Of a DNA stretch of 53,965 bases, positions 1 through 53,965 are shown piece by piece; the stretch's first letter is position 1; each line of letters begins with the position of its first letter. Location: assembly GCF_007859315.1 (NCBI RefSeq), contig NZ_VOHA01000036.1, forward strand, positions 1-53,965, given 5' to 3'. This DNA comes from Reyranella sp. CPCC 100927 (GTDB lineage Bacteria; Pseudomonadota; Alphaproteobacteria; Reyranellales; Reyranellaceae). The notes under the pieces were generated by a model that did no database searches, was not told where the DNA came from, and saw nothing but the letters and a program-made list of their open reading frames with translations. The translations under genes were made by a program, and so were the position numbers.

Positions 1-9
1 GCGAGAAAA

Positions 10-51
10 CTGTCACCCATGTGCTGAGTACAATCTGTTACCCATGTGCTG
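10..51. repeat. Two direct repeats, possible IS21-type end remnant
   Basis: The 17-base words at 10-26 and 35-51 differ at one position; their shared core is ACCCATGTGCTG, with a period of 25 bp. Closely spaced repeats of this kind are typical of the termini of IS21-family elements. An apparent istB 3' remnant lies at 13370, but no transposase is present here and the window edge cuts the context. The IS assignment is inference. Confidence 0.35.
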
Positions 52-67
52 CGGTCGCACTAAGGCC

Positions 68-119
68 GGAGGGGGGCCCGACGAGATCTTTGTAATAAAG
101 ACCACGTCGGCTCCCCTCC
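68..119 (-). repeat. Dispersed palindromic repeat, copy 1
   Basis: An imperfect inverted repeat whose outer arms pair GGAGGGG with CCCCTCC and whose inner arms pair CGACG with CGTCG. Read on the minus strand it matches 24160-24210 closely: both contain GGGGAGCCGACGTGGT, a short variable middle, ACAAAGA, then CTCG. It is therefore a dispersed, REP-like intergenic element present at least twice in the window in opposite orientations. Confidence 0.7.
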
Positions 120-125
120 GCCCAC

Positions 126-187
126 CGACGTTTCGACGCCAAGCGTCGAAACGTCGTTGCGGGGCACCTCCCCACTGCGTGGGGAGG
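126..187. repeat. Two perfect hairpins upstream of the M20 peptidase gene
   Basis: The first hairpin has a 13-bp perfect stem (126-138 with 144-156) and loop CCAAG. The second has a 9-bp perfect stem (167-175 with 179-187) and loop TGC, ending 18 bases before the ATG at 206. They abut the palindromic repeat at 68-119 and may be part of one composite element. The second would lie in the 5' leader of the peptidase mRNA; any regulatory effect is inference. Confidence 0.6.
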
Positions 188-205
188 ACAATCTAAAGGA
201 CCACC

Positions 206-1342
206 ATGACAACACCACGCAACGCGTTCGACCCCGAGGATATTCTTGCCGGCATCCTGCGCTGGGTCCGCGTCGAAAGCCCGACCTACGATCGGGCTGC
301 CGTGAACCGCATGATGGACGTGGCCGCCGCCGACATGCGTGACCTGGGCGCCGCGATCGAACGCATCCCCGGCATCGACGGCTACGGCGACTGCCTGCGC
401 GCCACGGTCGGCGGCGCGCGCGACGGCCCGGGCGTCCTGGTGCTGGGCCACTTGGACACGGTGCATCCCGTCGGCACCATCGACGGCAGGCTGCCGGTGC
501 GGCGCGACGGCGATCGCGTCTATGGCCCCGGCATCTTCGACATGAAGGGCGGCATGTACCTGGCCGTGCATGCGCTGAAGGAAACCTTGCGCCAGCGCGG
601 CAAGCCCACCCTGCCGGTCACCTTCCTGTTCATCGCCGACGAGGAGGTCGGCAGTCCCACCACGCGGGCCATGATCGAGGCCGAGGCGCGGCGCCATCGC
701 TACGTGCTGGTGCCCGAGCCGTCGCGCGGCGGCACCGCGGTGACCGGGCGCCACGCCTTTCAGCGCTTCTGGGTCACCGTTCACGGCCGGCCGGCGCATG
801 CCGGCGCCACCCTGCGCCAGGGATCGAGCGCCATCAGCGCCATGGCACGCCTGATCCAGACGATCGAGGCGATGAGCGACTTCGAGCGCGGCGAGACCTA
901 TGCCGTGGGCGTGGTGCAGGGCGGCCAGTGGGTGAACGTGGTGCCGATCGAGTGCCGGGCCCAGGTGCTCTGCGTGTCGCCCACGGAAGACAGCGTCGAG
1001 CGGGTCCATCGCAACATGCTGGCGCTCGCCGGCGAGTCGGACGGCGTGCGGGTCGCCGTCGAACCCGGCCCGGTGCGGCCGTTGTTTCGCGCCCATGACG
1101 GCACCTTGGCGCTCTACGACCAGGCGCGTCGCCTGGCGGCCGATATCGGCTTCGACCTGCGGCACGGCCAGTTCGGCGGCGGCAGCGACGGCAACTTCAC
1201 CGGCGCGCTCGGCATCGCCACGCTCGACGGTTTGGGCGTCGACGGCGGCGGCGCCCACACGCACGAGGAACACCTGCTGGTCCCCTCGCTGGCCCCGCAC
1301 ACGCGCCTGCTGGCCAGCCTGTTCGAAACCCTGGGCAATTAG
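206..1342 (+). CDS. M20 family metallopeptidase (carboxypeptidase G2-like)
   Basis: A zinc-dependent amidohydrolase/carboxypeptidase of the M20 (ArgE/DapE/CPG2) family, 378 residues, the usual length. The family signature is complete: GHLDTVHP (residues 81-88, ligands His82 and Asp84 context), GIFDMKGG (bridging Asp112), the catalytic pair in ADEEVGS (Glu146-Glu147), GRPAHAG in the dimerisation lid, GGGSDGNFT, and the C-terminal His in HTHEEH near 351-356. The ATG at 206 follows AAAGGA at a normal distance. There is no signal peptide, so it is probably cytosolic. It is transcribed alone, between repeat elements. Substrate is not determinable; a glutamate carboxypeptidase or acyl-amino-acid hydrolase role is likely. 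Confidence 0.9.
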   Translation: MTTPRNAFDPEDILAGILRWVRVESPTYDRAAVNRMMDVAAADMRDLGAAIERIPGIDGYGDCLRATVGGARDGPGVLVLGHLDTVHPVGTIDGRLPVRRDGDRVYGPGIFDMKGGMYLAVHALKETLRQRGKPTLPVTFLFIADEEVGSPTTRAMIEAEARRHRYVLVPEPSRGGTAVTGRHAFQRFWVTVHGRPAHAGATLRQGSSAISAMARLIQTIEAMSDFERGETYAVGVVQGGQWVNVVPIECRAQVLCVSPTEDSVERVHRNMLALAGESDGVRVAVEPGPVRPLFRAHDGTLALYDQARRLAADIGFDLRHGQFGGGSDGNFTGALGIATLDGLGVDGGGAHTHEEHLLVPSLAPHTRLLASLFETLGN

Positions 1343-1343
1343 T

Positions 1344-1512
1344 TCTCTATCCCGCTGTGCGGGAGAGGGAGGGGCCATTGCGCATCGGGATCAAGGACGA
1401 GATTTCCCTGGGAGCGCGGGCAGCCTGCCCTGAGCTTGCCGAAGGGTCCCGCCCGCTCATGTCAGGCGAAAGCAAAGCTTTCGCTTTGATGCGGGCGGAC
1501 GCCCGCGCTCCC
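1344..1512. repeat. Composite inverted repeats between peptidase and autotransporter genes
   Basis: A partial copy of the CTCTCCCGC...GCGGGAGAGG repeat (about 1344-1381, compare 21238 and 27579) is followed by a long inverted repeat. Its perfect 12-bp outer arms GGGAGCGCGGGC lie at 1410-1421 and 1501-1512, and an inner 8-bp hairpin (1466-1473 with 1477-1484, loop AAA) lies between them. It sits between two convergent genes and could serve as a bidirectional terminator, although neither strand shows a clear T-run. Confidence 0.65.
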
Positions 1513-1518
1513 GGAAAG

Positions 1519-4500
1519 TCAGAACCTGTAGGTGAGGTTGCCCTTGAAAGCGTGGTCGTGGGCGCCTGAGGCGAGGATGCCTGAGTAGGCGGCACCGACG
1601 GTGAAGGCCTTGCCGACCTTGAGATCGAAGCCGGCCTCGACGACGACGGCGTTGCGCGCGATCGGCACGCCCTCGACGCCGAACGACGCGCCGCCGGCGA
1701 ACGCCAGGCGCGCCGCTGGTGTCACATCGCCGAAGGCATGGCGCCAGCCCAAGGTGCCGCGCAAGGTGAGCGTCTTGTTGTCGCCGTTCCATACCTGAGC
1801 CGCGGCGCGAACGCCGAGTGTCGAGAACAGGTTGCTGTCGCTGCCGCCGCGGGCGCGCAGCGCTGCGATGCCGCCGCGCTCGCCGAAGCGGTTGGTGCTG
1901 AGATGGACCCACGCAAGGTTGGCGAACGGCTCCACCGCGACGTCCCCCAGCGCCAACGCATAGCCGACATCGCCGAAGACCTGCGTGGTGCGCGCCTTGT
2001 AGTCGGCACGGGCGGCGTCGGCGACACCGGGGAAGGCGATGCTGCGCGAGCTGTCGATGGAGTGCCACGTGTGCGACGCACCGAGGCGCAGGCCGATCGG
2101 CCCGAATTGGGCGCCGCCGTAGAGGGCGAGGTGATAGGAGTCGATGGTGGCGCGTGAAGAGCGGCCGTCGACGTCGATGGTCGAGCGGCTGTATCCGGTG
2201 GCGAGACCGACGGTCCAGGTCTCGGCGATCCTGGTGTCGGCGCCGATGAAGAAGCCGCCTGTCGTGCGCTTGGCGGAAGCGGCGTTGCCGTCGCCGGAGG
2301 TACGGGCGATGGCGCCGAAGCCCTGGAACCAGGCGGTGATGGCGGTGCCGTCCTGCGGCCGCTGGCTCTGGTCGGTGGCCTGGGCCAGGGCGGCGAACTG
2401 CGGCGCGGCCCCCGTCGAAGACATGCCGGACAGCCGCGTGCGTGTGACGACCGCATCGCGCAGGTAGTGGCTGTCCTCGATCAACGCGCTCCTGGTCGAA
2501 GCGTGGACCTCGCCGGAGATCGCGTTGAAGGCCTGCCGCGCCGATGCGGCATCGGTGAGGCTGGCGATGGCATCGTAGAGCGCATTGCCGGCACCGAGGC
2601 TCCCGGCGCCATTGGCGGCGGCGCACTGGTTGGCCGAACCGGCAAGACTGCAGAACGTGACGCCATTGCGCGTGACGAGCAGGAAGACGTTGTTGAGATC
2701 GTAGGCCAGCGTCAGGTCGATGAAAGGCAGGTTCTGGGTGAAGCCGGTGAAGGTGCCGGTGACGCCGGCATCGGCGGTGAGGATGGTGTAGCGCGTGCCG
2801 GGTGTGTAGCTGCCGGTGGCCTTGATCACCGACACTGTACCGCCGGTGATCGTCGCGGTGCCGGTGGCGTGCAGCAGGTCGCTGCCGCCAGCGGGTTCGA
2901 TCTCGACCTCGTAGGTCGTGCCAGGTGCGAAGCTGACGTTGCCGGCGACGTTGAGCGTGCCGATGGAGTTGCCGGGCGCCACCGTGCCACCGGTGGCGAC
3001 GATGCCGCCCACGGCGCCGGTGCCGGCCAGCGTGCCGGCGGTGACGCTGACGATGGAGCTGGCGATGGCGCCGTTCACCGTGAGGCGGCCGGCGGTCAGT
3101 GTCGTGGCGCCGCTGTAGGTACTGGTGCCGGTGAGCGTGAGCGTGCCGGTGCCGGCTTTCACCAGGCCGCCGGTGCCGCCGATGGCACCGGCAAAAATGG
3201 TGTCCGTGCTCGAGGCCATCGTCAGCATGTTGGCGCCCAGGGTCACGATCGATCCGCTGACGCCGCCCAGGTTCTGCACGGTCTGATCGGTGCCCAGCGC
3301 GAGTGTGGCGCCCGATGCGCTGAGCGTGACCGAACGGCTGGTCGCGATCGCGTCCGTGGTGGCCAGCAGCAGGGTACCGCCGGCGATGGTGGTGGCACCG
3401 GTGTAGGTGTTGGTGCCGCCCAGTGCCTGAAGGCCGGTGCCTGTTTTGACCAGGCCGCCGCTGCCGGTGATCACACCGCTGAAGATCGAGTTGGCGGTGT
3501 TCACGGTCAGCGTGTTGGCGCCCAGCACCACGGTGCCGCCGGCACTGCCGGAGAGTGACTGCACGGTCTGATCGCCGGCGGCGGTGATATCGAACGTGGC
3601 CCCTGCGAGAATGACCACCCCCCTGCTCAGGGCGATGGAGCCGCCAGGTCCCAGCGCCAGGGTGCCGCCGGAGACGTTGGTGACGCCGGTGTGGGTGTTG
3701 GCGCCAGTGAGCGTCTGCGTGGCGGCGCCGTCCTTGAACAGGACGCCGCCGCCGGAGAAGATTCCGGCGAAGGTGGTGTCGGTGGTGGACGTGATGATGA
3801 GGTTGCCGCCCAGCACGACGCTGGAGCCGGCGACGCCGGCAAGGTTACGCACGAACGAATTGCCGGCGGCGGCGATGTCGAGCGTGGCGCCGGATGCGCT
3901 GAGCGTCACGGCACTGCTGGCGGCGATGGAACCGCCGGTGCCGATGCGCAGGGTGCCGGCGCTGACGGTGGTGGCGCCGGTGTAGGTGTTGGCGCCGGTC
4001 AGCACCAGGGTGCCGCCGCCGATCTTGTTGAGGCCCGTGGCGGTGCCGTCGGCGATGATCGAGCCGATGGTGGCGGTGATGCTGCTGTCGACCGTGATGG
4101 TGCCCGCCGTGCCGCTGGCGGGCGCCAGCGTCAGGTTGCTGCCGCTCACCACATAGCCGTTGGTCGAGAACTGCAGGGTGTCGAACGCCTGCGGTCCGCC
4201 GACGGTGACGGCGCCGCCGGCGGCGCCGGCGAAGACGGCGACCGAACCGGCCCAGGTGCTGTTGATGCCGGCCTGGCCGGGCTGGCCGGTCCAGTTGGTA
4301 CCGGCGCCGTTCCAGGTGCCGGCGCCGCCGTCGACATTGCCGTTGCCGGTGCTGTCGCCGCCGTCCCAGAACTGCAGCTGCTGGCCGGCGCCGATGACGG
4401 CGAGGTTGACCTGGTTGGGAATGCTCGTCTGCAGCTGCTGGTTCACGACCGTGAAGCCGCCGGTGCCGGTCACCGTGGTGCTGGCGAAGGAACCCGACAG

Positions 4501-7500
4501 CGTGCCGCCGTAGTTGAACAGGCGATAGTAGCCGCCGGCGGCGGCCTGCGCCTGCAGGGCGCCGCCCAGGGTGAGGTTGTTGGTGACGATGACGAGGTCG
4601 TTGCTGGCGCCGCCGACGATACCCGGTGCGTTGAGCTCGAAGACCGACGTCGAGCCGCCGTTGAGCGTCAGCGTGCCGACGGTGAGCGTGCCGGGGCTGG
4701 CGCCGGCCGACAGCGTGCCGTTGACGGTGACCCCGCCGGCGATGGTGCCGCCGCCGCTCAGCGTGCCGCTTTCGCCGACCGTGACCGCGCCGCCCAAGGC
4801 GCCGTCGACCCGCAATGTGCCGCTGGCGACCGTCGTTGAACCTGCGAATGCGCTGCTGTCGGCGGTCAGCACGGTGGTGCCGGTGCCGATCTGGCGCAGC
4901 GCGCCGTTGCCGCTGATGGCGCCGTCGAACGTGTAGAGGCCCGAGCGATAGATCGCGAGCGTGCCGTTGTTGACGATGCCGCCGGTGATCGCGCCCGTGG
5001 CGCCGCCGTTGCCCAGCTGCAGGGCGCCGCGGTTGAAGATCTGGGTGCCGCCGCTGTAGGTGTTGTCGGCGGTGAGGACCGTGGTGCCGGCGGCCTGGAT
5101 CAAGTCCCCAGCGCCGGAGATCACGCCGTCCAGGACCAGCCCGCCGGCCCGGTTGATGAAGAGTCTGCCATTGTTGATCACATTGCCGGTGATCGCGCCC
5201 GTCGCGCCGCCGCTGCCCAGCTGCAGGACACCGGCGCTGATGGTGGTGCCGCCGGTATAGGTGTTGTTGGCGGTGAGGATCGTGGTGCCGGGGCCGGCCT
5301 GGTGCAGCGCACCGCTGCCGAAGATCACGCCGTCCAGGACCACGCCGTTCCGGTTGATGGCGAGCACGCCATTGTTGATTACATTGCCGGTGATCGAGCC
5401 CGTGGCGCCGCCGTTGCCCAGCTGCAAGGTGCCGGCGCTGATGGTGGTGCCGCCGCTGTAGGTGTTGGCGCCGGTGAGCGTGAGCGTGCCGGTGCCTGAT
5501 TTGATCAGGTCGCCGCCGGCACCGCTGATGACACCGGCGAAGGTGGTGTTCGTGCTCGACACGACCGTCAGCGCGTTGCTGCCCAGCGTCACGCTCGACC
5601 CGGCGACGCCACCGAGGTTCCGCACCGTCGTGTCGCTGCCCGCCGCGAGCGTGGCGCCTGACGCGCTCAGCGTGACCGAACTGCTGGTCGCGATCGCGTC
5701 CGTGGCGGCCAGCAGCAGGGTGCCGCCGGTGATGGTGGTGGCGCCGGTGTAGGTGTTGGTGCCGGTCAGTCCCTGAAGGCCGGCGCCTGATTTGACCAGG
5801 CCGCCGGTGCCGGTGATCGTGCCGGAGAAGTTCGCGCTGTCGGCGCCTGTGGTGAGCGTGTTGGCGCCCAGGGCGACGGTGGCGCCGGCTTCACCACCCA
5901 GAACGCGGAGCGTCTGGTCGCCGCCGCCGGCGATGTCGAGCGTGGCGCCGGCGTTGAGGGCGACGAACGCGCTCGGGGCAATGGAGCCGCCGGATCCCAG
6001 CGCCAGGGTGCCGCTGGTGATGAAGGTCGCGCCGGTATAGGTACTGGCGCCGGTCAGGGTCAGCCTGCCGGCGCCGGTCTTGCGCAGTTCGGCGCTGCCG
6101 GAGATCGTACCGGCGAAGGCCGTGTCGGTGGTGGAGGCCACGGTGAGGTTGCTGCCCAGCACGACGCTGGTGCCGGCGACGCCGGCGAGGTTCCGTACGG
6201 TCTGATCATTGCCCGGTGCGATGTCGAGCGTGGCGCCCGATGCGCTGAGCGTCACGGCACTGCTGGCGGCGATGGTGCCGCCGACGCCGATGCGCAGCGT
6301 GCCGCCGCTGATGACGGTGGCGCCGGTATAGGTGTTGGCGCCGGTCAGCACCAGGGTGCCGGCGCCCAGCTTGGCGAGGCCACCGGTGCCCGACAGCACC
6401 TGGCCCGCCGTGAAACTGTTGGCCGGATCGGCGATGTCGAAGCCGCCGCCGCCGGGGCCCCAGGTGATCGTGCGCGGGGTCGACGTGAAGCCGGTGCCGG
6501 TGACCCGCAGCGTGCCGCCGTCGAACGAGAGACCGCCGGCGGCATCTCCCAGGGCGGTGTCGGCGAGCACGGCAAGGGTGCCGCCGTTCAGGACCGTGCC
6601 GCCGGTATAGGTGTTGGCCGCCAGCAGCGTGGTCGTGCCGCTGAAGACGCGCACGGTGGCGCCGCCGTTGATCTGCGGCACGAAGATGTAGGCGGCGCTC
6701 GTGTGATTGAAGTTGATCTCGCTGCCGGGGCTGCCGCCAGAGATGCCCGTGATGTTGAGGGTGCCGGGCGCGACCGCCGCGTCGCCGGGCGCGGCGCCGA
6801 TGTTGATGAAGCCCCTGGGCGTACCGCCGCTGGGGCCGATTTCGATAGAGCCGGCGCCGGCGTTGACCGTCACCGTGCCACCGTTGGCCACGGTCAGCCT
6901 GCCGGTGGCGCTGAGGCCTGCGCCAAGGAACAAATTCTGTCCCACCACAAGGCTCGATCCCGTGCCGCTGACCGTCGCGCTGCCGTCGGCGTCCTGGTCG
7001 AAGCCGAGGAGGAGCCGCCCGGTGAACGTTACCGTACCGCCATTGAGGACATTGATCGTGCCGTTACCATTGCCCCGGCTGACGTCTGCGTCCGACGATG
7101 TGAACTGCGATCCTGGTCCGGTCACGGTCAGCGTTCCCGTCGACCCGCCGGTGGCGATTGAAAGTCGACCACCAACCGAGACAACCCCCCCATTGCTGAT
7201 CGTGAGAGAACCGGTTCCGGGTTGGCCGATACCCAAGTTGCCGAAGAGGATATCCGTGATCGTCCACCGCGAGCCGGCGCCGTCCACGACGGCGGCGCCG
7301 ACAGTGCCAAAGCTGTCTCCAATTGTGGCGTTCCTCGAGGTCAACGTGCCGCCGTTGCGAATGGTGAGCATGCTCGTGCTGGCACTGCTCACGTTCACAC
7401 CGGAGGCGGCTGCCGCGATCGCGTCGATGATCGCGCTGCCACCGTTGTCCACCCGGACGAAACTGCCCGCTGTCGGTACCGCCCCGGTGCTCCAGTTCGC

Positions 7501-7650
7501 AGGGTCCTGCCAGGCCCCTTCACCCGGATTGACCCAGTTGACGACTTGGGCGGCGGCGGGAAGAGGCAGGGCGAGGGTGCTCAGCAGCGCCCATTTGAAA
7601 ATGTGATGCTCGAAACGACGCGACCCGCAATGATTCACCAGCAGCCCCAT
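1519..7650 (-). CDS. Large autotransporter with PATR-type beta-strand repeats
   Basis: A type V secretion (autotransporter) protein of 2043 residues. The N-terminus (about 1-35) has a charged leader, a hydrophobic core and ALPLPAAAQ, an extended Sec signal. Residues about 36-1750 form a Gly/Thr/Ser-rich passenger built from many autotransporter-associated beta-strand repeats (recurring LTGANTYTGATTISGGTL-like units), expected to fold as a beta-helix at the cell surface. The last ~270 residues (from about ITAWFQGFGA) are a beta-barrel translocator ending in aromatic Phe (LTYRF), the signal for outer-membrane insertion. No protease triad is evident in the passenger, so adhesion or surface display is more likely than proteolysis. 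It is monocistronic and convergent with the M20 gene. Confidence 0.93.
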   Translation of the reverse strand: MGLLVNHCGSRRFEHHIFKWALLSTLALPLPAAAQVVNWVNPGEGAWQDPANWSTGAVPTAGSFVRVDNGGSAIIDAIAAAASGVNVSSASTSMLTIRNGGTLTSRNATIGDSFGTVGAAVVDGAGSRWTITDILFGNLGIGQPGTGSLTISNGGVVSVGGRLSIATGGSTGTLTVTGPGSQFTSSDADVSRGNGNGTINVLNGGTVTFTGRLLLGFDQDADGSATVSGTGSSLVVGQNLFLGAGLSATGRLTVANGGTVTVNAGAGSIEIGPSGGTPRGFINIGAAPGDAAVAPGTLNITGISGGSPGSEINFNHTSAAYIFVPQINGGATVRVFSGTTTLLAANTYTGGTVLNGGTLAVLADTALGDAAGGLSFDGGTLRVTGTGFTSTPRTITWGPGGGGFDIADPANSFTAGQVLSGTGGLAKLGAGTLVLTGANTYTGATVISGGTLRIGVGGTIAASSAVTLSASGATLDIAPGNDQTVRNLAGVAGTSVVLGSNLTVASTTDTAFAGTISGSAELRKTGAGRLTLTGASTYTGATFITSGTLALGSGGSIAPSAFVALNAGATLDIAGGGDQTLRVLGGEAGATVALGANTLTTGADSANFSGTITGTGGLVKSGAGLQGLTGTNTYTGATTITGGTLLLAATDAIATSSSVTLSASGATLAAGSDTTVRNLGGVAGSSVTLGSNALTVVSSTNTTFAGVISGAGGDLIKSGTGTLTLTGANTYSGGTTISAGTLQLGNGGATGSITGNVINNGVLAINRNGVVLDGVIFGSGALHQAGPGTTILTANNTYTGGTTISAGVLQLGSGGATGAITGNVINNGRLFINRAGGLVLDGVISGAGDLIQAAGTTVLTADNTYSGGTQIFNRGALQLGNGGATGAITGGIVNNGTLAIYRSGLYTFDGAISGNGALRQIGTGTTVLTADSSAFAGSTTVASGTLRVDGALGGAVTVGESGTLSGGGTIAGGVTVNGTLSAGASPGTLTVGTLTLNGGSTSVFELNAPGIVGGASNDLVIVTNNLTLGGALQAQAAAGGYYRLFNYGGTLSGSFASTTVTGTGGFTVVNQQLQTSIPNQVNLAVIGAGQQLQFWDGGDSTGNGNVDGGAGTWNGAGTNWTGQPGQAGINSTWAGSVAVFAGAAGGAVTVGGPQAFDTLQFSTNGYVVSGSNLTLAPASGTAGTITVDSSITATIGSIIADGTATGLNKIGGGTLVLTGANTYTGATTVSAGTLRIGTGGSIAASSAVTLSASGATLDIAAAGNSFVRNLAGVAGSSVVLGGNLIITSTTDTTFAGIFSGGGVLFKDGAATQTLTGANTHTGVTNVSGGTLALGPGGSIALSRGVVILAGATFDITAAGDQTVQSLSGSAGGTVVLGANTLTVNTANSIFSGVITGSGGLVKTGTGLQALGGTNTYTGATTIAGGTLLLATTDAIATSRSVTLSASGATLALGTDQTVQNLGGVSGSIVTLGANMLTMASSTDTIFAGAIGGTGGLVKAGTGTLTLTGTSTYSGATTLTAGRLTVNGAIASSIVSVTAGTLAGTGAVGGIVATGGTVAPGNSIGTLNVAGNVSFAPGTTYEVEIEPAGGSDLLHATGTATITGGTVSVIKATGSYTPGTRYTILTADAGVTGTFTGFTQNLPFIDLTLAYDLNNVFLLVTRNGVTFCSLAGSANQCAAANGAGSLGAGNALYDAIASLTDAASARQAFNAISGEVHASTRSALIEDSHYLRDAVVTRTRLSGMSSTGAAPQFAALAQATDQSQRPQDGTAITAWFQGFGAIARTSGDGNAASAKRTTGGFFIGADTRIAETWTVGLATGYSRSTIDVDGRSSRATIDSYHLALYGGAQFGPIGLRLGASHTWHSIDSSRSIAFPGVADAARADYKARTTQVFGDVGYALALGDVAVEPFANLAWVHLSTNRFGERGGIAALRARGGSDSNLFSTLGVRAAAQVWNGDNKTLTLRGTLGWRHAFGDVTPAARLAFAGGASFGVEGVPIARNAVVVEAGFDLKVGKAFTVGAAYSGILASGAHDHAFKGNLTYRF
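4853..5461 (-). repeat. Three tandem ~201-bp units inside the autotransporter passenger
   Basis: Three consecutive passenger segments of about 67-69 residues share TYSGGT, LQLGNGGATGSITG, NNG.LAI, a V/F-DG-I-G stretch and TT.LTA. At DNA level 5060-5260 and 5261-5461 are clearly homologous 201-bp units and a third lies at about 4853-5059. Such units are prone to recombination and phase- or length-variation of the surface domain. Confidence 0.75.
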
Positions 7651-7851
7651 GACGCGACACTCATCATTGAACGTCCAAATTAATTGGATCGACCTTACAC
7701 ATTTGGCGGTGGTGTGAATGCAGGTGCAGACAAGAGAATGAACCGGAATCGGAGTGAATCATTCCGCAAATGGCGGACAAGCACACCGGCTGTTCAGCAC
7801 CTGCACAGCGCCGGCTTGTCTGGGCAGGGCGCCGCTGTCAGAACGTCGGCG

Positions 7852-8382
7852 ATGTCAAAGGAAATCAGCAAATTTCTCAGCTACGTCTTGCGGCATGCGC
7901 CCGAGACGATCGATCTGCGTCTTGACGCCAACGGCTGGGCCGATGTCGGCGCGCTCCTGGCCAAGGCCAAGAAGGCCGGCCGGCGCATCGATCTCGAAAC
8001 GCTGCGCGCGGTCGTGGCGGAGAACGACAAGCAGCGGTTCACGTTGTCCGCGGACGGCCGCCGTATTCGTGCCGCGCAAGGCCACTCGATCGTGGTCGAT
8101 CTCGGGCTGGCGCCGGCCGAGCCACCGGCCCTGCTGTACCACGGCACGGCGACTCGAAACCTCGATGCGATCTTTGCCGAAGGATTGCAGCCCGGCCGGC
8201 GGCAAAAGGTGCATCTGTCCATCGACGGCGAAATGGCCGCCAAGGTCGGCCAGCGTCACGGCAAGCCGACAGTCCTCAAGGTGGATGCCGGCCGCATGCA
8301 CGCCGACGGCCTGCACTTCTGGCGTGCGGACAACGGCGTATGGCTCACCGATCACGTGCCGGCCAGGTACCTCTCGTTTTGA
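7852..8382 (+). CDS. kptA: RNA 2'-phosphotransferase (KptA/Tpt1 family)
   Basis: Tpt1/KptA enzymes move an RNA internal 2'-phosphate onto NAD+, giving ADP-ribose 1'',2''-cyclic phosphate. The protein from ATG 7852 has 176 residues, the usual bacterial size. It shows the N-terminal winged-helix signature [10 protein letters not shown] (residues 9-18, with the RNA-contacting Arg-His), the middle ETLRAVV..ND..RF stretch, and the NAD-binding lobe starting LYHGTA (His97-Gly98-Thr99), followed by [10 protein letters not shown] and VLKVDAGRM. An in-frame ATG at 7684 would add 56 residues that match nothing in the family, so the internal ATG is preferred. The bacterial substrate is unknown because most bacteria lack the matching tRNA splicing ligase. 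Confidence 0.93.
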
Positions 8383-8423
8383 CGGTTCTCGAGTGCCGGT
8401 TTTGGGCGGGCGGAACATGTGCT

Positions 8424-8450
8424 GTACGGCAAGCGTGAGCTTGGCCGTAC
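8424..8450 (+). terminator. Stem-loop 41 bases downstream of kptA
   Basis: GTACGGCAAGC pairs with GCTTGGCCGTAC apart from one bulged G, around a GTGA loop. Position and strength suit a transcript-end hairpin for kptA, but there is no T-run, so intrinsic termination is uncertain. Confidence 0.35.
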
Positions 8451-8667
8451 GATGCGGGCGCTCGTAGCCCTGATTGGTAACGAGCCCCGGCCATGGGGCC
8501 ACCGGTCATCCCCGATGTCCACCGAACGATCCACGGAAGCCTGGCAACTTCTTGGCTTGCATCACCGTTCTGCGCTCCCGGTGGCCGCGAAAAAACCTGA
8601 GCGTGGCCCTGATGGCATGCGGCGCGCTGGGGCCTCGTGCCGCCATAAGGTCGGCTTCACGCCTATC

Positions 8668-8692
8668 GGAACTCGGTCAAGCTGACGACGTA
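8668..8692 (+). promoter_or_regulatory. Candidate EcfG (general stress sigma) promoter of the PAS kinase gene
   Basis: GGAAC at 8668-8672, then 16 bases, then CGTA at 8689-8692. The alphaproteobacterial EcfG consensus is GGAAC, a 16-17 base spacer, and CGTT, so one base differs. The site is 80 bases upstream of the kinase start. This is a motif match only. Confidence 0.3.
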
Positions 8693-8771
8693 ATACTTTT
8701 CTCGATAAGATCAGCAGGGTAATGGACCTGCGTCGCGGGACGACAGGGACGAGCGTTCCAGAAAGGCTGCC

Positions 8772-10409
8772 ATGTCGGACTCCGGCTCCTCACGCGACCA
8801 CACGACCGAGGACGCCGCGCGCGACAATCTTGACGAGGCGAGCCTGAGCCGGCGGGATCGCCAGTTCGAACTGCTGGTCAGTGGCGTTACCGACTATGCG
8901 CTCTACATGATCGATCCGAACGGGATCGTCGCGACATGGAATGCCGGTGCCCAGCGCATCAAGGGCTACGATGCCAACGAGGTCATCGGGCAGCATTTCT
9001 CGCGGTTCTACTCGGATGGTGACCGCGCCGCCGGCCTGCCCGGGAAGGCCCTGGCTGTCGCGCGCGCGAGTGGGCGCTATGAGGCGGAAGGCTGGCGCGT
9101 ACGCAAGGACGGCGCGTTCTTCTGGGCCAGTGTCATCATTGACGCGATATACGATGGCGATGCCTTTGTGGGCTTCGCCAAGATCACGCGCGACATCACC
9201 GAGCGGCACGAGGCGCAGCAGGCGATGGAACGCGTGCAACGCCAACTGGCGCAGTCCCAGAAGATGGATGCCATCGGTCAGCTTACTGGCGGCGTCGCCC
9301 ACGATTTCAACAACCTGCTGATGGCGCTAGGCGGTCATGCCGCAACGCTGAAACGGCTCGTGGGCAGTGATCCCAAGGGACGCCGTGCGGTCGAGGCGAT
9401 CGAGCTTGCAACCAAGCGGGGTGCGTCGCTCACGCGCCAGCTGCTGTCGTTCGCGCGGCGCCAGCGGGTCAATCCGACGGCGATCGAGATCCCTGACCTG
9501 TTCGATTCATTGTCCGACGTGCTCGCCAGCGGCATCGGCCGCAATATCACACTGCGCGTCACCGTCCCACCGGGGACATGGCCGGTGAAGGTCGATCCCG
9601 GCGAGCTCGAGACGGCACTGGTCAACATCATCATCAATGCCCGCGACGCCATGCCTGACGGTGGTGTCATTGACGTGGTGGCCCGGAACGTGGCGGTTCC
9701 ACCCGACCGCCCGCTGAAATCGCTGCCCGAGGGGACGGACCTGTTGGGCAGTTTCGTGGCGCTTGCGATCGCCGATACCGGTACGGGCGTGCCGGAAGAT
9801 GTCCTGCCGCGGATCTTCGAGCCCTTCTTCTCGACCAAGCCCGTCGGCAAGGGCACCGGCCTGGGCCTCGCCCAGGTGCATGGTTTCTGCCACCAGGCAG
9901 GCGGCACGGTGACGATCGAGAGCACGCTCGGCGCGGGCACCACGGTAACGCTCTATCTGCCGCGGGCACAGATGGTGGCCGAGGGGGATGCCGATACCCC
10001 GCGTGGTGCCGCCCGCCGCGTGGGGACGGTCCTGCTGGTCGAGGACAACCCCGAGGTGGCGACGGCAACGGCCGGCCTGCTGGAGCAGCTCGGCTATGAT
10101 GTGCGCGCGGTCGCCAATGCCGAGGACGCGCTGCTGGTGCTCGACACGTCTGCTGCCATCGACCTTGTCCTCAGCGACATCGTCATGCCCGGCAAGTATG
10201 ACGGATTGGCGCTGGCGCGGACCGTGCGCAAGAGTCGCCCGGGCGTGCCAGTCGTCCTGATGACGGGCTACAGCGAAGCCACGCTGGCGGCGGCCGACCA
10301 GTTCGCCGTGCTGCAGAAGCCCTTCGACATGGGAAGCCTGAGCCGCGCCATCGAGGACCAGCGGAAGCGCTCTGGCGCCGGTGTGTTTGGGACATCACCG
10401 TCGTCCTGA
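8772..10409 (+). CDS. PAS-domain hybrid sensor histidine kinase with receiver
   Basis: A 545-residue cytosolic hybrid kinase without membrane segments. A PAS sensor (about residues 25-140, ending in the DITERHEA linker) is followed by a HWE/HisKA-type dimerisation helix with the phospho-acceptor His177 in GGVAHDFNN. Next are an HATPase_c domain with N-box NIIINARDAMPDGG, G1 box ADTGTG, F-box FEPFFSTK and G2 GKGTGLGLA, and a C-terminal receiver (about 417-535) with phospho-acceptor Asp469 in LVLSDIVMPG and the conserved Lys in LQKPF. No partner regulator is adjacent. The C-terminus and stop codon lie inside the left arm of a dispersed repeat (10399-10524), so the last residues are repeat-derived. 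Confidence 0.92.
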   Translation: MSDSGSSRDHTTEDAARDNLDEASLSRRDRQFELLVSGVTDYALYMIDPNGIVATWNAGAQRIKGYDANEVIGQHFSRFYSDGDRAAGLPGKALAVARASGRYEAEGWRVRKDGAFFWASVIIDAIYDGDAFVGFAKITRDITERHEAQQAMERVQRQLAQSQKMDAIGQLTGGVAHDFNNLLMALGGHAATLKRLVGSDPKGRRAVEAIELATKRGASLTRQLLSFARRQRVNPTAIEIPDLFDSLSDVLASGIGRNITLRVTVPPGTWPVKVDPGELETALVNIIINARDAMPDGGVIDVVARNVAVPPDRPLKSLPEGTDLLGSFVALAIADTGTGVPEDVLPRIFEPFFSTKPVGKGTGLGLAQVHGFCHQAGGTVTIESTLGAGTTVTLYLPRAQMVAEGDADTPRGAARRVGTVLLVEDNPEVATATAGLLEQLGYDVRAVANAEDALLVLDTSAAIDLVLSDIVMPGKYDGLALARTVRKSRPGVPVVLMTGYSEATLAAADQFAVLQKPFDMGSLSRAIEDQRKRSGAGVFGTSPSS

Positions 10410-10524
10410 GCGAAGCGAAGGACCTTGCGGTGGATCATTTAAAAGAATGGCGACGCTGGCGATCACCAGCGTCGCAAGTGCTGATATCGATACCGCAAGG
10501 TCCTTCGCTGCGCTCAGGACGACG
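10399..10524. repeat. Inverted repeat with 33-bp arms overlapping the kinase stop codon
   Basis: Arms 10399-10431 and 10492-10524 are complementary with one mismatch and carry the word CCTGAGCGAAGCGAAGGA, a dispersed repeat word seen in many proteobacterial genomes. A second perfect 9-bp hairpin (10451-10459 with 10466-10474) sits between the arms. The left arm supplies the TGA stop of the kinase at 10407-10409. A terminator-like role between the convergent kinase and TssA-like genes is plausible. Confidence 0.8.
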
Positions 10525-10590
10525 TCGGCGTGAAGCGCTCCAGCGCTATCGTCAGCGCCGGTATCGCGGACGGCGACTGCACTGTGTGGT

Positions 10591-11376
10591 TCAACACGGC
10601 ACGCGTTCCTGGACGACATCCCGGATGCGCTCAAGGGTCTCCCGAACAGGATATAGATCGTAGCCCATCCATCCGAAGCGTTCATCGACCTTGGATATCA
10701 AGGTTTTCCAGGCGGAGAGCGCAACCTCGACCTGCTCCGCCATCGATTGCCGTGAATCGACGTCCGCCATTGCCGCGCCATACAGGGAATCAAGGCCGCT
10801 CAGGCTGGTCGCCCCCTCCATGGCTCGCCAGTCATTGAGTGATACCCACCGGCCGCCATTCAGGCGGAACAACGGCAACAGATACAGCGGCTGAACAATC
10901 GTGCCGGGAAGCGTGGCCAGACCGGGCCGCTTGATCATCGTTTCAAGTGCCTTATAGCGATGGGAGTCCCATCCGTTGGGGTCGTTCTCGCTCTCTGCGG
11001 GGAAGCCGTTGTGCCAGTATTGGTCCAGCAGTTCGCAGATCAACATGGCGCCCGAGGCAAGACCGGTGAGTCCGTCGAGACGAACCAGCGCCTCCGTCAG
11101 CCAGGCGGCGATCTCGAAATCCTTCGTTTGTTCGGCCAGGCACGTCACGCACAGCCGCTTCACCTCGCGCCAATCGTCGATCGCGGTATCGCTGGCCAGG
11201 ATGCCATCGTGCTCGGCTTGCCGCTCGGCGGCGCGCGCTGACCCGCGGACGAAACGAAGCTGCCGGTACGGCGAGCTTTCATCGTCATCAAGGCGCATGT
11301 CGACGCCGGCGCCATCACCCTTGCCAAGGGGACGCAGCAGTGCGGCGACATCGATCGATTCCGGTCGGTCCTTCAT
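10591..11376 (-). CDS. ImpA/TssA N-terminal domain protein, orphan
   Basis: 261 residues resembling the ImpA N-terminal domain of type VI secretion TssA proteins. It carries the N-terminal SSPYRQLRFVRGSAR-like stretch, DWREVKRLC, the signature KDFEIAAWLTEALVRLDGLTGL, LLDQYWHNGFPAE and W..HRYKALE. TssA proteins organise baseplate and sheath assembly and usually run 350-550 residues, ending in an oligomerising domain. That region appears missing or very short here. No other type VI gene (tssB/C, tssK, vgrG, clpV) is in the window. Its upstream region holds a near-perfect palindrome (11411-11432). It may be a degenerate remnant or a TssA-like accessory acting with a locus elsewhere. Confidence 0.8.
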   Translation of the reverse strand: MKDRPESIDVAALLRPLGKGDGAGVDMRLDDDESSPYRQLRFVRGSARAAERQAEHDGILASDTAIDDWREVKRLCVTCLAEQTKDFEIAAWLTEALVRLDGLTGLASGAMLICELLDQYWHNGFPAESENDPNGWDSHRYKALETMIKRPGLATLPGTIVQPLYLLPLFRLNGGRWVSLNDWRAMEGATSLSGLDSLYGAAMADVDSRQSMAEQVEVALSAWKTLISKVDERFGWMGYDLYPVRETLERIRDVVQERVPC

Positions 11377-11410
11377 GGCGACGCAGGCTACGCTCGTGAT
11401 GGCTGCCCGC

Positions 11411-11432
11411 GCATCACCCGATCAGGTGATGC
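11411..11432. promoter_or_regulatory. Near-perfect 22-bp palindrome upstream of the TssA-like gene
   Basis: GCATCACC and GGTGATGC flank CGATCA. The 16-base core at 11413-11428 (TCACCCGATCAGGTGA) differs by one base from the two perfect palindromes at 39139 and 39237 in the LuxR region. It lies 37-52 bases upstream of the ATG at 11376, a suitable place for an operator. Confidence 0.45.
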
Positions 11433-11537
11433 CGCGTATCGCGACCTCGATGAGCAGTCGCGGACAAATCCCGGCCAGCATCGGGAGCTGCGCGCGGGTG
11501 CTCCGACCGCTCATATCGGCACCGAACCGCGCTGGCG

Positions 11538-12515
11538 TTACCGCCGCCGCAGTGTTTGCGACGGGCGTTCGCCGAACAGCGCGCGGTAGCCCGCAGCGAA
11601 GCGGCCCATGTGCTCGAAGCCCCAGCGCGCCGCAACGATGGTGAGGTGGTCATCAGGACCGGCGAGCAACTCGCGGCGCACCTGTTCGTAGCGCGCCTTG
11701 CGCACATAGGCGAGCGGCGCCAAGCCGGTCGCTAACCGGAAATGGGCGTAAAGCGTACGGCCCGGCACGGCGGCGGCCGCCGCGAGCTGTTCGGCCGTGA
11801 TCGGCCGGTGCAGGTTGGCGTGAATATAGTCGAGGGCGCGCCGCACGCTGCGTGGCGATATCGCGGTGCGCCGGTGCAGCAGGGCGCTGTAGTTGTGCGG
11901 CTGGCCGCAGACCAGCCCTGTCAGCACGAGCTGCTCGAATTGCGTCGCCGCCAGTGGATTGGCCAGCAGGGCGTTGCTGTCATCGAGTTCCTCGACAGCG
12001 AGCATCACCCAGCGCCGCAGGCTGCGCCCGGCGCCACTGGCAAGGTTCAGCACCGGATCGAACCGAACCTTCTCGACGATGGCTTCGCCCATCATGGCGT
12101 TGAGATGCCGGATGAGCGCGTCGCCGGCGAAGTACATCATCAGGCGTTGCGAGTCGGCGGCCGAGCGGATCACCTGGTCGCAGAGCGGCGAGCCGACGAC
12201 TCCTTGCATATCGGCGCAGAGGACCTCGGTCCGGCCCATCACCGAGACCGACCGGCCCGCCAGGGGGAACTGGACCCGGTAGTCGGTGCGCGCCGGATTC
12301 GTCGTGGCGATCGCTTCGGTGCCGTAGCGCACATAGCAAAGGTGGATGCTGGGCAGGTCGACCGCATTGACCCGCATGCCGCCCTCACCGTCACGGTGGT
12401 GCGGCAGGGTGAGGTTGAAGCCCTTGCGGGCCAACAGGTCTGCGGCACCGGCTGCGTCGCTGCAGTACAGCTCCGGATGACGGTGCAGGGGACTACGGTC
12501 GACGGGTGCTTGCAT
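11538..12515 (-). CDS. AraC-family transcriptional regulator
   Basis: 325 residues from the ATG at 12515 (MQAPVDRSPLHRHPELY). An N-terminal AraC-binding-like ligand or dimerisation region (about 15-200, with the family-typical hydrophobic GRSVSVMGR stretch) is followed by a C-terminal double helix-turn-helix (about 225-325; SPRSVRRALDYIHANLHRPI, AEQLAAAAAVPGRTLYAHFR, GFEHMGRFAAGYRALFGERP). An upstream in-frame start would add 64 residues unlike the family and is rejected. The target is unknown; AraC proteins of this arrangement usually activate neighbouring or catabolic genes. It is transcribed toward the TssA-like gene and separated from it by the 11411 palindrome. Confidence 0.9.
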   Translation of the reverse strand: MQAPVDRSPLHRHPELYCSDAAGAADLLARKGFNLTLPHHRDGEGGMRVNAVDLPSIHLCYVRYGTEAIATTNPARTDYRVQFPLAGRSVSVMGRTEVLCADMQGVVGSPLCDQVIRSAADSQRLMMYFAGDALIRHLNAMMGEAIVEKVRFDPVLNLASGAGRSLRRWVMLAVEELDDSNALLANPLAATQFEQLVLTGLVCGQPHNYSALLHRRTAISPRSVRRALDYIHANLHRPITAEQLAAAAAVPGRTLYAHFRLATGLAPLAYVRKARYEQVRRELLAGPDDHLTIVAARWGFEHMGRFAAGYRALFGERPSQTLRRR

Positions 12516-12666
12516 CGTCGGCTCCGCACGTTGAACGCAGAAAGGTTCTCTTGTCAGCTCATCCTGCAATCGACCCCAGTTGACGCCTACTGAGGAGAGT
12601 CCCGTTGGATGTGGTAGAGCCGCCTGCTGAAGCAAGCCGCGCGTCGGCTCCCGACCCGTGGCGGAC

Positions 12667-13137
12667 CTACCGGTTTTGCCCACGCCATTCCGAGCGAAGC
12701 AACTCATACCAAACTTCCCCTTCTTCGGTGCCCGGGATGCGGGTGGGAAAGTCCGGGAATTCCGTGCGGACGTGTCTCATTCCGATTTTTTCCATCGCGC
12801 GGCGCGAGCCATGGTTTACGGCCATGGTGCAGGCGATGACCTTGTCGTATCCGGCGTTGGCGAACCCCCAGTTGACAAGAGCCATGGCGCCTTCCGACGC
12901 CAATCCCTGTCCCCAATCCTCGCGGCGCAGGCGGTATCCGATCTCGGCGAGAGTCTCCGTCTCCGGAAACAAGCAGAACCATCCGACAAACGTGTTCGTC
13001 GCGGTTCGCCGCGCCGTCCAAACATAGGGTTCCGATCCTCTCGGCATGAGGAACGTTACGTCCTTCGGGTCCGTCCTCTCATGGTCGACCGCGCCGCCAT
13101 TCAGGAGCGTGAGGGTTGCTGTTCGTAATTCAGTCAC
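12667..13137 (-). CDS. GNAT acetyltransferase (RimJ/RimL type), apparently shortened
   Basis: A GCN5-related N-acetyltransferase. The C-terminal two-thirds are canonical: FVGWFCLFPE (beta-strand), AEIGYRLRREDWGQGLASEGAMALVNWGFA (acetyl-CoA loop; here R-x-x-W-G-Q-G-L-A), KVIACTMAVNHGSRRAMEKIGM, and the subfamily tail GTEEGEVWYELLRSEW. Near the start VTELRTATLTL resembles the family N-terminus but runs directly into LNGGAVDHERT, skipping about 20-25 residues usually present between them. The likely start is GTG 13137. ATG 13302 would add 55 residues not resembling the family. It may be inactive, since the missing part forms the acceptor-side helices. Function and substrate are unknown. Confidence 0.72.
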   Translation of the reverse strand: MTELRTATLTLLNGGAVDHERTDPKDVTFLMPRGSEPYVWTARRTATNTFVGWFCLFPETETLAEIGYRLRREDWGQGLASEGAMALVNWGFANAGYDKVIACTMAVNHGSRRAMEKIGMRHVRTEFPDFPTRIPGTEEGEVWYELLRSEWRGQNR

Positions 13138-13369
13138 TCCACATATCCAGGTGGCGAGTGTGGGAGGTCGGCCGCTCCCGGCAGCGTAGCCGGCGATCGA
13201 TGCTGCGGCCGTACGCCATCGATGGCGTGTGAAGGCGTCGCGCCACACATGCCTTCGTGGGGAAGAAACAAAAAACGCGGTCCCTCTGGCCCAATGTCGC
13301 ATTTATACAATTATCCCAGCCTGCCTTCCAATAAAATTGGCCGTTCACTCATGATTTCATGAGGACGGC

Positions 13370-13440
13370 ATGCGCATCACCGGCGAGGTCATCGAGACCG
13401 GCAACACGTGTTGGCGCTTCAAGAACCGCGCGTGTCGCGC
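13370..13440 (+). pseudogene. Probable 3' remnant of an IS21-family istB gene
   Basis: The frame from 13370 encodes ITGEVIETGNTCWRFKNRA. This resembles the C-terminal end of a class of IS21 IstB helper ATPases (LTHHC..VETGN.SWRFK-R type). The ATPase body is absent, so at most a fragment survives. It lies just upstream of the HExxH gene and marks past IS activity at this spot. The resemblance is from memory of the family and needs a search. Confidence 0.4.
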
Positions 13441-13548
13441 GCTCGCCCAGCCGCGGGGTCCGCTTACCCCGATTGACAGATTGCCGGCTGCCGTACGCAG
13501 GAGGCTTTGCGTCGTCTTTTCAAGTCGAACTCTTTATGGAGGGGAACC

Positions 13549-14370
13549 ATGGCAGAGTTGAACGGTAAAGAAGCGCTCCGAATCGCGATCGGGTTGTTTC
13601 GAGCGAGTGCCGATTCGAAGTCGACGGACGGGGCACCAGTTCTGACGAAGCTGGAGGAGGCAGCCAAGCTCGGGAAGATCGTCTTTGAGAACCTGGGCGG
13701 TCTGGAAGGGGACACCAATCTCACAACCGGCGTGATTCGGATGAGCGAATATTTGATCGCCGAACCAGCGAAGCTTTCGATCTGGCTGGTGCATGAGGGG
13801 TTCCATGCGGCTGCCAAGCGGGGATCGCTTGAAATTGACGAAGAGATCGAGAGCCGCAGCTTGCAGGCGCGCTACTGGCAATCGTTGATGGCTGGCGTCA
13901 GCTTTGAAGGCAAGAAGTACACGGTCAAGAGCGGGATGCTGCTGGAGATGCATTACAAGAACCGAATTCTGGACTGGGTTCTTACGATGCCGGACTACAC
14001 GAATACCAAAGGGTTTCTGACTGCGCGCTGGATCATTGCGCACATCCAGCATTGGGGCGGGCCGGCCAACCGGGAAAAGAATACACGGCAGATGTACATC
14101 GCGGAGCTGATGAAGCCTCCGAGTCTGACGGAGCTGGCCCCAGGAGCGAGGGCACTGTTCGACATTCTGCGTTCGGCACCGCTCGCTGAAGCGCGAGACC
14201 TGATCACGTTTGTGGGCGGAGGTGATTTCGCGAAGGGGCGGAAGATGATCGCGGAGCGGATTGGAAAGGTGTGGGGCGGCAGCGCGGTCATCGAGCATTT
14301 CACGAACGATGTGGTCGCCTGGCAGAAGATGACCGCCATCGACCTTGGGATGGTTCCGCGGGCTCGTTGA
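13549..14370 (+). CDS. Putative HExxH zinc metalloprotein of unknown function
   Basis: 273 residues from ATG 13549, chosen because GGAGGGG precedes it by four bases; the earlier in-frame start at 13507 has no such site. I do not recognise a named family. Residues 79-89 read WLVHEGFHAAA: His82-Glu83-x-x-His86 is a zincin motif, and an acidic helix (IDEEIESRSLQARYW, Glu98/99/101) follows 12-15 residues later, where many small zincins place the third zinc ligand. There is no signal peptide or clear membrane segment. Codon usage looks less GC-extreme than its neighbours, and an apparent istB scrap lies immediately upstream, suggesting horizontal acquisition. It could be a peptidase, a toxin or effector domain, or a structural relative. 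Confidence 0.7.
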   Translation: MAELNGKEALRIAIGLFRASADSKSTDGAPVLTKLEEAAKLGKIVFENLGGLEGDTNLTTGVIRMSEYLIAEPAKLSIWLVHEGFHAAAKRGSLEIDEEIESRSLQARYWQSLMAGVSFEGKKYTVKSGMLLEMHYKNRILDWVLTMPDYTNTKGFLTARWIIAHIQHWGGPANREKNTRQMYIAELMKPPSLTELAPGARALFDILRSAPLAEARDLITFVGGGDFAKGRKMIAERIGKVWGGSAVIEHFTNDVVAWQKMTAIDLGMVPRAR

Positions 14371-14406
14371 GAGTTTCTCATCTCGAGGAAGGCGCCGCAG
14401 GTGTCT

Positions 14407-14763
14407 TCAGCCTTGCCGCTTGAAGGAGAAGGCCAGGGGGCCGAACGGCGTATTTTGGCGGCGTAGGCTGCCGTCCTCGCTGTCCTCGAGGATGGCGCGC
14501 GCGGCGGCTTCGGTGTCCGTCATGGCGAGGATCTCGCGCCATGCCGCAATGTTTTCGGCATTGCTCATCCCGCGGTCCTCCCAGTAGCGCAGAGTCGACA
14601 GGGCTTCCGCGGAGGCGGCCTCGGCCGTGGCCGGATCACGCAGGGCGGCGACGGCGCGCGCGTGCATTCGCAAGATCTCCTGATCCCGCTCTCTGCGCGC
14701 CTGACGCGCGGCAGCCCGGGCGGCCAGGATGTCCTCGGCGTGATCCGGTTTCTCCGTGCTCAT
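14407..14763 (-). CDS. Small charged hypothetical protein
   Basis: 118 residues, no recognised family. It is strongly charged with an Ala/Arg/Glu-rich N-terminal half (AEDILAARAAARQARRERDQEIL) likely to form a long helix or coiled coil, then a WEDRGMSNAENIAAWREIL segment and a basic tail (PLAFSFKRQG). No signal peptide or membrane segment is seen. Base composition by codon position and lack of overlap support it as a real gene. The start at 14763 has only a weak ribosome site (GGGGC). It converges with the HExxH gene, leaving 36 bases between stops. Confidence 0.6.
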   Translation of the reverse strand: MSTEKPDHAEDILAARAAARQARRERDQEILRMHARAVAALRDPATAEAASAEALSTLRYWEDRGMSNAENIAAWREILAMTDTEAAARAILEDSEDGSLRRQNTPFGPLAFSFKRQG

Positions 14764-15439
14764 TGTCGTGCCCCGTCGACCATGCCGTCAGCTAGCACAA
14801 TCCCGGACCGGGCTGTCGAGTGGCTTGGGGGAGCAGTGGCGTGGAAAATCTGGGCCGGCCTTGCCGGGATGGGGGGATAGAAGGGAAGGCCGGCCCAGAG
14901 AAACGAGTCCGATGAATGCACCGACGCCCGTGCCACGCCGCGTCGGGCCGGGACATTGTGCGCCGGATCGGCAAAATACTTCAAGATCGAATCATTTGTT
15001 GGCTAATTAATAAGCAGGAGAGGGGCTCGGCGCCGACGGCAGGACGGTGCGGCGCAAAAAGACAACTTTGTTCCGCTTGTCGTTTACCGAGAACACCGTA
15101 TATCGCGCTCAGTCAGCCTTCCCGCCGCCGGGGATTTCGGGCGTGCCGCGCGACCGAAGCCGCCGCTTCGGCCGTCGAGGCAGATCGCCGGCCGGGCGCT
15201 TAAGCGGCAGGGCCGCCGCCGGGCTCCATCGGACGGGCGTCATCGCCGGTTGCTGTCGTCAAGCAACACCGCATCCACAATCGTCCATCAGGTGGCGCCA
15301 TGATCGTTCGGGACTTTCTGGCCGTAACTGGCCGCTTTCTGCCGGCGATTGGCCGCGCGCGGCAGCGTCGGCCAGGCCGTTGATATCGAACCCCGTTCCG
15401 GCTTTCTGGCCGTATCTGCCCTTTCTGCCGGGCTTGCTC
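14764..15439. other. Gene-free stretch with a perfect 14-bp inverted repeat
   Basis: No convincing gene in about 680 bases. It contains a perfect inverted repeat (14849-14862 with 14886-14899; TCTGGGCCGGCCTT arms) that could fold upstream of the small minus-strand gene. There is a comparatively AT-rich patch near 14985-15015, and the word TTTCTGGCCGTA occurs twice (about 15314 and 15402). Frames crossing it on either strand are shadows of flanking GC-rich genes. No RNA gene recognised. Confidence 0.5.
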
Positions 15440-16570
15440 TCATCGGTCGCTGCGTTCGGGATTGTGTTCGCCGATCCGCGGTGCCCGGGAGTCGTCGCCG
15501 GCGCGCTGGCCGTCGAACGAGATCGGCAGGCCATGGAACAGGGTCGGTGCGTCGGCGAACGGCTTGCTGAACATCGCCAGCGCCGCCACCTGCGCCAGCG
15601 CCATCACGTCGGGTACGCTGTTGAGCGGGCCATTGGGGACGCCGAGCTTGTCCAGCCGCGCGCTCCAGGTCGCCCGCGTCTCGCCCTTCATGATGTCGCC
15701 GATCATGCCCAGCAGCAGCGGCCGGTGCTGCATGCGCAGCGCATTGGTGAGGAACCGCGGATCGTCGGGCCATTCGGGATGACCCAGCACTTCGGCGAAC
15801 TTGCGCCACAACCGGTCATTGCCGGGGCAGATCATCAGCGGCCCGTCGCTGCATTCGAAGGCCTGATAGGGCGTCAGCGACGGATGGCCGGTGCCCTGGC
15901 GCGGCGCTACCGTGCCGGTGGTGGTGTAGCCCGCGATGTGGTTGGACGCCCACATCAGGCCGGTCTCGAACAGCGAGGTGTTGACGATGCAGCCCTGGCC
16001 GGTCTGCGCCTTGCGCCACAGCGCGGCCAGGACGCCGATCGCGGTCCACATGCCGGTGCTGAGATCGATGATCGACACCCCGACGCGGGCCGGCGGCCCG
16101 CCGGGATCGCCGTTCAGCGAGATCAGGCCGGCCACGGCCTGGATGATCGGCTCGTAGCCCGGCCGCTGCGCCCAGGGTCCGGTGTGGCCGAAGGCGCCGA
16201 GGTCGGCATAGATCAGGTGCGGGAAGCGCTGCGCCAGGCTGGCGCCGTCGATGCCGAACTTGGGCGGCACGTCGGCGCGCAGGTTGTGCACGAACACGTC
16301 GGCCTGGCCGATGCGCTCGATCAGCGCCTGGCGCTGGGCGGCGTCGGCGAGGTCGACGGTGATCGACTGCTTGCCGCGGTTGAGCGCGATGAAGCCCGTG
16401 GCGTCGCCCTCGATGAACGGCGGTCCCCATTTGCGCGCGTCGTCGCCCTCGGGACGCTCGACCTTCACCACGTCGGCGCCCAGGAAGGCCAGGATCTGCC
16501 CGCAGTAGGGCCCGGCCAGGTTCTGCCCGAACTCGACCACCTTCACGCCGCTCAGGATGCCGGGGATCAT
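15440..16570 (-). CDS. Family III CoA-transferase (CaiB/BaiF type)
   Basis: 376 residues. Class III CoA-transferases move CoA between carboxylic acids through an Asp-linked acyl intermediate. The fold signatures are present: LSGVKVVEFGQNLAGPYCGQILAFLGADVVKVERPEGD at the N-terminus, NRGKQSITVDL, YADLGAFGHTGP, and the catalytic Asp at residue 169 (SIIDLSTG), the same number as in formyl-CoA transferase. The ATG at 16570 has GGAAAG upstream; a longer frame would run into the repeat at 16614-16725 and is rejected. It is the last of a same-strand set with acyl-CoA dehydrogenase and crotonase, suggesting CoA activation of an organic acid in a catabolic route. Substrate unknown. Confidence 0.92.
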   Translation of the reverse strand: MIPGILSGVKVVEFGQNLAGPYCGQILAFLGADVVKVERPEGDDARKWGPPFIEGDATGFIALNRGKQSITVDLADAAQRQALIERIGQADVFVHNLRADVPPKFGIDGASLAQRFPHLIYADLGAFGHTGPWAQRPGYEPIIQAVAGLISLNGDPGGPPARVGVSIIDLSTGMWTAIGVLAALWRKAQTGQGCIVNTSLFETGLMWASNHIAGYTTTGTVAPRQGTGHPSLTPYQAFECSDGPLMICPGNDRLWRKFAEVLGHPEWPDDPRFLTNALRMQHRPLLLGMIGDIMKGETRATWSARLDKLGVPNGPLNSVPDVMALAQVAALAMFSKPFADAPTLFHGLPISFDGQRAGDDSRAPRIGEHNPERSDR

Positions 16571-16613
16571 GGTCAATTCTTTCCTTTGATGTTGGGGGCG
16601 ACGACAAGAAGAT

Positions 16614-16725
16614 TTCACCACGGAGGCACAGAGAACACAGAGGCCACAGAGAGGAAAGCGTCGCACGCCGGCGGCGTGCAAAAATCTCTCTGTGATCTCT
16701 GTGTTCTCTGTGCCTCCGTGGTGAA
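16614..16725. repeat. Inverted repeat with 40-bp arms (CACAGAG type)
   Basis: Arms of about 40 bp (16614-16653 and 16686-16725; 38 of 40 matching) begin TTCACCACGGAGGCACAGAG. A 7-bp hairpin (GCACGCC/GGCGTGC) lies at the centre. It lies between the acyl-CoA dehydrogenase stop and the CoA-transferase start, so within a potential operon. Similar CACAGAG-rich intergenic repeats occur in many bacterial genomes; their role is unknown. Confidence 0.85.
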
Positions 16726-16753
16726 CTCTTCAAGCGATCTCGATCGATGGGGA

Positions 16754-17920
16754 TTACCGCACGCTGGTGCCCAGGACCTCGCGGGCGATCAGCATGCGCT
16801 GCACTTCGCTGGGGCCTTCACCGACGCGGCGGATGCGCATCTCGCGGTACCAGCGCTCCAGCGGCAGGTCCTTGGTCATGCCCATGCCGCCGTGGATCTG
16901 CATCGAGCGGTCGACCACGCGCCAGCCGCCTTCCGAGGCGGTGAGCTTGGCGATCGCCGCCTCGGTGCGGAAGGGGATGCCGCGGCGCGCCTTCTCGGCC
17001 GCCTGCAGGGTGAACAGGCGCGCCGTGCGGATGTCGAGCTCGTTGTCGACCAGCATCCACTGGATGGCCTGGCGGTCCGACAGCCGCGCGCCAAAGGTCT
17101 CGCGCATCTTGGACCACTCGATCGCCATCTCATGCGCGGCGATGGCGACGCCGATGCAGCCGGCGGCGTAGGGGATGCGCTGGCGCGTGAGGCGATCGTT
17201 GGCCACCGCGAAGCCCTTGTTGACCTCGCCCAGCACCTGGTGATCCGACACCCAGCAATCCTTGAACTCGAGCTCCGTGGCGTAGCTCGACGAGCGCAGG
17301 GTGTGCACCACGCGCCGCACGTGGAAGCCCGGCGTGTCGTTGTCGACGATGAAGCAGGTGATGCCGCCGCGGCCCTTGCTGGCATCGGTGCGCGCGAACA
17401 CGATGCCGTACTGCGCCCGATCGGCACCGGAGATGAAGATCTTGCTGCCGTTGATCACCCAGCCGTTGTCCTTGCGCTCGGCCTTGGTGCGGATGGCGCG
17501 GGCCGGATCGCTGCCGCCCGACGGCTCGGTGAGCCCGAAGAATGCTTTCTTCTCGCCGCGCAGGGTGGGGAAGAGGTAGCGCTCCTTCTGATCGTCATTG
17601 GCCTCGAACAGTTGGGCCAGGCCGGCGCCGCCGAAGGTGCCGTAGCAGGGTGCGTAGAGGCCGGCGCGGTGCTGCGCCATCTCGATCGCGAGCAACGTGC
17701 GGGTCACGATGTCGATGTCGGGGCCGCCGAACTCGGGCGGGATGTCGATGCCGTACAGCCCCATCGCCTTGGTCTTCTCGACCAGGCGGGCATGATCCTT
17801 GGGATCGAGTTCCGAGGCGTCGGGATCGAGCTTGGCCTCCAGCGGCAGGATCTCCTCGCGCACGAAGCGGCGCACGTTGTCGATCAGCATCTGCTGTTCG
17901 TCGGAGGGGTCGAAATCCAT
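16754..17920 (-). CDS. Acyl-CoA dehydrogenase
   Basis: 388 residues, the normal family length. FAD-dependent oxidation of an acyl-CoA to the 2-enoyl-CoA, with electrons passed to ETF. Visible signatures: N-terminal helical domain (MDFDPSDEQQMLIDNVRRFVREEI), the FAD/substrate strand FFGLTEPSGGSDPA, WVINGSKIFISGAD, AYAAGCIGVAIAAHEMAIEW-like helices, and the C-terminal dinucleotide-binding IHGGMGMTKDLPLERWYREMR, RVGEGPSEVQRM. The ATG at 17920 lies after a GGAGGAC-like site. Downstream are the CACAGAG repeat and the CoA-transferase; upstream the small GIY-YIG-like gene ends 19 bases away. Chain-length or branched substrate specificity cannot be read from sequence alone. Confidence 0.93.
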   Translation of the reverse strand: MDFDPSDEQQMLIDNVRRFVREEILPLEAKLDPDASELDPKDHARLVEKTKAMGLYGIDIPPEFGGPDIDIVTRTLLAIEMAQHRAGLYAPCYGTFGGAGLAQLFEANDDQKERYLFPTLRGEKKAFFGLTEPSGGSDPARAIRTKAERKDNGWVINGSKIFISGADRAQYGIVFARTDASKGRGGITCFIVDNDTPGFHVRRVVHTLRSSSYATELEFKDCWVSDHQVLGEVNKGFAVANDRLTRQRIPYAAGCIGVAIAAHEMAIEWSKMRETFGARLSDRQAIQWMLVDNELDIRTARLFTLQAAEKARRGIPFRTEAAIAKLTASEGGWRVVDRSMQIHGGMGMTKDLPLERWYREMRIRRVGEGPSEVQRMLIAREVLGTSVR

Positions 17921-17938
17921 GGCGTTGTCCTCCGATCG

Positions 17939-18274
17939 TCAGCGCGGGCTCAGCCGACCCAGCCGCGGTGGCGGATTGGCGGCGTTGTCGCGCGGCAGGC
18001 TGCCGGTGTCGGCCTGGTGCAGCATCAGCAGCTCCTGGTAGCGGGTCGTGTACTGCATGTTGATCTCGACGCGGAACGTATGGCCCTGCGGCCGCGCGGC
18101 AAGCTCCTGTTCCAGCGCGCTGCGCAGACCGAAGCGCGCGTGGCCGCCGGCATAGCCGATGTGCACGATCGTTCCGTCGGCATCGGCAATCTGATAGACG
18201 CCCAGCTGGCCCGGCAGCCGCGCCACGGCCTCCGCCGTCAGGGGTATCCACGGTTTGTCAGGACGCAGCTGCAT
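17939..18274 (-). CDS. Small GIY-YIG-like protein
   Basis: 111 residues from ATG 18274. The core GVYQIADADGTIVHIGYAGGHARFGLRSAL resembles a GIY-YIG fold (G-V-Y ... H-I-G motif followed by an Arg-containing helix), but Tyr of the second motif is His and the usual nuclease Glu/Asn is not obvious. It ends TRYQELLMLHQAD. Nuclease activity is doubtful. It sits between crotonase and acyl-CoA dehydrogenase genes on the same strand, 18 bases before the latter, so it is probably co-transcribed with a CoA catabolic set, an unexpected setting for a nuclease fold. The longer frame starting at 18421 is repeat sequence and is rejected. Confidence 0.65.
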   Translation of the reverse strand: MQLRPDKPWIPLTAEAVARLPGQLGVYQIADADGTIVHIGYAGGHARFGLRSALEQELAARPQGHTFRVEINMQYTTRYQELLMLHQADTGSLPRDNAANPPPRLGRLSPR

Positions 18275-18292
18275 GGGGGTTCCTTGGCTTTT

Positions 18293-18420
18293 AGGACCGC
18301 GGGCGTCCACGCCCGCATTCGCTCGAAGCAAAGCGGAGAGCGAAAGAGTGTCGGCGCGGTCGCGCAACAAGCGAAAGCGAAGCTTTCGCTGGAGATGCGC
18401 GCGTGGACGCGCGCGGTCCA
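18293..18420. repeat. Inverted repeat, 20-bp arms, with an inner hairpin
   Basis: 18293-18312 pairs with 18401-18420 (18 of 20; GGACCGCGGGCGTCCACGC-like). The centre contains GCGAAAGCGAAGCTTTCGC, which shares its GCGAAAGC...GCTTTCGC inner hairpin with the repeat at 1466-1484. It separates the crotonase stop from the GIY-YIG-like gene start and belongs to the same composite repeat family as 1410-1512. Confidence 0.75.
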
Positions 18421-18436
18421 AAAATCGAAAACACCC

Positions 18437-19198
18437 TCACCGTCCCTTGAACACGGCGGTGCGTTTCTCCAGGCGCGCCTTCATGCCTTCCTGCGCGTCC
18501 TGGCTTTTCATGGCCGCGCCCACCAGCGCATCGATATCGTCGTGCGCGATGCCGTCGCGGAACTGCAGCTGGCGCACGGTCAGGCCTTTCATGGCGCGCA
18601 GCGACAGCGGCGCGTTGGCGGCCAGGCGGTCGATGACCTTCTGCGCTGCGGCATCGAGTTCGGCCGCCGGCACGCAGCGGGCGATCAGGCCCAGCGCGTG
18701 CAGGCGGGGCGCCGGCAGCGGATCGCCCAGCAGCAGCATCTCGCGCGTCGTCACCGGGCCCAGCACTTCCATCAGCTTCTTGGCCAGGAACCAGTTCGGC
18801 GCCAGCCCGACCTGGGCCAGCGACATGCCGAAGCGCGCCGCGTCGCTGGCGACCACCAGGTCGCAGTGCAGGGCGAGCTCGTTGCCGCCGGCGATGGCGT
18901 CGCCCTGGACGACGGCGACGACGGGCAGCGGGTTGGTCTCGATCGCATGCAGCATGTCCTCGATGCCGCTCGCCTCGCCGCTGCCGATGGTCTCGCGCCG
19001 TTCGGACATGTCGAGGCCGGCGCAGAACACGCGGCCCTTGCCGCGGATGACGATAACCCGGTCGTCGGCAGCGGCGGGCGCCGTGAGGGCGGCCTTCAGG
19101 TCGCGCAGCAGCTCGCTGTCCAGCGCATTGCGCTTATCGGGCCTGTTCAGCCAGACGGTCGTGACCGGTCCGCTCTTCTCGACAATGACCTTGCTCAC
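18437..19198 (-). CDS. Enoyl-CoA hydratase/isomerase family protein
   Basis: 253 residues from GTG 19198, which has GGAGGAC upstream at ideal spacing; an ATG at 19240 would place that site inside the gene. Crotonase fold: VTTVWLNRPDKRNALD, the oxyanion-hole segments GKGRVFCAGLD and DAIAGGNELALHCDLVVAS, then RFGMSLAQVGLAPNW and C-terminal helices. In hydratases the last-named segment usually carries a catalytic Glu (PE..lG). Here it reads LAQVGLAPN, while the first Glu (GNELA) is kept. It may therefore be an isomerase, hydrolase or other crotonase-type enzyme rather than a 2-enoyl-CoA hydratase. First gene of the minus-strand CoA set. Confidence 0.88.
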   Translation of the reverse strand: MSKVIVEKSGPVTTVWLNRPDKRNALDSELLRDLKAALTAPAAADDRVIVIRGKGRVFCAGLDMSERRETIGSGEASGIEDMLHAIETNPLPVVAVVQGDAIAGGNELALHCDLVVASDAARFGMSLAQVGLAPNWFLAKKLMEVLGPVTTREMLLLGDPLPAPRLHALGLIARCVPAAELDAAAQKVIDRLAANAPLSLRAMKGLTVRQLQFRDGIAHDDIDALVGAAMKSQDAQEGMKARLEKRTAVFKGR

Positions 19199-19378
19199 CG
19201 GCGTCCTCCATCCCGCATCGTGATTCGATGTTCGAACCATGAAGGCACACGGCAGCAGGAGCGTCGAGCCGCTTCATGCAAGGCGGATATGACGAACTGG
19301 CCATTCGCACGGTGGACGCCCGCGCCGGCAGCGAACCGTGCTCATGCCAGGGCGAAGAGCCGTCGGGCCCGAAGGTGC

Positions 19379-20182
19379 CTATCCGGCGGCGAGGAAGCGG
19401 TCGATCAAACCGGCGACAAGGCCGGATGCGGTCACGTGGGCGACATGGCCATGGCCGCTCAGCGTGCTGACCGTGGCGGACGGCAGTGCCGTCGACAGCG
19501 CCTGTGTCGCCGCGGCGAGGTTGGCGGACGTCTCCGTGCCGAGCAATAGCTGCGTTGGTGCCTTGATCGCAACGTAGCGGCTGACGTCGGCGGGCAGCGC
19601 GTCGATGGCGCGCAACTCGCGCACCCAGACCGGGGCCAGCGCGACCCGCGCGGCCCAGTCCGGTGCGCGGCGCATCGCGGCGACGGCGCTGTCGGGCATG
19701 CGCACGATCCTGCTGAGCGCCAGGGTCAGGGCTTCGTCGAGTGCGCCGGCGTCGACCAGCGCCGCGTAGGACGCCAAGGCATCACCGGCGACAGGGCCGT
19801 CGACCGGCAGCGGCGGCTCGTAGAGCACGACCCGTGCGGCGGACACGACACCGGCGGCCAGGCCTTCGAGAACGCACGTCGCGCCGAACGAGTGTCCGAT
19901 CACGATCTCCGCGCCTGCAGCCGCCATGACGGCGCCGATGTCGTCCGCCTCGCGTCCGATGGCGTAGGCATCGTTGCCGGCACCACTCAAGCCGCGGCCA
20001 CGCCGATCAACAAGGTACACCGCGTAGCGATCGGCGAGCGCCTCAGCCACCGCCCGCCACGCCTCTCCCGTCGAGCTGCTGCCGTGCACCACCACGACTG
20101 GGGGACCCGATCCGACGATCCTGGCGCCGATCGGCGTGCCGTCCGCCGATGTGACTGTGATCGTGCGCGCCATGACCGTCAT
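19379..20182 (-). CDS. Alpha/beta hydrolase
   Basis: 267 residues. Alpha/beta-hydrolase fold with the oxyanion segment VVVVHGSSSTGEAW, the strand DRRGRGLSG, the nucleophile elbow GHSFGA, and the C-terminal catalytic His in LSGHGHVAH. An acid in the expected strand after LLLGTET is not clear. Esterase, lactonase or related C-C/ester hydrolase; the substrate cannot be told. It starts 6 bases after the stop of the Bug receptor gene and its ribosome site (GGAG) overlaps that gene's end, so the two are co-transcribed. This supports hydrolysis of a compound imported through the receptor. Confidence 0.85.
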   Translation of the reverse strand: MTVMARTITVTSADGTPIGARIVGSGPPVVVVHGSSSTGEAWRAVAEALADRYAVYLVDRRGRGLSGAGNDAYAIGREADDIGAVMAAAGAEIVIGHSFGATCVLEGLAAGVVSAARVVLYEPPLPVDGPVAGDALASYAALVDAGALDEALTLALSRIVRMPDSAVAAMRRAPDWAARVALAPVWVRELRAIDALPADVSRYVAIKAPTQLLLGTETSANLAAATQALSTALPSATVSTLSGHGHVAHVTASGLVAGLIDRFLAAG

Positions 20183-20188
20183 GCTGGA

Positions 20189-21160
20189 TCACTCCGGCTG
20201 GATGCCGGCGGCCTGGATCGTCTTGCGCCAGCGCTCGATCTCGCTCTTGGTGAAGGCGGCGAATTCCTGCGGCGACATCAGCACGACGTCGGCGGCGCCG
20301 GCGGTCATCAGGTCGCGCGTGGCGGCGTCGGCGGTGATCTCGCGCAGCTTGGCGTAGATCGCCTCGACGACGGGCGCCGGCGTCTTGGCCGGCGCGTAGA
20401 TCGCCTGCCACCAGGTGAGCTCGTAGCCCGGTACGCCGGCCTCGATCATGGTGGGCAGGTCGGGCGCCGCCTTGGTGCGCTCGCGGCTGGTCACCGCCAG
20501 CGCCCGCACCTTGCCAGCCTTGATCTGCGGCAGGGCGTTCTGTGGGTCGGAGAACATCAGCTGCACGGTACCGGCGATCAGGTCCTGCATCGCCGGCGGG
20601 CTGCTCTTGTAGGGCACATGCACGATGTTGACGCCGGTGAGCTGCTTGTAGAGCTCGGCCGACATGCGCTGCGAGGAACTGCCCTCGCTGAAGTTCAGCT
20701 TGCCGGGATTGGCCTTGGCGTAGGCCGTGAGCTCGGCGATCGACTTCACCGGCAGGTCGGGATGCACCAGCACGATGTTGGCGCCGAGCACGACGGTGGT
20801 GACGGCCTCGAAGTCCTTGACCGGGTCATAACTGAGATTCTTGATCAGCCACGGGTTGGCGGCGTGCGTCGTGTTGGTGGCGACCAGCAGGGTGTGGCCG
20901 TCAGGCGCGGCGCGCGCGACATCGCTCGCCGCCAGCATGCCGCCGGCGCCGGGCTTGTTGTCGACCACCACCGGCTGGTTCCAGGCGGCTTGCAGCTTGG
21001 CCGCGAGCGCGCGCGACACGATGTCGGTGGCGCTGCCGGCGGCAAACGGCACCACCAGCCGCATCGGCTTGCTGGGCGCCCAGGCCGCCTGGGCTCGCGC
21101 GGCTGTGGGCAAGGCGGAGAGAGCGGCAGTACCCAGCAGAGCAGTGCGGCGTGTGAGCAT
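20189..21160 (-). CDS. Bug/TctC-family periplasmic substrate-binding protein
   Basis: 323 residues from ATG 21160 (GGGAGG nine bases upstream). N-terminal export signal MLTRRTALLGTAALSALPTAARAQ, possibly Tat-type. Family signatures are clear: MRLVVPFAAGSATDIVSRALAAKL, VVDNKPGAGGMLAASDVARAAPDGHTLL, VPYKSSPPAMQDLIAGTVQ, TMIEAGVPGYELTWWQA. These receptors bind carboxylates or aromatic acids for tripartite tricarboxylate transport, but the membrane subunits (TctA/B) are not nearby, which is common for expanded Bug families. It precedes the alpha/beta hydrolase in one operon. Confidence 0.93.
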   Translation of the reverse strand: MLTRRTALLGTAALSALPTAARAQAAWAPSKPMRLVVPFAAGSATDIVSRALAAKLQAAWNQPVVVDNKPGAGGMLAASDVARAAPDGHTLLVATNTTHAANPWLIKNLSYDPVKDFEAVTTVVLGANIVLVHPDLPVKSIAELTAYAKANPGKLNFSEGSSSQRMSAELYKQLTGVNIVHVPYKSSPPAMQDLIAGTVQLMFSDPQNALPQIKAGKVRALAVTSRERTKAAPDLPTMIEAGVPGYELTWWQAIYAPAKTPAPVVEAIYAKLREITADAATRDLMTAGAADVVLMSPQEFAAFTKSEIERWRKTIQAAGIQPE

Positions 21161-21237
21161 GATCGACAACCTCCCTGTTTGCGGGCAGTCGATCACGCAC
21201 CATGGACCAAGGCAAGGCTGGAGGGAGAGCGTTCAGT

Positions 21238-21384
21238 TCCTCTCCCGCGAGCGGGAGAGGAAGGGGCCCATTGCGCGCAGCGCAATGGGAAGGTGAGGGG
21301 CCAAGGACGCGGTGCCGTGCGTGGCGCCCTCACCCGCCGGACGCTTCGCGTCCGTCGACCTCTCCCGCCTGCGGCAGAGGTGAA
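21238..21384. repeat. Dispersed composite palindromic repeat, copy A1
   Basis: Begins CCTCTCCCGCGAGCGGGAGAGG (hairpin), then CCCATTGCGC/GCGCAATGGG (hairpin), AAGGTGAGGGG, a variable middle, and the mirrored half GCCCTCACCCGCCGG, a CGCTTCGCG core and CGTCGACCTCTCCCGC. A second near-identical copy lies at 27579-27728 and a fragment at 1344-1381. It ends 2 bases before the msrP stop codon. Confidence 0.85.
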
Positions 21385-21385
21385 A

Positions 21386-22348
21386 TCACATGAACAGCTT
21401 CTCGCCCTTCATATCCTTGTAGAGACCGGCGACGAATTCGCCGTAGCCGTTGTAGAGCTGGGTGGGGATGCGCTCGTCGCTGCCCAGCAGCTTCTCGCTG
21501 GCCTGGCTCCAGCGCGGGTGCGGTACTTCCGGGTTGATGTTAGCCCAGAAGCCGTACTCTTCCTTGATCAGCGCCTCCCAGAACGAGACCGGCCGCTTGT
21601 CGCTGAAGGTGAAGCGCACGATCGACTTCACGTGCTTGAAGCCGTACTTCCACGGTGTCGCCAGGCGCAACGGGGCGCCGTTCTGCGGCACGATCGGTTT
21701 GCCATAGAGCCCGGTGGCGATGAACGACAGCTCGTGCGTCGCCTCGGCCATGGTGAGCCCGTCGGTGTAGGGCCAGGGATAGTAGAACTCGCGCTGGCCG
21801 GGGAAGACCGAGGGGTTGGACGCGGTCTGCATCACCAGGTACTTGGCGTCCGCCTTCGGCTGCGCCAGGTCGACCAGCGCCTTCAGCGGGAAGCCGCTGT
21901 AGGGCACCGCCATCGACCAGGTCTCGACGCAACGATGGCGATAGAGCCGCTCCTCCAGCGGCATCTTGGCCAGCAGGTCGTCGAAGCCCAGCTCGATCGG
22001 CTTGTCGATCAGCCCGTCGATCTTCACCATCCAGGGCCGCAGCTTCATGCGCTTCTGGGCATCGCGCCAGATCGTCTTGTGCGAGCCGAACTCGTAGAAA
22101 TTGTTGTAGGTGGTGGCGAGCTTCTCGGCCGTCACCGGCCGGTCGAGCGTGTATTTGGCGTTCTTCGCCACCGGATAGAGCTTGGCCGACGGATCGGCCT
22201 CCTGCCCCAGCGCGCTCGCGAACGGCAGGGCGCCGCCGATCGTGGCCAGACCCATGCCGCGCAGCATCGCGCGTCGGTTCATGTAAAGCGCCTCCGACGT
22301 TGCGGTGCTCTCCGGCAATTCCCAGCCGCGTCTACGCTTGATCAGCAT
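21386..22348 (-). CDS. msrP: Protein-methionine-sulfoxide reductase catalytic subunit MsrP
   Basis: 320 residues. MsrP (YedY) is a periplasmic molybdopterin enzyme that reduces methionine sulfoxide in envelope proteins. The N-terminus MLIKRRRGWELPES...MNRRAMLRGMGLATIGGA is a Tat-type signal preceded by the extension usual in alphaproteobacterial MsrP. The molybdenum ligand Cys lies in YRHRCVETWSMAVPYSGFPL; other signatures are YNNFYEFGSHK, W.VKIDGL and FYYPWPYTDGLTMAEA. The usual membrane heme partner MsrQ is not adjacent. The neighbouring membrane protein gene is Mpo1-like instead. The stop codon abuts the repeat at 21238-21384. Confidence 0.95.
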   Translation of the reverse strand: MLIKRRRGWELPESTATSEALYMNRRAMLRGMGLATIGGALPFASALGQEADPSAKLYPVAKNAKYTLDRPVTAEKLATTYNNFYEFGSHKTIWRDAQKRMKLRPWMVKIDGLIDKPIELGFDDLLAKMPLEERLYRHRCVETWSMAVPYSGFPLKALVDLAQPKADAKYLVMQTASNPSVFPGQREFYYPWPYTDGLTMAEATHELSFIATGLYGKPIVPQNGAPLRLATPWKYGFKHVKSIVRFTFSDKRPVSFWEALIKEEYGFWANINPEVPHPRWSQASEKLLGSDERIPTQLYNGYGEFVAGLYKDMKGEKLFM

Positions 22349-22420
22349 GGCCCCAAACCTCGTCCGTCTCGCGGCACTTCCGCAGCGACCTACCTGCGGG
22401 GGAAACGTGCTCTCTACAAG

Positions 22421-22945
22421 TCACCTCGGCGTGACGAGTCCGCGAGGTGTCGCCGTGGCCGATGCCATCGCATCGTGCAGATCCCGGCGCCAGCCCAGCG
22501 CCACCATCGTCTCGGCGACCAGGAACATCGGTCCGATGAAGCCTTGGAACAAATTGTCGATCAGGGCCGGCCGCTTGCCTTCGTAATGGTGGCCGAGGAA
22601 CTGCAGGACCCAGCCGCCGACGAACAGCACGGCAAAGGCGATCCAGGTGTTGGTCGGTCCGAGCTGGCGCGCCAGCCATTCCGCCGCCAGCCAGAACAGG
22701 ACCATGACGAGGCCCATCGCCAGGCCGACACCGACGTCGAGCGCGACCCAGCCCAATACAGCCAGCGCGCCCACGATCAGGGCACCGGTGATCACGGTAT
22801 CGCCGGCCGGGATGCGCCACAGCGCGAGCACCAGCAGCAGCGAAAAGACGATGACGGGGATGCCGATGAAGTGCGTCGCCTTGTTGCGCGGATCACGGTG
22901 GACCGCAGCGTAGCTGGCAAGCTGGCGGGTGAAGAAGGAGCTCAT
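22421..22945 (-). CDS. Mpo1-like (DUF962) membrane protein
   Basis: 174 residues from ATG 22945. Matches the Mpo1/YGL010w family of iron-dependent 2-hydroxy fatty acid dioxygenases, with HRDPRNKATHFIGIPVIVFSLLL at the N-terminus and the conserved QFLGHHYEGKRPALIDNLFQGFIGPMFLVAE near the C-terminus, which together supply the His metal ligands. About four hydrophobic segments (residues 25-110) predict an inner-membrane protein. The frame could start at 23041, but those residues derive from a repeat (23002-23037), so the internal ATG is chosen. In bacteria the substrate is not established; alpha-oxidation of hydroxy fatty acids is the family-based expectation. Confidence 0.88.
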   Translation of the reverse strand: MSSFFTRQLASYAAVHRDPRNKATHFIGIPVIVFSLLLVLALWRIPAGDTVITGALIVGALAVLGWVALDVGVGLAMGLVMVLFWLAAEWLARQLGPTNTWIAFAVLFVGGWVLQFLGHHYEGKRPALIDNLFQGFIGPMFLVAETMVALGWRRDLHDAMASATATPRGLVTPR

Positions 22946-23001
22946 GATTGGCCTCCCTTTCGGGGGGCCTACAGTAGCGCGCTGTCGCAACGGGTGCCAC
23001 T

Positions 23002-23037
23002 GCCTGGGAGCGCGGGCGCTCGCCCGCGCCCCCAGGC
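23002..23037. repeat. GGGAGCGCGGGCG-type hairpin
   Basis: 17-bp arms (23002-23018 with 23021-23037; one mismatch) around a 2-base loop. It carries the GGGAGCGCGGGC word also found at 1410-1421 and, partly, at 23588-23606. It lies between the candidate selenoprotein gene and the Mpo1-like gene and may act as a transcript-end hairpin for the former. Confidence 0.7.
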
Positions 23038-23060
23038 GCATGATTGGCGATACGAGACCC

Positions 23061-23495
23061 TTAGGTACGCGTCCCGGTCATCTCCTGGATCCTGGGCCAG
23101 ATCGTGTCTTTCCAGCCGCCGTTGCCGGTGGCGGTCAGCACGATTTTCTGGTTCTGGGCGATGATGAACCGCGGCGTGACATTGCCGCGCTGCGCGCCCT
23201 CGTCGCTCATCAGGAATTCCGTGAGGATCCAGCGCGCCTCGGCCGGCCAGGATTCCTCCTTGAGGATCAGCGAGCCGTTGGCAGGATGCACGACGTGGTA
23301 GTCAAGTTTCTTGAATGCGTCGGAAGCCTTGAAACCGGGTTCGGACTGGGCACGCCAGATCTTGCAGCCGCCTCAAAGCTCGTGGCCGACGAAGGTCACC
23401 GAGATCCGGGACCCCTGGGCGCGGGTCGGTACGACCAGCGCCGGCGCCACCGCGAGGGACAAGCCACCCGCGACCAGCAATCGGCGATAGAGCAT
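23061..23495 (-). CDS. Exported thioredoxin-fold protein with in-frame TGA in its CxxC position (candidate selenoprotein)
   Basis: From ATG 23495, preceded by a perfect AAGGAGGT, one frame runs 145 codons to 23061 with a single internal TGA at codon 41 (23373-23375). Residues 1-27 form an export signal (MLYRRLLVAGG...PTRAQG). Then comes strand ISVTFVGHEL, the TGA, and GGC, so the site reads (TGA)-Gly-Gly-Cys44 exactly where thioredoxin-fold proteins carry C-x-x-C. Downstream coding stays intact: a cis-Pro loop GNVTPRFIIAQN (Pro108) and a C-terminal helix WKDTIWPRIQEM, resembling SoxS/SoxW-type periplasmic thioredoxins. Either TGA encodes selenocysteine (U-x-x-C) or it is a recent nonsense mutation. 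An isolated frame starting at 23291 would lack signal, first strand and active site. Likely role: periplasmic thiol/disulfide exchange. Confidence 0.7.
23346..23358 (-). promoter_or_regulatory. Possible minimal bacterial SECIS hairpin after the in-frame TGA
   Basis: In the mRNA, CUGG pairs with CCAG around loop CGUGC. The loop begins 19 nt after the UGA and has G as its second base. Published bacterial SECIS rules ask for a loop about 16-37 nt after UGA with a G among its first two bases, so position and loop fit. The 4-bp stem is short, and chance occurrence in GC-rich DNA is easy. Confidence 0.3.
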
Positions 23496-23618
23496 GCAAC
23501 CTCCTTGAATGTCACGACTCTCCACGGCCGTGGTGTGGCACAGGACCGGCTGCTTCTGAAAGTGCCCTCACCGCATCGTGACACCTTGGGAGCGCGGGCA
23601 TCCCGCCGGTGCCAGCCT

Positions 23619-24125
23619 CTAGCTGGTCCGCCACAACGACAACAACGGGCCGCTCCTGCCGGCAACCGGGTCGCAGGCGGGAAACGGCGCACGGGCGATA
23701 CGGGCGACCGTGTCGGCCGTTGCCGGATCGCGGCTCACGTCGGTGTTCTGGCCCGGCGGGTAACCGCCGACCACCAACAGGTCGCGCGTGGCATCCAGGC
23801 GGCAGTGGCCGGTGCCCGCCGGCAGCAGGGCGACGTCGCCAGCCTCGACCTCGATCTCGCTGCCGCCGGGACCACCCAACAGCAGGCGCGCGCTGCCCTG
23901 GGCAAAGCCCAGCACCTCATGCGCGTCGGGATGATAATGGTGATAGGCATAGACGCCGTTGCGCCATTGCGCGGGCCAGCCGTTCTTCTCGAACAAGGCC
24001 TCGAACGCGCGCGCCGCGTCGGCTGCGCTGCCGGCTGGCACCACGCGGCGGTACAGCAGCACCGGCAAACGCGGGTTGTTCGGCACCCAGCCGTTGGCAT
24101 CGAGGTACAGCGTTTCTGGCGACAT
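23619..24125 (-). CDS. Cupin domain protein (YjlB-like)
   Basis: 168 residues from ATG 24125 (GGGAGA upstream). A single cupin: [15 protein letters not shown] at the N-terminus, motif 1 in [27 protein letters not shown] (His ligands and Glu) and motif 2 in [18 protein letters not shown]. The family-typical [13 protein letters not shown] tail is also seen. YjlB-type cupins are uncharacterised metal-binding proteins. The gene is upstream of the thioredoxin-fold gene on the same strand, about 120 bases apart with a partial repeat between, so co-transcription is possible but not compelling. Confidence 0.85.
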
Positions 24126-24131
24126 ATTCTC

Positions 24132-24210
24132 CCTTCCCCGCTTGCGGGGAAGGTGGTCCGGAAGGGGAGCCGACGTGGTGCGCATCACAAAGACCTCGCT
24201 GACTCCCCTC
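24132..24210 (+). repeat. Dispersed palindromic repeat, copy 2, with adjoining hairpin
   Basis: 24132-24151 is a CTTCCCCG/CGGGGAAG hairpin; 24160-24210 is the forward-strand counterpart of 68-119, sharing GGGGAGCCGACGTGGT, ACAAAGA and CTCG. It lies between the EF-G-like gene stop and the cupin start. Confidence 0.7.
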
Positions 24211-24224
24211 GGCCGATCAGCGTA

Positions 24225-26306
24225 TCACCGCCCCGCGGCGGCGCGGCGCTTGCCTTCCTCGGCGACCTTCTCGGCGGCGCGGCCGGCCATCTCCTGCAGA
24301 TGGTCGAACTCGGCATGGTACGTGCCGACGCCCTGGGTGGCCGAGCGGATCTCGATGATCAGGTCGCCGATCTCCGACTCCGGCATCAGTGCCACCACCT
24401 CGTCCCAGCCCGGCCAGCCGGGCCGCGCGTCGAAGCCCAGCAGCTGGCCGCGGCGGCCCGACACCAGGCGCTGGATGCGCGAGGTCGCGTCGCTGGGCGC
24501 TGCGATCGTCACCTTCAGGATGGGCTCGAGCAGCACCGGATCGCACTTGGGCATGGCCTCGACCATGGCCACGCGCGCCGCCTGCTTGAACGACATCTCC
24601 GAGCTGTCGACCGTGTGGTACTGGCCGTCGAACAGGGTGACCGAGAGGTCGACCACCGGCTGGCCCAGCGGGCCCTGCTTGAGATAGTCGACGACGCCCA
24701 TCTCGACGGCGGGGATGAAGTTGCGCGGCACCACGCCGCCCACGATCTTGTCGATGAATTTGAAGCCCTCGCCGCGGCCCAGCGGCTGGATCTCGATCTT
24801 GACGTCGCCGAACTGGCCGTGGCCGCCGGTCTGCCGCTTGTAGCGGCCGTGCTGCTGGGCGCCTTTGCGGATCGTCTCCTTGTAGGCGACGCGGGGCGGA
24901 CTGCTGTCGACCGGCACGTTGTAGCGTGTGGCGAGCTTCTCCAGCGCCACGCGCAGGTGCATCTCGCCCTGGCCGCGGATCAGGAATTCGCCGGTGTCAT
25001 CGCGATGGCCGGCCGACAGCGATGGATCCTCCTCGATGATCTTGTGCAACGCCGTCGACAGCTTCACCTCATCGCTGCGGTTCTTGGGCATGATGGCCAA
25101 CCCGTACACCGGCAGCTCGGCAGCGGTGTGGTCGGGTGCTTCCACCGTGCCGGACGCCGACAGGATCTGTCCGGCCGACAGGGCCTCGACCTTGGCCAGG
25201 GCGACCAGGTCGCCCTGCTTGGCCTGCGCCAGCTTGTCCAGCCGCTGGCCGAACATGCGGAACATGCCGCCGATGCGGGTCGAGCCCAGGGTCTGGCCTT
25301 CCGATACCGTGCCCGCCCAGACGCGGCTCAGCGACAACTTGCCGGCATGCGCCTGGTGCGAGACCTTGAAGCATTCGGCGATGCTGGCGCCGTTGACCTC
25401 GATGCCGCGGCGCTTGGCGGTCTCGGGTGCGAAGGGCGTGTCGTGACGCAGCGCCTTGAGCAGACGGCGCACGCCGCTCTCGTGCTCGCCGGCACCCAGC
25501 AGCACCGGTGCGATCAGGTCGGCGCCGAACTCGTCGTGCAGGTCGCGGTAGATCAGCGACTTCTCGGGCGCCACGTCCTCGATCAGCTGTTCCAGCAAGG
25601 TGTCGTCGAACTCGGCCAAGGTCTCCAGCATCTCGCGGCGCGCATCGTTCTCGCGCGGCAGCAATTCGGCCGGCATCTCGATCAGGTCGGAGGCGGAGCC
25701 CTGCTTGTAGCGATAGGCGCGTTCGCTCACCAGGTCGACGTAGCCCTGGATCTCCTCGCTGCCGTCGGTGTTGGTCTTGCGGATCGGCACCTGGCGCAGC
25801 ACCAGCTTGCGCTCCGACACCGACTGCAGGGCGGCCAGCAGATCGCGCACGCGCGCGTGCGCCGTATCCATCTTGTTGACGAAGAACAGGTGCGGCACAT
25901 GGCGCGCTTCCAGCGCCCGCAGCAGCGGCGCCAGCACCGCCACGCGGTCGGGCACCGGCTCGCACACGATCACCGCGGCGTCGCACACGGCCAGCGCCGC
26001 CAGCGTGTCATGCTGGAATTCGATCGAACCCGGGCAGTCGATGAAGGTCCACGAGTCACCGAAATAGGTGCAGGACGCGACATTGAGCTCGGTGCCCATG
26101 CCGAGCTTGCGCGCCTCGGGCGCGCCGTCGCCGACCGAGGCGCCGTCGCGCGGCCGGCCGCGGCGGTTGATCGCGCCGGTCGCGAACAGCAGCGTTTCCA
26201 GCAGCGTGGTTTTTCCGGAGAGGTAGGGTCCGCACAGGGCGACGACGCGGTTGGCGCCGCCGCCCGCGCGTTCCGCGCCCGTTGATACGATCGTGGTGTC
26301 TGCCAT
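24225..26306 (-). CDS. EF-G-like translational GTPase (second-copy type)
   Basis: 693 residues, the length of EF-G, from ATG 26306 (GGAGG upstream). Domain order as in EF-G: GTPase domain, beta-barrel with AGKLSLSRVWAGTVSEGQTLGS, then domains III-V (GEMHLRVALEKL; AYKETIRKGAQQHGRYKRQTGGHGQFGDV; GVVDYLKQGPLGQPVVDL; EPILKVTIAAPSD). The G-motifs deviate from canonical EF-G: P-loop GPYLSGKT (26-33), G3 DCPGSIEF (90-97) with Ser in place of the catalytic His, and intact NKMD (144-147). It is therefore unlikely to be the housekeeping translocase; a ribosome-associated or stress-specific paralog is more likely. No rpsL/rpsG/tuf neighbours are present. Confidence 0.9.
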   Translation of the reverse strand: MADTTIVSTGAERAGGGANRVVALCGPYLSGKTTLLETLLFATGAINRRGRPRDGASVGDGAPEARKLGMGTELNVASCTYFGDSWTFIDCPGSIEFQHDTLAALAVCDAAVIVCEPVPDRVAVLAPLLRALEARHVPHLFFVNKMDTAHARVRDLLAALQSVSERKLVLRQVPIRKTNTDGSEEIQGYVDLVSERAYRYKQGSASDLIEMPAELLPRENDARREMLETLAEFDDTLLEQLIEDVAPEKSLIYRDLHDEFGADLIAPVLLGAGEHESGVRRLLKALRHDTPFAPETAKRRGIEVNGASIAECFKVSHQAHAGKLSLSRVWAGTVSEGQTLGSTRIGGMFRMFGQRLDKLAQAKQGDLVALAKVEALSAGQILSASGTVEAPDHTAAELPVYGLAIMPKNRSDEVKLSTALHKIIEEDPSLSAGHRDDTGEFLIRGQGEMHLRVALEKLATRYNVPVDSSPPRVAYKETIRKGAQQHGRYKRQTGGHGQFGDVKIEIQPLGRGEGFKFIDKIVGGVVPRNFIPAVEMGVVDYLKQGPLGQPVVDLSVTLFDGQYHTVDSSEMSFKQAARVAMVEAMPKCDPVLLEPILKVTIAAPSDATSRIQRLVSGRRGQLLGFDARPGWPGWDEVVALMPESEIGDLIIEIRSATQGVGTYHAEFDHLQEMAGRAAEKVAEEGKRRAAAGR

Positions 26307-26643
26307 GATTAAGTTCCTCCCGCGCGCCCGAACCCTTTTGGCTCGTCGTGTCTCCCCGGTCGGCGACCGGGCGGGAGAGAGGCCTCGCGGCCCTTCCGTT
26401 GCGCCCCGCGTCCGTGCGCGTCGGGATCGACGACACGTACCGCCATCACACCGGCGCGCCGCAAACGCGGACAGCACCCGCAACGCCGACAACAGGGCAA
26501 CTGACGACACAAGCGTCCACCCGTCCGGCCCGCCGAGTCAATGGCAACTGGGGAAAATGGCAGCGAAACGATCACCGAGTAGGCCGGCGACGCCGGCCGC
26601 CATCTCAGGTACCATGGCGGGGGTGACACCGTTCGGGGAGGCC
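26307..26643. other. Divergent intergenic region between EF-G-like and FGE-type genes
   Basis: About 340 bases without a convincing gene. It holds a 7-bp perfect hairpin (26355-26361 with 26365-26371, GGC loop) of the CTCTCCC...GGGAGAG repeat type. Promoters for both divergent genes should lie here; none could be picked out with confidence. Confidence 0.5.
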
Positions 26644-27573
26644 ATGTTGCGTTGGGCGCCGCTTGTTCTTTCAATCCTCATCGCGAGCCCGGCCTGGGCG
26701 CAACCGACCTCCACATCGACCGTTCGCGACTGCCCGACCTGCCCGGAGATGGTGCCCGTCCGCGGCGGTACCTTCGTGATGGGCGCCGCGCCGGGCGAGG
26801 AGGAACGCGATGGCGTGCCGCCCCACGTGCGCGGCCGCTCGCAGCCGCAGCGACAGGTCGTCATCGCGCCGTTCCTGATCGGTCGCTTCGAGGTGACCGT
26901 GGATGAGTTCACCGAGTACCAGCGCGCGACCGGTCATCGTATCGACGCGGCGTGCTGGTCCGAAGGCATCGACGGCAAGCGCCGGCAGTATCCCGGTATC
27001 ACCTGGCGCAATCCCGGTTTCCCGCAGACCGGCCGCGATCCTGTGGTGTGCGTGAACTGGTTCGAGGCGCGCGGTTATGCCGGCTGGCTGTCGCAGCGTA
27101 CCGGCAAGCGCTACCGGCTGCCGAGCGAGGCGGAATGGGAGTATGCCGCGCGCGCCGGCAGCGCCGGGTCACGCCCGTTCGCGTCAGACCCCCAGACTCT
27201 CTGCCGGCACATCAACTTCGGCGACCTGGCGCTGGCCGACGCCTACAAGCATCGGCGCGACACCGCACGTTATGGCGTCTGCAATGACGGCTATGCCTTC
27301 ACGTCGCCGGTCGGTGCCTTCCCGCCCAACGCGTTCGGGTTGCACGACATGCTGGGCAATGCCTGGGAGTGGACGGAGGACTGCTGGCATCCGACCTACG
27401 ACGGCGCGCCGATCGACCACAAGCCGCGCTATACCGGCGACTGCGAGAAGCGCTCGGTGCGGGGCGGCGGCTGGTTCAACGATCCCTGGCGCTCGCGGTC
27501 GGCCTTCCGCTTCCGCGACTCCAACGGCCACAACGGCAACATGCTCGGCTTCCGCCTGGTCCGGGATCCTTGA
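26644..27573 (+). CDS. Exported FGE/sulfatase-modifying-factor (SUMF1) domain protein
   Basis: 309 residues from ATG 26644, with GGGGAGG just upstream. Signal peptide MLRWAPLVLSILIASPAWAQ, then an SUMF1/formylglycine-generating-type C-lectin-like fold: MVPVRGGTFVMGAAPGEEERDGVPPH, FLIGRFEVTVDEFTEYQRAT, PVVCVNWFEARGYAGWLSQRTGKRYRLPSEAEWEYAARAG, NAFGLHDMLGNAWEWTEDCW, SVRGGGWFNDPWRSRSAFR and the C-terminal GFRLVRDP. The paired active-site Cys of true sulfatase-activating enzymes is not seen near the C-terminus and no sulfatase gene is near, so it is probably a binding or accessory member of this large family. It carries six or so other Cys that may form disulfides in the periplasm. Confidence 0.9.
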   Translation: MLRWAPLVLSILIASPAWAQPTSTSTVRDCPTCPEMVPVRGGTFVMGAAPGEEERDGVPPHVRGRSQPQRQVVIAPFLIGRFEVTVDEFTEYQRATGHRIDAACWSEGIDGKRRQYPGITWRNPGFPQTGRDPVVCVNWFEARGYAGWLSQRTGKRYRLPSEAEWEYAARAGSAGSRPFASDPQTLCRHINFGDLALADAYKHRRDTARYGVCNDGYAFTSPVGAFPPNAFGLHDMLGNAWEWTEDCWHPTYDGAPIDHKPRYTGDCEKRSVRGGGWFNDPWRSRSAFRFRDSNGHNGNMLGFRLVRDP

Positions 27574-27578
27574 CGCAA

Positions 27579-27728
27579 CTCCTCTCCCGCAAGCGGGAGA
27601 GGAAGGGGCCCATTGCGCGTAGCGCAATGGGAAGGTGAGGGGATCAGGACGAGGCGCCGAGTATGGGGGCCCTCACCCGCCGGGCGCTACGCGCCCGTCG
27701 ACCTCTCCCGCTTGCGGGAGAGGTGAAA
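27579..27728. repeat. Dispersed composite palindromic repeat, copy A2
   Basis: Nearly the same order of hairpins as 21238-21384: CTCTCCCGC/GCGGGAGAGG, CCCATTGCGC/GCGCAATGGG, AAGGTGAGGGG, variable middle, GCCCTCACCCGCCGG, then CGTCGACCTCTCCCGC. It fills the gap between the convergent FGE-type and aminotransferase stops and may act as a bidirectional transcript end. Confidence 0.85.
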
Positions 27729-27730
27729 AA

Positions 27731-28999
<1,269 letters not shown>

Positions 29000-29062
29000 C
29001 TAACGATGGCCCCCGCCCGATGCAAGGCAGCCCGCAGTGCAAAATTGTATGGGCACAATGCG

Positions 29063-29788
29063 TCACCACGGCACGTCGGGCAGGCGCTGGTGGGCCTCGC
29101 GCAGGGAGCGCGACCAGCCGTCGCGGATGGTGCGGAAATAGGGATCATCGCCGTCGATGGTGCGGCGGATCTCCGGCGTGAAGGCGTCGCGGCGATAGAC
29201 CAACAGGTCGAGCGGCAGGCCGACCGACAGGTTGGAGCGCAAGGTGCTGTCCATCGACACCAGCGCCAGCTTGGCGGCAGCCCGCAGGTCTGTCTCCCAG
29301 CCCAGCGCCCGGTCGAGGATCGGCTTGCCGTACTTGTGCTCGCCGATCTGCAGGAAGGGCGTACGGTCGCTGGCCTGGATGAAGTTGCCGGCAGCATAGA
29401 TCTCGAACAGCCGGTGCTCGTCACCCTTGATCTGGCCGCCCAGCAGGAAGCTGACGTTGAACGATGCGGCGTTCATCTCCTCCAGTGCCTTGCCGTGGAT
29501 GCGGTAGACCAGCCGGATCGCCTCGCCGACCAGCTGCGCGGCATGGAACATCGAGGGCACGTCGGTGAGCTTGCGGGCGTCGGGTTCGAGGCCGGCCTCG
29601 AGGTGATTGACGATGGTCTGCGTAACGCCGAGGTAGCCGGCGCTCAACAGCACCAGCAGCCGCTCGCCCGGCCGCTCCCATACCGTCATCTTGCGGAAGG
29701 TGGCGATGTTGTCGACGCCGGCGCTGGTGCGCGAGTCCGACAGCATCACCAGTCCGTCCTTGAGACACATGCCGACGCAGTAAGTCAT
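29063..29788 (-). CDS. Anbu (proteasome/HslV-related) peptidase
   Basis: 241 residues. Anbu is the ancestral-beta-subunit-like proteasome homolog. The N-terminal nucleophile Thr2 follows the initiator Met (MTYCVGMCLKDGLVMLSDSRTSAG), with Asp/Arg of LSDSR and Lys in TFRKMTVW as expected for Ntn hydrolases. FNVSFLLGGQIKGDEHRLFEIYAAGNFIQA and VSMDSTLRSNLSVGLP are family stretches. Anbu genes typically occur with transglutaminase, alpha-E and circularly permuted ATP-grasp genes, exactly as found just upstream at 30391-33620, although a plus-strand gene intervenes here. Proposed role from comparative genomics: cleavage linked to peptide-tag modification; native substrates are not established. Confidence 0.93.
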   Translation of the reverse strand: MTYCVGMCLKDGLVMLSDSRTSAGVDNIATFRKMTVWERPGERLLVLLSAGYLGVTQTIVNHLEAGLEPDARKLTDVPSMFHAAQLVGEAIRLVYRIHGKALEEMNAASFNVSFLLGGQIKGDEHRLFEIYAAGNFIQASDRTPFLQIGEHKYGKPILDRALGWETDLRAAAKLALVSMDSTLRSNLSVGLPLDLLVYRRDAFTPEIRRTIDGDDPYFRTIRDGWSRSLREAHQRLPDVPW

Positions 29789-29966
29789 CGTGGTTTCCGG
29801 CTCGCTCCAATGCCGGGACTATGGCCCAGCCCTCGGCCCTTTGTCTTGCCGCGCGCCGCATGCGCTTGCAACCGGCCGGCCATTGGCGGACCATGCGCGG
29901 GCGGGAACAACCGGGGACGTCAGTCTGCCGGATCGGCAGGCCGACACAGCGCAAGCGGGGCCTGAC

Positions 29967-30383
29967 ATGCGTGGCAAACACTCGACGGCCGGCAGGGTGC
30001 GATGGGCTGCCGTCCTGGCGTCGGTGGCGGCGATCTGCTGGGGGCCATCAGGCGCGGCGCAGGCCCAGATGGGCGAGACGGCGTGGCTGGCCACGTCGTC
30101 GTTCGGCCACGATGCGCTGGCCAACTGCCTGGCCAAGGCCATGTGGCGCGAGTTCGTCACCGCGCCGGTGGTGTCGGCGCCGCCCAAGCGCTCGGCCTAC
30201 GTCAACCTGTGGCCGCGGGTCCAGCCGCAGCCGGTGGATCCGGTGGCGAGCTTCCAGGTCGAGCCGCAGCCGGATGGCGCCATGCGCATCGGCTGGCGCC
30301 GCCTGACCAATACACCGGCCGGTGCCAACTGGGATGGCGCCGCCCGCACGGCCGCCAGCCGCTGCGCCGCGAACCCGGGCTAG
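29967..30383 (+). CDS. Small exported hypothetical protein in the Anbu locus
   Basis: 138 residues from ATG 29967. The N-terminus MRGKHSTAGRVRWAAVLASVAAICWGPSGAAQAQ is a clear signal peptide. The mature part (~104 residues) has no family I recognise: ETAWLATSSFGHDALANCLAKAMWREF, then a Trp/Pro-rich middle (VNLWPRVQPQPVDPVASFQVEPQPDGAMRIGWRRL) and ...GAARTAASRCAANPG. Two mature Cys could pair. It is divergent from Anbu and convergent with the transglutaminase-like gene, splitting an otherwise classic gene set. The envelope location and dispersed small size suggest a periplasmic or outer-membrane protein; its link to the system is unknown. Confidence 0.65.
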   Translation: MRGKHSTAGRVRWAAVLASVAAICWGPSGAAQAQMGETAWLATSSFGHDALANCLAKAMWREFVTAPVVSAPPKRSAYVNLWPRVQPQPVDPVASFQVEPQPDGAMRIGWRRLTNTPAGANWDGAARTAASRCAANPG

Positions 30384-30390
30384 CAGGGCC

Positions 30391-31209
30391 TCAGCCGATT
30401 CGTTTAACCGTCGCTTCGACGGTCATCTCGGCCTCGCCGCCAGGACCGATGCGGCGGCCGGTCACGGGCGCGGCTTCGGTGTAGTCGAGACCCACCGCCA
30501 GCTTCAGGTAGTCGTGCGTCGTGGAGGCGCTGTTGGCCGGATCGAAACCGACCCAGCCCAGCCCCGTCACCAGTGCTTCGGCCCACGCCGGGCAGGGCGA
30601 GCCGACCTTGTTGCCGTCGTCGGTGCGCAGGTAGCCGCTGGCATAGCGCGCCGGCACGCCCAGCCGCCGGCAGCAGGCGACGAAGATCTGCGCCAGGTCC
30701 TGGCATACCCCTTCGCCGCGGTCGAACGCGCTCAGCGCATCGGTCCTCACGTCCGACACGCCGACCTTGTAGGTGATGCGATCGTGTACGCGGCGCATCA
30801 GCTCGTGCAGCATCGGGACATGGTCGGCGGTGTCGGTGGTGCGGGGAACCAGGTCGGCGATCAGCGGGTCGAAGCGCGCATCGTGGCGGCCCAGGCCGTG
30901 GTTGCGCAGCCAGAACGTCGCCGGCAGCGGCTCGCGCTCGGCATAGTGCAGCCAGCTGTCGTCGCCCACCCATTCGTAGACGCCCTCGACGGCGATCGCG
31001 ACCTCGCTGTGGCGCTGCGCCACCGAGAACGTGGTCACGGTGTTGCCGTGGCCGTCACGCCATTCGGCCCGTCGCCCCGGCCCCCGCACCGACCATGACA
31101 CCAGCCGCTGGCCGGCGGCGGGCCGCGGCACCAGCCGCGTGTCATGGATCGAATGCCGCGCCGGTTCGGCGAAGCGAAAGCGGGTGACGTGGTTGACGGC
31201 GACGCGCAT
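30391..31209 (-). CDS. Transglutaminase-like protein of the Anbu-linked set; catalytic His replaced
   Basis: 272 residues from ATG 31209, 14 bases after the alpha-E stop. N-terminal transglutaminase-associated beta domain (VNHVTRFRFAEPARHSIHDTRLVPRP) followed by a papain-like core with Cys169 in GEGVCQDLAQIFVACCRRLGVPARYASGYL. The His motif, usually SHAWAE, reads SPCPAWAEALVTGLGWVGFDPAN: Pro207 (codon CCG) occupies the His position while Asp223 is kept. The other two transglutaminase-like domains in the window keep His. It may have lost catalysis or use another residue; a binding role is possible. Last gene of the ATP-grasp, alpha-E, transglutaminase operon. Confidence 0.88.
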   Translation of the reverse strand: MRVAVNHVTRFRFAEPARHSIHDTRLVPRPAAGQRLVSWSVRGPGRRAEWRDGHGNTVTTFSVAQRHSEVAIAVEGVYEWVGDDSWLHYAEREPLPATFWLRNHGLGRHDARFDPLIADLVPRTTDTADHVPMLHELMRRVHDRITYKVGVSDVRTDALSAFDRGEGVCQDLAQIFVACCRRLGVPARYASGYLRTDDGNKVGSPCPAWAEALVTGLGWVGFDPANSASTTHDYLKLAVGLDYTEAAPVTGRRIGPGGEAEMTVEATVKRIG

Positions 31210-31223
31210 GCAGGTCTTGCACC

Positions 31224-32153
31224 TCAATCGAACAGGAACTGGCGGCCGATGTCCTCGCTCAGTTGCGCCATGCGCAAGCCGAGGTCTTCGAGGTAGGGGC
31301 GCAGGCCGGTGGCGAACACGTCCTCGATGCGGGCGTAGCGGACGTGGGCATGCAGGGCGCCGGCCTGACGGTCGGCCTCGCCGCGCGTGCCATAGGTCTC
31401 GGACAGCTCGCGCATGCTGAGATCGACCTGCCACAGGCAATGGTGCACCGATCGCGGCAGGTCGCGGCGCAGAACCATCAGCTCGGCCACCCGCGCGGCC
31501 TCGATGCGGCTGTGATAGATGCGCCGGTATGTGCGCACGGCGCCGACGCAGGCCAGGATCTCCGACCATTCGTAATAGTCGGTGCTGCCGTGCCGGGGAT
31601 CGCCGTCCGGGCACAGGCGATGGAACTTCACGTCCAGCACGCGCGTGGTGTTGTCCGCCCGCTCCAGGTAGCTGCCCAACTGCAGAAAGCAGTAGGCATC
31701 GTCGCGCAGCAGGGTCGACTGCGCGGCGCCGGCGATCATGGTGGTCTGCTTCTTGACCAGTTCCAGCAGGGCGCCGCGATCGACCATGGCCCGCGGCAGC
31801 CGGGTTTGAGCCGCCACATCCAGCCACAACGCGTTGAGGCTCTCCCAGACGTCGACGGTGAGGTTGTTGCGCTCGGCCCGGGCATTGTTGCGGGCCGCCC
31901 GCACGGTGTTGACCAGGCTCGACGGATTGCTGTCGTCGAGCGTCATGAAGTCGAGCAGGTCGGCCAGCGCGCCTTGCGGGTAGCGGGCAAGGAATTCGGT
32001 GCGCAGGGAATAGACGTCGGCGACCACGCCGGCCTCGGCCGTGCCGGATTGCAGCGCCATGCGCTGTGTCGATTCCAGGACGCGTGCCGTATTCTTCGCC
32101 CGGTGCAGGTAGCGGCCCATCCAGTACAGATTCTTGGCCGTGCTACTCAGCAT
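31224..32153 (-). CDS. Alpha-E domain protein (DUF403)
   Basis: 309 residues, all-helical. Starts MLSSTAKNLYWMGRYLHRAKNTARVLEST, the hallmark alpha-E opening (N-x-x-W-x-G-R-Y-x-x-R). Further family stretches: DDSNPSSLVNTVRAARNNARAERNNLTVDVWESLNALW, YCFLQLGSYLERADNTTRVLDV and SVHHCLWQVDLSMREL. Alpha-E proteins are almost always encoded beside circularly permuted ATP-grasp and transglutaminase-like genes and are thought to be their partner in peptide-bond-forming modification. It lies 24 bases after the ATP-grasp stop, tightly co-transcribed. Confidence 0.92.
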   Translation of the reverse strand: MLSSTAKNLYWMGRYLHRAKNTARVLESTQRMALQSGTAEAGVVADVYSLRTEFLARYPQGALADLLDFMTLDDSNPSSLVNTVRAARNNARAERNNLTVDVWESLNALWLDVAAQTRLPRAMVDRGALLELVKKQTTMIAGAAQSTLLRDDAYCFLQLGSYLERADNTTRVLDVKFHRLCPDGDPRHGSTDYYEWSEILACVGAVRTYRRIYHSRIEAARVAELMVLRRDLPRSVHHCLWQVDLSMRELSETYGTRGEADRQAGALHAHVRYARIEDVFATGLRPYLEDLGLRMAQLSEDIGRQFLFD

Positions 32154-32177
32154 GGGCGTTTCCCCTCACCCTTACTT

Positions 32178-33620
32178 TCATGATGTGGCATCGCCGCGGG
32201 CGCCCAGGACCCAGGTATCCTTGGTGCCGCCGCCCTGGCTCGAGTTCACCACCAGCGAGCCTTCCTTCAGCGCCACGCGCGTCAGCCCTCCGGGGGTGAT
32301 GAACACCTCGCCGCTGCGGCGCGACAGGATGAAGGGCCTCAGATCGACGTGGCGCGGCGCCACACCCTGGTCGACGAAGGTGGGGCAGGTGCTGAGTGCC
32401 AGGGTTGGCTGCGCGATATAGGCATCGGGCCGGGCCTTCAGCAGGGCGCGGAACTCCTCGATCTCGGTCTTGGTCGAGGTCGGCCCCACCAGCATGCCCT
32501 TGCCGCCCGAGCCGTGGACCTCCTTGACCACGATCTCGGGCAGGTGCTCGAGGATGTACGTGAAGTCGTCGGCCTTATCGCCACGCCAGGTCGGTACGTT
32601 GCGCAGGATCGGCTCCTCGCTGAGATAGAAGCGGATCATGTCGGGCACGTAGAGGTAGGTCGACTTGTCGTCGGCCACGCCGTTGCCGATGGCGTTGACG
32701 ACGTTGACCCGGCCCATGCGCAGCGCACCTACCAGGCCCGGCACGCCGAGGAAGGAGTCGGGCCGGAAGGCCAGCGGGTCGAGGAACGAGTCGTCGATGC
32801 GCCGGTAGATCACGTCGACGCGCTGAGGACCGCGCGGCGTGCGCATGAAGACACGGCCCTCATCGACGAACAGGTCGGTACCCTCGACCAGCTCGATGCC
32901 CATCTCGTCGGCCAGGAAGGCGTGCTCGAAATAGGCACTGTTGTAGTGGCCCGGCGTCAGCAGCACGACATTGGGCTCGCCGTCGTCGCTGAACGACACC
33001 GAGCGCAAGGTGTTCAGCAATTCCTCGGTGTAGCTGGCGACCGGCCGCACGGCCATGCGCGAGAACAACTCGGGCGCCAGCCGCATCATCACCTCGCGGT
33101 TCTCCAGCACGTAGGAGATGCCCGATGGCGTGCGGACGTTGTCCTCCAGGACATAGAACTCCTGCTCGCCGACCCGCACCATGTCGATGCCGGCGATATG
33201 CACGTGGATGTCGCCCGGCAGCTTCAGGTCCTGGGCCAGCGGCGCGAACTCGCCGTTCAGCAGCAGCTGGGCCTCGGGGATGATGCCGGCACGGCAGATC
33301 TCGCGGGCGCCGTAGGCATCGGCCAGGAAGGCGTTCAGCGCCCGCACCCGCTGCGACAGGCCGCGTTCAAGGAACGCCCACTCGTCGGCCGCGATCACCC
33401 GGGGAATGATGTCGAACGGGATCGTGGTCTCATGCCCACCGACGGCGCCGTAGGCGCCGAAAGTAATGCCAGCACGATGATAAAAGGCGTCGACCTCGCG
33501 GCGCTTGGCCTCGATGGTCTCCATGGGTGTGTTCTGCAGCCAGCGGTCAATGGCTCGGTAGGGGGCGCGCACACCCTCGGGAGCGCTGCGCATTTCATCG
33601 AACGCTGCCATCGCCGCCAT
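32178..33620 (-). CDS. Circularly permuted ATP-grasp protein (DUF404/DUF407)
   Basis: 480 residues, the usual family length. Predicted ATP-dependent carboxylate-amine (peptide) ligase. Signatures: [72 protein letters not shown] (N-R-x-P-S-G-x-S-Y), [72 protein letters not shown] (glycine-rich ATP loop) and the C-terminal [20 protein letters not shown]. First gene of the operon with alpha-E and transglutaminase-like genes. ATG 33620 is preceded by AGGACCGAT. Acts in the cytosol; substrate unknown. Confidence 0.93.
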
Positions 33621-33774
33621 ATCGGTCCTGTCTCCGTGCTCCCGTTCGACTGCCTGTACAGCTTACAAGCAAATTCCTTGCCGGCGGAAGACCACATCTG
33701 CACGATGCAATGGCCGACAGGCAGCAAGCGCGTACGCCGACAGAATGCGCGCAGGGTTTCAGGGAGGACAGGAT

Positions 33775-34770
33775 ATGCGCTCTATTCGCCGTCGTCCGTT
33801 CATCGCCGGCGCTGCGGCGCTGGCCGGTTCCGGGCTCGTTGCGGCGCCGTCCGTCGGCCAGGGGCAGGGGGCCTGGCCCGCCAAGCCGATCACCATCGTG
33901 GTGAATTTCGCACCCGGCGGTCTCACCGACGGGATCGCCCGCGTGTTCGGCGAATACGCGTCCAAGAAACTGAGCCAGCAGATCATCATCGACAACAAGC
34001 CGGGCGCCGGCGGCAACATCGGCGCGGCCCTGGTGTCGCGCGCCGCGCCGGATGGCTACACGTTCCTGCATACCGTGTCAGGGACGCTGGTGCAGAACCG
34101 CGTACTCTACAGCAACCTCGGCTTTGATCCCGATAAGGATTTCGTGCCGGTGTCCGCCACGTCGTCAGGCGAACTGCCGGTGGCCGTGCACAAGTCGCTG
34201 CCGGTCAAGACGGTTGCCGAACTGATCGACTACGCCCGCAAGAACAAGGTCAGCTTCGGTTCGTGGGCGCCAGGGTCCGGTGCCCACATCGTGTGCGCCA
34301 AGTTGAATGAACTCTACGGCATCAAGATGGAGATCGTGCACTATCGCGGCGAAGGCCCGATGTGGCAGGACATGGGTTCCGGATCACTGCAGGCGGCCAT
34401 GGGTAGCTACCAGGCACTGCGGCCGCTGCTGACCAACGGCACGATCCGGCTGATCGCGCTGCCGGCACCGCGCCGCAACACCAAGTTCCCGGATCTGCCA
34501 ACAATGGCCGAGCAGGGCTTCACGCACGACGCCTTCAACCTGTTCGGCTGGCTTGGCCTCTTTGCGCCGACCGGAACATCCCTGGAGATCGTCAAGCGGC
34601 TGTCGGCCTTGTGGGTCGAAGCGGCCGACTCGGAGGGCGGCCGCAAGATGTACGATACCTTCGGCCTTCACGAAAAGCCGCTCACCCACGAGGCGATGGC
34701 GGCCGACTACGAGCGGCTCAAGGCCCGCATGATCCCGTTGGTGCGCGACCTGGGCGTGAAGCTGGAGTGA
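33775..34770 (+). CDS. Bug/TctC-family periplasmic substrate-binding protein
   Basis: 331 residues from ATG 33775 (GGGAGGACAGG upstream). Export signal MRSIRRRPFIAGAAALAGSGLVAAPSVGQ with a twin-Arg, possibly Tat. Signatures: PITIVVNFAPGGLTDGIARVF, IIDNKPGAGGNIGAALVSRAAPDGYTFL, VSFGSWAPGSGAHIVCAKLNE, VHYRGEGPMWQDMGSGSLQAAMGSYQA, TMAEQGFTHDAFNLFGWLGL. Carboxylate-type solute receptor; TctA/B are absent nearby. It is only distantly like the 20189 receptor, so the two probably bind different compounds. It diverges from the ATP-grasp operon. Confidence 0.93.
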   Translation: MRSIRRRPFIAGAAALAGSGLVAAPSVGQGQGAWPAKPITIVVNFAPGGLTDGIARVFGEYASKKLSQQIIIDNKPGAGGNIGAALVSRAAPDGYTFLHTVSGTLVQNRVLYSNLGFDPDKDFVPVSATSSGELPVAVHKSLPVKTVAELIDYARKNKVSFGSWAPGSGAHIVCAKLNELYGIKMEIVHYRGEGPMWQDMGSGSLQAAMGSYQALRPLLTNGTIRLIALPAPRRNTKFPDLPTMAEQGFTHDAFNLFGWLGLFAPTGTSLEIVKRLSALWVEAADSEGGRKMYDTFGLHEKPLTHEAMAADYERLKARMIPLVRDLGVKLE

Positions 34771-34782
34771 GGCGCGTCCCGC

Positions 34783-35631
34783 CTACGCCGCTTGCGGCGG
34801 ACAGGCCGGCATGTCGCGCAGGAACTTGTAGCGGCCGTGGCCCTTGATCGCGGCGAGATCGAATTCGACCAGGCCCGGCGGCCGCAGAAGGTCGACGACC
34901 GGTTCCGGCCCGGCGAAGTCGATAGCGAGCATGCCCGGCCGTGGATCGCCGCCCAGCGGATGGTTGGTCATGAAGGCGGTCGACGGGGCCCACACGTGCC
35001 GCAAGCCATCGACGGTACGGTCGCGGTACTGATGCAGATGGCCGCTGACGACCATCGAGACATCCGCAGTGCGGAGTTTCTCCATCAGGGCCTGCCGCGG
35101 CGGCAGATTGAGGCTGCCGGCGGTCGGCTCGACCTCATCTGCCGACTCGAGGAACAGCGGCTTGTGCAGGAAGAGTGCGATGCGCCGTCCTGCCGCGCTG
35201 GCAAAAGCCGTGTCGAGCCATGCATCCTGGACGGCCTCGGCGGCCAGGCCGGAGCCGAACAGCTGGGCGTTCACACCGACCAGGCGCCATGCATCGAGAT
35301 CGAGCGACCAGCAGTCCGTGCCGAAGGCCGCGTTCCAGCGCGACAGTCGCGGCTCATCGATGAGCTGCTCGGCGTCCTGTCCGGGCGGTTCGTCGCCCAC
35401 GTCATGGTTGCCCGGCAGTGCCAGGGTATGCGGCGCCAGCCGCCGCAACGCCGCAGCGGCGAATGCGATCTCGCCGTCGCTGTCGGGACCGTTGATGCAG
35501 AGGTCGCCAGTGACGATGACGGCCGCGGGCGCCATCGCGTTCGCTGCGTCCCGAGCCAGAGCCCAGTTGTCCCAGAAGAAGCCGTGGGTCGGTGACAGGT
35601 GCAGGTCCGACAGAACCAGAATCCGGGTCAT
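34783..35631 (-). CDS. Calcineurin-like metallophosphoesterase
   Basis: 282 residues. Full metallophosphoesterase motif set: MTRILVLSDLHLSPTHG (D-x-H), VIVTGDLCINGP (G-D), LALPGNHDVGD (G-N-H-D), FLHKPLF (His) and VVSGHLHQY (G-H-x-H). These bind the two-metal centre. No signal peptide, so probably cytosolic. Start at ATG 35631 follows the family start; ATG 35646 would add five residues. It converges with the Bug receptor gene (12 bases between stops) and diverges from the reductase gene. A phosphodiester or nucleotide substrate is expected, but identity cannot be determined. Confidence 0.9.
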   Translation of the reverse strand: MTRILVLSDLHLSPTHGFFWDNWALARDAANAMAPAAVIVTGDLCINGPDSDGEIAFAAAALRRLAPHTLALPGNHDVGDEPPGQDAEQLIDEPRLSRWNAAFGTDCWSLDLDAWRLVGVNAQLFGSGLAAEAVQDAWLDTAFASAAGRRIALFLHKPLFLESADEVEPTAGSLNLPPRQALMEKLRTADVSMVVSGHLHQYRDRTVDGLRHVWAPSTAFMTNHPLGGDPRPGMLAIDFAGPEPVVDLLRPPGLVEFDLAAIKGHGRYKFLRDMPACPPQAA

Positions 35632-35758
35632 GTGCGTGATCCTCAAGCAGTCGTCGCCCGATGCAAAGAGTGTCTATGGCGCCGAGGTGACAATCGAATA
35701 ACCTCGCCATGACACTTCAACGACGCGCTGGGCGTGACGCCGGCAAGTGGAGGACAGA

Positions 35759-36748
35759 ATGAAGCGTGTATTGCTTGATAGCTACGGCGTGCCGGAGCAG
35801 GTCGCGCGCTGCGCCGAGGTGCCCGATGTGGGAGCGCCGGGGCCGGGCGAGGTGGTGTTCGACGTGCTGCTGTTTCCCATCAACCCGGCCGATGTCTGGT
35901 TCTGCAAGGGCAGCTATCGATTGAAACCGCCGCTGCCGTCGACGCCCGGGGCCGAATGCATCGGGCGGGTGACGGCGGTCGGTGCCGGCGTTTCGCATGT
36001 CAAGGCCGGCGACCTGGTCATCAATCTGCAGCGCGAAAACTGGGCCCAGAAGCGCCGGGTGAGCGGCGACGACGTCATCGCCGTGCCAGCCGGACTCGAT
36101 CTGAAGCAGGCCGCCATGCTGCGCATCAATCCGCCGACGGCACTTCTGATGCTGACGGACCTGGCGACCCTGAAGCCGGGCGACTGGGTGGCACAAAACG
36201 TCGCCAACTCGGCGGTGGGCCGCTTGGTGATCCCGCTCGCCAAGGCGCGTGGATTGCGAACCGTGAACATCGTACGCCGCGAGTCGCTGCTCGCCGACCT
36301 CAAGGCGTTGGGTGCCGATGCCTGTGTCGTCGATGGCCCGGACCTCGCCGAGCGTGTGGCGGCGGCAACCGGCGGTGCGCCGGTGCGGCTGGGGCTCGAT
36401 GCGGTATCCGGCGCCGCGACGGCGCGGCTGGCTGCCTGCGTCGCCGATGGCGGCGTGGTCTGCAATTACGGCGCCATGAGCGGCGAGGATCCCACAGTGG
36501 GGCGCGGCGAGTTGATCTATCGCGGATTGACGCTCACCGGCTTCATGCTGGGCCGCTTCATGGCCAAGCGCAGCCTGGCCCAAATCCGCGACATCTACGC
36601 CGATCTCGGCCGCCAGCTGATGGATGGCAAGCTCGCGGCGCCGGTCGAGAAGATCTATGCCATCGACGACATCAAGGCCGCCCTGAAACGGGCCCAGGAA
36701 GGCGAGCGGTCCGGCAAGATCCTGGTGGCGCCCAACGGTCCGATCTGA
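35759..36748 (+). CDS. Zinc-independent MDR family oxidoreductase (2-enoyl-thioester reductase-like)
   Basis: 329 residues from ATG 35759 (GGAGGACAG upstream). Medium-chain dehydrogenase/reductase fold: GroES-like half (PGPGEVVFDVLLFPINPADVWFCKGSY; PGAECIGRVTAVGAGVSHVKAGD) and Rossmann half. The segment RINPPTALLMLTDLATLKPGDWVAQNVANSAVGRLVI closely resembles mitochondrial-type enoyl-thioester reductases, which reduce 2-enoyl-CoA/ACP with NADPH. No zinc-binding Cys set is seen. Also possible: quinone reductase-like. Ends KILVAPNGPI, six bases before the convergent LuxR1 stop. Confidence 0.88.
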   Translation: MKRVLLDSYGVPEQVARCAEVPDVGAPGPGEVVFDVLLFPINPADVWFCKGSYRLKPPLPSTPGAECIGRVTAVGAGVSHVKAGDLVINLQRENWAQKRRVSGDDVIAVPAGLDLKQAAMLRINPPTALLMLTDLATLKPGDWVAQNVANSAVGRLVIPLAKARGLRTVNIVRRESLLADLKALGADACVVDGPDLAERVAAATGGAPVRLGLDAVSGAATARLAACVADGGVVCNYGAMSGEDPTVGRGELIYRGLTLTGFMLGRFMAKRSLAQIRDIYADLGRQLMDGKLAAPVEKIYAIDDIKAALKRAQEGERSGKILVAPNGPI

Positions 36749-36753
36749 GCGAC

Positions 36754-37893
36754 CTAGATCGGCCGCGAGTGGCCGCCGGCCAATCCGCGGATGGCGGCCA
36801 GCATGCCGGCGAGTTCAACCTGGCCGGCTGCGCCCGTCTTGGCAAAGACGCGGCGCAGATGGGTCTTGACGGTATTGGACGACAGGCTGAGACGGGCCGC
36901 GGTCTCGCCCACCGAGCGGCCGCGCGCCGTGAGCAGCGCGACGCGCGCCTCGGCTGGGGTGAGACCGTAGGCACTGATGATCCAATCCAGCGGAACTTCC
37001 GCCGCGGCCGCCGGATCGAACACGAAGATCATCGTCTGTGCGTCGCGCATGTGCGGTTCGGCGAACAGGCTGATGTCGGGACCGTGCACCGGCGACACGA
37101 CGATCGTCACCAGACGCCCGTCGGCCGGATGCGGCAGGCCCATGGTCGCCGTCGGCGTGCCGTGGCGGGCCCCCTGGATCAGGGCGTCGAACTGGTGGGC
37201 GTGCGGCGCCGATGCGCACAGCAGGGTGCGATCCTGCATGCGCAGAGGGCCGCCCGCGGACATCATGGCGTGGGCGGCCGCATTGGCGAACAGGACAGCA
37301 TCCGTCGCGTCGAGCAGGACGACGCCGCCCGTGAACTGATCCAGGACACGGCTTTCTGCCCGTCGCAGTGCGCGATAGCCGTCGATCCGGAATCCCAGAC
37401 GCAGCGAGCGGGACATATGCGGCGCCAGGCGGGCGAGCAGATGGTAGTCCGCCTCTCCGAATCGTCCCCGGTCTTCGTTCCGTTGCAGGCGGAAGGCGGC
37501 GATGAGTGTCCGCGTCGCCGCAATCGGGACCACGACGTCATGGGCCGCCTGTTCCTGTGAAGACCGCCCCTCGTCAAGGAAGCCGGCGGATGTGAAGAGC
37601 TCATAAGGGACCGCAGCGTCGGAAAAGGCCACGGCGCCGGTTGCCGGGTGCGCACCCGTGCGCGTCCAGGGGCTGAGCGGTGACATCCCAGCCTCGACCG
37701 CGTCCGTGCCGTCCAGTGGCCGGGTCGCGATGCAGATCATGTTGAAACCAGACGACCGCGCGTGCAGGACACCGTGGTCGCTGCCGGTCATGTCCACGAG
37801 CCGCAGCAGCGTGGCGATCCAGAGGTTGCCGTCGGTGGCGGCATCGTAGATCAGGTCCAGCAGGGCCGGTGGCGGGTCATTCGGTGGGCCCAT
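36754..37893 (-). CDS. LuxR-type transcriptional regulator, paralog 1
   Basis: 379 residues. The N-terminal segment PALLDLIYDAATDGNLW is shared with the next two regulators; a PAS-like middle (VLDQFTGGVVLLDATDAVLFANAAAHAMM) and a C-terminal LuxR helix-turn-helix (about 315-370: LTPAEARVALLTARGRSVGETAARLSLSSNTVKTHLRRVFAKTG) follow. It lacks an acyl-homoserine-lactone domain and a receiver, so the ligand is unknown and may be sensed by the PAS-like region. ATG 37893 is followed by MGPPNDPPPALLDL. The stop converges with the reductase gene; 22 bases separate its start from paralog 2's stop, so the two may be co-transcribed. Confidence 0.9.
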   Translation of the reverse strand: MGPPNDPPPALLDLIYDAATDGNLWIATLLRLVDMTGSDHGVLHARSSGFNMICIATRPLDGTDAVEAGMSPLSPWTRTGAHPATGAVAFSDAAVPYELFTSAGFLDEGRSSQEQAAHDVVVPIAATRTLIAAFRLQRNEDRGRFGEADYHLLARLAPHMSRSLRLGFRIDGYRALRRAESRVLDQFTGGVVLLDATDAVLFANAAAHAMMSAGGPLRMQDRTLLCASAPHAHQFDALIQGARHGTPTATMGLPHPADGRLVTIVVSPVHGPDISLFAEPHMRDAQTMIFVFDPAAAAEVPLDWIISAYGLTPAEARVALLTARGRSVGETAARLSLSSNTVKTHLRRVFAKTGAAGQVELAGMLAAIRGLAGGHSRPI

Positions 37894-37915
37894 CGCAGCG
37901 CTCGCGGATGGATCG

Positions 37916-39052
37916 CTAGGCCGACAGCGCCATGCCGAGCGATGCGATCAGCTCTGACAATTTTCCTTGCCCGCTGACGCCGGTCTTCGCGAAGACACGG
38001 GCGAGATGCGATTTGACCGTGTTGGGCGACAGGTTGAGGCGCTGCGCGGCATGGAAAGCGCCGCCATAGGATGCCGTGGCGACAGCCACGTCGGCTTCCG
38101 CCGGAGTCATCCGGTAGGTGTCCATCAGCCAGGACGCGGGGACCGCCATCTTGGCGACAGGATCCGAGATGAACAGGATCACCGCGGCATCCTTCATGTG
38201 GGCGTCGGCAAAGCGCCCCAGATCCTCGCCCCGCACCGACGAGGCCAGAACCGTGACCACGCGGCCGTCATCCGGGCAGGGGACGCCGATGGCCGTCATC
38301 GGCACGTGGTGCAATGTCGCCTGCACGAGGTGGTCAAGTCGACGGGTGTGCGACGGGGAACTGTGCGCCACGCGTCCGCCTCCCAGTCGCAACGGTTTAT
38401 CCTCGCCGTCGAGCGCGCGGGCGGCAGCGTTGCTGTAGACAATGCGGGCCTGACGGTCGAGCAGGACGATGCCGACCGCCAGCCTGTCGAGCGTTCGGTA
38501 CTCGCCGTTGCGCAGTGCCCGATAAGCCTCGATGCGGAAGCCCAGCCGCACCGAGCGACGCAGGTGCGGGAACAGGGCCTCGATCAGGCGAAGCTCGCGG
38601 TTGTCGTACGGACCCTGGCGCGGCCCTCGGTTCATGCTCAGGCCGGCACCGAGGCCGGGGTTCGGCGTCAGCGACAGGCCGATCATGGCGCTATGTCCCA
38701 GGCCCTGGGGCCGCAGCACCTCGTCATAGAAGGCGGTGCGTCGCAGATCCGCCAGCGGCAGGATCTGGTCCGACGGGATGGCGCGGCCGACCGGGTTGTT
38801 GGACCACATGTAATGTGTCCACGGATTGAGCACATGCCGTTCCTTGAGGGCGCGGACAGCGGCGGCGTCACCGCCGTAGTTGTGCTCGAAATAAATGGTG
38901 TGCGTCGTGTCCGACTGGAACAGCAGAACCCCGGCGGCACTGTTGGTCAGGCCGGCGACCTCGCGAAAGATCGAGGGCCACAGCCGGCTGTCGGCTGCGG
39001 CGTCATAGATCAGGTCCAGCAGCGCCTCAGGGGGATCGTGCTCGATGCGCAT
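37916..39052 (-). CDS. LuxR-type transcriptional regulator, paralog 2
   Basis: 378 residues from ATG 39052, which has GGGGAGGCACG upstream; the upstream frame start adds 30 unrelated residues. EALLDLIYDAAADSRLWPSIFREVAGLT at the N-terminus, a middle PAS-like region (YRTLDRLAVGIVLLDRQARIVYSNAAARALDG) and the LuxR HTH (MTPAEADVAVATASYGGAFHAAQRLNLSPNTVKSHLARVFAKTGVSGQGKLSELIAS). Close sequence relation to paralogs 1 and 3 points to local duplication. Divergent from paralog 3 across a region with two identical palindromes, so self- or cross-regulation is plausible. Confidence 0.92.
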   Translation of the reverse strand: MRIEHDPPEALLDLIYDAAADSRLWPSIFREVAGLTNSAAGVLLFQSDTTHTIYFEHNYGGDAAAVRALKERHVLNPWTHYMWSNNPVGRAIPSDQILPLADLRRTAFYDEVLRPQGLGHSAMIGLSLTPNPGLGAGLSMNRGPRQGPYDNRELRLIEALFPHLRRSVRLGFRIEAYRALRNGEYRTLDRLAVGIVLLDRQARIVYSNAAARALDGEDKPLRLGGGRVAHSSPSHTRRLDHLVQATLHHVPMTAIGVPCPDDGRVVTVLASSVRGEDLGRFADAHMKDAAVILFISDPVAKMAVPASWLMDTYRMTPAEADVAVATASYGGAFHAAQRLNLSPNTVKSHLARVFAKTGVSGQGKLSELIASLGMALSA

Positions 39053-39138
39053 CCCGTGCCTCCCCGAACATGCCGATGCCCTGGTGCATGGCGGGTTTTG
39101 GTCATGACGTATTGTGGCGACGCCGATGCGGCAGTGCC

Positions 39139-39154
39139 TCACCCGATCGGGTGA
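39139..39154. promoter_or_regulatory. Perfect 16-bp palindrome, candidate LuxR operator 1
   Basis: TCACCCGATCGGGTGA, preceded by GCC. It lies in the divergent region between the LuxR paralog 2 and 3 genes, 87 bases from the start of the former and 140 from the latter. An identical copy is at 39237 (98 bases apart, about nine helical turns). Operator function is inferred from location and symmetry. Confidence 0.55.
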
Positions 39155-39236
39155 AAAATCGCCGTCGTTCAGTTCGCATCGACTGCACGCCGGCCGCGAA
39201 TGCGCGGCGGACCATCATCGCATGCGGCGGCGCGCC

Positions 39237-39252
39237 TCACCCGATCGGGTGA
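39237..39252. promoter_or_regulatory. Perfect 16-bp palindrome, candidate LuxR operator 2
   Basis: Second identical copy of TCACCCGATCGGGTGA, again preceded by GCC, 42 bases upstream of the ATG chosen for LuxR paralog 3. The same core with one base changed is found upstream of the TssA-like gene at 11413-11428. Confidence 0.55.
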
Positions 39253-39293
39253 TGTCTTGCGGCTCCAGCGCTGTCATCGTGGATCTCCCGCAC

Positions 39294-40469
39294 ATGCGAG
39301 GGGATATTTTGCGCGATAGCGATGAAATATCATCAGCCTTGCTGGACCGGATATACGACGCCGCCATGGATCCGCATCTGTGGGACTCGGCAATCCAGCA
39401 GATCGCGACACTGACTCACAGCAGCGGCGGCATCCTGATGGGGCAGTCGGGACTGCACGAGGCCCTCTACTTCACGCATCACACCAATGTCAGCGAGGAG
39501 TCCATCCGCCAACTCGGCAGCCGTCATGTCCTCAACCCGTGGACCCAGTACATGTGGACGACCAGTCCAGTCGGCGTCGCCGTGCCGACGGACCGTATCC
39601 TGCCGGCCGCTGACCTGCGTCGAACAGCCTTCTTCGACGAGGTCCTGCGGCCCAGCGATGTCAGTCATAGCCTCATGATCGGGCTGACGCAGAAAACGGA
39701 ATTCGGCGTCGGCGTCAGCCTGAACCGCCCCTTCCGTCAGGGTCCCTATGGTGAGGCCGAGCAGCGGTTGCTAACGGCCTTAGCGCCGCATCTGCGGCGG
39801 TCGGTTCAACTCGGGTTTCGCGTCGATGCCTACAAGGCCTTGCAGCACCAAGCCTATGAATCGTTGGATCGCCTCGCTATCGGTGTGATCCTGCTCGATC
39901 GTCGCGGCAAGATCGTTTTCGCCAACGCAGCAGCGCTGGCATTGGATGATGCGCGGGGGCCGTTGCGTCTGGGGCGGAGGAGCGTATCGCACACGTCATC
40001 GCTACATACCCGGCGTATCGAGGCATTGGTGCAAAAGAGCCTGCAGGGCACACCAATGGCGGCCATCAGCGTGCCGCGCTCCGACGACAGCTATCCCCTG
40101 ACCATCCTGGCCACCCCCATGCGCGGTCGGGATGTCGACCGGCTGGCCGCTGCCTCGTTGAAGGATGCCGCGGTGCTGCTGTTCATCGTGGATCCCGCCA
40201 GCAAAGTCGGCGTCTCGCCGCGGCTGTTGATGGAGGCGCATGGGCTGACCCACGCCGAGGCGAACGTCGCGGTCGCCATGTCGGCGCACGGCACCATCCC
40301 CGACACGGCGCGTGCGCTGGGTGTGTCGCCCAACACCGTCAAGACACATCTGCGAAACGTCTTCTCGAAGCTCGGGATCGGCCATCAGGCCGAGCTGGCG
40401 CGCCTGATAGGCTTGCTGCGCGTGGTCAATCAGCCGGCGCCGCCTGCATCGGCCGCAGTTCGACGTTGA
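39294..40469 (+). CDS. LuxR-type transcriptional regulator, paralog 3
   Basis: 391 residues from ATG 39294; the longer frame from 39114 would run through both palindromes and is rejected, although no strong ribosome site precedes 39294, so the start is uncertain. SALLDRIYDAAMDPHLWDSAIQQIATLT, the PAS-like part (YESLDRLAIGVILLDRRGKIVFANAAALALD) and the HTH (LTHAEANVAVAMSAHGTIPDTARALGVSPNTVKTHLRNVFSKLG) match the other two. Its 3' end overlaps the convergent transglutaminase gene (40426-41328) by 44 bases. Confidence 0.9.
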   Translation: MRGDILRDSDEISSALLDRIYDAAMDPHLWDSAIQQIATLTHSSGGILMGQSGLHEALYFTHHTNVSEESIRQLGSRHVLNPWTQYMWTTSPVGVAVPTDRILPAADLRRTAFFDEVLRPSDVSHSLMIGLTQKTEFGVGVSLNRPFRQGPYGEAEQRLLTALAPHLRRSVQLGFRVDAYKALQHQAYESLDRLAIGVILLDRRGKIVFANAAALALDDARGPLRLGRRSVSHTSSLHTRRIEALVQKSLQGTPMAAISVPRSDDSYPLTILATPMRGRDVDRLAAASLKDAAVLLFIVDPASKVGVSPRLLMEAHGLTHAEANVAVAMSAHGTIPDTARALGVSPNTVKTHLRNVFSKLGIGHQAELARLIGLLRVVNQPAPPASAAVRR

Positions 40470-41328
40470 CGCCGTAATGATGCGCACCGCCGCCCAGGAT
40501 CATGCCGCGGACGGGGCTGACGTCGGAGAAATCGCGACCCCAGGCGACGATCACATGCTCGTCGCGCGCGATCAGGTCGTTGGTCGGATCGAGGTGGACC
40601 CAGCCGGCTTCGGGGCCGCACCACACCGCGATCCAGGCATGGCTGGCGTCGGCACCGCGTAGCTCGGCGCCGCCGGCGCGCGGGTAGGTCCGGATGTAGC
40701 CCGAGACATAGCCGGCGGCGAGACCCAGGGCACGCAGCGCCGCGATCCCGACATGGGCGAAGTCCTGGCAGACTCCCAGCCGGCGGGCGAACACCTCGTC
40801 AAGGGGCGTCGAGACGTCGGTAGCGCCCGGTGTGTAGGTGAAGTCGGTTCGGATGCGGTGGATCAGATCCACGGCGCCGGCGAGGATCGGCCGCCCGGCC
40901 GGAAACGACGGCAGGGCATAGGCTGCAGCCTCGGGGCCGATCATGACCAGGGGCGAGGGATGTGTGAACTCGGCGGCTGTCACGGATGCGGGAAAGGCGC
41001 TCGCGAGCGTGGCGGCCACGGTCTCCCAGGGCGGCGTCGTGTCCGGATCAGGTGGTATCGGCAGTGCGACGTCGACATGCGAGCGCATCTCGATGATGAG
41101 CACGGTGTGGGCCTGGTCGATGCGAAACGAGTCGACCAGATTACCGAAGTGGTCCGTGTGCAGCGCGTGCGCGTTCGGTGGCGGATCAACCAGCAGGGTG
41201 CAGTCGGTGACAGCCTGACCGGGAAAGGCGCGCGGCCGCAGGTGCGCGATATGCTGCGCCAGATCGACCGTCGCGGCGTAGCGGTACGAAGTACGATGCG
41301 AGACGATGTAACGCATGGGCGAACTCAC
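40426..41328 (-). CDS. Transglutaminase-like protein, second set
   Basis: 300 residues, with N-terminal transglutaminase-associated domain (MRYIVSHRTSYRYAATVDLAQHIAHLRPR) and core with an intact triad: Cys in RLGVCQDFAHVGIAALRALGLAAGYVSGYI, His in DASHAWIAVWCGPEAGWVHLDPTND (also Asp). C-terminal RDFSDVSPVRGMILGGGAHHYGVNVEL is typical of the family. Its ATG overlaps the stop of the fused ATP-grasp/alpha-E gene by 4 bases (41325-41328), showing translational coupling. The intact His contrasts with Pro207 in the first set. Probable cytosolic peptidase or acyl-transferase acting with the ligase. Confidence 0.92.
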   Translation of the reverse strand: MSSPMRYIVSHRTSYRYAATVDLAQHIAHLRPRAFPGQAVTDCTLLVDPPPNAHALHTDHFGNLVDSFRIDQAHTVLIIEMRSHVDVALPIPPDPDTTPPWETVAATLASAFPASVTAAEFTHPSPLVMIGPEAAAYALPSFPAGRPILAGAVDLIHRIRTDFTYTPGATDVSTPLDEVFARRLGVCQDFAHVGIAALRALGLAAGYVSGYIRTYPRAGGAELRGADASHAWIAVWCGPEAGWVHLDPTNDLIARDEHVIVAWGRDFSDVSPVRGMILGGGAHHYGVNVELRPMQAAPAD

Positions 41329-43829
41329 ACCACCGGCAAGCCCAGCATGCGGGATGCCGGTACGAGTGAGAAGTAGTTGCGGGTGAGGTCGTCCGACAGC
41401 TGCCCCAGTGCCTGCTCCAGCCGGTCGAGCGCATGGCGCAACTGGGCCAGGGCCAGGCCTTCGTGTCGCCAGGCGCGCTCATCGCGTGCGAACATCATCA
41501 CGGCATCGCGCAATTCGCCGACATGCGGCTCGGCCGCAAAATCAACCGTGCTGCCGGTGGTGCGGCCAAGCTCGGCGAGATGGTGATGAATCGCCTGAAG
41601 CTGGAACGCAACCGCGCGCGGATTGCTGTCATCGAGTAGGACCAGGTCGAGCGCCGGCGCCGGTTCGAGCGCGCCGAGATAGCGTGTGCGGTAGGTGATG
41701 GTCGAGTCGCACAGTTCGAGCGCCAGGCGCATGGCCGACTCCCACACCAGCGGCGTGTAGGAAAAGGGCGACAGCGCGCCGCGACAGGTGAAGTGGCTGC
41801 GCTCCAGGCGGCGACCGATATCAAGGAAACGCCAGCCCGCACCGCGCGTGACATTCTCCTGCGACAGCCCGGCGAAGGTGGCAACGAAGCGGATCAGATC
41901 ATCGAGCGCCGCGAGCTGCCGGTCGACGTCACCGCGCGCGGCCGCCAGTCTGCGGTTCATGGCGCCCAGCAACGCATCCAGCGCCGCGATCATGTCGGCC
42001 GACAGACGATCACGTGTCGATGCCGCCAGTCGCTTGATGGCACGCAGCGTTTCGGCGATCGGCCGACCGTCGGCGGTGAACCGCGTCAGCGTCTGCGTCA
42101 GCAGCATGCTGTCGGGCGGCGCCAGGGCTTCCTGAGCACCGATCAGGCCCATGTCGCTCAGTGCCCGTGTGAGCTGGCGCAGTTCGGTCTGATCGCGGGG
42201 GCCCATCGGCCCGAGCGCGACCCGCGATAGGGCGGCCCGGGTCAATCGCGCGGTATTGTCGAGACGTTCGGTGTAGCGGCCGAGCCAGAACAGGTTGTCG
42301 GCGATACGGCTCTGCAGATCGACGCCTCGTTGGACGGCCAGTCGTTGGAAGCGGGCCGACGATGGGATGACGACGTCGGCATCGTCTTCGGCCAACACCC
42401 AGATGTCGCGCAACTGGCCATCCAGGCGGCCAGGCAGCGCCAGCGGGTCGCTGGCCGGTGTGCGCGCAAAGCCACCGGGCATCAGGGTGTAGTCGCCGTC
42501 ACGCGCCACGACGAACAGGCGCAGGATCAATGGATCGGGACGCAGACCCTCGCCGCTCCAGGATGGCGCGACCGACGGTACCACGCGGCGCTGTGCCAGC
42601 CAGGCGGAAGGCTGAGCCCGTACGTTGTCGTAAAGCGCACGCCTGTCGGCGTCGGGAACGGAAGGCGCCGGCCGTCCGGAAGGGGCAGCCTCGAAGGCGG
42701 GCCGGAAGACCAGCGAGTCGAAATGCGCCAGCGCGTGATCCAGCGCCGGCTTCTCGCCCAGCCACCAGACGTCCAGCGCCGGCAGTCGCAGATCCTCGCC
42801 CAGCAGGTGGCGCGCCAGTCCCGGCAGGAAGGGTGCCAGCGCCGGTGCCTCCACCACGCCGCTGCCCAGCGCATTCGCCACCGTCACCTTGCCGCTGCGG
42901 GCGGCGCCCAGCAGTCCGGTGACGCCCAGCGTCGAATCGGCGCGCAGTTCCAGCGGATCGCAATAGGCACTGTCCAGCCGGCGCAGCAGCACATCGACAT
43001 GCTTCAGTCCTTCGAGTGTCTTGAGCGCGACACCGTCGGCACGCACCGTGAGGTCGGCACCCTCGACCAGGGTCATGCCCAGGGCGCGGGCCAGGAACAC
43101 CTGTTCGACGTAGGTCTGTGCGTAGGGGCCTGGTGTCAGCAGCGCGATCAGCGGATTGCCACGGCCGCCAGTCGCCAACTCGGCCAAGGTCTCCTGCCAC
43201 TGTTCGTAGAACGGGCCGATGTCGCGCACGGCGACGGCGCGGAAGGCCTCGGGCAGTGCGCGCGCCAGCGTGCGGCGGATGTGCAGCGCATAACCTGCGC
43301 CTGCCGGCGCCTGGGTATGGTCGGCCAGCACGGCCCATGATCCGTCCGGCATGTGGACGACGTCGGCGGCATAGGTCACCAGGTGGCGCACCGGCGATGA
43401 CGAATCCGGACTGTGACAGGGACGCAGGAATTGTGGGTTGGCGTGCAGCAGCGCCGGCGGCAGGACGCGCTCAGCCAGCAGGCGTTGCGGGCCGTAGATG
43501 TCAGCCAGTACCGCGTCCAGCACGCGAGCGCGTTGCGTCAGGCCGTCTTCCAGCAGGCGCCAGTCCGAGGGTGACACCACCAGGGGAAGGCCCTCCAGGG
43601 TCCAGGCTTCGACCGGCGGTGCACCATCAGGCGTGGCGATCCCGGTGGCGCCGCCTTCGACCAGCTGCAGGCGGGCCCGCTCGACGCGCCCGGCAAAGCC
43701 GGTGCCGGGCAGAGATCGCACGACGCTGAGCAGGGCCTGCCAGTGGTAGCGGATCGTCCCCTGGCCCGTGACCAACTCATCATAGGCGCCCTTGGTGGGG
43801 GACGCCTCCGGGGTGCGCAGGGCCTTCAT
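41325..43829 (-). CDS. Fused circularly permuted ATP-grasp and alpha-E protein
   Basis: About 834 residues from ATG 43829 (ATG 43868 would add 13; neither has a clear ribosome site). The first ~480 residues are a circularly permuted ATP-grasp domain (SDWRLLEDGLTQRARVLDAVLADIYGPQRLL; VMPDG.WAVLADHTQAPAGAGYALHIRRTLARALPEAF; IALLTPGPYAQTYVEQVFLARALGMTLVEGADLTVR; ANALGSGVVEAPALAPFLPGLARHLLGEDL). The last ~330 are alpha-E (SRIADNLFWLGRYTERLDNTARLTRAALSR; DDSNPRAVAFQLQAIHHHLAEL). The fusion shows the two act as one unit, which in the first set are separate genes. Some ATP-grasp loop residues look weaker than in 32178-33620, so activity is not assured. Confidence 0.9.
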   Translation of the reverse strand: MKALRTPEASPTKGAYDELVTGQGTIRYHWQALLSVVRSLPGTGFAGRVERARLQLVEGGATGIATPDGAPPVEAWTLEGLPLVVSPSDWRLLEDGLTQRARVLDAVLADIYGPQRLLAERVLPPALLHANPQFLRPCHSPDSSSPVRHLVTYAADVVHMPDGSWAVLADHTQAPAGAGYALHIRRTLARALPEAFRAVAVRDIGPFYEQWQETLAELATGGRGNPLIALLTPGPYAQTYVEQVFLARALGMTLVEGADLTVRADGVALKTLEGLKHVDVLLRRLDSAYCDPLELRADSTLGVTGLLGAARSGKVTVANALGSGVVEAPALAPFLPGLARHLLGEDLRLPALDVWWLGEKPALDHALAHFDSLVFRPAFEAAPSGRPAPSVPDADRRALYDNVRAQPSAWLAQRRVVPSVAPSWSGEGLRPDPLILRLFVVARDGDYTLMPGGFARTPASDPLALPGRLDGQLRDIWVLAEDDADVVIPSSARFQRLAVQRGVDLQSRIADNLFWLGRYTERLDNTARLTRAALSRVALGPMGPRDQTELRQLTRALSDMGLIGAQEALAPPDSMLLTQTLTRFTADGRPIAETLRAIKRLAASTRDRLSADMIAALDALLGAMNRRLAAARGDVDRQLAALDDLIRFVATFAGLSQENVTRGAGWRFLDIGRRLERSHFTCRGALSPFSYTPLVWESAMRLALELCDSTITYRTRYLGALEPAPALDLVLLDDSNPRAVAFQLQAIHHHLAELGRTTGSTVDFAAEPHVGELRDAVMMFARDERAWRHEGLALAQLRHALDRLEQALGQLSDDLTRNYFSLVPASRMLGLPVV

Positions 43830-43910
43830 GTCGCCGAAACGGTGGTGGACGGAGGGGCAGAATCGCACAGGTGGACCGCGGGGTCCACCTTGCGTGCGCG
43901 AGCGGTCCGT

Positions 43911-46900
43911 TCAGGCGCGGCGCAGATCCAGCGTCAGCGGATGGTCGGGATTGTCGAGCGGGCGGGGTCTTGCCATCGCACCCGTGGTGTGGCCGATCGG
44001 CGCGAAGCGGATGCGGCGGCGGGCCTCCGCCTCGTTGGCATTCACCGGGAAGCGGTCGTAGCTGCGACCGCCGGGATGCACGACATGGTAGGTGCAGCCG
44101 CCGATCGAGCGGCCGCTCCAGGAGTCGTAGATGTCGAAGATCAACGGGGCATGCACGCCGATCGTGGGATGCAGCGCGTTGGGCGGTTGCCAGGCGCGAT
44201 AGCGCACACCGGCGACATATTCACCTGGTGTGCCCGTCGCGCGCAGCGGCACGGCATGGCCGCCGCAGGCGACGACATGGCGGCTGTCGTTGAGGCCGCG
44301 CAGCTTGACCTGCAGCCGCTCCAGCGATGAATCGACAAAGCGTGCCGTGCCGCCGGCCGTCCCTTCCTCACCCAGCACGTGCCAGGGCTCGAGCGCATGG
44401 CGCAATTCCAGTTCGATGCCGCGATGGGCGATGGCGCCGATCTCGGGGAAGCGGAACTCGAAGTGCGGCAGGAACCAATCGGGCTCGATGTCGTAGCCGA
44501 CGTGCCGCAGGTCCTCGATGACGTCCCCGAAATCCTGCCAGATGAAGTGCGGCAGCATGAAGTCATCGTGCAATCGTGTACCCCAACGGGTCGGTTTCTT
44601 GTCGTAGGGCTGGCGCCAGAAGCTGGCCAGCAGGCCGCGCAGCAGCAACTGCTGGGCCACGCTCATGCGCGGATGTGGCGGCATCTCGAACGCACGCAGT
44701 TCCAGCAGGCCGCGGCGGCCCGAGGCGTTGTCGGGGGCAAAAAGCTTGTCGATGCAGAATTCGGCACGGTGCGTGTTGCCGGTGACGTCGACCAACAGGT
44801 TGCGGAACAGGCGGTCAACCAGCCAAGGGGCCGTTTCCCGGCCGCTTTCAATCTGGCGGAAGGCGATCTCGAGTTCAAACAGTGCATCGTTGCGCGCTTC
44901 ATCGACCCGCGGATGCTGGCTGGTGGGGCCGATGAAGAGGCCGGAGAACAGATAGCTGAGCGACGGATGATTCAGCCAATAGCCCAGCAGGCTCTTCAGC
45001 AGATCGGGGCGGCGCAGCAGTGGCGATTGCGCCGGCGATTCACCGCCGAGGGTGACGTGGTTGCCGCCGCCGGTGCCGGTATGACGGCCATCGACCATGA
45101 ACTTCTGCGCACCCAGCCGCACATTGCGCGCCTCCTCGTAGACGATCTCGGTCTTGTCCACGATGTCGCGCCAGGTGGCTGACGGGTGGATGTTGACCTC
45201 GATGACGCCGGGATCGGGCGTCACCGAGAATTGCGACAGACGCGCATCGAACGGCGGCTGATAGCCCTCAATGAAGACCGGACAGCCCAGCTCCTCGGCG
45301 GTGTTTTCGACGGCAGCGACCAGATGCAGATAGTCCTCGGCATCCTCCGTCGGCGGCATGAACACGTGCAGGTGTCCGTTGCGCGGCTCGAACGACATGG
45401 CGGTGCGCATGATCCAGCCGGCCGACTGCCCCTTGGCTGGCATGCCGCCGGTTCCGGGTTCGGGCGTACGACCATTGTCGCCGAGCGCCAATGATGAGGC
45501 TTGCGACCGGTCATCGCCGCCGGCCATCGTCGGCGATTGCAGGCGCGTCACGGCCGCGCGGCGCAATGCGTCCAGCGGCGGGAAGGGCGCCTGCGGTACC
45601 AATGGATCGGGGTCATAGAAGTAGGTCTGGTCGTCGGCCGTGGCCCAGGGCAGCGAATCGAGCGGCAGGCGATAGCCGATCGGCGAGTCGCCGGGGATCA
45701 GATAGAGCCTTTGCGGCCGTACGAACCACGGCCCGCTGCGCCAGCGGCGGCCGCGCCCATGGTCGCGTTGGATCGGCAGCACATGGCCGACGACGCTCTC
45801 CAGGCCCTGCTCGAAGACGCGCGCGAGCCGGGCGCGTTCGAGCGGGTCCTTCAGGTTGGAGTCGGCGGGGTCGACGTTCACCGGCAGACGCCGCTCGCGC
45901 CACAGGTAGTACCAAGTGTCCTCGAATGCCGGCAGCGCGAAGCCCGGATCGATCTGCAGCCGCTCGGCCAGGATGTGTGCGAAACGACCGGCAAGGATCG
46001 CGTCGGCTCCGTTGGGCTTTTCTTCATGGGCGATCAGGCGCGGGTCGCGCCAGATCGGCTCACCGTCCTTGCGCCAGAACGCCGTCAGCGCCCAGCGCGG
46101 CAGCTGCTCGCCCGGGTACCACTTGCCCTGTCCGTAGTGCAGCAGCGATCCGCTGCCGAAACGGCGCACCAGCCGTCGGAACAGGTTGCCGGCGATACGG
46201 CGCTTGTTAGCGCCCAGTGCTTCGGTATTCCATTCGGCGCCATCCATGTCGTCGACCGACACGAAGGTCGGCTCGCCGCCCATGGTCAGGCCCATGCGGC
46301 TGCTGGCCAAGTCGCGATCGATCGTATCGCCCAGCGCGACGATGCGGCGCCATGTTTCGTCGGCGTAGGGCTTGGTGGTGCGCGGTGTCTCGCGGACCCG
46401 TGCCACCGACATGGTGAAGGCGAAGTCGACGTCCGCTTTGCCGACCAGGCCTTCGACCGGCGCCGCGCTTTGCGGTTCCGGCGTGGCAGCGAGCGGAATG
46501 TGGCCTTCGCCTGCCATCAGGCCGGAGGTTGGATCGAGGCCGATCCAGCCGGCGCCGGGAAGATAGACCTCGCACCAGGCGTGAAGGTCCGTGAAGTCCT
46601 GGGCCGGGCCTTCCGGTCCGTCCAACGGTTTCTCATCCGCCGTGAGCTGGACCAGGTAGCCCGAAACGAACCGCGCGGCGAAGCCGAGATGCCGCAAGAT
46701 GTTCACCAGCAACCAGCCGGTGTCGCGACATGATCCTTTGCCCAGCTCCAGCGTGTCCTCGAAGGTCTGGATGCCGGGCTCCATGCGGATGACGTAACCG
46801 ATATCCTGCTGCAGCCGGCGGTTCAGCGCGACGAGGAAATCGACGCTGCGCTTGGGCGATCGGTCGACACGCGCCAGCCAGGCGGCCAGCCGTGGACCCG

Positions 46901-47267
46901 GCGGTGACGTCTTGCGAAACGGTGCCAGGTCCGCCGACAGGGTCGGGTCGTACTGGAACGGATATTCCTCAGCGTCGGGGGCGAGAAAAAAGTCGAACGG
47001 ATTGATCACCGCCATGTCGGCGACCAGGTCGACCGTGACCTCGAAGCGCGACGCCGGCTCAGGAAACACGAGCCGTGCGAGATAGTTGCCCTGCGGATCC
47101 TGTTGCCAGTTGATGAAGTGTCCGGCGGGCTCGACTTTCAGCGCATAGGACAGGATCGGCGTTCGGCAGTGCGGCGCGGGACGTAGACGCACGATCTGCG
47201 GGCCCAGTGTCACCGGTCGGTCATAAACGTACGTGGTCCGGTGATGTAGCGCGACGTGGATGCTCAT
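43911..47267 (-). CDS. Large transglutaminase-like plus DUF2126 (amidoligase-type) protein
   Basis: 1118 residues from ATG 47267 (MSIHVALHHRTTYVYD). The N-terminal ~290 residues are transglutaminase-like with intact Cys (GKGSCRDTGWLLVNILRHLGFAARFVSGYLVQL), His (FTDLHAWCEVYLPGAGWIGLDPTSG) and Asp. The remaining ~800 residues are the DUF2126/COG4196 region, starting SSRMGLTMGGEPTFVSVDDMDGAEWN and including LHVFMPPTEDAEDYLHLVAAVENTAEELG, GYQPPFDARLSQFSVTPDPGVIEVN and GGGNHVTLGG, related in comparative studies to circularly permuted glutamine-synthetase/amidoligase-like folds. First gene of the second cluster; about 80 bases before the fused gene. Probably catalyses ATP-dependent ligation or processing; substrate unknown. 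Confidence 0.93.
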   Translation of the reverse strand: MSIHVALHHRTTYVYDRPVTLGPQIVRLRPAPHCRTPILSYALKVEPAGHFINWQQDPQGNYLARLVFPEPASRFEVTVDLVADMAVINPFDFFLAPDAEEYPFQYDPTLSADLAPFRKTSPPGPRLAAWLARVDRSPKRSVDFLVALNRRLQQDIGYVIRMEPGIQTFEDTLELGKGSCRDTGWLLVNILRHLGFAARFVSGYLVQLTADEKPLDGPEGPAQDFTDLHAWCEVYLPGAGWIGLDPTSGLMAGEGHIPLAATPEPQSAAPVEGLVGKADVDFAFTMSVARVRETPRTTKPYADETWRRIVALGDTIDRDLASSRMGLTMGGEPTFVSVDDMDGAEWNTEALGANKRRIAGNLFRRLVRRFGSGSLLHYGQGKWYPGEQLPRWALTAFWRKDGEPIWRDPRLIAHEEKPNGADAILAGRFAHILAERLQIDPGFALPAFEDTWYYLWRERRLPVNVDPADSNLKDPLERARLARVFEQGLESVVGHVLPIQRDHGRGRRWRSGPWFVRPQRLYLIPGDSPIGYRLPLDSLPWATADDQTYFYDPDPLVPQAPFPPLDALRRAAVTRLQSPTMAGGDDRSQASSLALGDNGRTPEPGTGGMPAKGQSAGWIMRTAMSFEPRNGHLHVFMPPTEDAEDYLHLVAAVENTAEELGCPVFIEGYQPPFDARLSQFSVTPDPGVIEVNIHPSATWRDIVDKTEIVYEEARNVRLGAQKFMVDGRHTGTGGGNHVTLGGESPAQSPLLRRPDLLKSLLGYWLNHPSLSYLFSGLFIGPTSQHPRVDEARNDALFELEIAFRQIESGRETAPWLVDRLFRNLLVDVTGNTHRAEFCIDKLFAPDNASGRRGLLELRAFEMPPHPRMSVAQQLLLRGLLASFWRQPYDKKPTRWGTRLHDDFMLPHFIWQDFGDVIEDLRHVGYDIEPDWFLPHFEFRFPEIGAIAHRGIELELRHALEPWHVLGEEGTAGGTARFVDSSLERLQVKLRGLNDSRHVVACGGHAVPLRATGTPGEYVAGVRYRAWQPPNALHPTIGVHAPLIFDIYDSWSGRSIGGCTYHVVHPGGRSYDRFPVNANEAEARRRIRFAPIGHTTGAMARPRPLDNPDHPLTLDLRRA

Positions 47268-47378
47268 GGCCTGGCGCACTCTCCCATCCCTTGTTTCACT
47301 GCGCGTCCCCCTTGTTGTCCCTCTTGCAGCAAGTTTCGCGCCACCGCTATTGTCCGCGGGCATTGAATGGAGGGAAAC

Positions 47379-47753
47379 ATGCAATCGGAAATCGCTGAAG
47401 TCGAAAAGACTCTTCATACGTATTTCGATGGCCTCTACGAAGGCGACACCAAGAAGCTGGGCGAGGCGTTTCATCCGGCCTCGCATCTCTACAGCGTGAC
47501 CAACGACGGCACGGCCGGCGACCTGCCGCGGGCCGACTGGTTCAAGGCCGTGGAAAGCCGGCCCTCGGCCAAGTCCAAGGGCGACGAACGGCGCGATCGC
47601 ATCGTGTCGATCGATTTCAGCGGACCGACCACGGCGTTCGCCAAGGTCGAGTGCCAGCTGCCGCCGCGTTACTACACGGACTACCTGACCCTGCTGAAGA
47701 TCGATGGTCGTTGGCAGGTGATCGCCAAGGCGTTCCACTTCGTCACGAAGTAG
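47379..47753 (+). CDS. NTF2-like (SnoaL/lumazine-binding-like) protein
   Basis: 124 residues from ATG 47379 with GGAGGGAAA upstream; ATG 47367 would put that site inside the gene. Cone-shaped NTF2-like fold expected: AEVEKTLHTYFDGLYEGDTKKLGEAFHPASHLYSV at the N-terminus and FAKVECQLPPRYYTDYLTLLKIDGRWQVIAKAFHF at the C-terminus, as in the lumazine-binding-type NTF2 subfamily often annotated as nuclear transport factor 2. Members are small-molecule enzymes or binding proteins; the role here is unknown. Divergent from the DUF2126 gene. Confidence 0.87.
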   Translation: MQSEIAEVEKTLHTYFDGLYEGDTKKLGEAFHPASHLYSVTNDGTAGDLPRADWFKAVESRPSAKSKGDERRDRIVSIDFSGPTTAFAKVECQLPPRYYTDYLTLLKIDGRWQVIAKAFHFVTK

Positions 47754-47759
47754 GCCTGG

Positions 47760-48239
47760 TCAGATCGGGCCGAACTGGCGTGCGGCCAGCAGGCTGACCA
47801 GCATCACGCCTGTCAGCGGCCAGCGCAGGCGTGGATACCAGGGTGCAACCCAACCGCGACGGGCTGCGGTGATGTCGTAGGCCAGCACAAGAAGCAGGGT
47901 CGCGGCCATCATCGTCAGCCCGTTGCGTTCACCCAGCGCCAGGGCGAGCCACGCCAGCAACGGCGCGATGGCGGCAGCAGCCAGTCGCGCGCCGGGCAGC
48001 GGCGCCTCGCGCAGCGCCGCACCGGCGTGGATGGCGCCAAGGAACGAGATCACGCAGGCGCTGTAGCTGATCAGCGCGACGTAACCGTAAAGCCGCTGGG
48101 TGGGACTTGATGCCAGCGTCGCAGCGGCGGCCGCTGCGACGAACGGGATCAGGCTGGCGACCCCCAGCAGCAAGGCCGCCAGGGGGATGCGCCGGTCTGT
48201 CGGTGGCGCGGCGCGGGGCTGGTCGACCGGACGCGCCAT
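47760..48239 (-). CDS. DUF3429-like inner-membrane protein
   Basis: 159 residues from ATG 48239. About five hydrophobic segments (IPLAALLLGVASLIPFVAAAAAATL; GYVALISYSACVISFLGAIHAGAAL; LAAAAIAPLLAWLALAL; LTMMAATLLLVLAYDI; WPLTGVMLVSLLAARQF). The order and the ISYSACVISFLGAIHWG-like central stretch match DUF3429 membrane proteins, of unknown function. It follows the cyclophilin gene by 17 bases on the same strand, so they are likely co-transcribed. Confidence 0.8.
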   Translation of the reverse strand: MARPVDQPRAAPPTDRRIPLAALLLGVASLIPFVAAAAAATLASSPTQRLYGYVALISYSACVISFLGAIHAGAALREAPLPGARLAAAAIAPLLAWLALALGERNGLTMMAATLLLVLAYDITAARRGWVAPWYPRLRWPLTGVMLVSLLAARQFGPI

Positions 48240-48256
48240 GGTCGGGTGCTGCGCGG

Positions 48257-48808
48257 CTATTCCTTCACGTCGGCGGCGACCCGGACCTTCAGCATCTTGT
48301 CGGGGTTCTGCGGCGGCTCGCCCTTCTTGATCTTGTCGACGAACTCCATGCCCGACACGACCTTGCCCCAGACGGTGTACTTGCCGTCGAGGAAGTCGGC
48401 CTTGTCGAAGCAGATGAAGAACTGGCTGCGGGCACTGTTGGGATCGTTGGTGCGCGCCATGGACATGGTGCCGCGCACATGCGGCTCCTTGGAGAATTCG
48501 GCCGGCAGCCGATCGCCCATGCCGCCGGTGCCGGTGCCCTCGGGGTCGCCCGTCTGGGCCATGAAGCCGGCGATGACGCGGTGGAACACGACGCCGTCGT
48601 ACTTGCCTTCGCGGGCCAGCTTCTTGATCTGCGCGACATGCTTGGGCGCCAGATCGGGCCGCATCTGGATGACGACGCGGCCATCCTTGAGGTCGATGTA
48701 GAGCGTGTTTTCCTTGTCCATCGGAGCCACCGTCTTGCTTTGAGCGAAACTGTTCGCGCTCACGGCAAGGAGCGCGACGAGGGCCGTCAGCAATGTGGTC
48801 CAGCGCAT
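48257..48808 (-). CDS. Periplasmic cyclophilin-type peptidyl-prolyl isomerase
   Basis: 183 residues. Signal peptide MRWTTLLTALVALLAVSANSFAQ, then a cyclophilin domain: NTLYIDLKDGRVVIQMRPDLAPKHV, YDGVVFHRVIAGFMAQTGDPEGTGTGG (catalytic Arg in FHRVI), SMARTNDPNSARSQFFICF, LDGKYTVWGKVVSGMEFVDKI. Exported form of the family, helping fold envelope proteins. ATG 48808. Precedes the DUF3429-like gene. Confidence 0.95.
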   Translation of the reverse strand: MRWTTLLTALVALLAVSANSFAQSKTVAPMDKENTLYIDLKDGRVVIQMRPDLAPKHVAQIKKLAREGKYDGVVFHRVIAGFMAQTGDPEGTGTGGMGDRLPAEFSKEPHVRGTMSMARTNDPNSARSQFFICFDKADFLDGKYTVWGKVVSGMEFVDKIKKGEPPQNPDKMLKVRVAADVKE

Positions 48809-48883
48809 GCGTATCCCCTGGCGATGATCGAACGCGGCGGACCATGGCGGAACTGGCCGGCGGGTGCAAGCGTGGGCAATGCG

Positions 48884-49699
48884 TCATTCTAACCGGAAGC
48901 TGAACGGGACCTCGACCAGGATGGCGTGCCGCAGCACGATGCCGGGCGGCGGCCGCGGCGGGCGGAACCGCAAGCTGCGCGCCGACTGCAGCGCGGCGGT
49001 ATCCAGGCTGGCATGGCCGCTGGACTTTTTCAGGCGCGTGCTGCGCAGGGCGCCGCTGGGATCAAGCTCGATCTCGATCAGCACGTCGCCCTGCTCGCCC
49101 CTGGCGCGGGCCTCGGCCGGGTAAGCCGGCTGGCGGGGATCGTGTCGTGCGCCTGCGGTGACCACCAGAGGCGACAACCGCGCCGCGGGTTCGGCCGGCG
49201 TGGTTTGAGGTGCTGGCGGCGTCGGCAGGCGCGGCGACCACAGCGCGAACGGATCCGGCGTGGACGGTGGCGCCGTCCGGGCATCGGCAGCGGTGGTCGG
49301 GGGTGAGCCGGGGGTAATCGAGAAGCCGCCGTCGTGGAACGGCAGCGCCGGTGGTGCCTGCGGTGCGGGGCTGTTGGCGTCGGCCTGCGGGCCGGGCGCC
49401 GATGGTGGCGGGACTGGCGGCACGGCGGTTTCTGCCGGTGGGACCGGTCTTGGCCCTGGTGGCCTGTCCGGTTCCGGGGGTGGCGCCGCCTTCGGGGGCG
49501 GGACCAGCGGCGGTGGGTCGACGAGGGAGACCTCGATTTCGGTGACATCGGGCGTCGGTCGTGTTGCCGGGCTGGTCATGCCGATGATCATCGCCACGAC
49601 CGTCGCGTGCAGCCCGAGGGCAATCGCCAGGCTGCCGCTCCAGCGCAGACGCTCCCGGGCAATCACGCCGGGTCGGCCGGCGGGCAGCAGTCGACGCAT
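48884..49699 (-). CDS. TonB family protein
   Basis: 271 residues with the classic TonB plan: short cytosolic N-terminus, one membrane anchor (about 23-42, SLAIALGLHATVVAMIIGM), a long Pro-rich periplasmic linker (residues ~48-185, PPPLVPPPKAAPPPEP...) and a C-terminal TonB domain (PAYPAEARARGEQGDVLIEIELDPSGALRSTRLKKSSGHASLDTAALQSARSLRFRPP). It would transduce energy from the inner membrane to an outer-membrane receptor; ExbB/ExbD are not adjacent. Divergent from the CpaF-like gene. Start at ATG 49699. Confidence 0.92.
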   Translation of the reverse strand: MRRLLPAGRPGVIARERLRWSGSLAIALGLHATVVAMIIGMTSPATRPTPDVTEIEVSLVDPPPLVPPPKAAPPPEPDRPPGPRPVPPAETAVPPVPPPSAPGPQADANSPAPQAPPALPFHDGGFSITPGSPPTTAADARTAPPSTPDPFALWSPRLPTPPAPQTTPAEPAARLSPLVVTAGARHDPRQPAYPAEARARGEQGDVLIEIELDPSGALRSTRLKKSSGHASLDTAALQSARSLRFRPPRPPPGIVLRHAILVEVPFSFRLE

Positions 49700-49974
49700 T
49701 TCCCACAGCCTGTGTCGCGGTCGCCAATCTCAATCACACACCGCTTGAATACGCTGCCGCAACCACCTGGGGAATGGTGGGTTCAGTGGTTTCGCGATAA
49801 ATTAACGTTACACCTCAATGACCTACCGTAAACGATTCACCGCCCGTGACTTTTGCCGTGATATGTCTAACCCACGGAAATTTATTACTTTTTTCATGTC
49901 AATTGTAGCTCACGCAAGGTATTCTCAGTTCACTTTGAACCAATGAACGTCTGGCGCTGTCCCCGGAATTCACG
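49700..49974. other. AT-rich divergent intergenic region
   Basis: A 275-base gap between divergent tonB-like and CpaF-like genes, notably AT-rich from about 49795 to 49945 compared with the rest of the window. It contains the 8-bp palindrome TAACGTTA (49803-49810) and a run ending TTTTTTC near 49895. Promoters for both genes are expected here; none is clear enough to name. Confidence 0.45.
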
Positions 49975-51813
49975 ATGCGTCCTCATGGTGTCTCGGAACT
50001 TCGGGCGATCCTCGCGCGGCCGCTGGCGGCGCCGGCTGACGGGGCAACGGGCGGCGGCTACAGCGCCATCTTCCCCGAACCGTCCGACAACGACCGCGGC
50101 CGGCAGCTTGAAGAAACCTGGGCATCTCTGGTTGCGCAATTGCGTGAGCCGGTCGACTCGACGTTGCGTGGCGGCATGTCGGCCGGAGACATCGCCTATC
50201 GCCTGGGGGAACTGGTCCACGGCTATTTCCGGACCCGCGGCGTGACATTGACCAGTTTCGAACTGCGTCGCATCGTGGTGGCGCTGCTCGACAATTATCG
50301 CCAAGGTTGGCCGGTGCTGACCGATTCCACGACCGCGATGGCTGCCGCCTTCGCGGGCACACCGCCAGCGGAGGCCCTGGTTGCCTTCGACCGTGATGCC
50401 GCGCAACAGCCCCCGTCGGGCGCCGGCTGGAATGGCGACGCGCCCTCGGCGGCGCGCGGACCATCTGTTGCGCTGCCCGACCTGCCCTCGCCGCTGGTGT
50501 CGGTTGTGCCGCGATCCGAAGCGCCAAAGTCGCCGGATCGGGCCACTGCCCCCGATGCTGCGGCGGCAGCGCAGCCTGGACCACCGGCACCGGCGGTGGT
50601 GAGTGTCAGCGCCGCCCTGGCCGTGGTTGTGCCGATCGTCGAACAGCAGCGTGCCAGTGCGCCGCGCCCGCCGGCACCGCGTCGTGACATCCTGCAATGG
50701 CTGCGCGGTGTGGTCACGTCGGCGCTGGCGGGGGCGTCCATCACGGTTGCGCCGACCGATCACGACGCGCTGGAACAGCAGGCTTTCGACGAACTGTTCG
50801 GCCTGGGTCCGCTGGAAGCAGTACTGCGGGACGAGACGGTGTCGGCGATTTTCGTCAACGGGCCGGGGTCGGTATTCGTCGACCGCCGTGGCCGGCTCGA
50901 ACCGGCGCGCCTGGCGTTCGGTGATGCAGGTCAGTTCGACAGGATCGTCGCGCGGTTGGCCGAGCGGGCCGGCGTCCCGGCCACCGGCGAGCGTGAACCG
51001 CTGATCGACCGCCGCCTGGACGACGGTACCCGGGTGATCATCACGGCGCCGCCGCTGGCGCCCGCCGGCCCCTATCTTGTCATCAGCCGGCCGGTGACCC
51101 GCACCGTTACCCTCGATTCGCTGGTCGCCGAGGGCGTGCTGTCGCCGCAGATGGCAAGCGTGTTGCGCCTGGCCGTGCGCAGCCGGTTGAATCTGCTGGT
51201 CAGTGGTGCGCCGGGTACGGGCAAGACCGCCTTGCTGGCAGCCCTGGCGCGCGTGGCTGCAGGCGAGAGTCGCATCATCACGATCGAGCGTGGCGCCGAA
51301 CTGCAGTTGAACGCGCCGCATCACATCCCGCTGATCGTTGCGGGCAGTGCCGGTATCGCGCCCTCGAGTGCGTTTGCCGCAGCGCTGGCGCTGAGGCCGG
51401 ATCGCCTGCTGGTCGACAGTGTCACCGAGGCTGTGGTGCCCGGCATCGCCGACGCCGCCTGGATGGGCACTGACGGGATGACCGCGAGCCTCGGTGCAAC
51501 GGCACCGCAGGATGCCCTCGAGCGGCTGGAAGCCCAGTTGCGCGTCAGTGATGCGGCGTTGTCGCCGACAGAGGTGCGGCGGCGGCTGGCGCGCAGCTTT
51601 GAACTCATCGTGCATCTGGAACGGCTGCCCGACGGTATGCGCCGTGCGCGACATCTGAGCGATGTCATTGTCGAGGGCGATGCCGTTGTCAGCCGCGATC
51701 TGTTCGCGTTCGATCCGGCGGCCGGGCGGTTCGTGCCGACCGGCGTGCGCCCGGCATTTTTGCCGCGCGTGGCGCGCGTGGGCCTGCAGCAGGCGTTGCT
51801 CGACGTGCTGTGA
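49975..51813 (+). CDS. CpaF-like secretion ATPase with degenerate active site
   Basis: 612 residues. The first ~240 residues are low-complexity and Ala/Pro-rich. The rest aligns with CpaF/VirB11-type type II/IV secretion ATPases: DELFGLGPLEAVLRDETVSAIFVNGPGSVFVDRRGRLE, the Arg-rich VISRPVTRTVTLDSLVAEGVLS, Walker A GAPGTGKT (Lys417), and the ELQLNAPHHIPL and ALALRPDRLLV stretches. The Walker B Glu of GEVRG is Ser482 here (VDSV). The TGHDGS His is Thr (MGTDGM) and the HAN His is absent (SLGATAPQDALERLE). ATPase activity is therefore doubtful. No pilus or Tad genes (cpaB, tadB/C, flp) are adjacent. Start ATG 49975. Confidence 0.88.
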   Translation: MRPHGVSELRAILARPLAAPADGATGGGYSAIFPEPSDNDRGRQLEETWASLVAQLREPVDSTLRGGMSAGDIAYRLGELVHGYFRTRGVTLTSFELRRIVVALLDNYRQGWPVLTDSTTAMAAAFAGTPPAEALVAFDRDAAQQPPSGAGWNGDAPSAARGPSVALPDLPSPLVSVVPRSEAPKSPDRATAPDAAAAAQPGPPAPAVVSVSAALAVVVPIVEQQRASAPRPPAPRRDILQWLRGVVTSALAGASITVAPTDHDALEQQAFDELFGLGPLEAVLRDETVSAIFVNGPGSVFVDRRGRLEPARLAFGDAGQFDRIVARLAERAGVPATGEREPLIDRRLDDGTRVIITAPPLAPAGPYLVISRPVTRTVTLDSLVAEGVLSPQMASVLRLAVRSRLNLLVSGAPGTGKTALLAALARVAAGESRIITIERGAELQLNAPHHIPLIVAGSAGIAPSSAFAAALALRPDRLLVDSVTEAVVPGIADAAWMGTDGMTASLGATAPQDALERLEAQLRVSDAALSPTEVRRRLARSFELIVHLERLPDGMRRARHLSDVIVEGDAVVSRDLFAFDPAAGRFVPTGVRPAFLPRVARVGLQQALLDVL

Positions 51814-51816
51814 GCG

Positions 51817-53448
51817 CTAGCGCGCGGCGATCAGTTCGGCGCCGTCGCGGGCGCGGTCGGTCTTGTTCACGACAGCACGGAAACGCTCGAGGTCCTTGCC
51901 GGCGAGGCCGGCGCGCTGCGTGGCGCGCGCCGAGAGCGGGTTGACCGGTCTGCCTTTCTGGTGGAGCTCGTAGTGCAGGTGCGGGCCGGTCGACATGCCG
52001 GTGCTGCCGACGAATCCTACGACCTGGCCCTGATGAACGCGCGCACCGGGACGGATGCCGGGGGCGTAGCGCGCCATGTGCGCGTATCCGGTGGCGATGC
52101 CGCCGCCATGATCGATCTTCACCCAGTTGCCGTAGCCGCCGTAGGGGCCGGCGGCCACCACGGTGCCGGCGCCGGCGGCCAGGATCGGCGTGCCGTACGC
52201 GGCCGCGAAGTCGACGCCGGTATGCATCGCCGTGAAGCCCATGATCGGATGACTGCGCATGCCGAAGCCCGAGGACAGGCGGTTCAGGCCCATGGGCGTG
52301 CGCAGCAGCGACTTCACCACGCTTTGTCCGTTGCCGTAGTAGAAAAACTCGGCGCCGCGCGCGGGCTTGAAGCGATAGACATTGTAGGTGTTCTTGCCGC
52401 CGCCGGTCGTCAGCTGGGCCCACAGCACACGACCGGGGCTGACCAGGCGGCCATCGGTTGTGTAGGCTTGCTCGATCAGCACCGCGAAGCGGTCGCCACC
52501 CTTGACGTCGTATTGCAGGTTCACGTCCCAGGAGAAGGCGCGCAGCATCTCGGCCAACACGGACGGTGGAATGCCGGCGGCATCGGCACTGCCGCGCAGC
52601 GAGCCTTTGACGACGCCCGAGGCGCGCACCAGCTTGGGCACCACCTCGAAGGTGCGCTGGCGGGCGCTGAAGGTGCCCTCGGCGCTGCGCTCGAGCGTGA
52701 TCTCGCGGCGCGCTTCGGGGCGAATGACCAGGGCTTGAAGCGTCGGCTTGCCGTCGCTTTCCTGCGGCGCCTGCACCTGCAGCGTGATGGTTTCGCCGAC
52801 GGGCAGGCGGGCGCCCTTCAGCACGGGCTTCAATGCGGCAGCGGCCTTGCGGATCTCGTCGGGGGCGAAATCCATGTCGCGCAGGACGCTTTCCAGCGTG
52901 TCGCCCTTTTCGATGCGGACAGTCGTTTCGTAACGATCCATCGACTCCGGTTTGTCGTCGTCATCGCTGCGCGGCGGCGTGGCGTCGGCGGTCTGCGGGC
53001 CAGGGGTGTCGGTTGGTGTCGCGGTGGGCGCCGTATCGGACTGCGGGGTGTCGGCGCGAGCGACGGCAGGCGCGCCGCCGCTGTCGGGAGGCATGCCCGC
53101 CGTGTCCGGCGCTTCTGTCGGCGATGGTGCTGCAGATGCCGATGGTACGGGCTGATCGTCTGCGGTGGGGGAATCGGCTGTGGTCGTGAGCGAATGGGAG
53201 TTGAGAATGACCCAGCCCAGAATGGCCAGCAGCGCCGCACCGCCCAGACCTGCGCTCAATTTCAGCCAGGCAGGAATGGCCCGGGCTGGCGGCTCGAGCG
53301 CAACGAGCGTGGGTGGCGCGGGTGTATCCTTTGATCCGGCTTCCGCCGGAAGCGACGCGGCCTGCACAGGTTCGGCCGACGAGACGCGCTGGTCCGATGG
53401 CGTGCTGGGAGTCGCAAGGGTTTCGGAGGAATCCGGTTGATCGAGCAT
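51817..53448 (-). CDS. M23 family (LytM/NlpD-type) metallopeptidase, membrane-anchored
   Basis: 543 residues from ATG 53448 (AGGGATG upstream; GTG 53454 is possible). N-terminal ~60 residues cytosolic, one membrane segment (about 61-85, AWLKLSAGLGGAALLAILGWVIL), a Pro/Asp-rich linker to about 170, LysM/OapA-like stretch ETTVRIEKGDTLESVLRDMDFAPDEI, a mixed middle domain, and a C-terminal M23 domain with the zinc motifs HTGVDFAAAYGTP (H-x-x-x-D), GNWVKIDHGGGIATGYAHMARY and STGPHLHYEL (H-x-H). It probably cleaves peptidoglycan cross-links during growth or division. Convergent with the CpaF-like gene, stops 4 bases apart. Confidence 0.93.
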   Translation of the reverse strand: MLDQPDSSETLATPSTPSDQRVSSAEPVQAASLPAEAGSKDTPAPPTLVALEPPARAIPAWLKLSAGLGGAALLAILGWVILNSHSLTTTADSPTADDQPVPSASAAPSPTEAPDTAGMPPDSGGAPAVARADTPQSDTAPTATPTDTPGPQTADATPPRSDDDDKPESMDRYETTVRIEKGDTLESVLRDMDFAPDEIRKAAAALKPVLKGARLPVGETITLQVQAPQESDGKPTLQALVIRPEARREITLERSAEGTFSARQRTFEVVPKLVRASGVVKGSLRGSADAAGIPPSVLAEMLRAFSWDVNLQYDVKGGDRFAVLIEQAYTTDGRLVSPGRVLWAQLTTGGGKNTYNVYRFKPARGAEFFYYGNGQSVVKSLLRTPMGLNRLSSGFGMRSHPIMGFTAMHTGVDFAAAYGTPILAAGAGTVVAAGPYGGYGNWVKIDHGGGIATGYAHMARYAPGIRPGARVHQGQVVGFVGSTGMSTGPHLHYELHQKGRPVNPLSARATQRAGLAGKDLERFRAVVNKTDRARDGAELIAAR

Positions 53449-53965
53449 CCGCACATCCCTGGGGGGCAGGAGGGGATCGGACGGCGCGTCTCATTTCGTG
53501 GCCCTTGGTGGGATCGGATGGGTGGCCATTCGATCGACTATCCCAGGGATATGAGCCGTCGCCGTCGGGCGGCGTGATCGCGGGAGGTGTTGTACACAAC
53601 CTGCCCACAAATCCGCCGACCTCTAGGTATTGTTGCTAAAATCGTCGAATCTCGCAATAACAACAATAGGTTCGGTCTGGCGCCTCAGTTTTCGACAGGG
53701 CAGTCAACAAGTTGTCAAAAAGCCCGTTGACAGGGCCCAGGGGTACGCGTACAAGCCCGCCTCCCGCGAACGACGGGGCGTCTTCGAAACCGCAGCGTAA
53801 CGGCGGTGCCGCGAAGTGCGCTCTGGAAGGTCGCGGTAGGGCTTCGGCCCACGCTTTATGGACAGGTCTGAGGAAGGGAAACGCTGGCGGCGGTGTAAGA
53901 GCCTGGGCTGGGGCAGAGATGTTCTGGTCTTGGTGTTGGACACTGTCGCGAGCGAGGACGCAGGT
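53449..53965. other. Gene-free stretch to the window end
   Basis: About 517 bases without a convincing gene. It holds the promoter side of the M23 gene, an 8-bp inverted repeat (TATTGTTG at 53628-53635 with CAACAATA at 53661-53668) in an AT-rich patch, and GTTGT-AC-ACAAC at 53588-53599. From 53700 on, a GC-rich, partly self-complementary stretch (about 53700-53960) has no named fold I can recognise; an RNA gene is possible but not supported. A frame on the minus strand (53704-53943) shows no family and is not called. Confidence 0.45.

Follow-up and report, generated by a model that had tools for sequence, protein, structure and literature searches.

A putative UxxC selenoprotein with a predicted thioredoxin-like fold, conserved near msrP in Reyranella, Vineibacter and their relatives

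We identified a gene in Reyranella sp. CPCC 100927 in which an in-frame TGA at codon 41 almost certainly encodes selenocysteine (Sec), judging by all of the sequence tests that were run. The window analysed, a stretch of 53,965 nucleotides, is one contig (C30) of a genome of 9.08 Mb in 81 contigs. The product is very likely a selenocysteine oxidoreductase, a small thioredoxin-like protein with a putative Tat-type signal and a U-G-G-C motif in which Sec comes first; this estimate excludes any partnership with the methionine sulfoxide reductase MsrP, which is weighed separately. Coordinates of the features are presented in Table 1.

Table 1. Features of the putative selenoprotein gene and its neighbours in the window.
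Feature	Position	Strand	Remarks
Putative selenoprotein gene, 144 aa + TAA stop, TGA41 read as Sec	23061..23495	-	conserved frame
Shine-Dalgarno AAGGAGG, 4 nt upstream of ATG	23500..23506	-	
Predicted N-terminal export signal, codons 1-27, twin-arginine R4R5	23415..23495	-	end and Tat type by inspection
TGA, codon 41, putative selenocysteine	23373..23375	-	
Active-site motif U-G-G-C, codons 41-44	23364..23375	-	
bSECIS hairpin GA-U-CUGG[CGUGC]CCAG-UC, bulged U17, loop G23-U24, 18 nt UGA-to-loop	23344..23361	-	
Pro108 codon (TPRF), cis-Pro position of thioredoxin fold	23172..23174	-	codon by arithmetic from start; model
Mpo1-like (PF06127) gene between selenoprotein gene and msrP	22421..23041	-	in 38/67 related loci
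msrP, periplasmic protein-methionine-sulfoxide reductase catalytic subunit	21386..22348	-	NF003767 equivalog, 394.7 bits, cut-off 207
EF-G-like gene, conserved upstream neighbour	24225..26510	-	listed start probably too early

The gene is a single frame of 145 codons on the minus strand, from ATG at 23495-23493 to TAA at 23063-23061, and holds exactly one in-frame TGA (23375-23373), which is followed by GGC GGC TGC (Gly-Gly-Cys). The residues around U41 read ...VTFVGHEL-U-GGCKIWRAQSEP... A preliminary description of this DNA had placed the frame and its TGA correctly, together with a perfect Shine-Dalgarno site; it had also proposed an export signal and intact sequence past the TGA with a cis-Pro loop, and both of these can be recognised. 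The signal is MLYRRLLVAGGLSLAVAPALVVPTRAQG and by inspection looks like a Tat signal because of the arginine pair R4, R5, which is kept in all 16 rows of a 16-row alignment. Pro108 of TPRF directly precedes a strand in our structure model, the usual place of the cis-Pro. Both flanks of codon 41 are conserved and the TGA sits at the redox-active position, as expected of a bacterial selenoprotein.

Profile searches of the genome identified SelA (534.6 bits) and SelB (446 bits) on one contig, C35, along with a tRNA-Sec (72.9 bits, anticodon TCA). SelD (271.4 bits) lies on contig C39, which also carries a formate dehydrogenase alpha subunit (1516.5 bits) with one in-frame TGA preceding H-G-P. Decoding of UGA as Sec is therefore expected in this organism, and the lack of selA, selB, selD and tRNA-Sec that the preliminary description had named as grounds for rejection did not occur, nor did any other of the grounds it had named.

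The TGA is conserved at codon 41 far beyond chance. Among 101 genomes searched (this genome and 100 relatives), matches were obtained in 61, all of them of the family of the window, which we take to consist of Reyranella, Vineibacter and relatives. Close copies, defined by at least 51% identity and exactly one TGA, are present in 55 of the 61 family genomes, giving 56 genes, two of them in one genome; all 56 have the TGA at codon 41 and a Cys codon, TGC or TGT, three codons on at position 44. The genomes lacking a TGA copy at this identity are G004, G011, G025, G035, G037 and G053. A second scan, of genomes with titles (named or binned), gave 67 loci, of which 65 have TGA and two have TGC at codon 41; this is not an independent sample, since the species largely overlap those of the first set. 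It includes Vineibacter terrae CC-CFT640 (82%), Reyranella soli, R. massiliensis 521, R. aquatilis, Enhydrobacter aerosaccus ATCC 27094 and many metagenome bins, two of which are titled Asaia and Bradyrhizobium, names that may be wrong. In the NCBI taxonomy, Reyranella belongs to Reyranellaceae while Vineibacter and Enhydrobacter are unplaced within the same order. Homologs with TGA or Cys at codon 41, which the preliminary description had sought as support, thus both exist.

SelA was matched in 56 of the 61 family genomes versus 4 of the 40 others, and tRNA-Sec at 70 bits or more in 36 of the 37 family genomes examined. The four gene-bearing genomes in which SelA was not matched (G033, G034, G047 and G054) are all drafts of 240-770 contigs. 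Five family genomes have SelA and no UGA copy of the gene, so the gene is not obligatory. Searching a plasmid collection gave no match to the protein. Of 385 genomes of the class searched, 9 gave matches: 5 belong to the same family and 4 lie outside it. None of these four has a stop inside; a CxxC is readable in two, the third aligned past the motif only, and the fourth could not be meaningfully aligned.

Such conservation bears on the possibility that the TGA is a nonsense mutation or sequencing error, the catalytic Cys codon of a decaying gene having turned into TGA. A single base change indeed separates TGA from TGC or TGT, and past the TGA a 76-aa frame opens at an internal GTG. This reading is refuted by the conservation of the TGA across species, the same codon being present in 55 of 61 separately assembled genomes, and we give it next to no weight, in agreement with the earlier judgement that a nonsense mutation is unlikely. 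The frame past the TGA is moreover under purifying selection: in six pairs of close relatives, non-synonymous divergence after codon 50 is 0.10-0.21 and synonymous divergence 0.43-0.50. Over codons 42-50, which give only about 5.7 synonymous sites per pair, synonymous divergence is 0-0.18, indicating that the codons of the hairpin described below are frozen. Just as hard to credit is a short regulatory peptide terminated by the TGA, with the remainder translated separately from an internal start; the same GTG, at 23291, would serve for this. The motif Cys and helix 1 of the model both fall between TGA and GTG, a stretch that includes invariant residues (C44, W47 and R48 in 16 rows; C44, K45 and W47-P53 in the seven close rows), and the signal peptide lies solely upstream of the TGA.

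Counting from the U of UGA as 1, which we take to be the origin of the U17, G23 and U24 numbering for an element presumably of the E. coli fdhF type, a hairpin spans positions 15-32 of the mRNA, with a bulged U17 and an apical loop at 22-26 that contains G23-U24. The same layout of U17, G23 and U24 can be formed, as read by eye, after the formate dehydrogenase UGA of the same genome. These three positions are given as fixed sites of the bacterial element in PMC8659212. Every bSECIS constraint printed in PMC13188914 (loop of 3-9 nt, upper stem of 4-16 bp, G at loop position 1 or 2, 16-37 nt from the UGA and an MFE of at most -7.5) accommodates this hairpin: the loop CGUGC is 5 nt long and has G-U at its positions 2 and 3, the stem has 4 bp above and 2 bp under the bulge, the spacing from the UGA is 18 nt and the MFE is -10.4 kcal/mol over 48 nt of the window. 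The check on these bases suggested in the preliminary description therefore came out in favour of a bSECIS element that fits the published model.

Codon usage points in the same direction. K45, R48, A49 and Q50 each use one single codon across the 56 Sec genes, R48 being CGT in all 56 and also in every TGA locus (65) of the second set, which overlaps the first; R109, which lies outside the hairpin, is CGC in 42 and CGT in 5 of the 56. Covariation of the hairpin was tested on 13 sequences against 500 shuffles using five measures. None of the 500 shuffles reached the proportion of paired cells (79.8%), the number of cells changed on both sides (10) or the covariation score (0.247). The other two measures are unexceptional for these 13 sequences, 280 of 500 shuffles being as good for pairs with a double change and 98 of 500 for further pair types. 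The both-side changes are located in the lower stem, while the upper stem yields almost no covariation evidence because it hardly varies.

The two loci with TGC at codon 41 (L164 and L188) are Cys orthologs, with EF-G upstream and msrP downstream. Neither keeps CGT at codon 48, which is CGG in L164 and CGC in L188. L164 (also L081, in genome G006) is probably a decayed Cys copy, since a TAG interrupts it at a Gln codon and the expected start site shows no ATG. G006 also carries a TGA copy, L082, at another locus. Recoding of Sec to UAG in G006 was considered and rejected: the TAG is at a Gln position, codon 41 is TGC and the tRNA-Sec anticodon is TCA. Distant CxxC relatives were also found. 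The orthologs bear on the possibility that UGA is read as another amino acid, through plain read-through or a reassigned code. Nothing beyond the open frame favours this reading, and we regard it as very improbable: TGA ends 6 of the 10 neighbouring frames checked in the window, the tRNA-Sec has the anticodon TCA, the hairpin has SelB-type features, and the two orthologs without TGA have Cys, the residue that normally exchanges with Sec. Taken together, the machinery, the bSECIS hairpin, the conserved TGA and the Cys orthologs support the selenocysteine reading proposed in the preliminary description.

A Ser paralog lies downstream on the same strand in 38 of the 67 loci, 50-271 nt away in 37 and 1778 nt in one. 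One example, L016:1002-1427, has Ser (TCN) at the Sec position. Position 44 is Cys in 36 of the 38 paralogs and Ser in two (S-x-x-C versus S-x-x-S). In the 33 paralogs left after rows of 120 aa or less were set aside, Arg48 is CGC in 25, CGG in 4 and CGT in 2; CGT is likewise found in 2 of the 38 paralogs of the second set. The Ser paralog lacks the codon bias of the hairpin and seems to derive from the Sec form. In a tree of 50 of the 113 collected rows, which kept 39 of the 40 Ser/Cys rows and dropped one partial row, the Ser rows cluster together within the Sec rows; the surrounding forks are weakly supported and several long branches meet there.

Some TGA copies stand apart. L178 (= L105), L158 and L191 (= L082) are without EF-G and msrP alongside, and L105 has a variant motif, U-A-A-C, and a longer linker. 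A second, divergent candidate group of six family genomes (L111, L112, L113, L114, L115 and L116) has TGA in U-G-P-C. This group shares the CGU-loop hairpin, and L115 and L116 pair less well in this register.

The structure model was built from a 101-row alignment with U modelled as Cys. It reaches a pLDDT of 97-99 over residues 31-140, with low confidence in the signal-peptide region, as is expected for signal peptides. This confident model predicts a thioredoxin-like fold: the order of elements is beta-alpha-beta-alpha-beta-beta-alpha, U41 starts helix 1 and Pro108 lies ahead of the next-to-last strand, as in the thioredoxin fold. Foldseek listed thioredoxins first (probability 1.00, best E 8.9e-05), with 13 of 1167 matches at E <= 0.001; among the 50 matches listed, most hits are thioredoxins and TM reaches 0.68 by target and a modest 0.40-0.49 by query. 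The profile gave only weak thioredoxin matches against PDB sequences (best E 0.008), and Thioredoxin_2 matches one Cys ortholog at E = 0.2. Searches of Pfam and of NCBIfam release 20.0, including its named selenoprotein families, gave no match to the selenoprotein up to E = 1. A literature search that included the accessible parts of PMC13188914, PMC9312934 and PMC8124441, and scarcely extended to subscription journals, found no description of the family. The remark in the preliminary description that this subfamily was not recognisable as a described selenoprotein thus stands for the sources covered, and as far as could be searched the family is new.

The EF-G-like gene, the selenoprotein gene and msrP lie on one strand with the selenoprotein in the middle; on the plus strand, the window also holds a gene for a sulfatase-modifying-factor (FGE-like, PF03781) protein at 26251-27573. 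Of the 67 neighbourhood loci, which include both Cys forms, 61 extend 2.5 kb upstream, and 56 of these have EF-G within that distance; 57 extend 3 kb downstream, and 53 of them have msrP there in the same orientation as the selenoprotein gene. By tblastn distances, the msrP match starts 11-156 nt past the selenoprotein match in eight loci. TctC (47 of 67 loci) and enoyl-CoA hydratase (52 of 67) belong to the same block, and since the whole block is conserved, general synteny or an old gene order could explain the adjacency of msrP.

We propose the following mechanism for the protein. SelB bound to the hairpin 18 nt past the UGA would bring Sec-tRNA(Sec) to codon 41 and the ribosome would read through the UGA during translation, as the machinery, the SECIS and the conservation suggest. 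The signal suggests that the folded protein would then be exported to the cell envelope. From the motif and the fold, the selenolate of U41 may rapidly attack an oxidised substrate as a nucleophile, with C44 resolving the intermediate as a Se-S bond. Because the gene lies near msrP, we infer an envelope thiol/selenol oxidoreductase with a role in oxidative repair, possibly working with MsrP on oxidised envelope proteins, the tie to MsrP being one of gene order only. Alternatively, the Sec-Cys pair might bind a metal or metalloid, or handle peroxide or sulfur compounds, instead of partnering MsrP; this falls slightly short of an even chance and is compatible with the Sec part of our explanation. 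According to PMC13188914, about 20% of selenoprotein families have predicted ligand binding, with metals making up about 70% of these predictions, and the second Foldseek match is SoxS, a periplasmic thioredoxin of Paracoccus pantotrophus. The frequency of msrP downstream weakly favours oxidative repair over this alternative, while the restriction of the link to gene order leaves room for it.

PMC8124441 presents formate dehydrogenase as the main user of Sec in Alphaproteobacteria. Of the 33 family genomes with the TGA gene that were searched for formate dehydrogenase alpha (TIGR01553), 8 gave no match at E <= 1e-60, two of the eight being single-contig (G005 and G022). A Molydop_binding search of 11 genomes concerns a C-terminal domain and is blind to an N-terminal TGA. 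The idea that the selenoprotein is the sole reason for the Sec machinery in genomes without formate dehydrogenase is not supported: G004 and G025 have SelA and tRNA-Sec, and neither the UGA selenoprotein gene nor a TIGR01553 match. Other selenoproteins or relics therefore exist, and the family is not established as the maintainer of the Sec trait. We consider unlikely, as a whole, a selenium-based envelope repair module of the Reyranella/Vineibacter family, in which the UxxC selenoprotein (with a tandem Ser S-x-x-C partner derived from it in many Reyranella-like genomes) would act with MsrP on oxidised envelope proteins and, where some lineages lack Sec-formate dehydrogenase, would also help to sustain the Sec system.

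Gene catalogues in which TGA counts as a stop would show this family truncated or missing. Beyond formate dehydrogenase, 55 genomes, one per species, appear to use Sec in a small redox protein that is probably exported. Sec, Cys and Ser forms sharing a gene neighbourhood offer a natural comparison of what selenium contributes to a protein of the thioredoxin fold, and the nearby msrP suggests a role that can be tested.

Compared with known systems, the hairpin shares the bulged U17 and the loop G23-U24 with the E. coli fdhF-type bSECIS, as far as the sources consulted describe it, and differs from it in primary sequence; the six U-G-P-C relatives keep G23-U24 and do not always keep the U bulge. 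The predicted fold is similar to that of SoxS (PDB 3dml, 3d4t; TM 0.68 by target, 0.48 by query), with 16% identity in the structural alignment. The review PMC13188914 gives its coverage as 119 prokaryotic selenoprotein families or subfamilies; a number of these are UxxC thioredoxin-like, and its Table 1 lists Sec-Trx (PF00085), a thiol:disulfide interchange protein (PF13098), SaoT (NF040730) and a HUIPC-motif family (NF047660). As described there, these share with our selenoprotein a thioredoxin-like nature, Sec as the first residue of U-x-x-C and Cys counterparts, which makes the new family one of a known kind. Unlike them, it has no Pfam or NCBIfam match and has so far been found only in the Reyranella/Vineibacter family, where it is set apart by its putative Tat-type signal, its tandem Ser paralog and its place near msrP.
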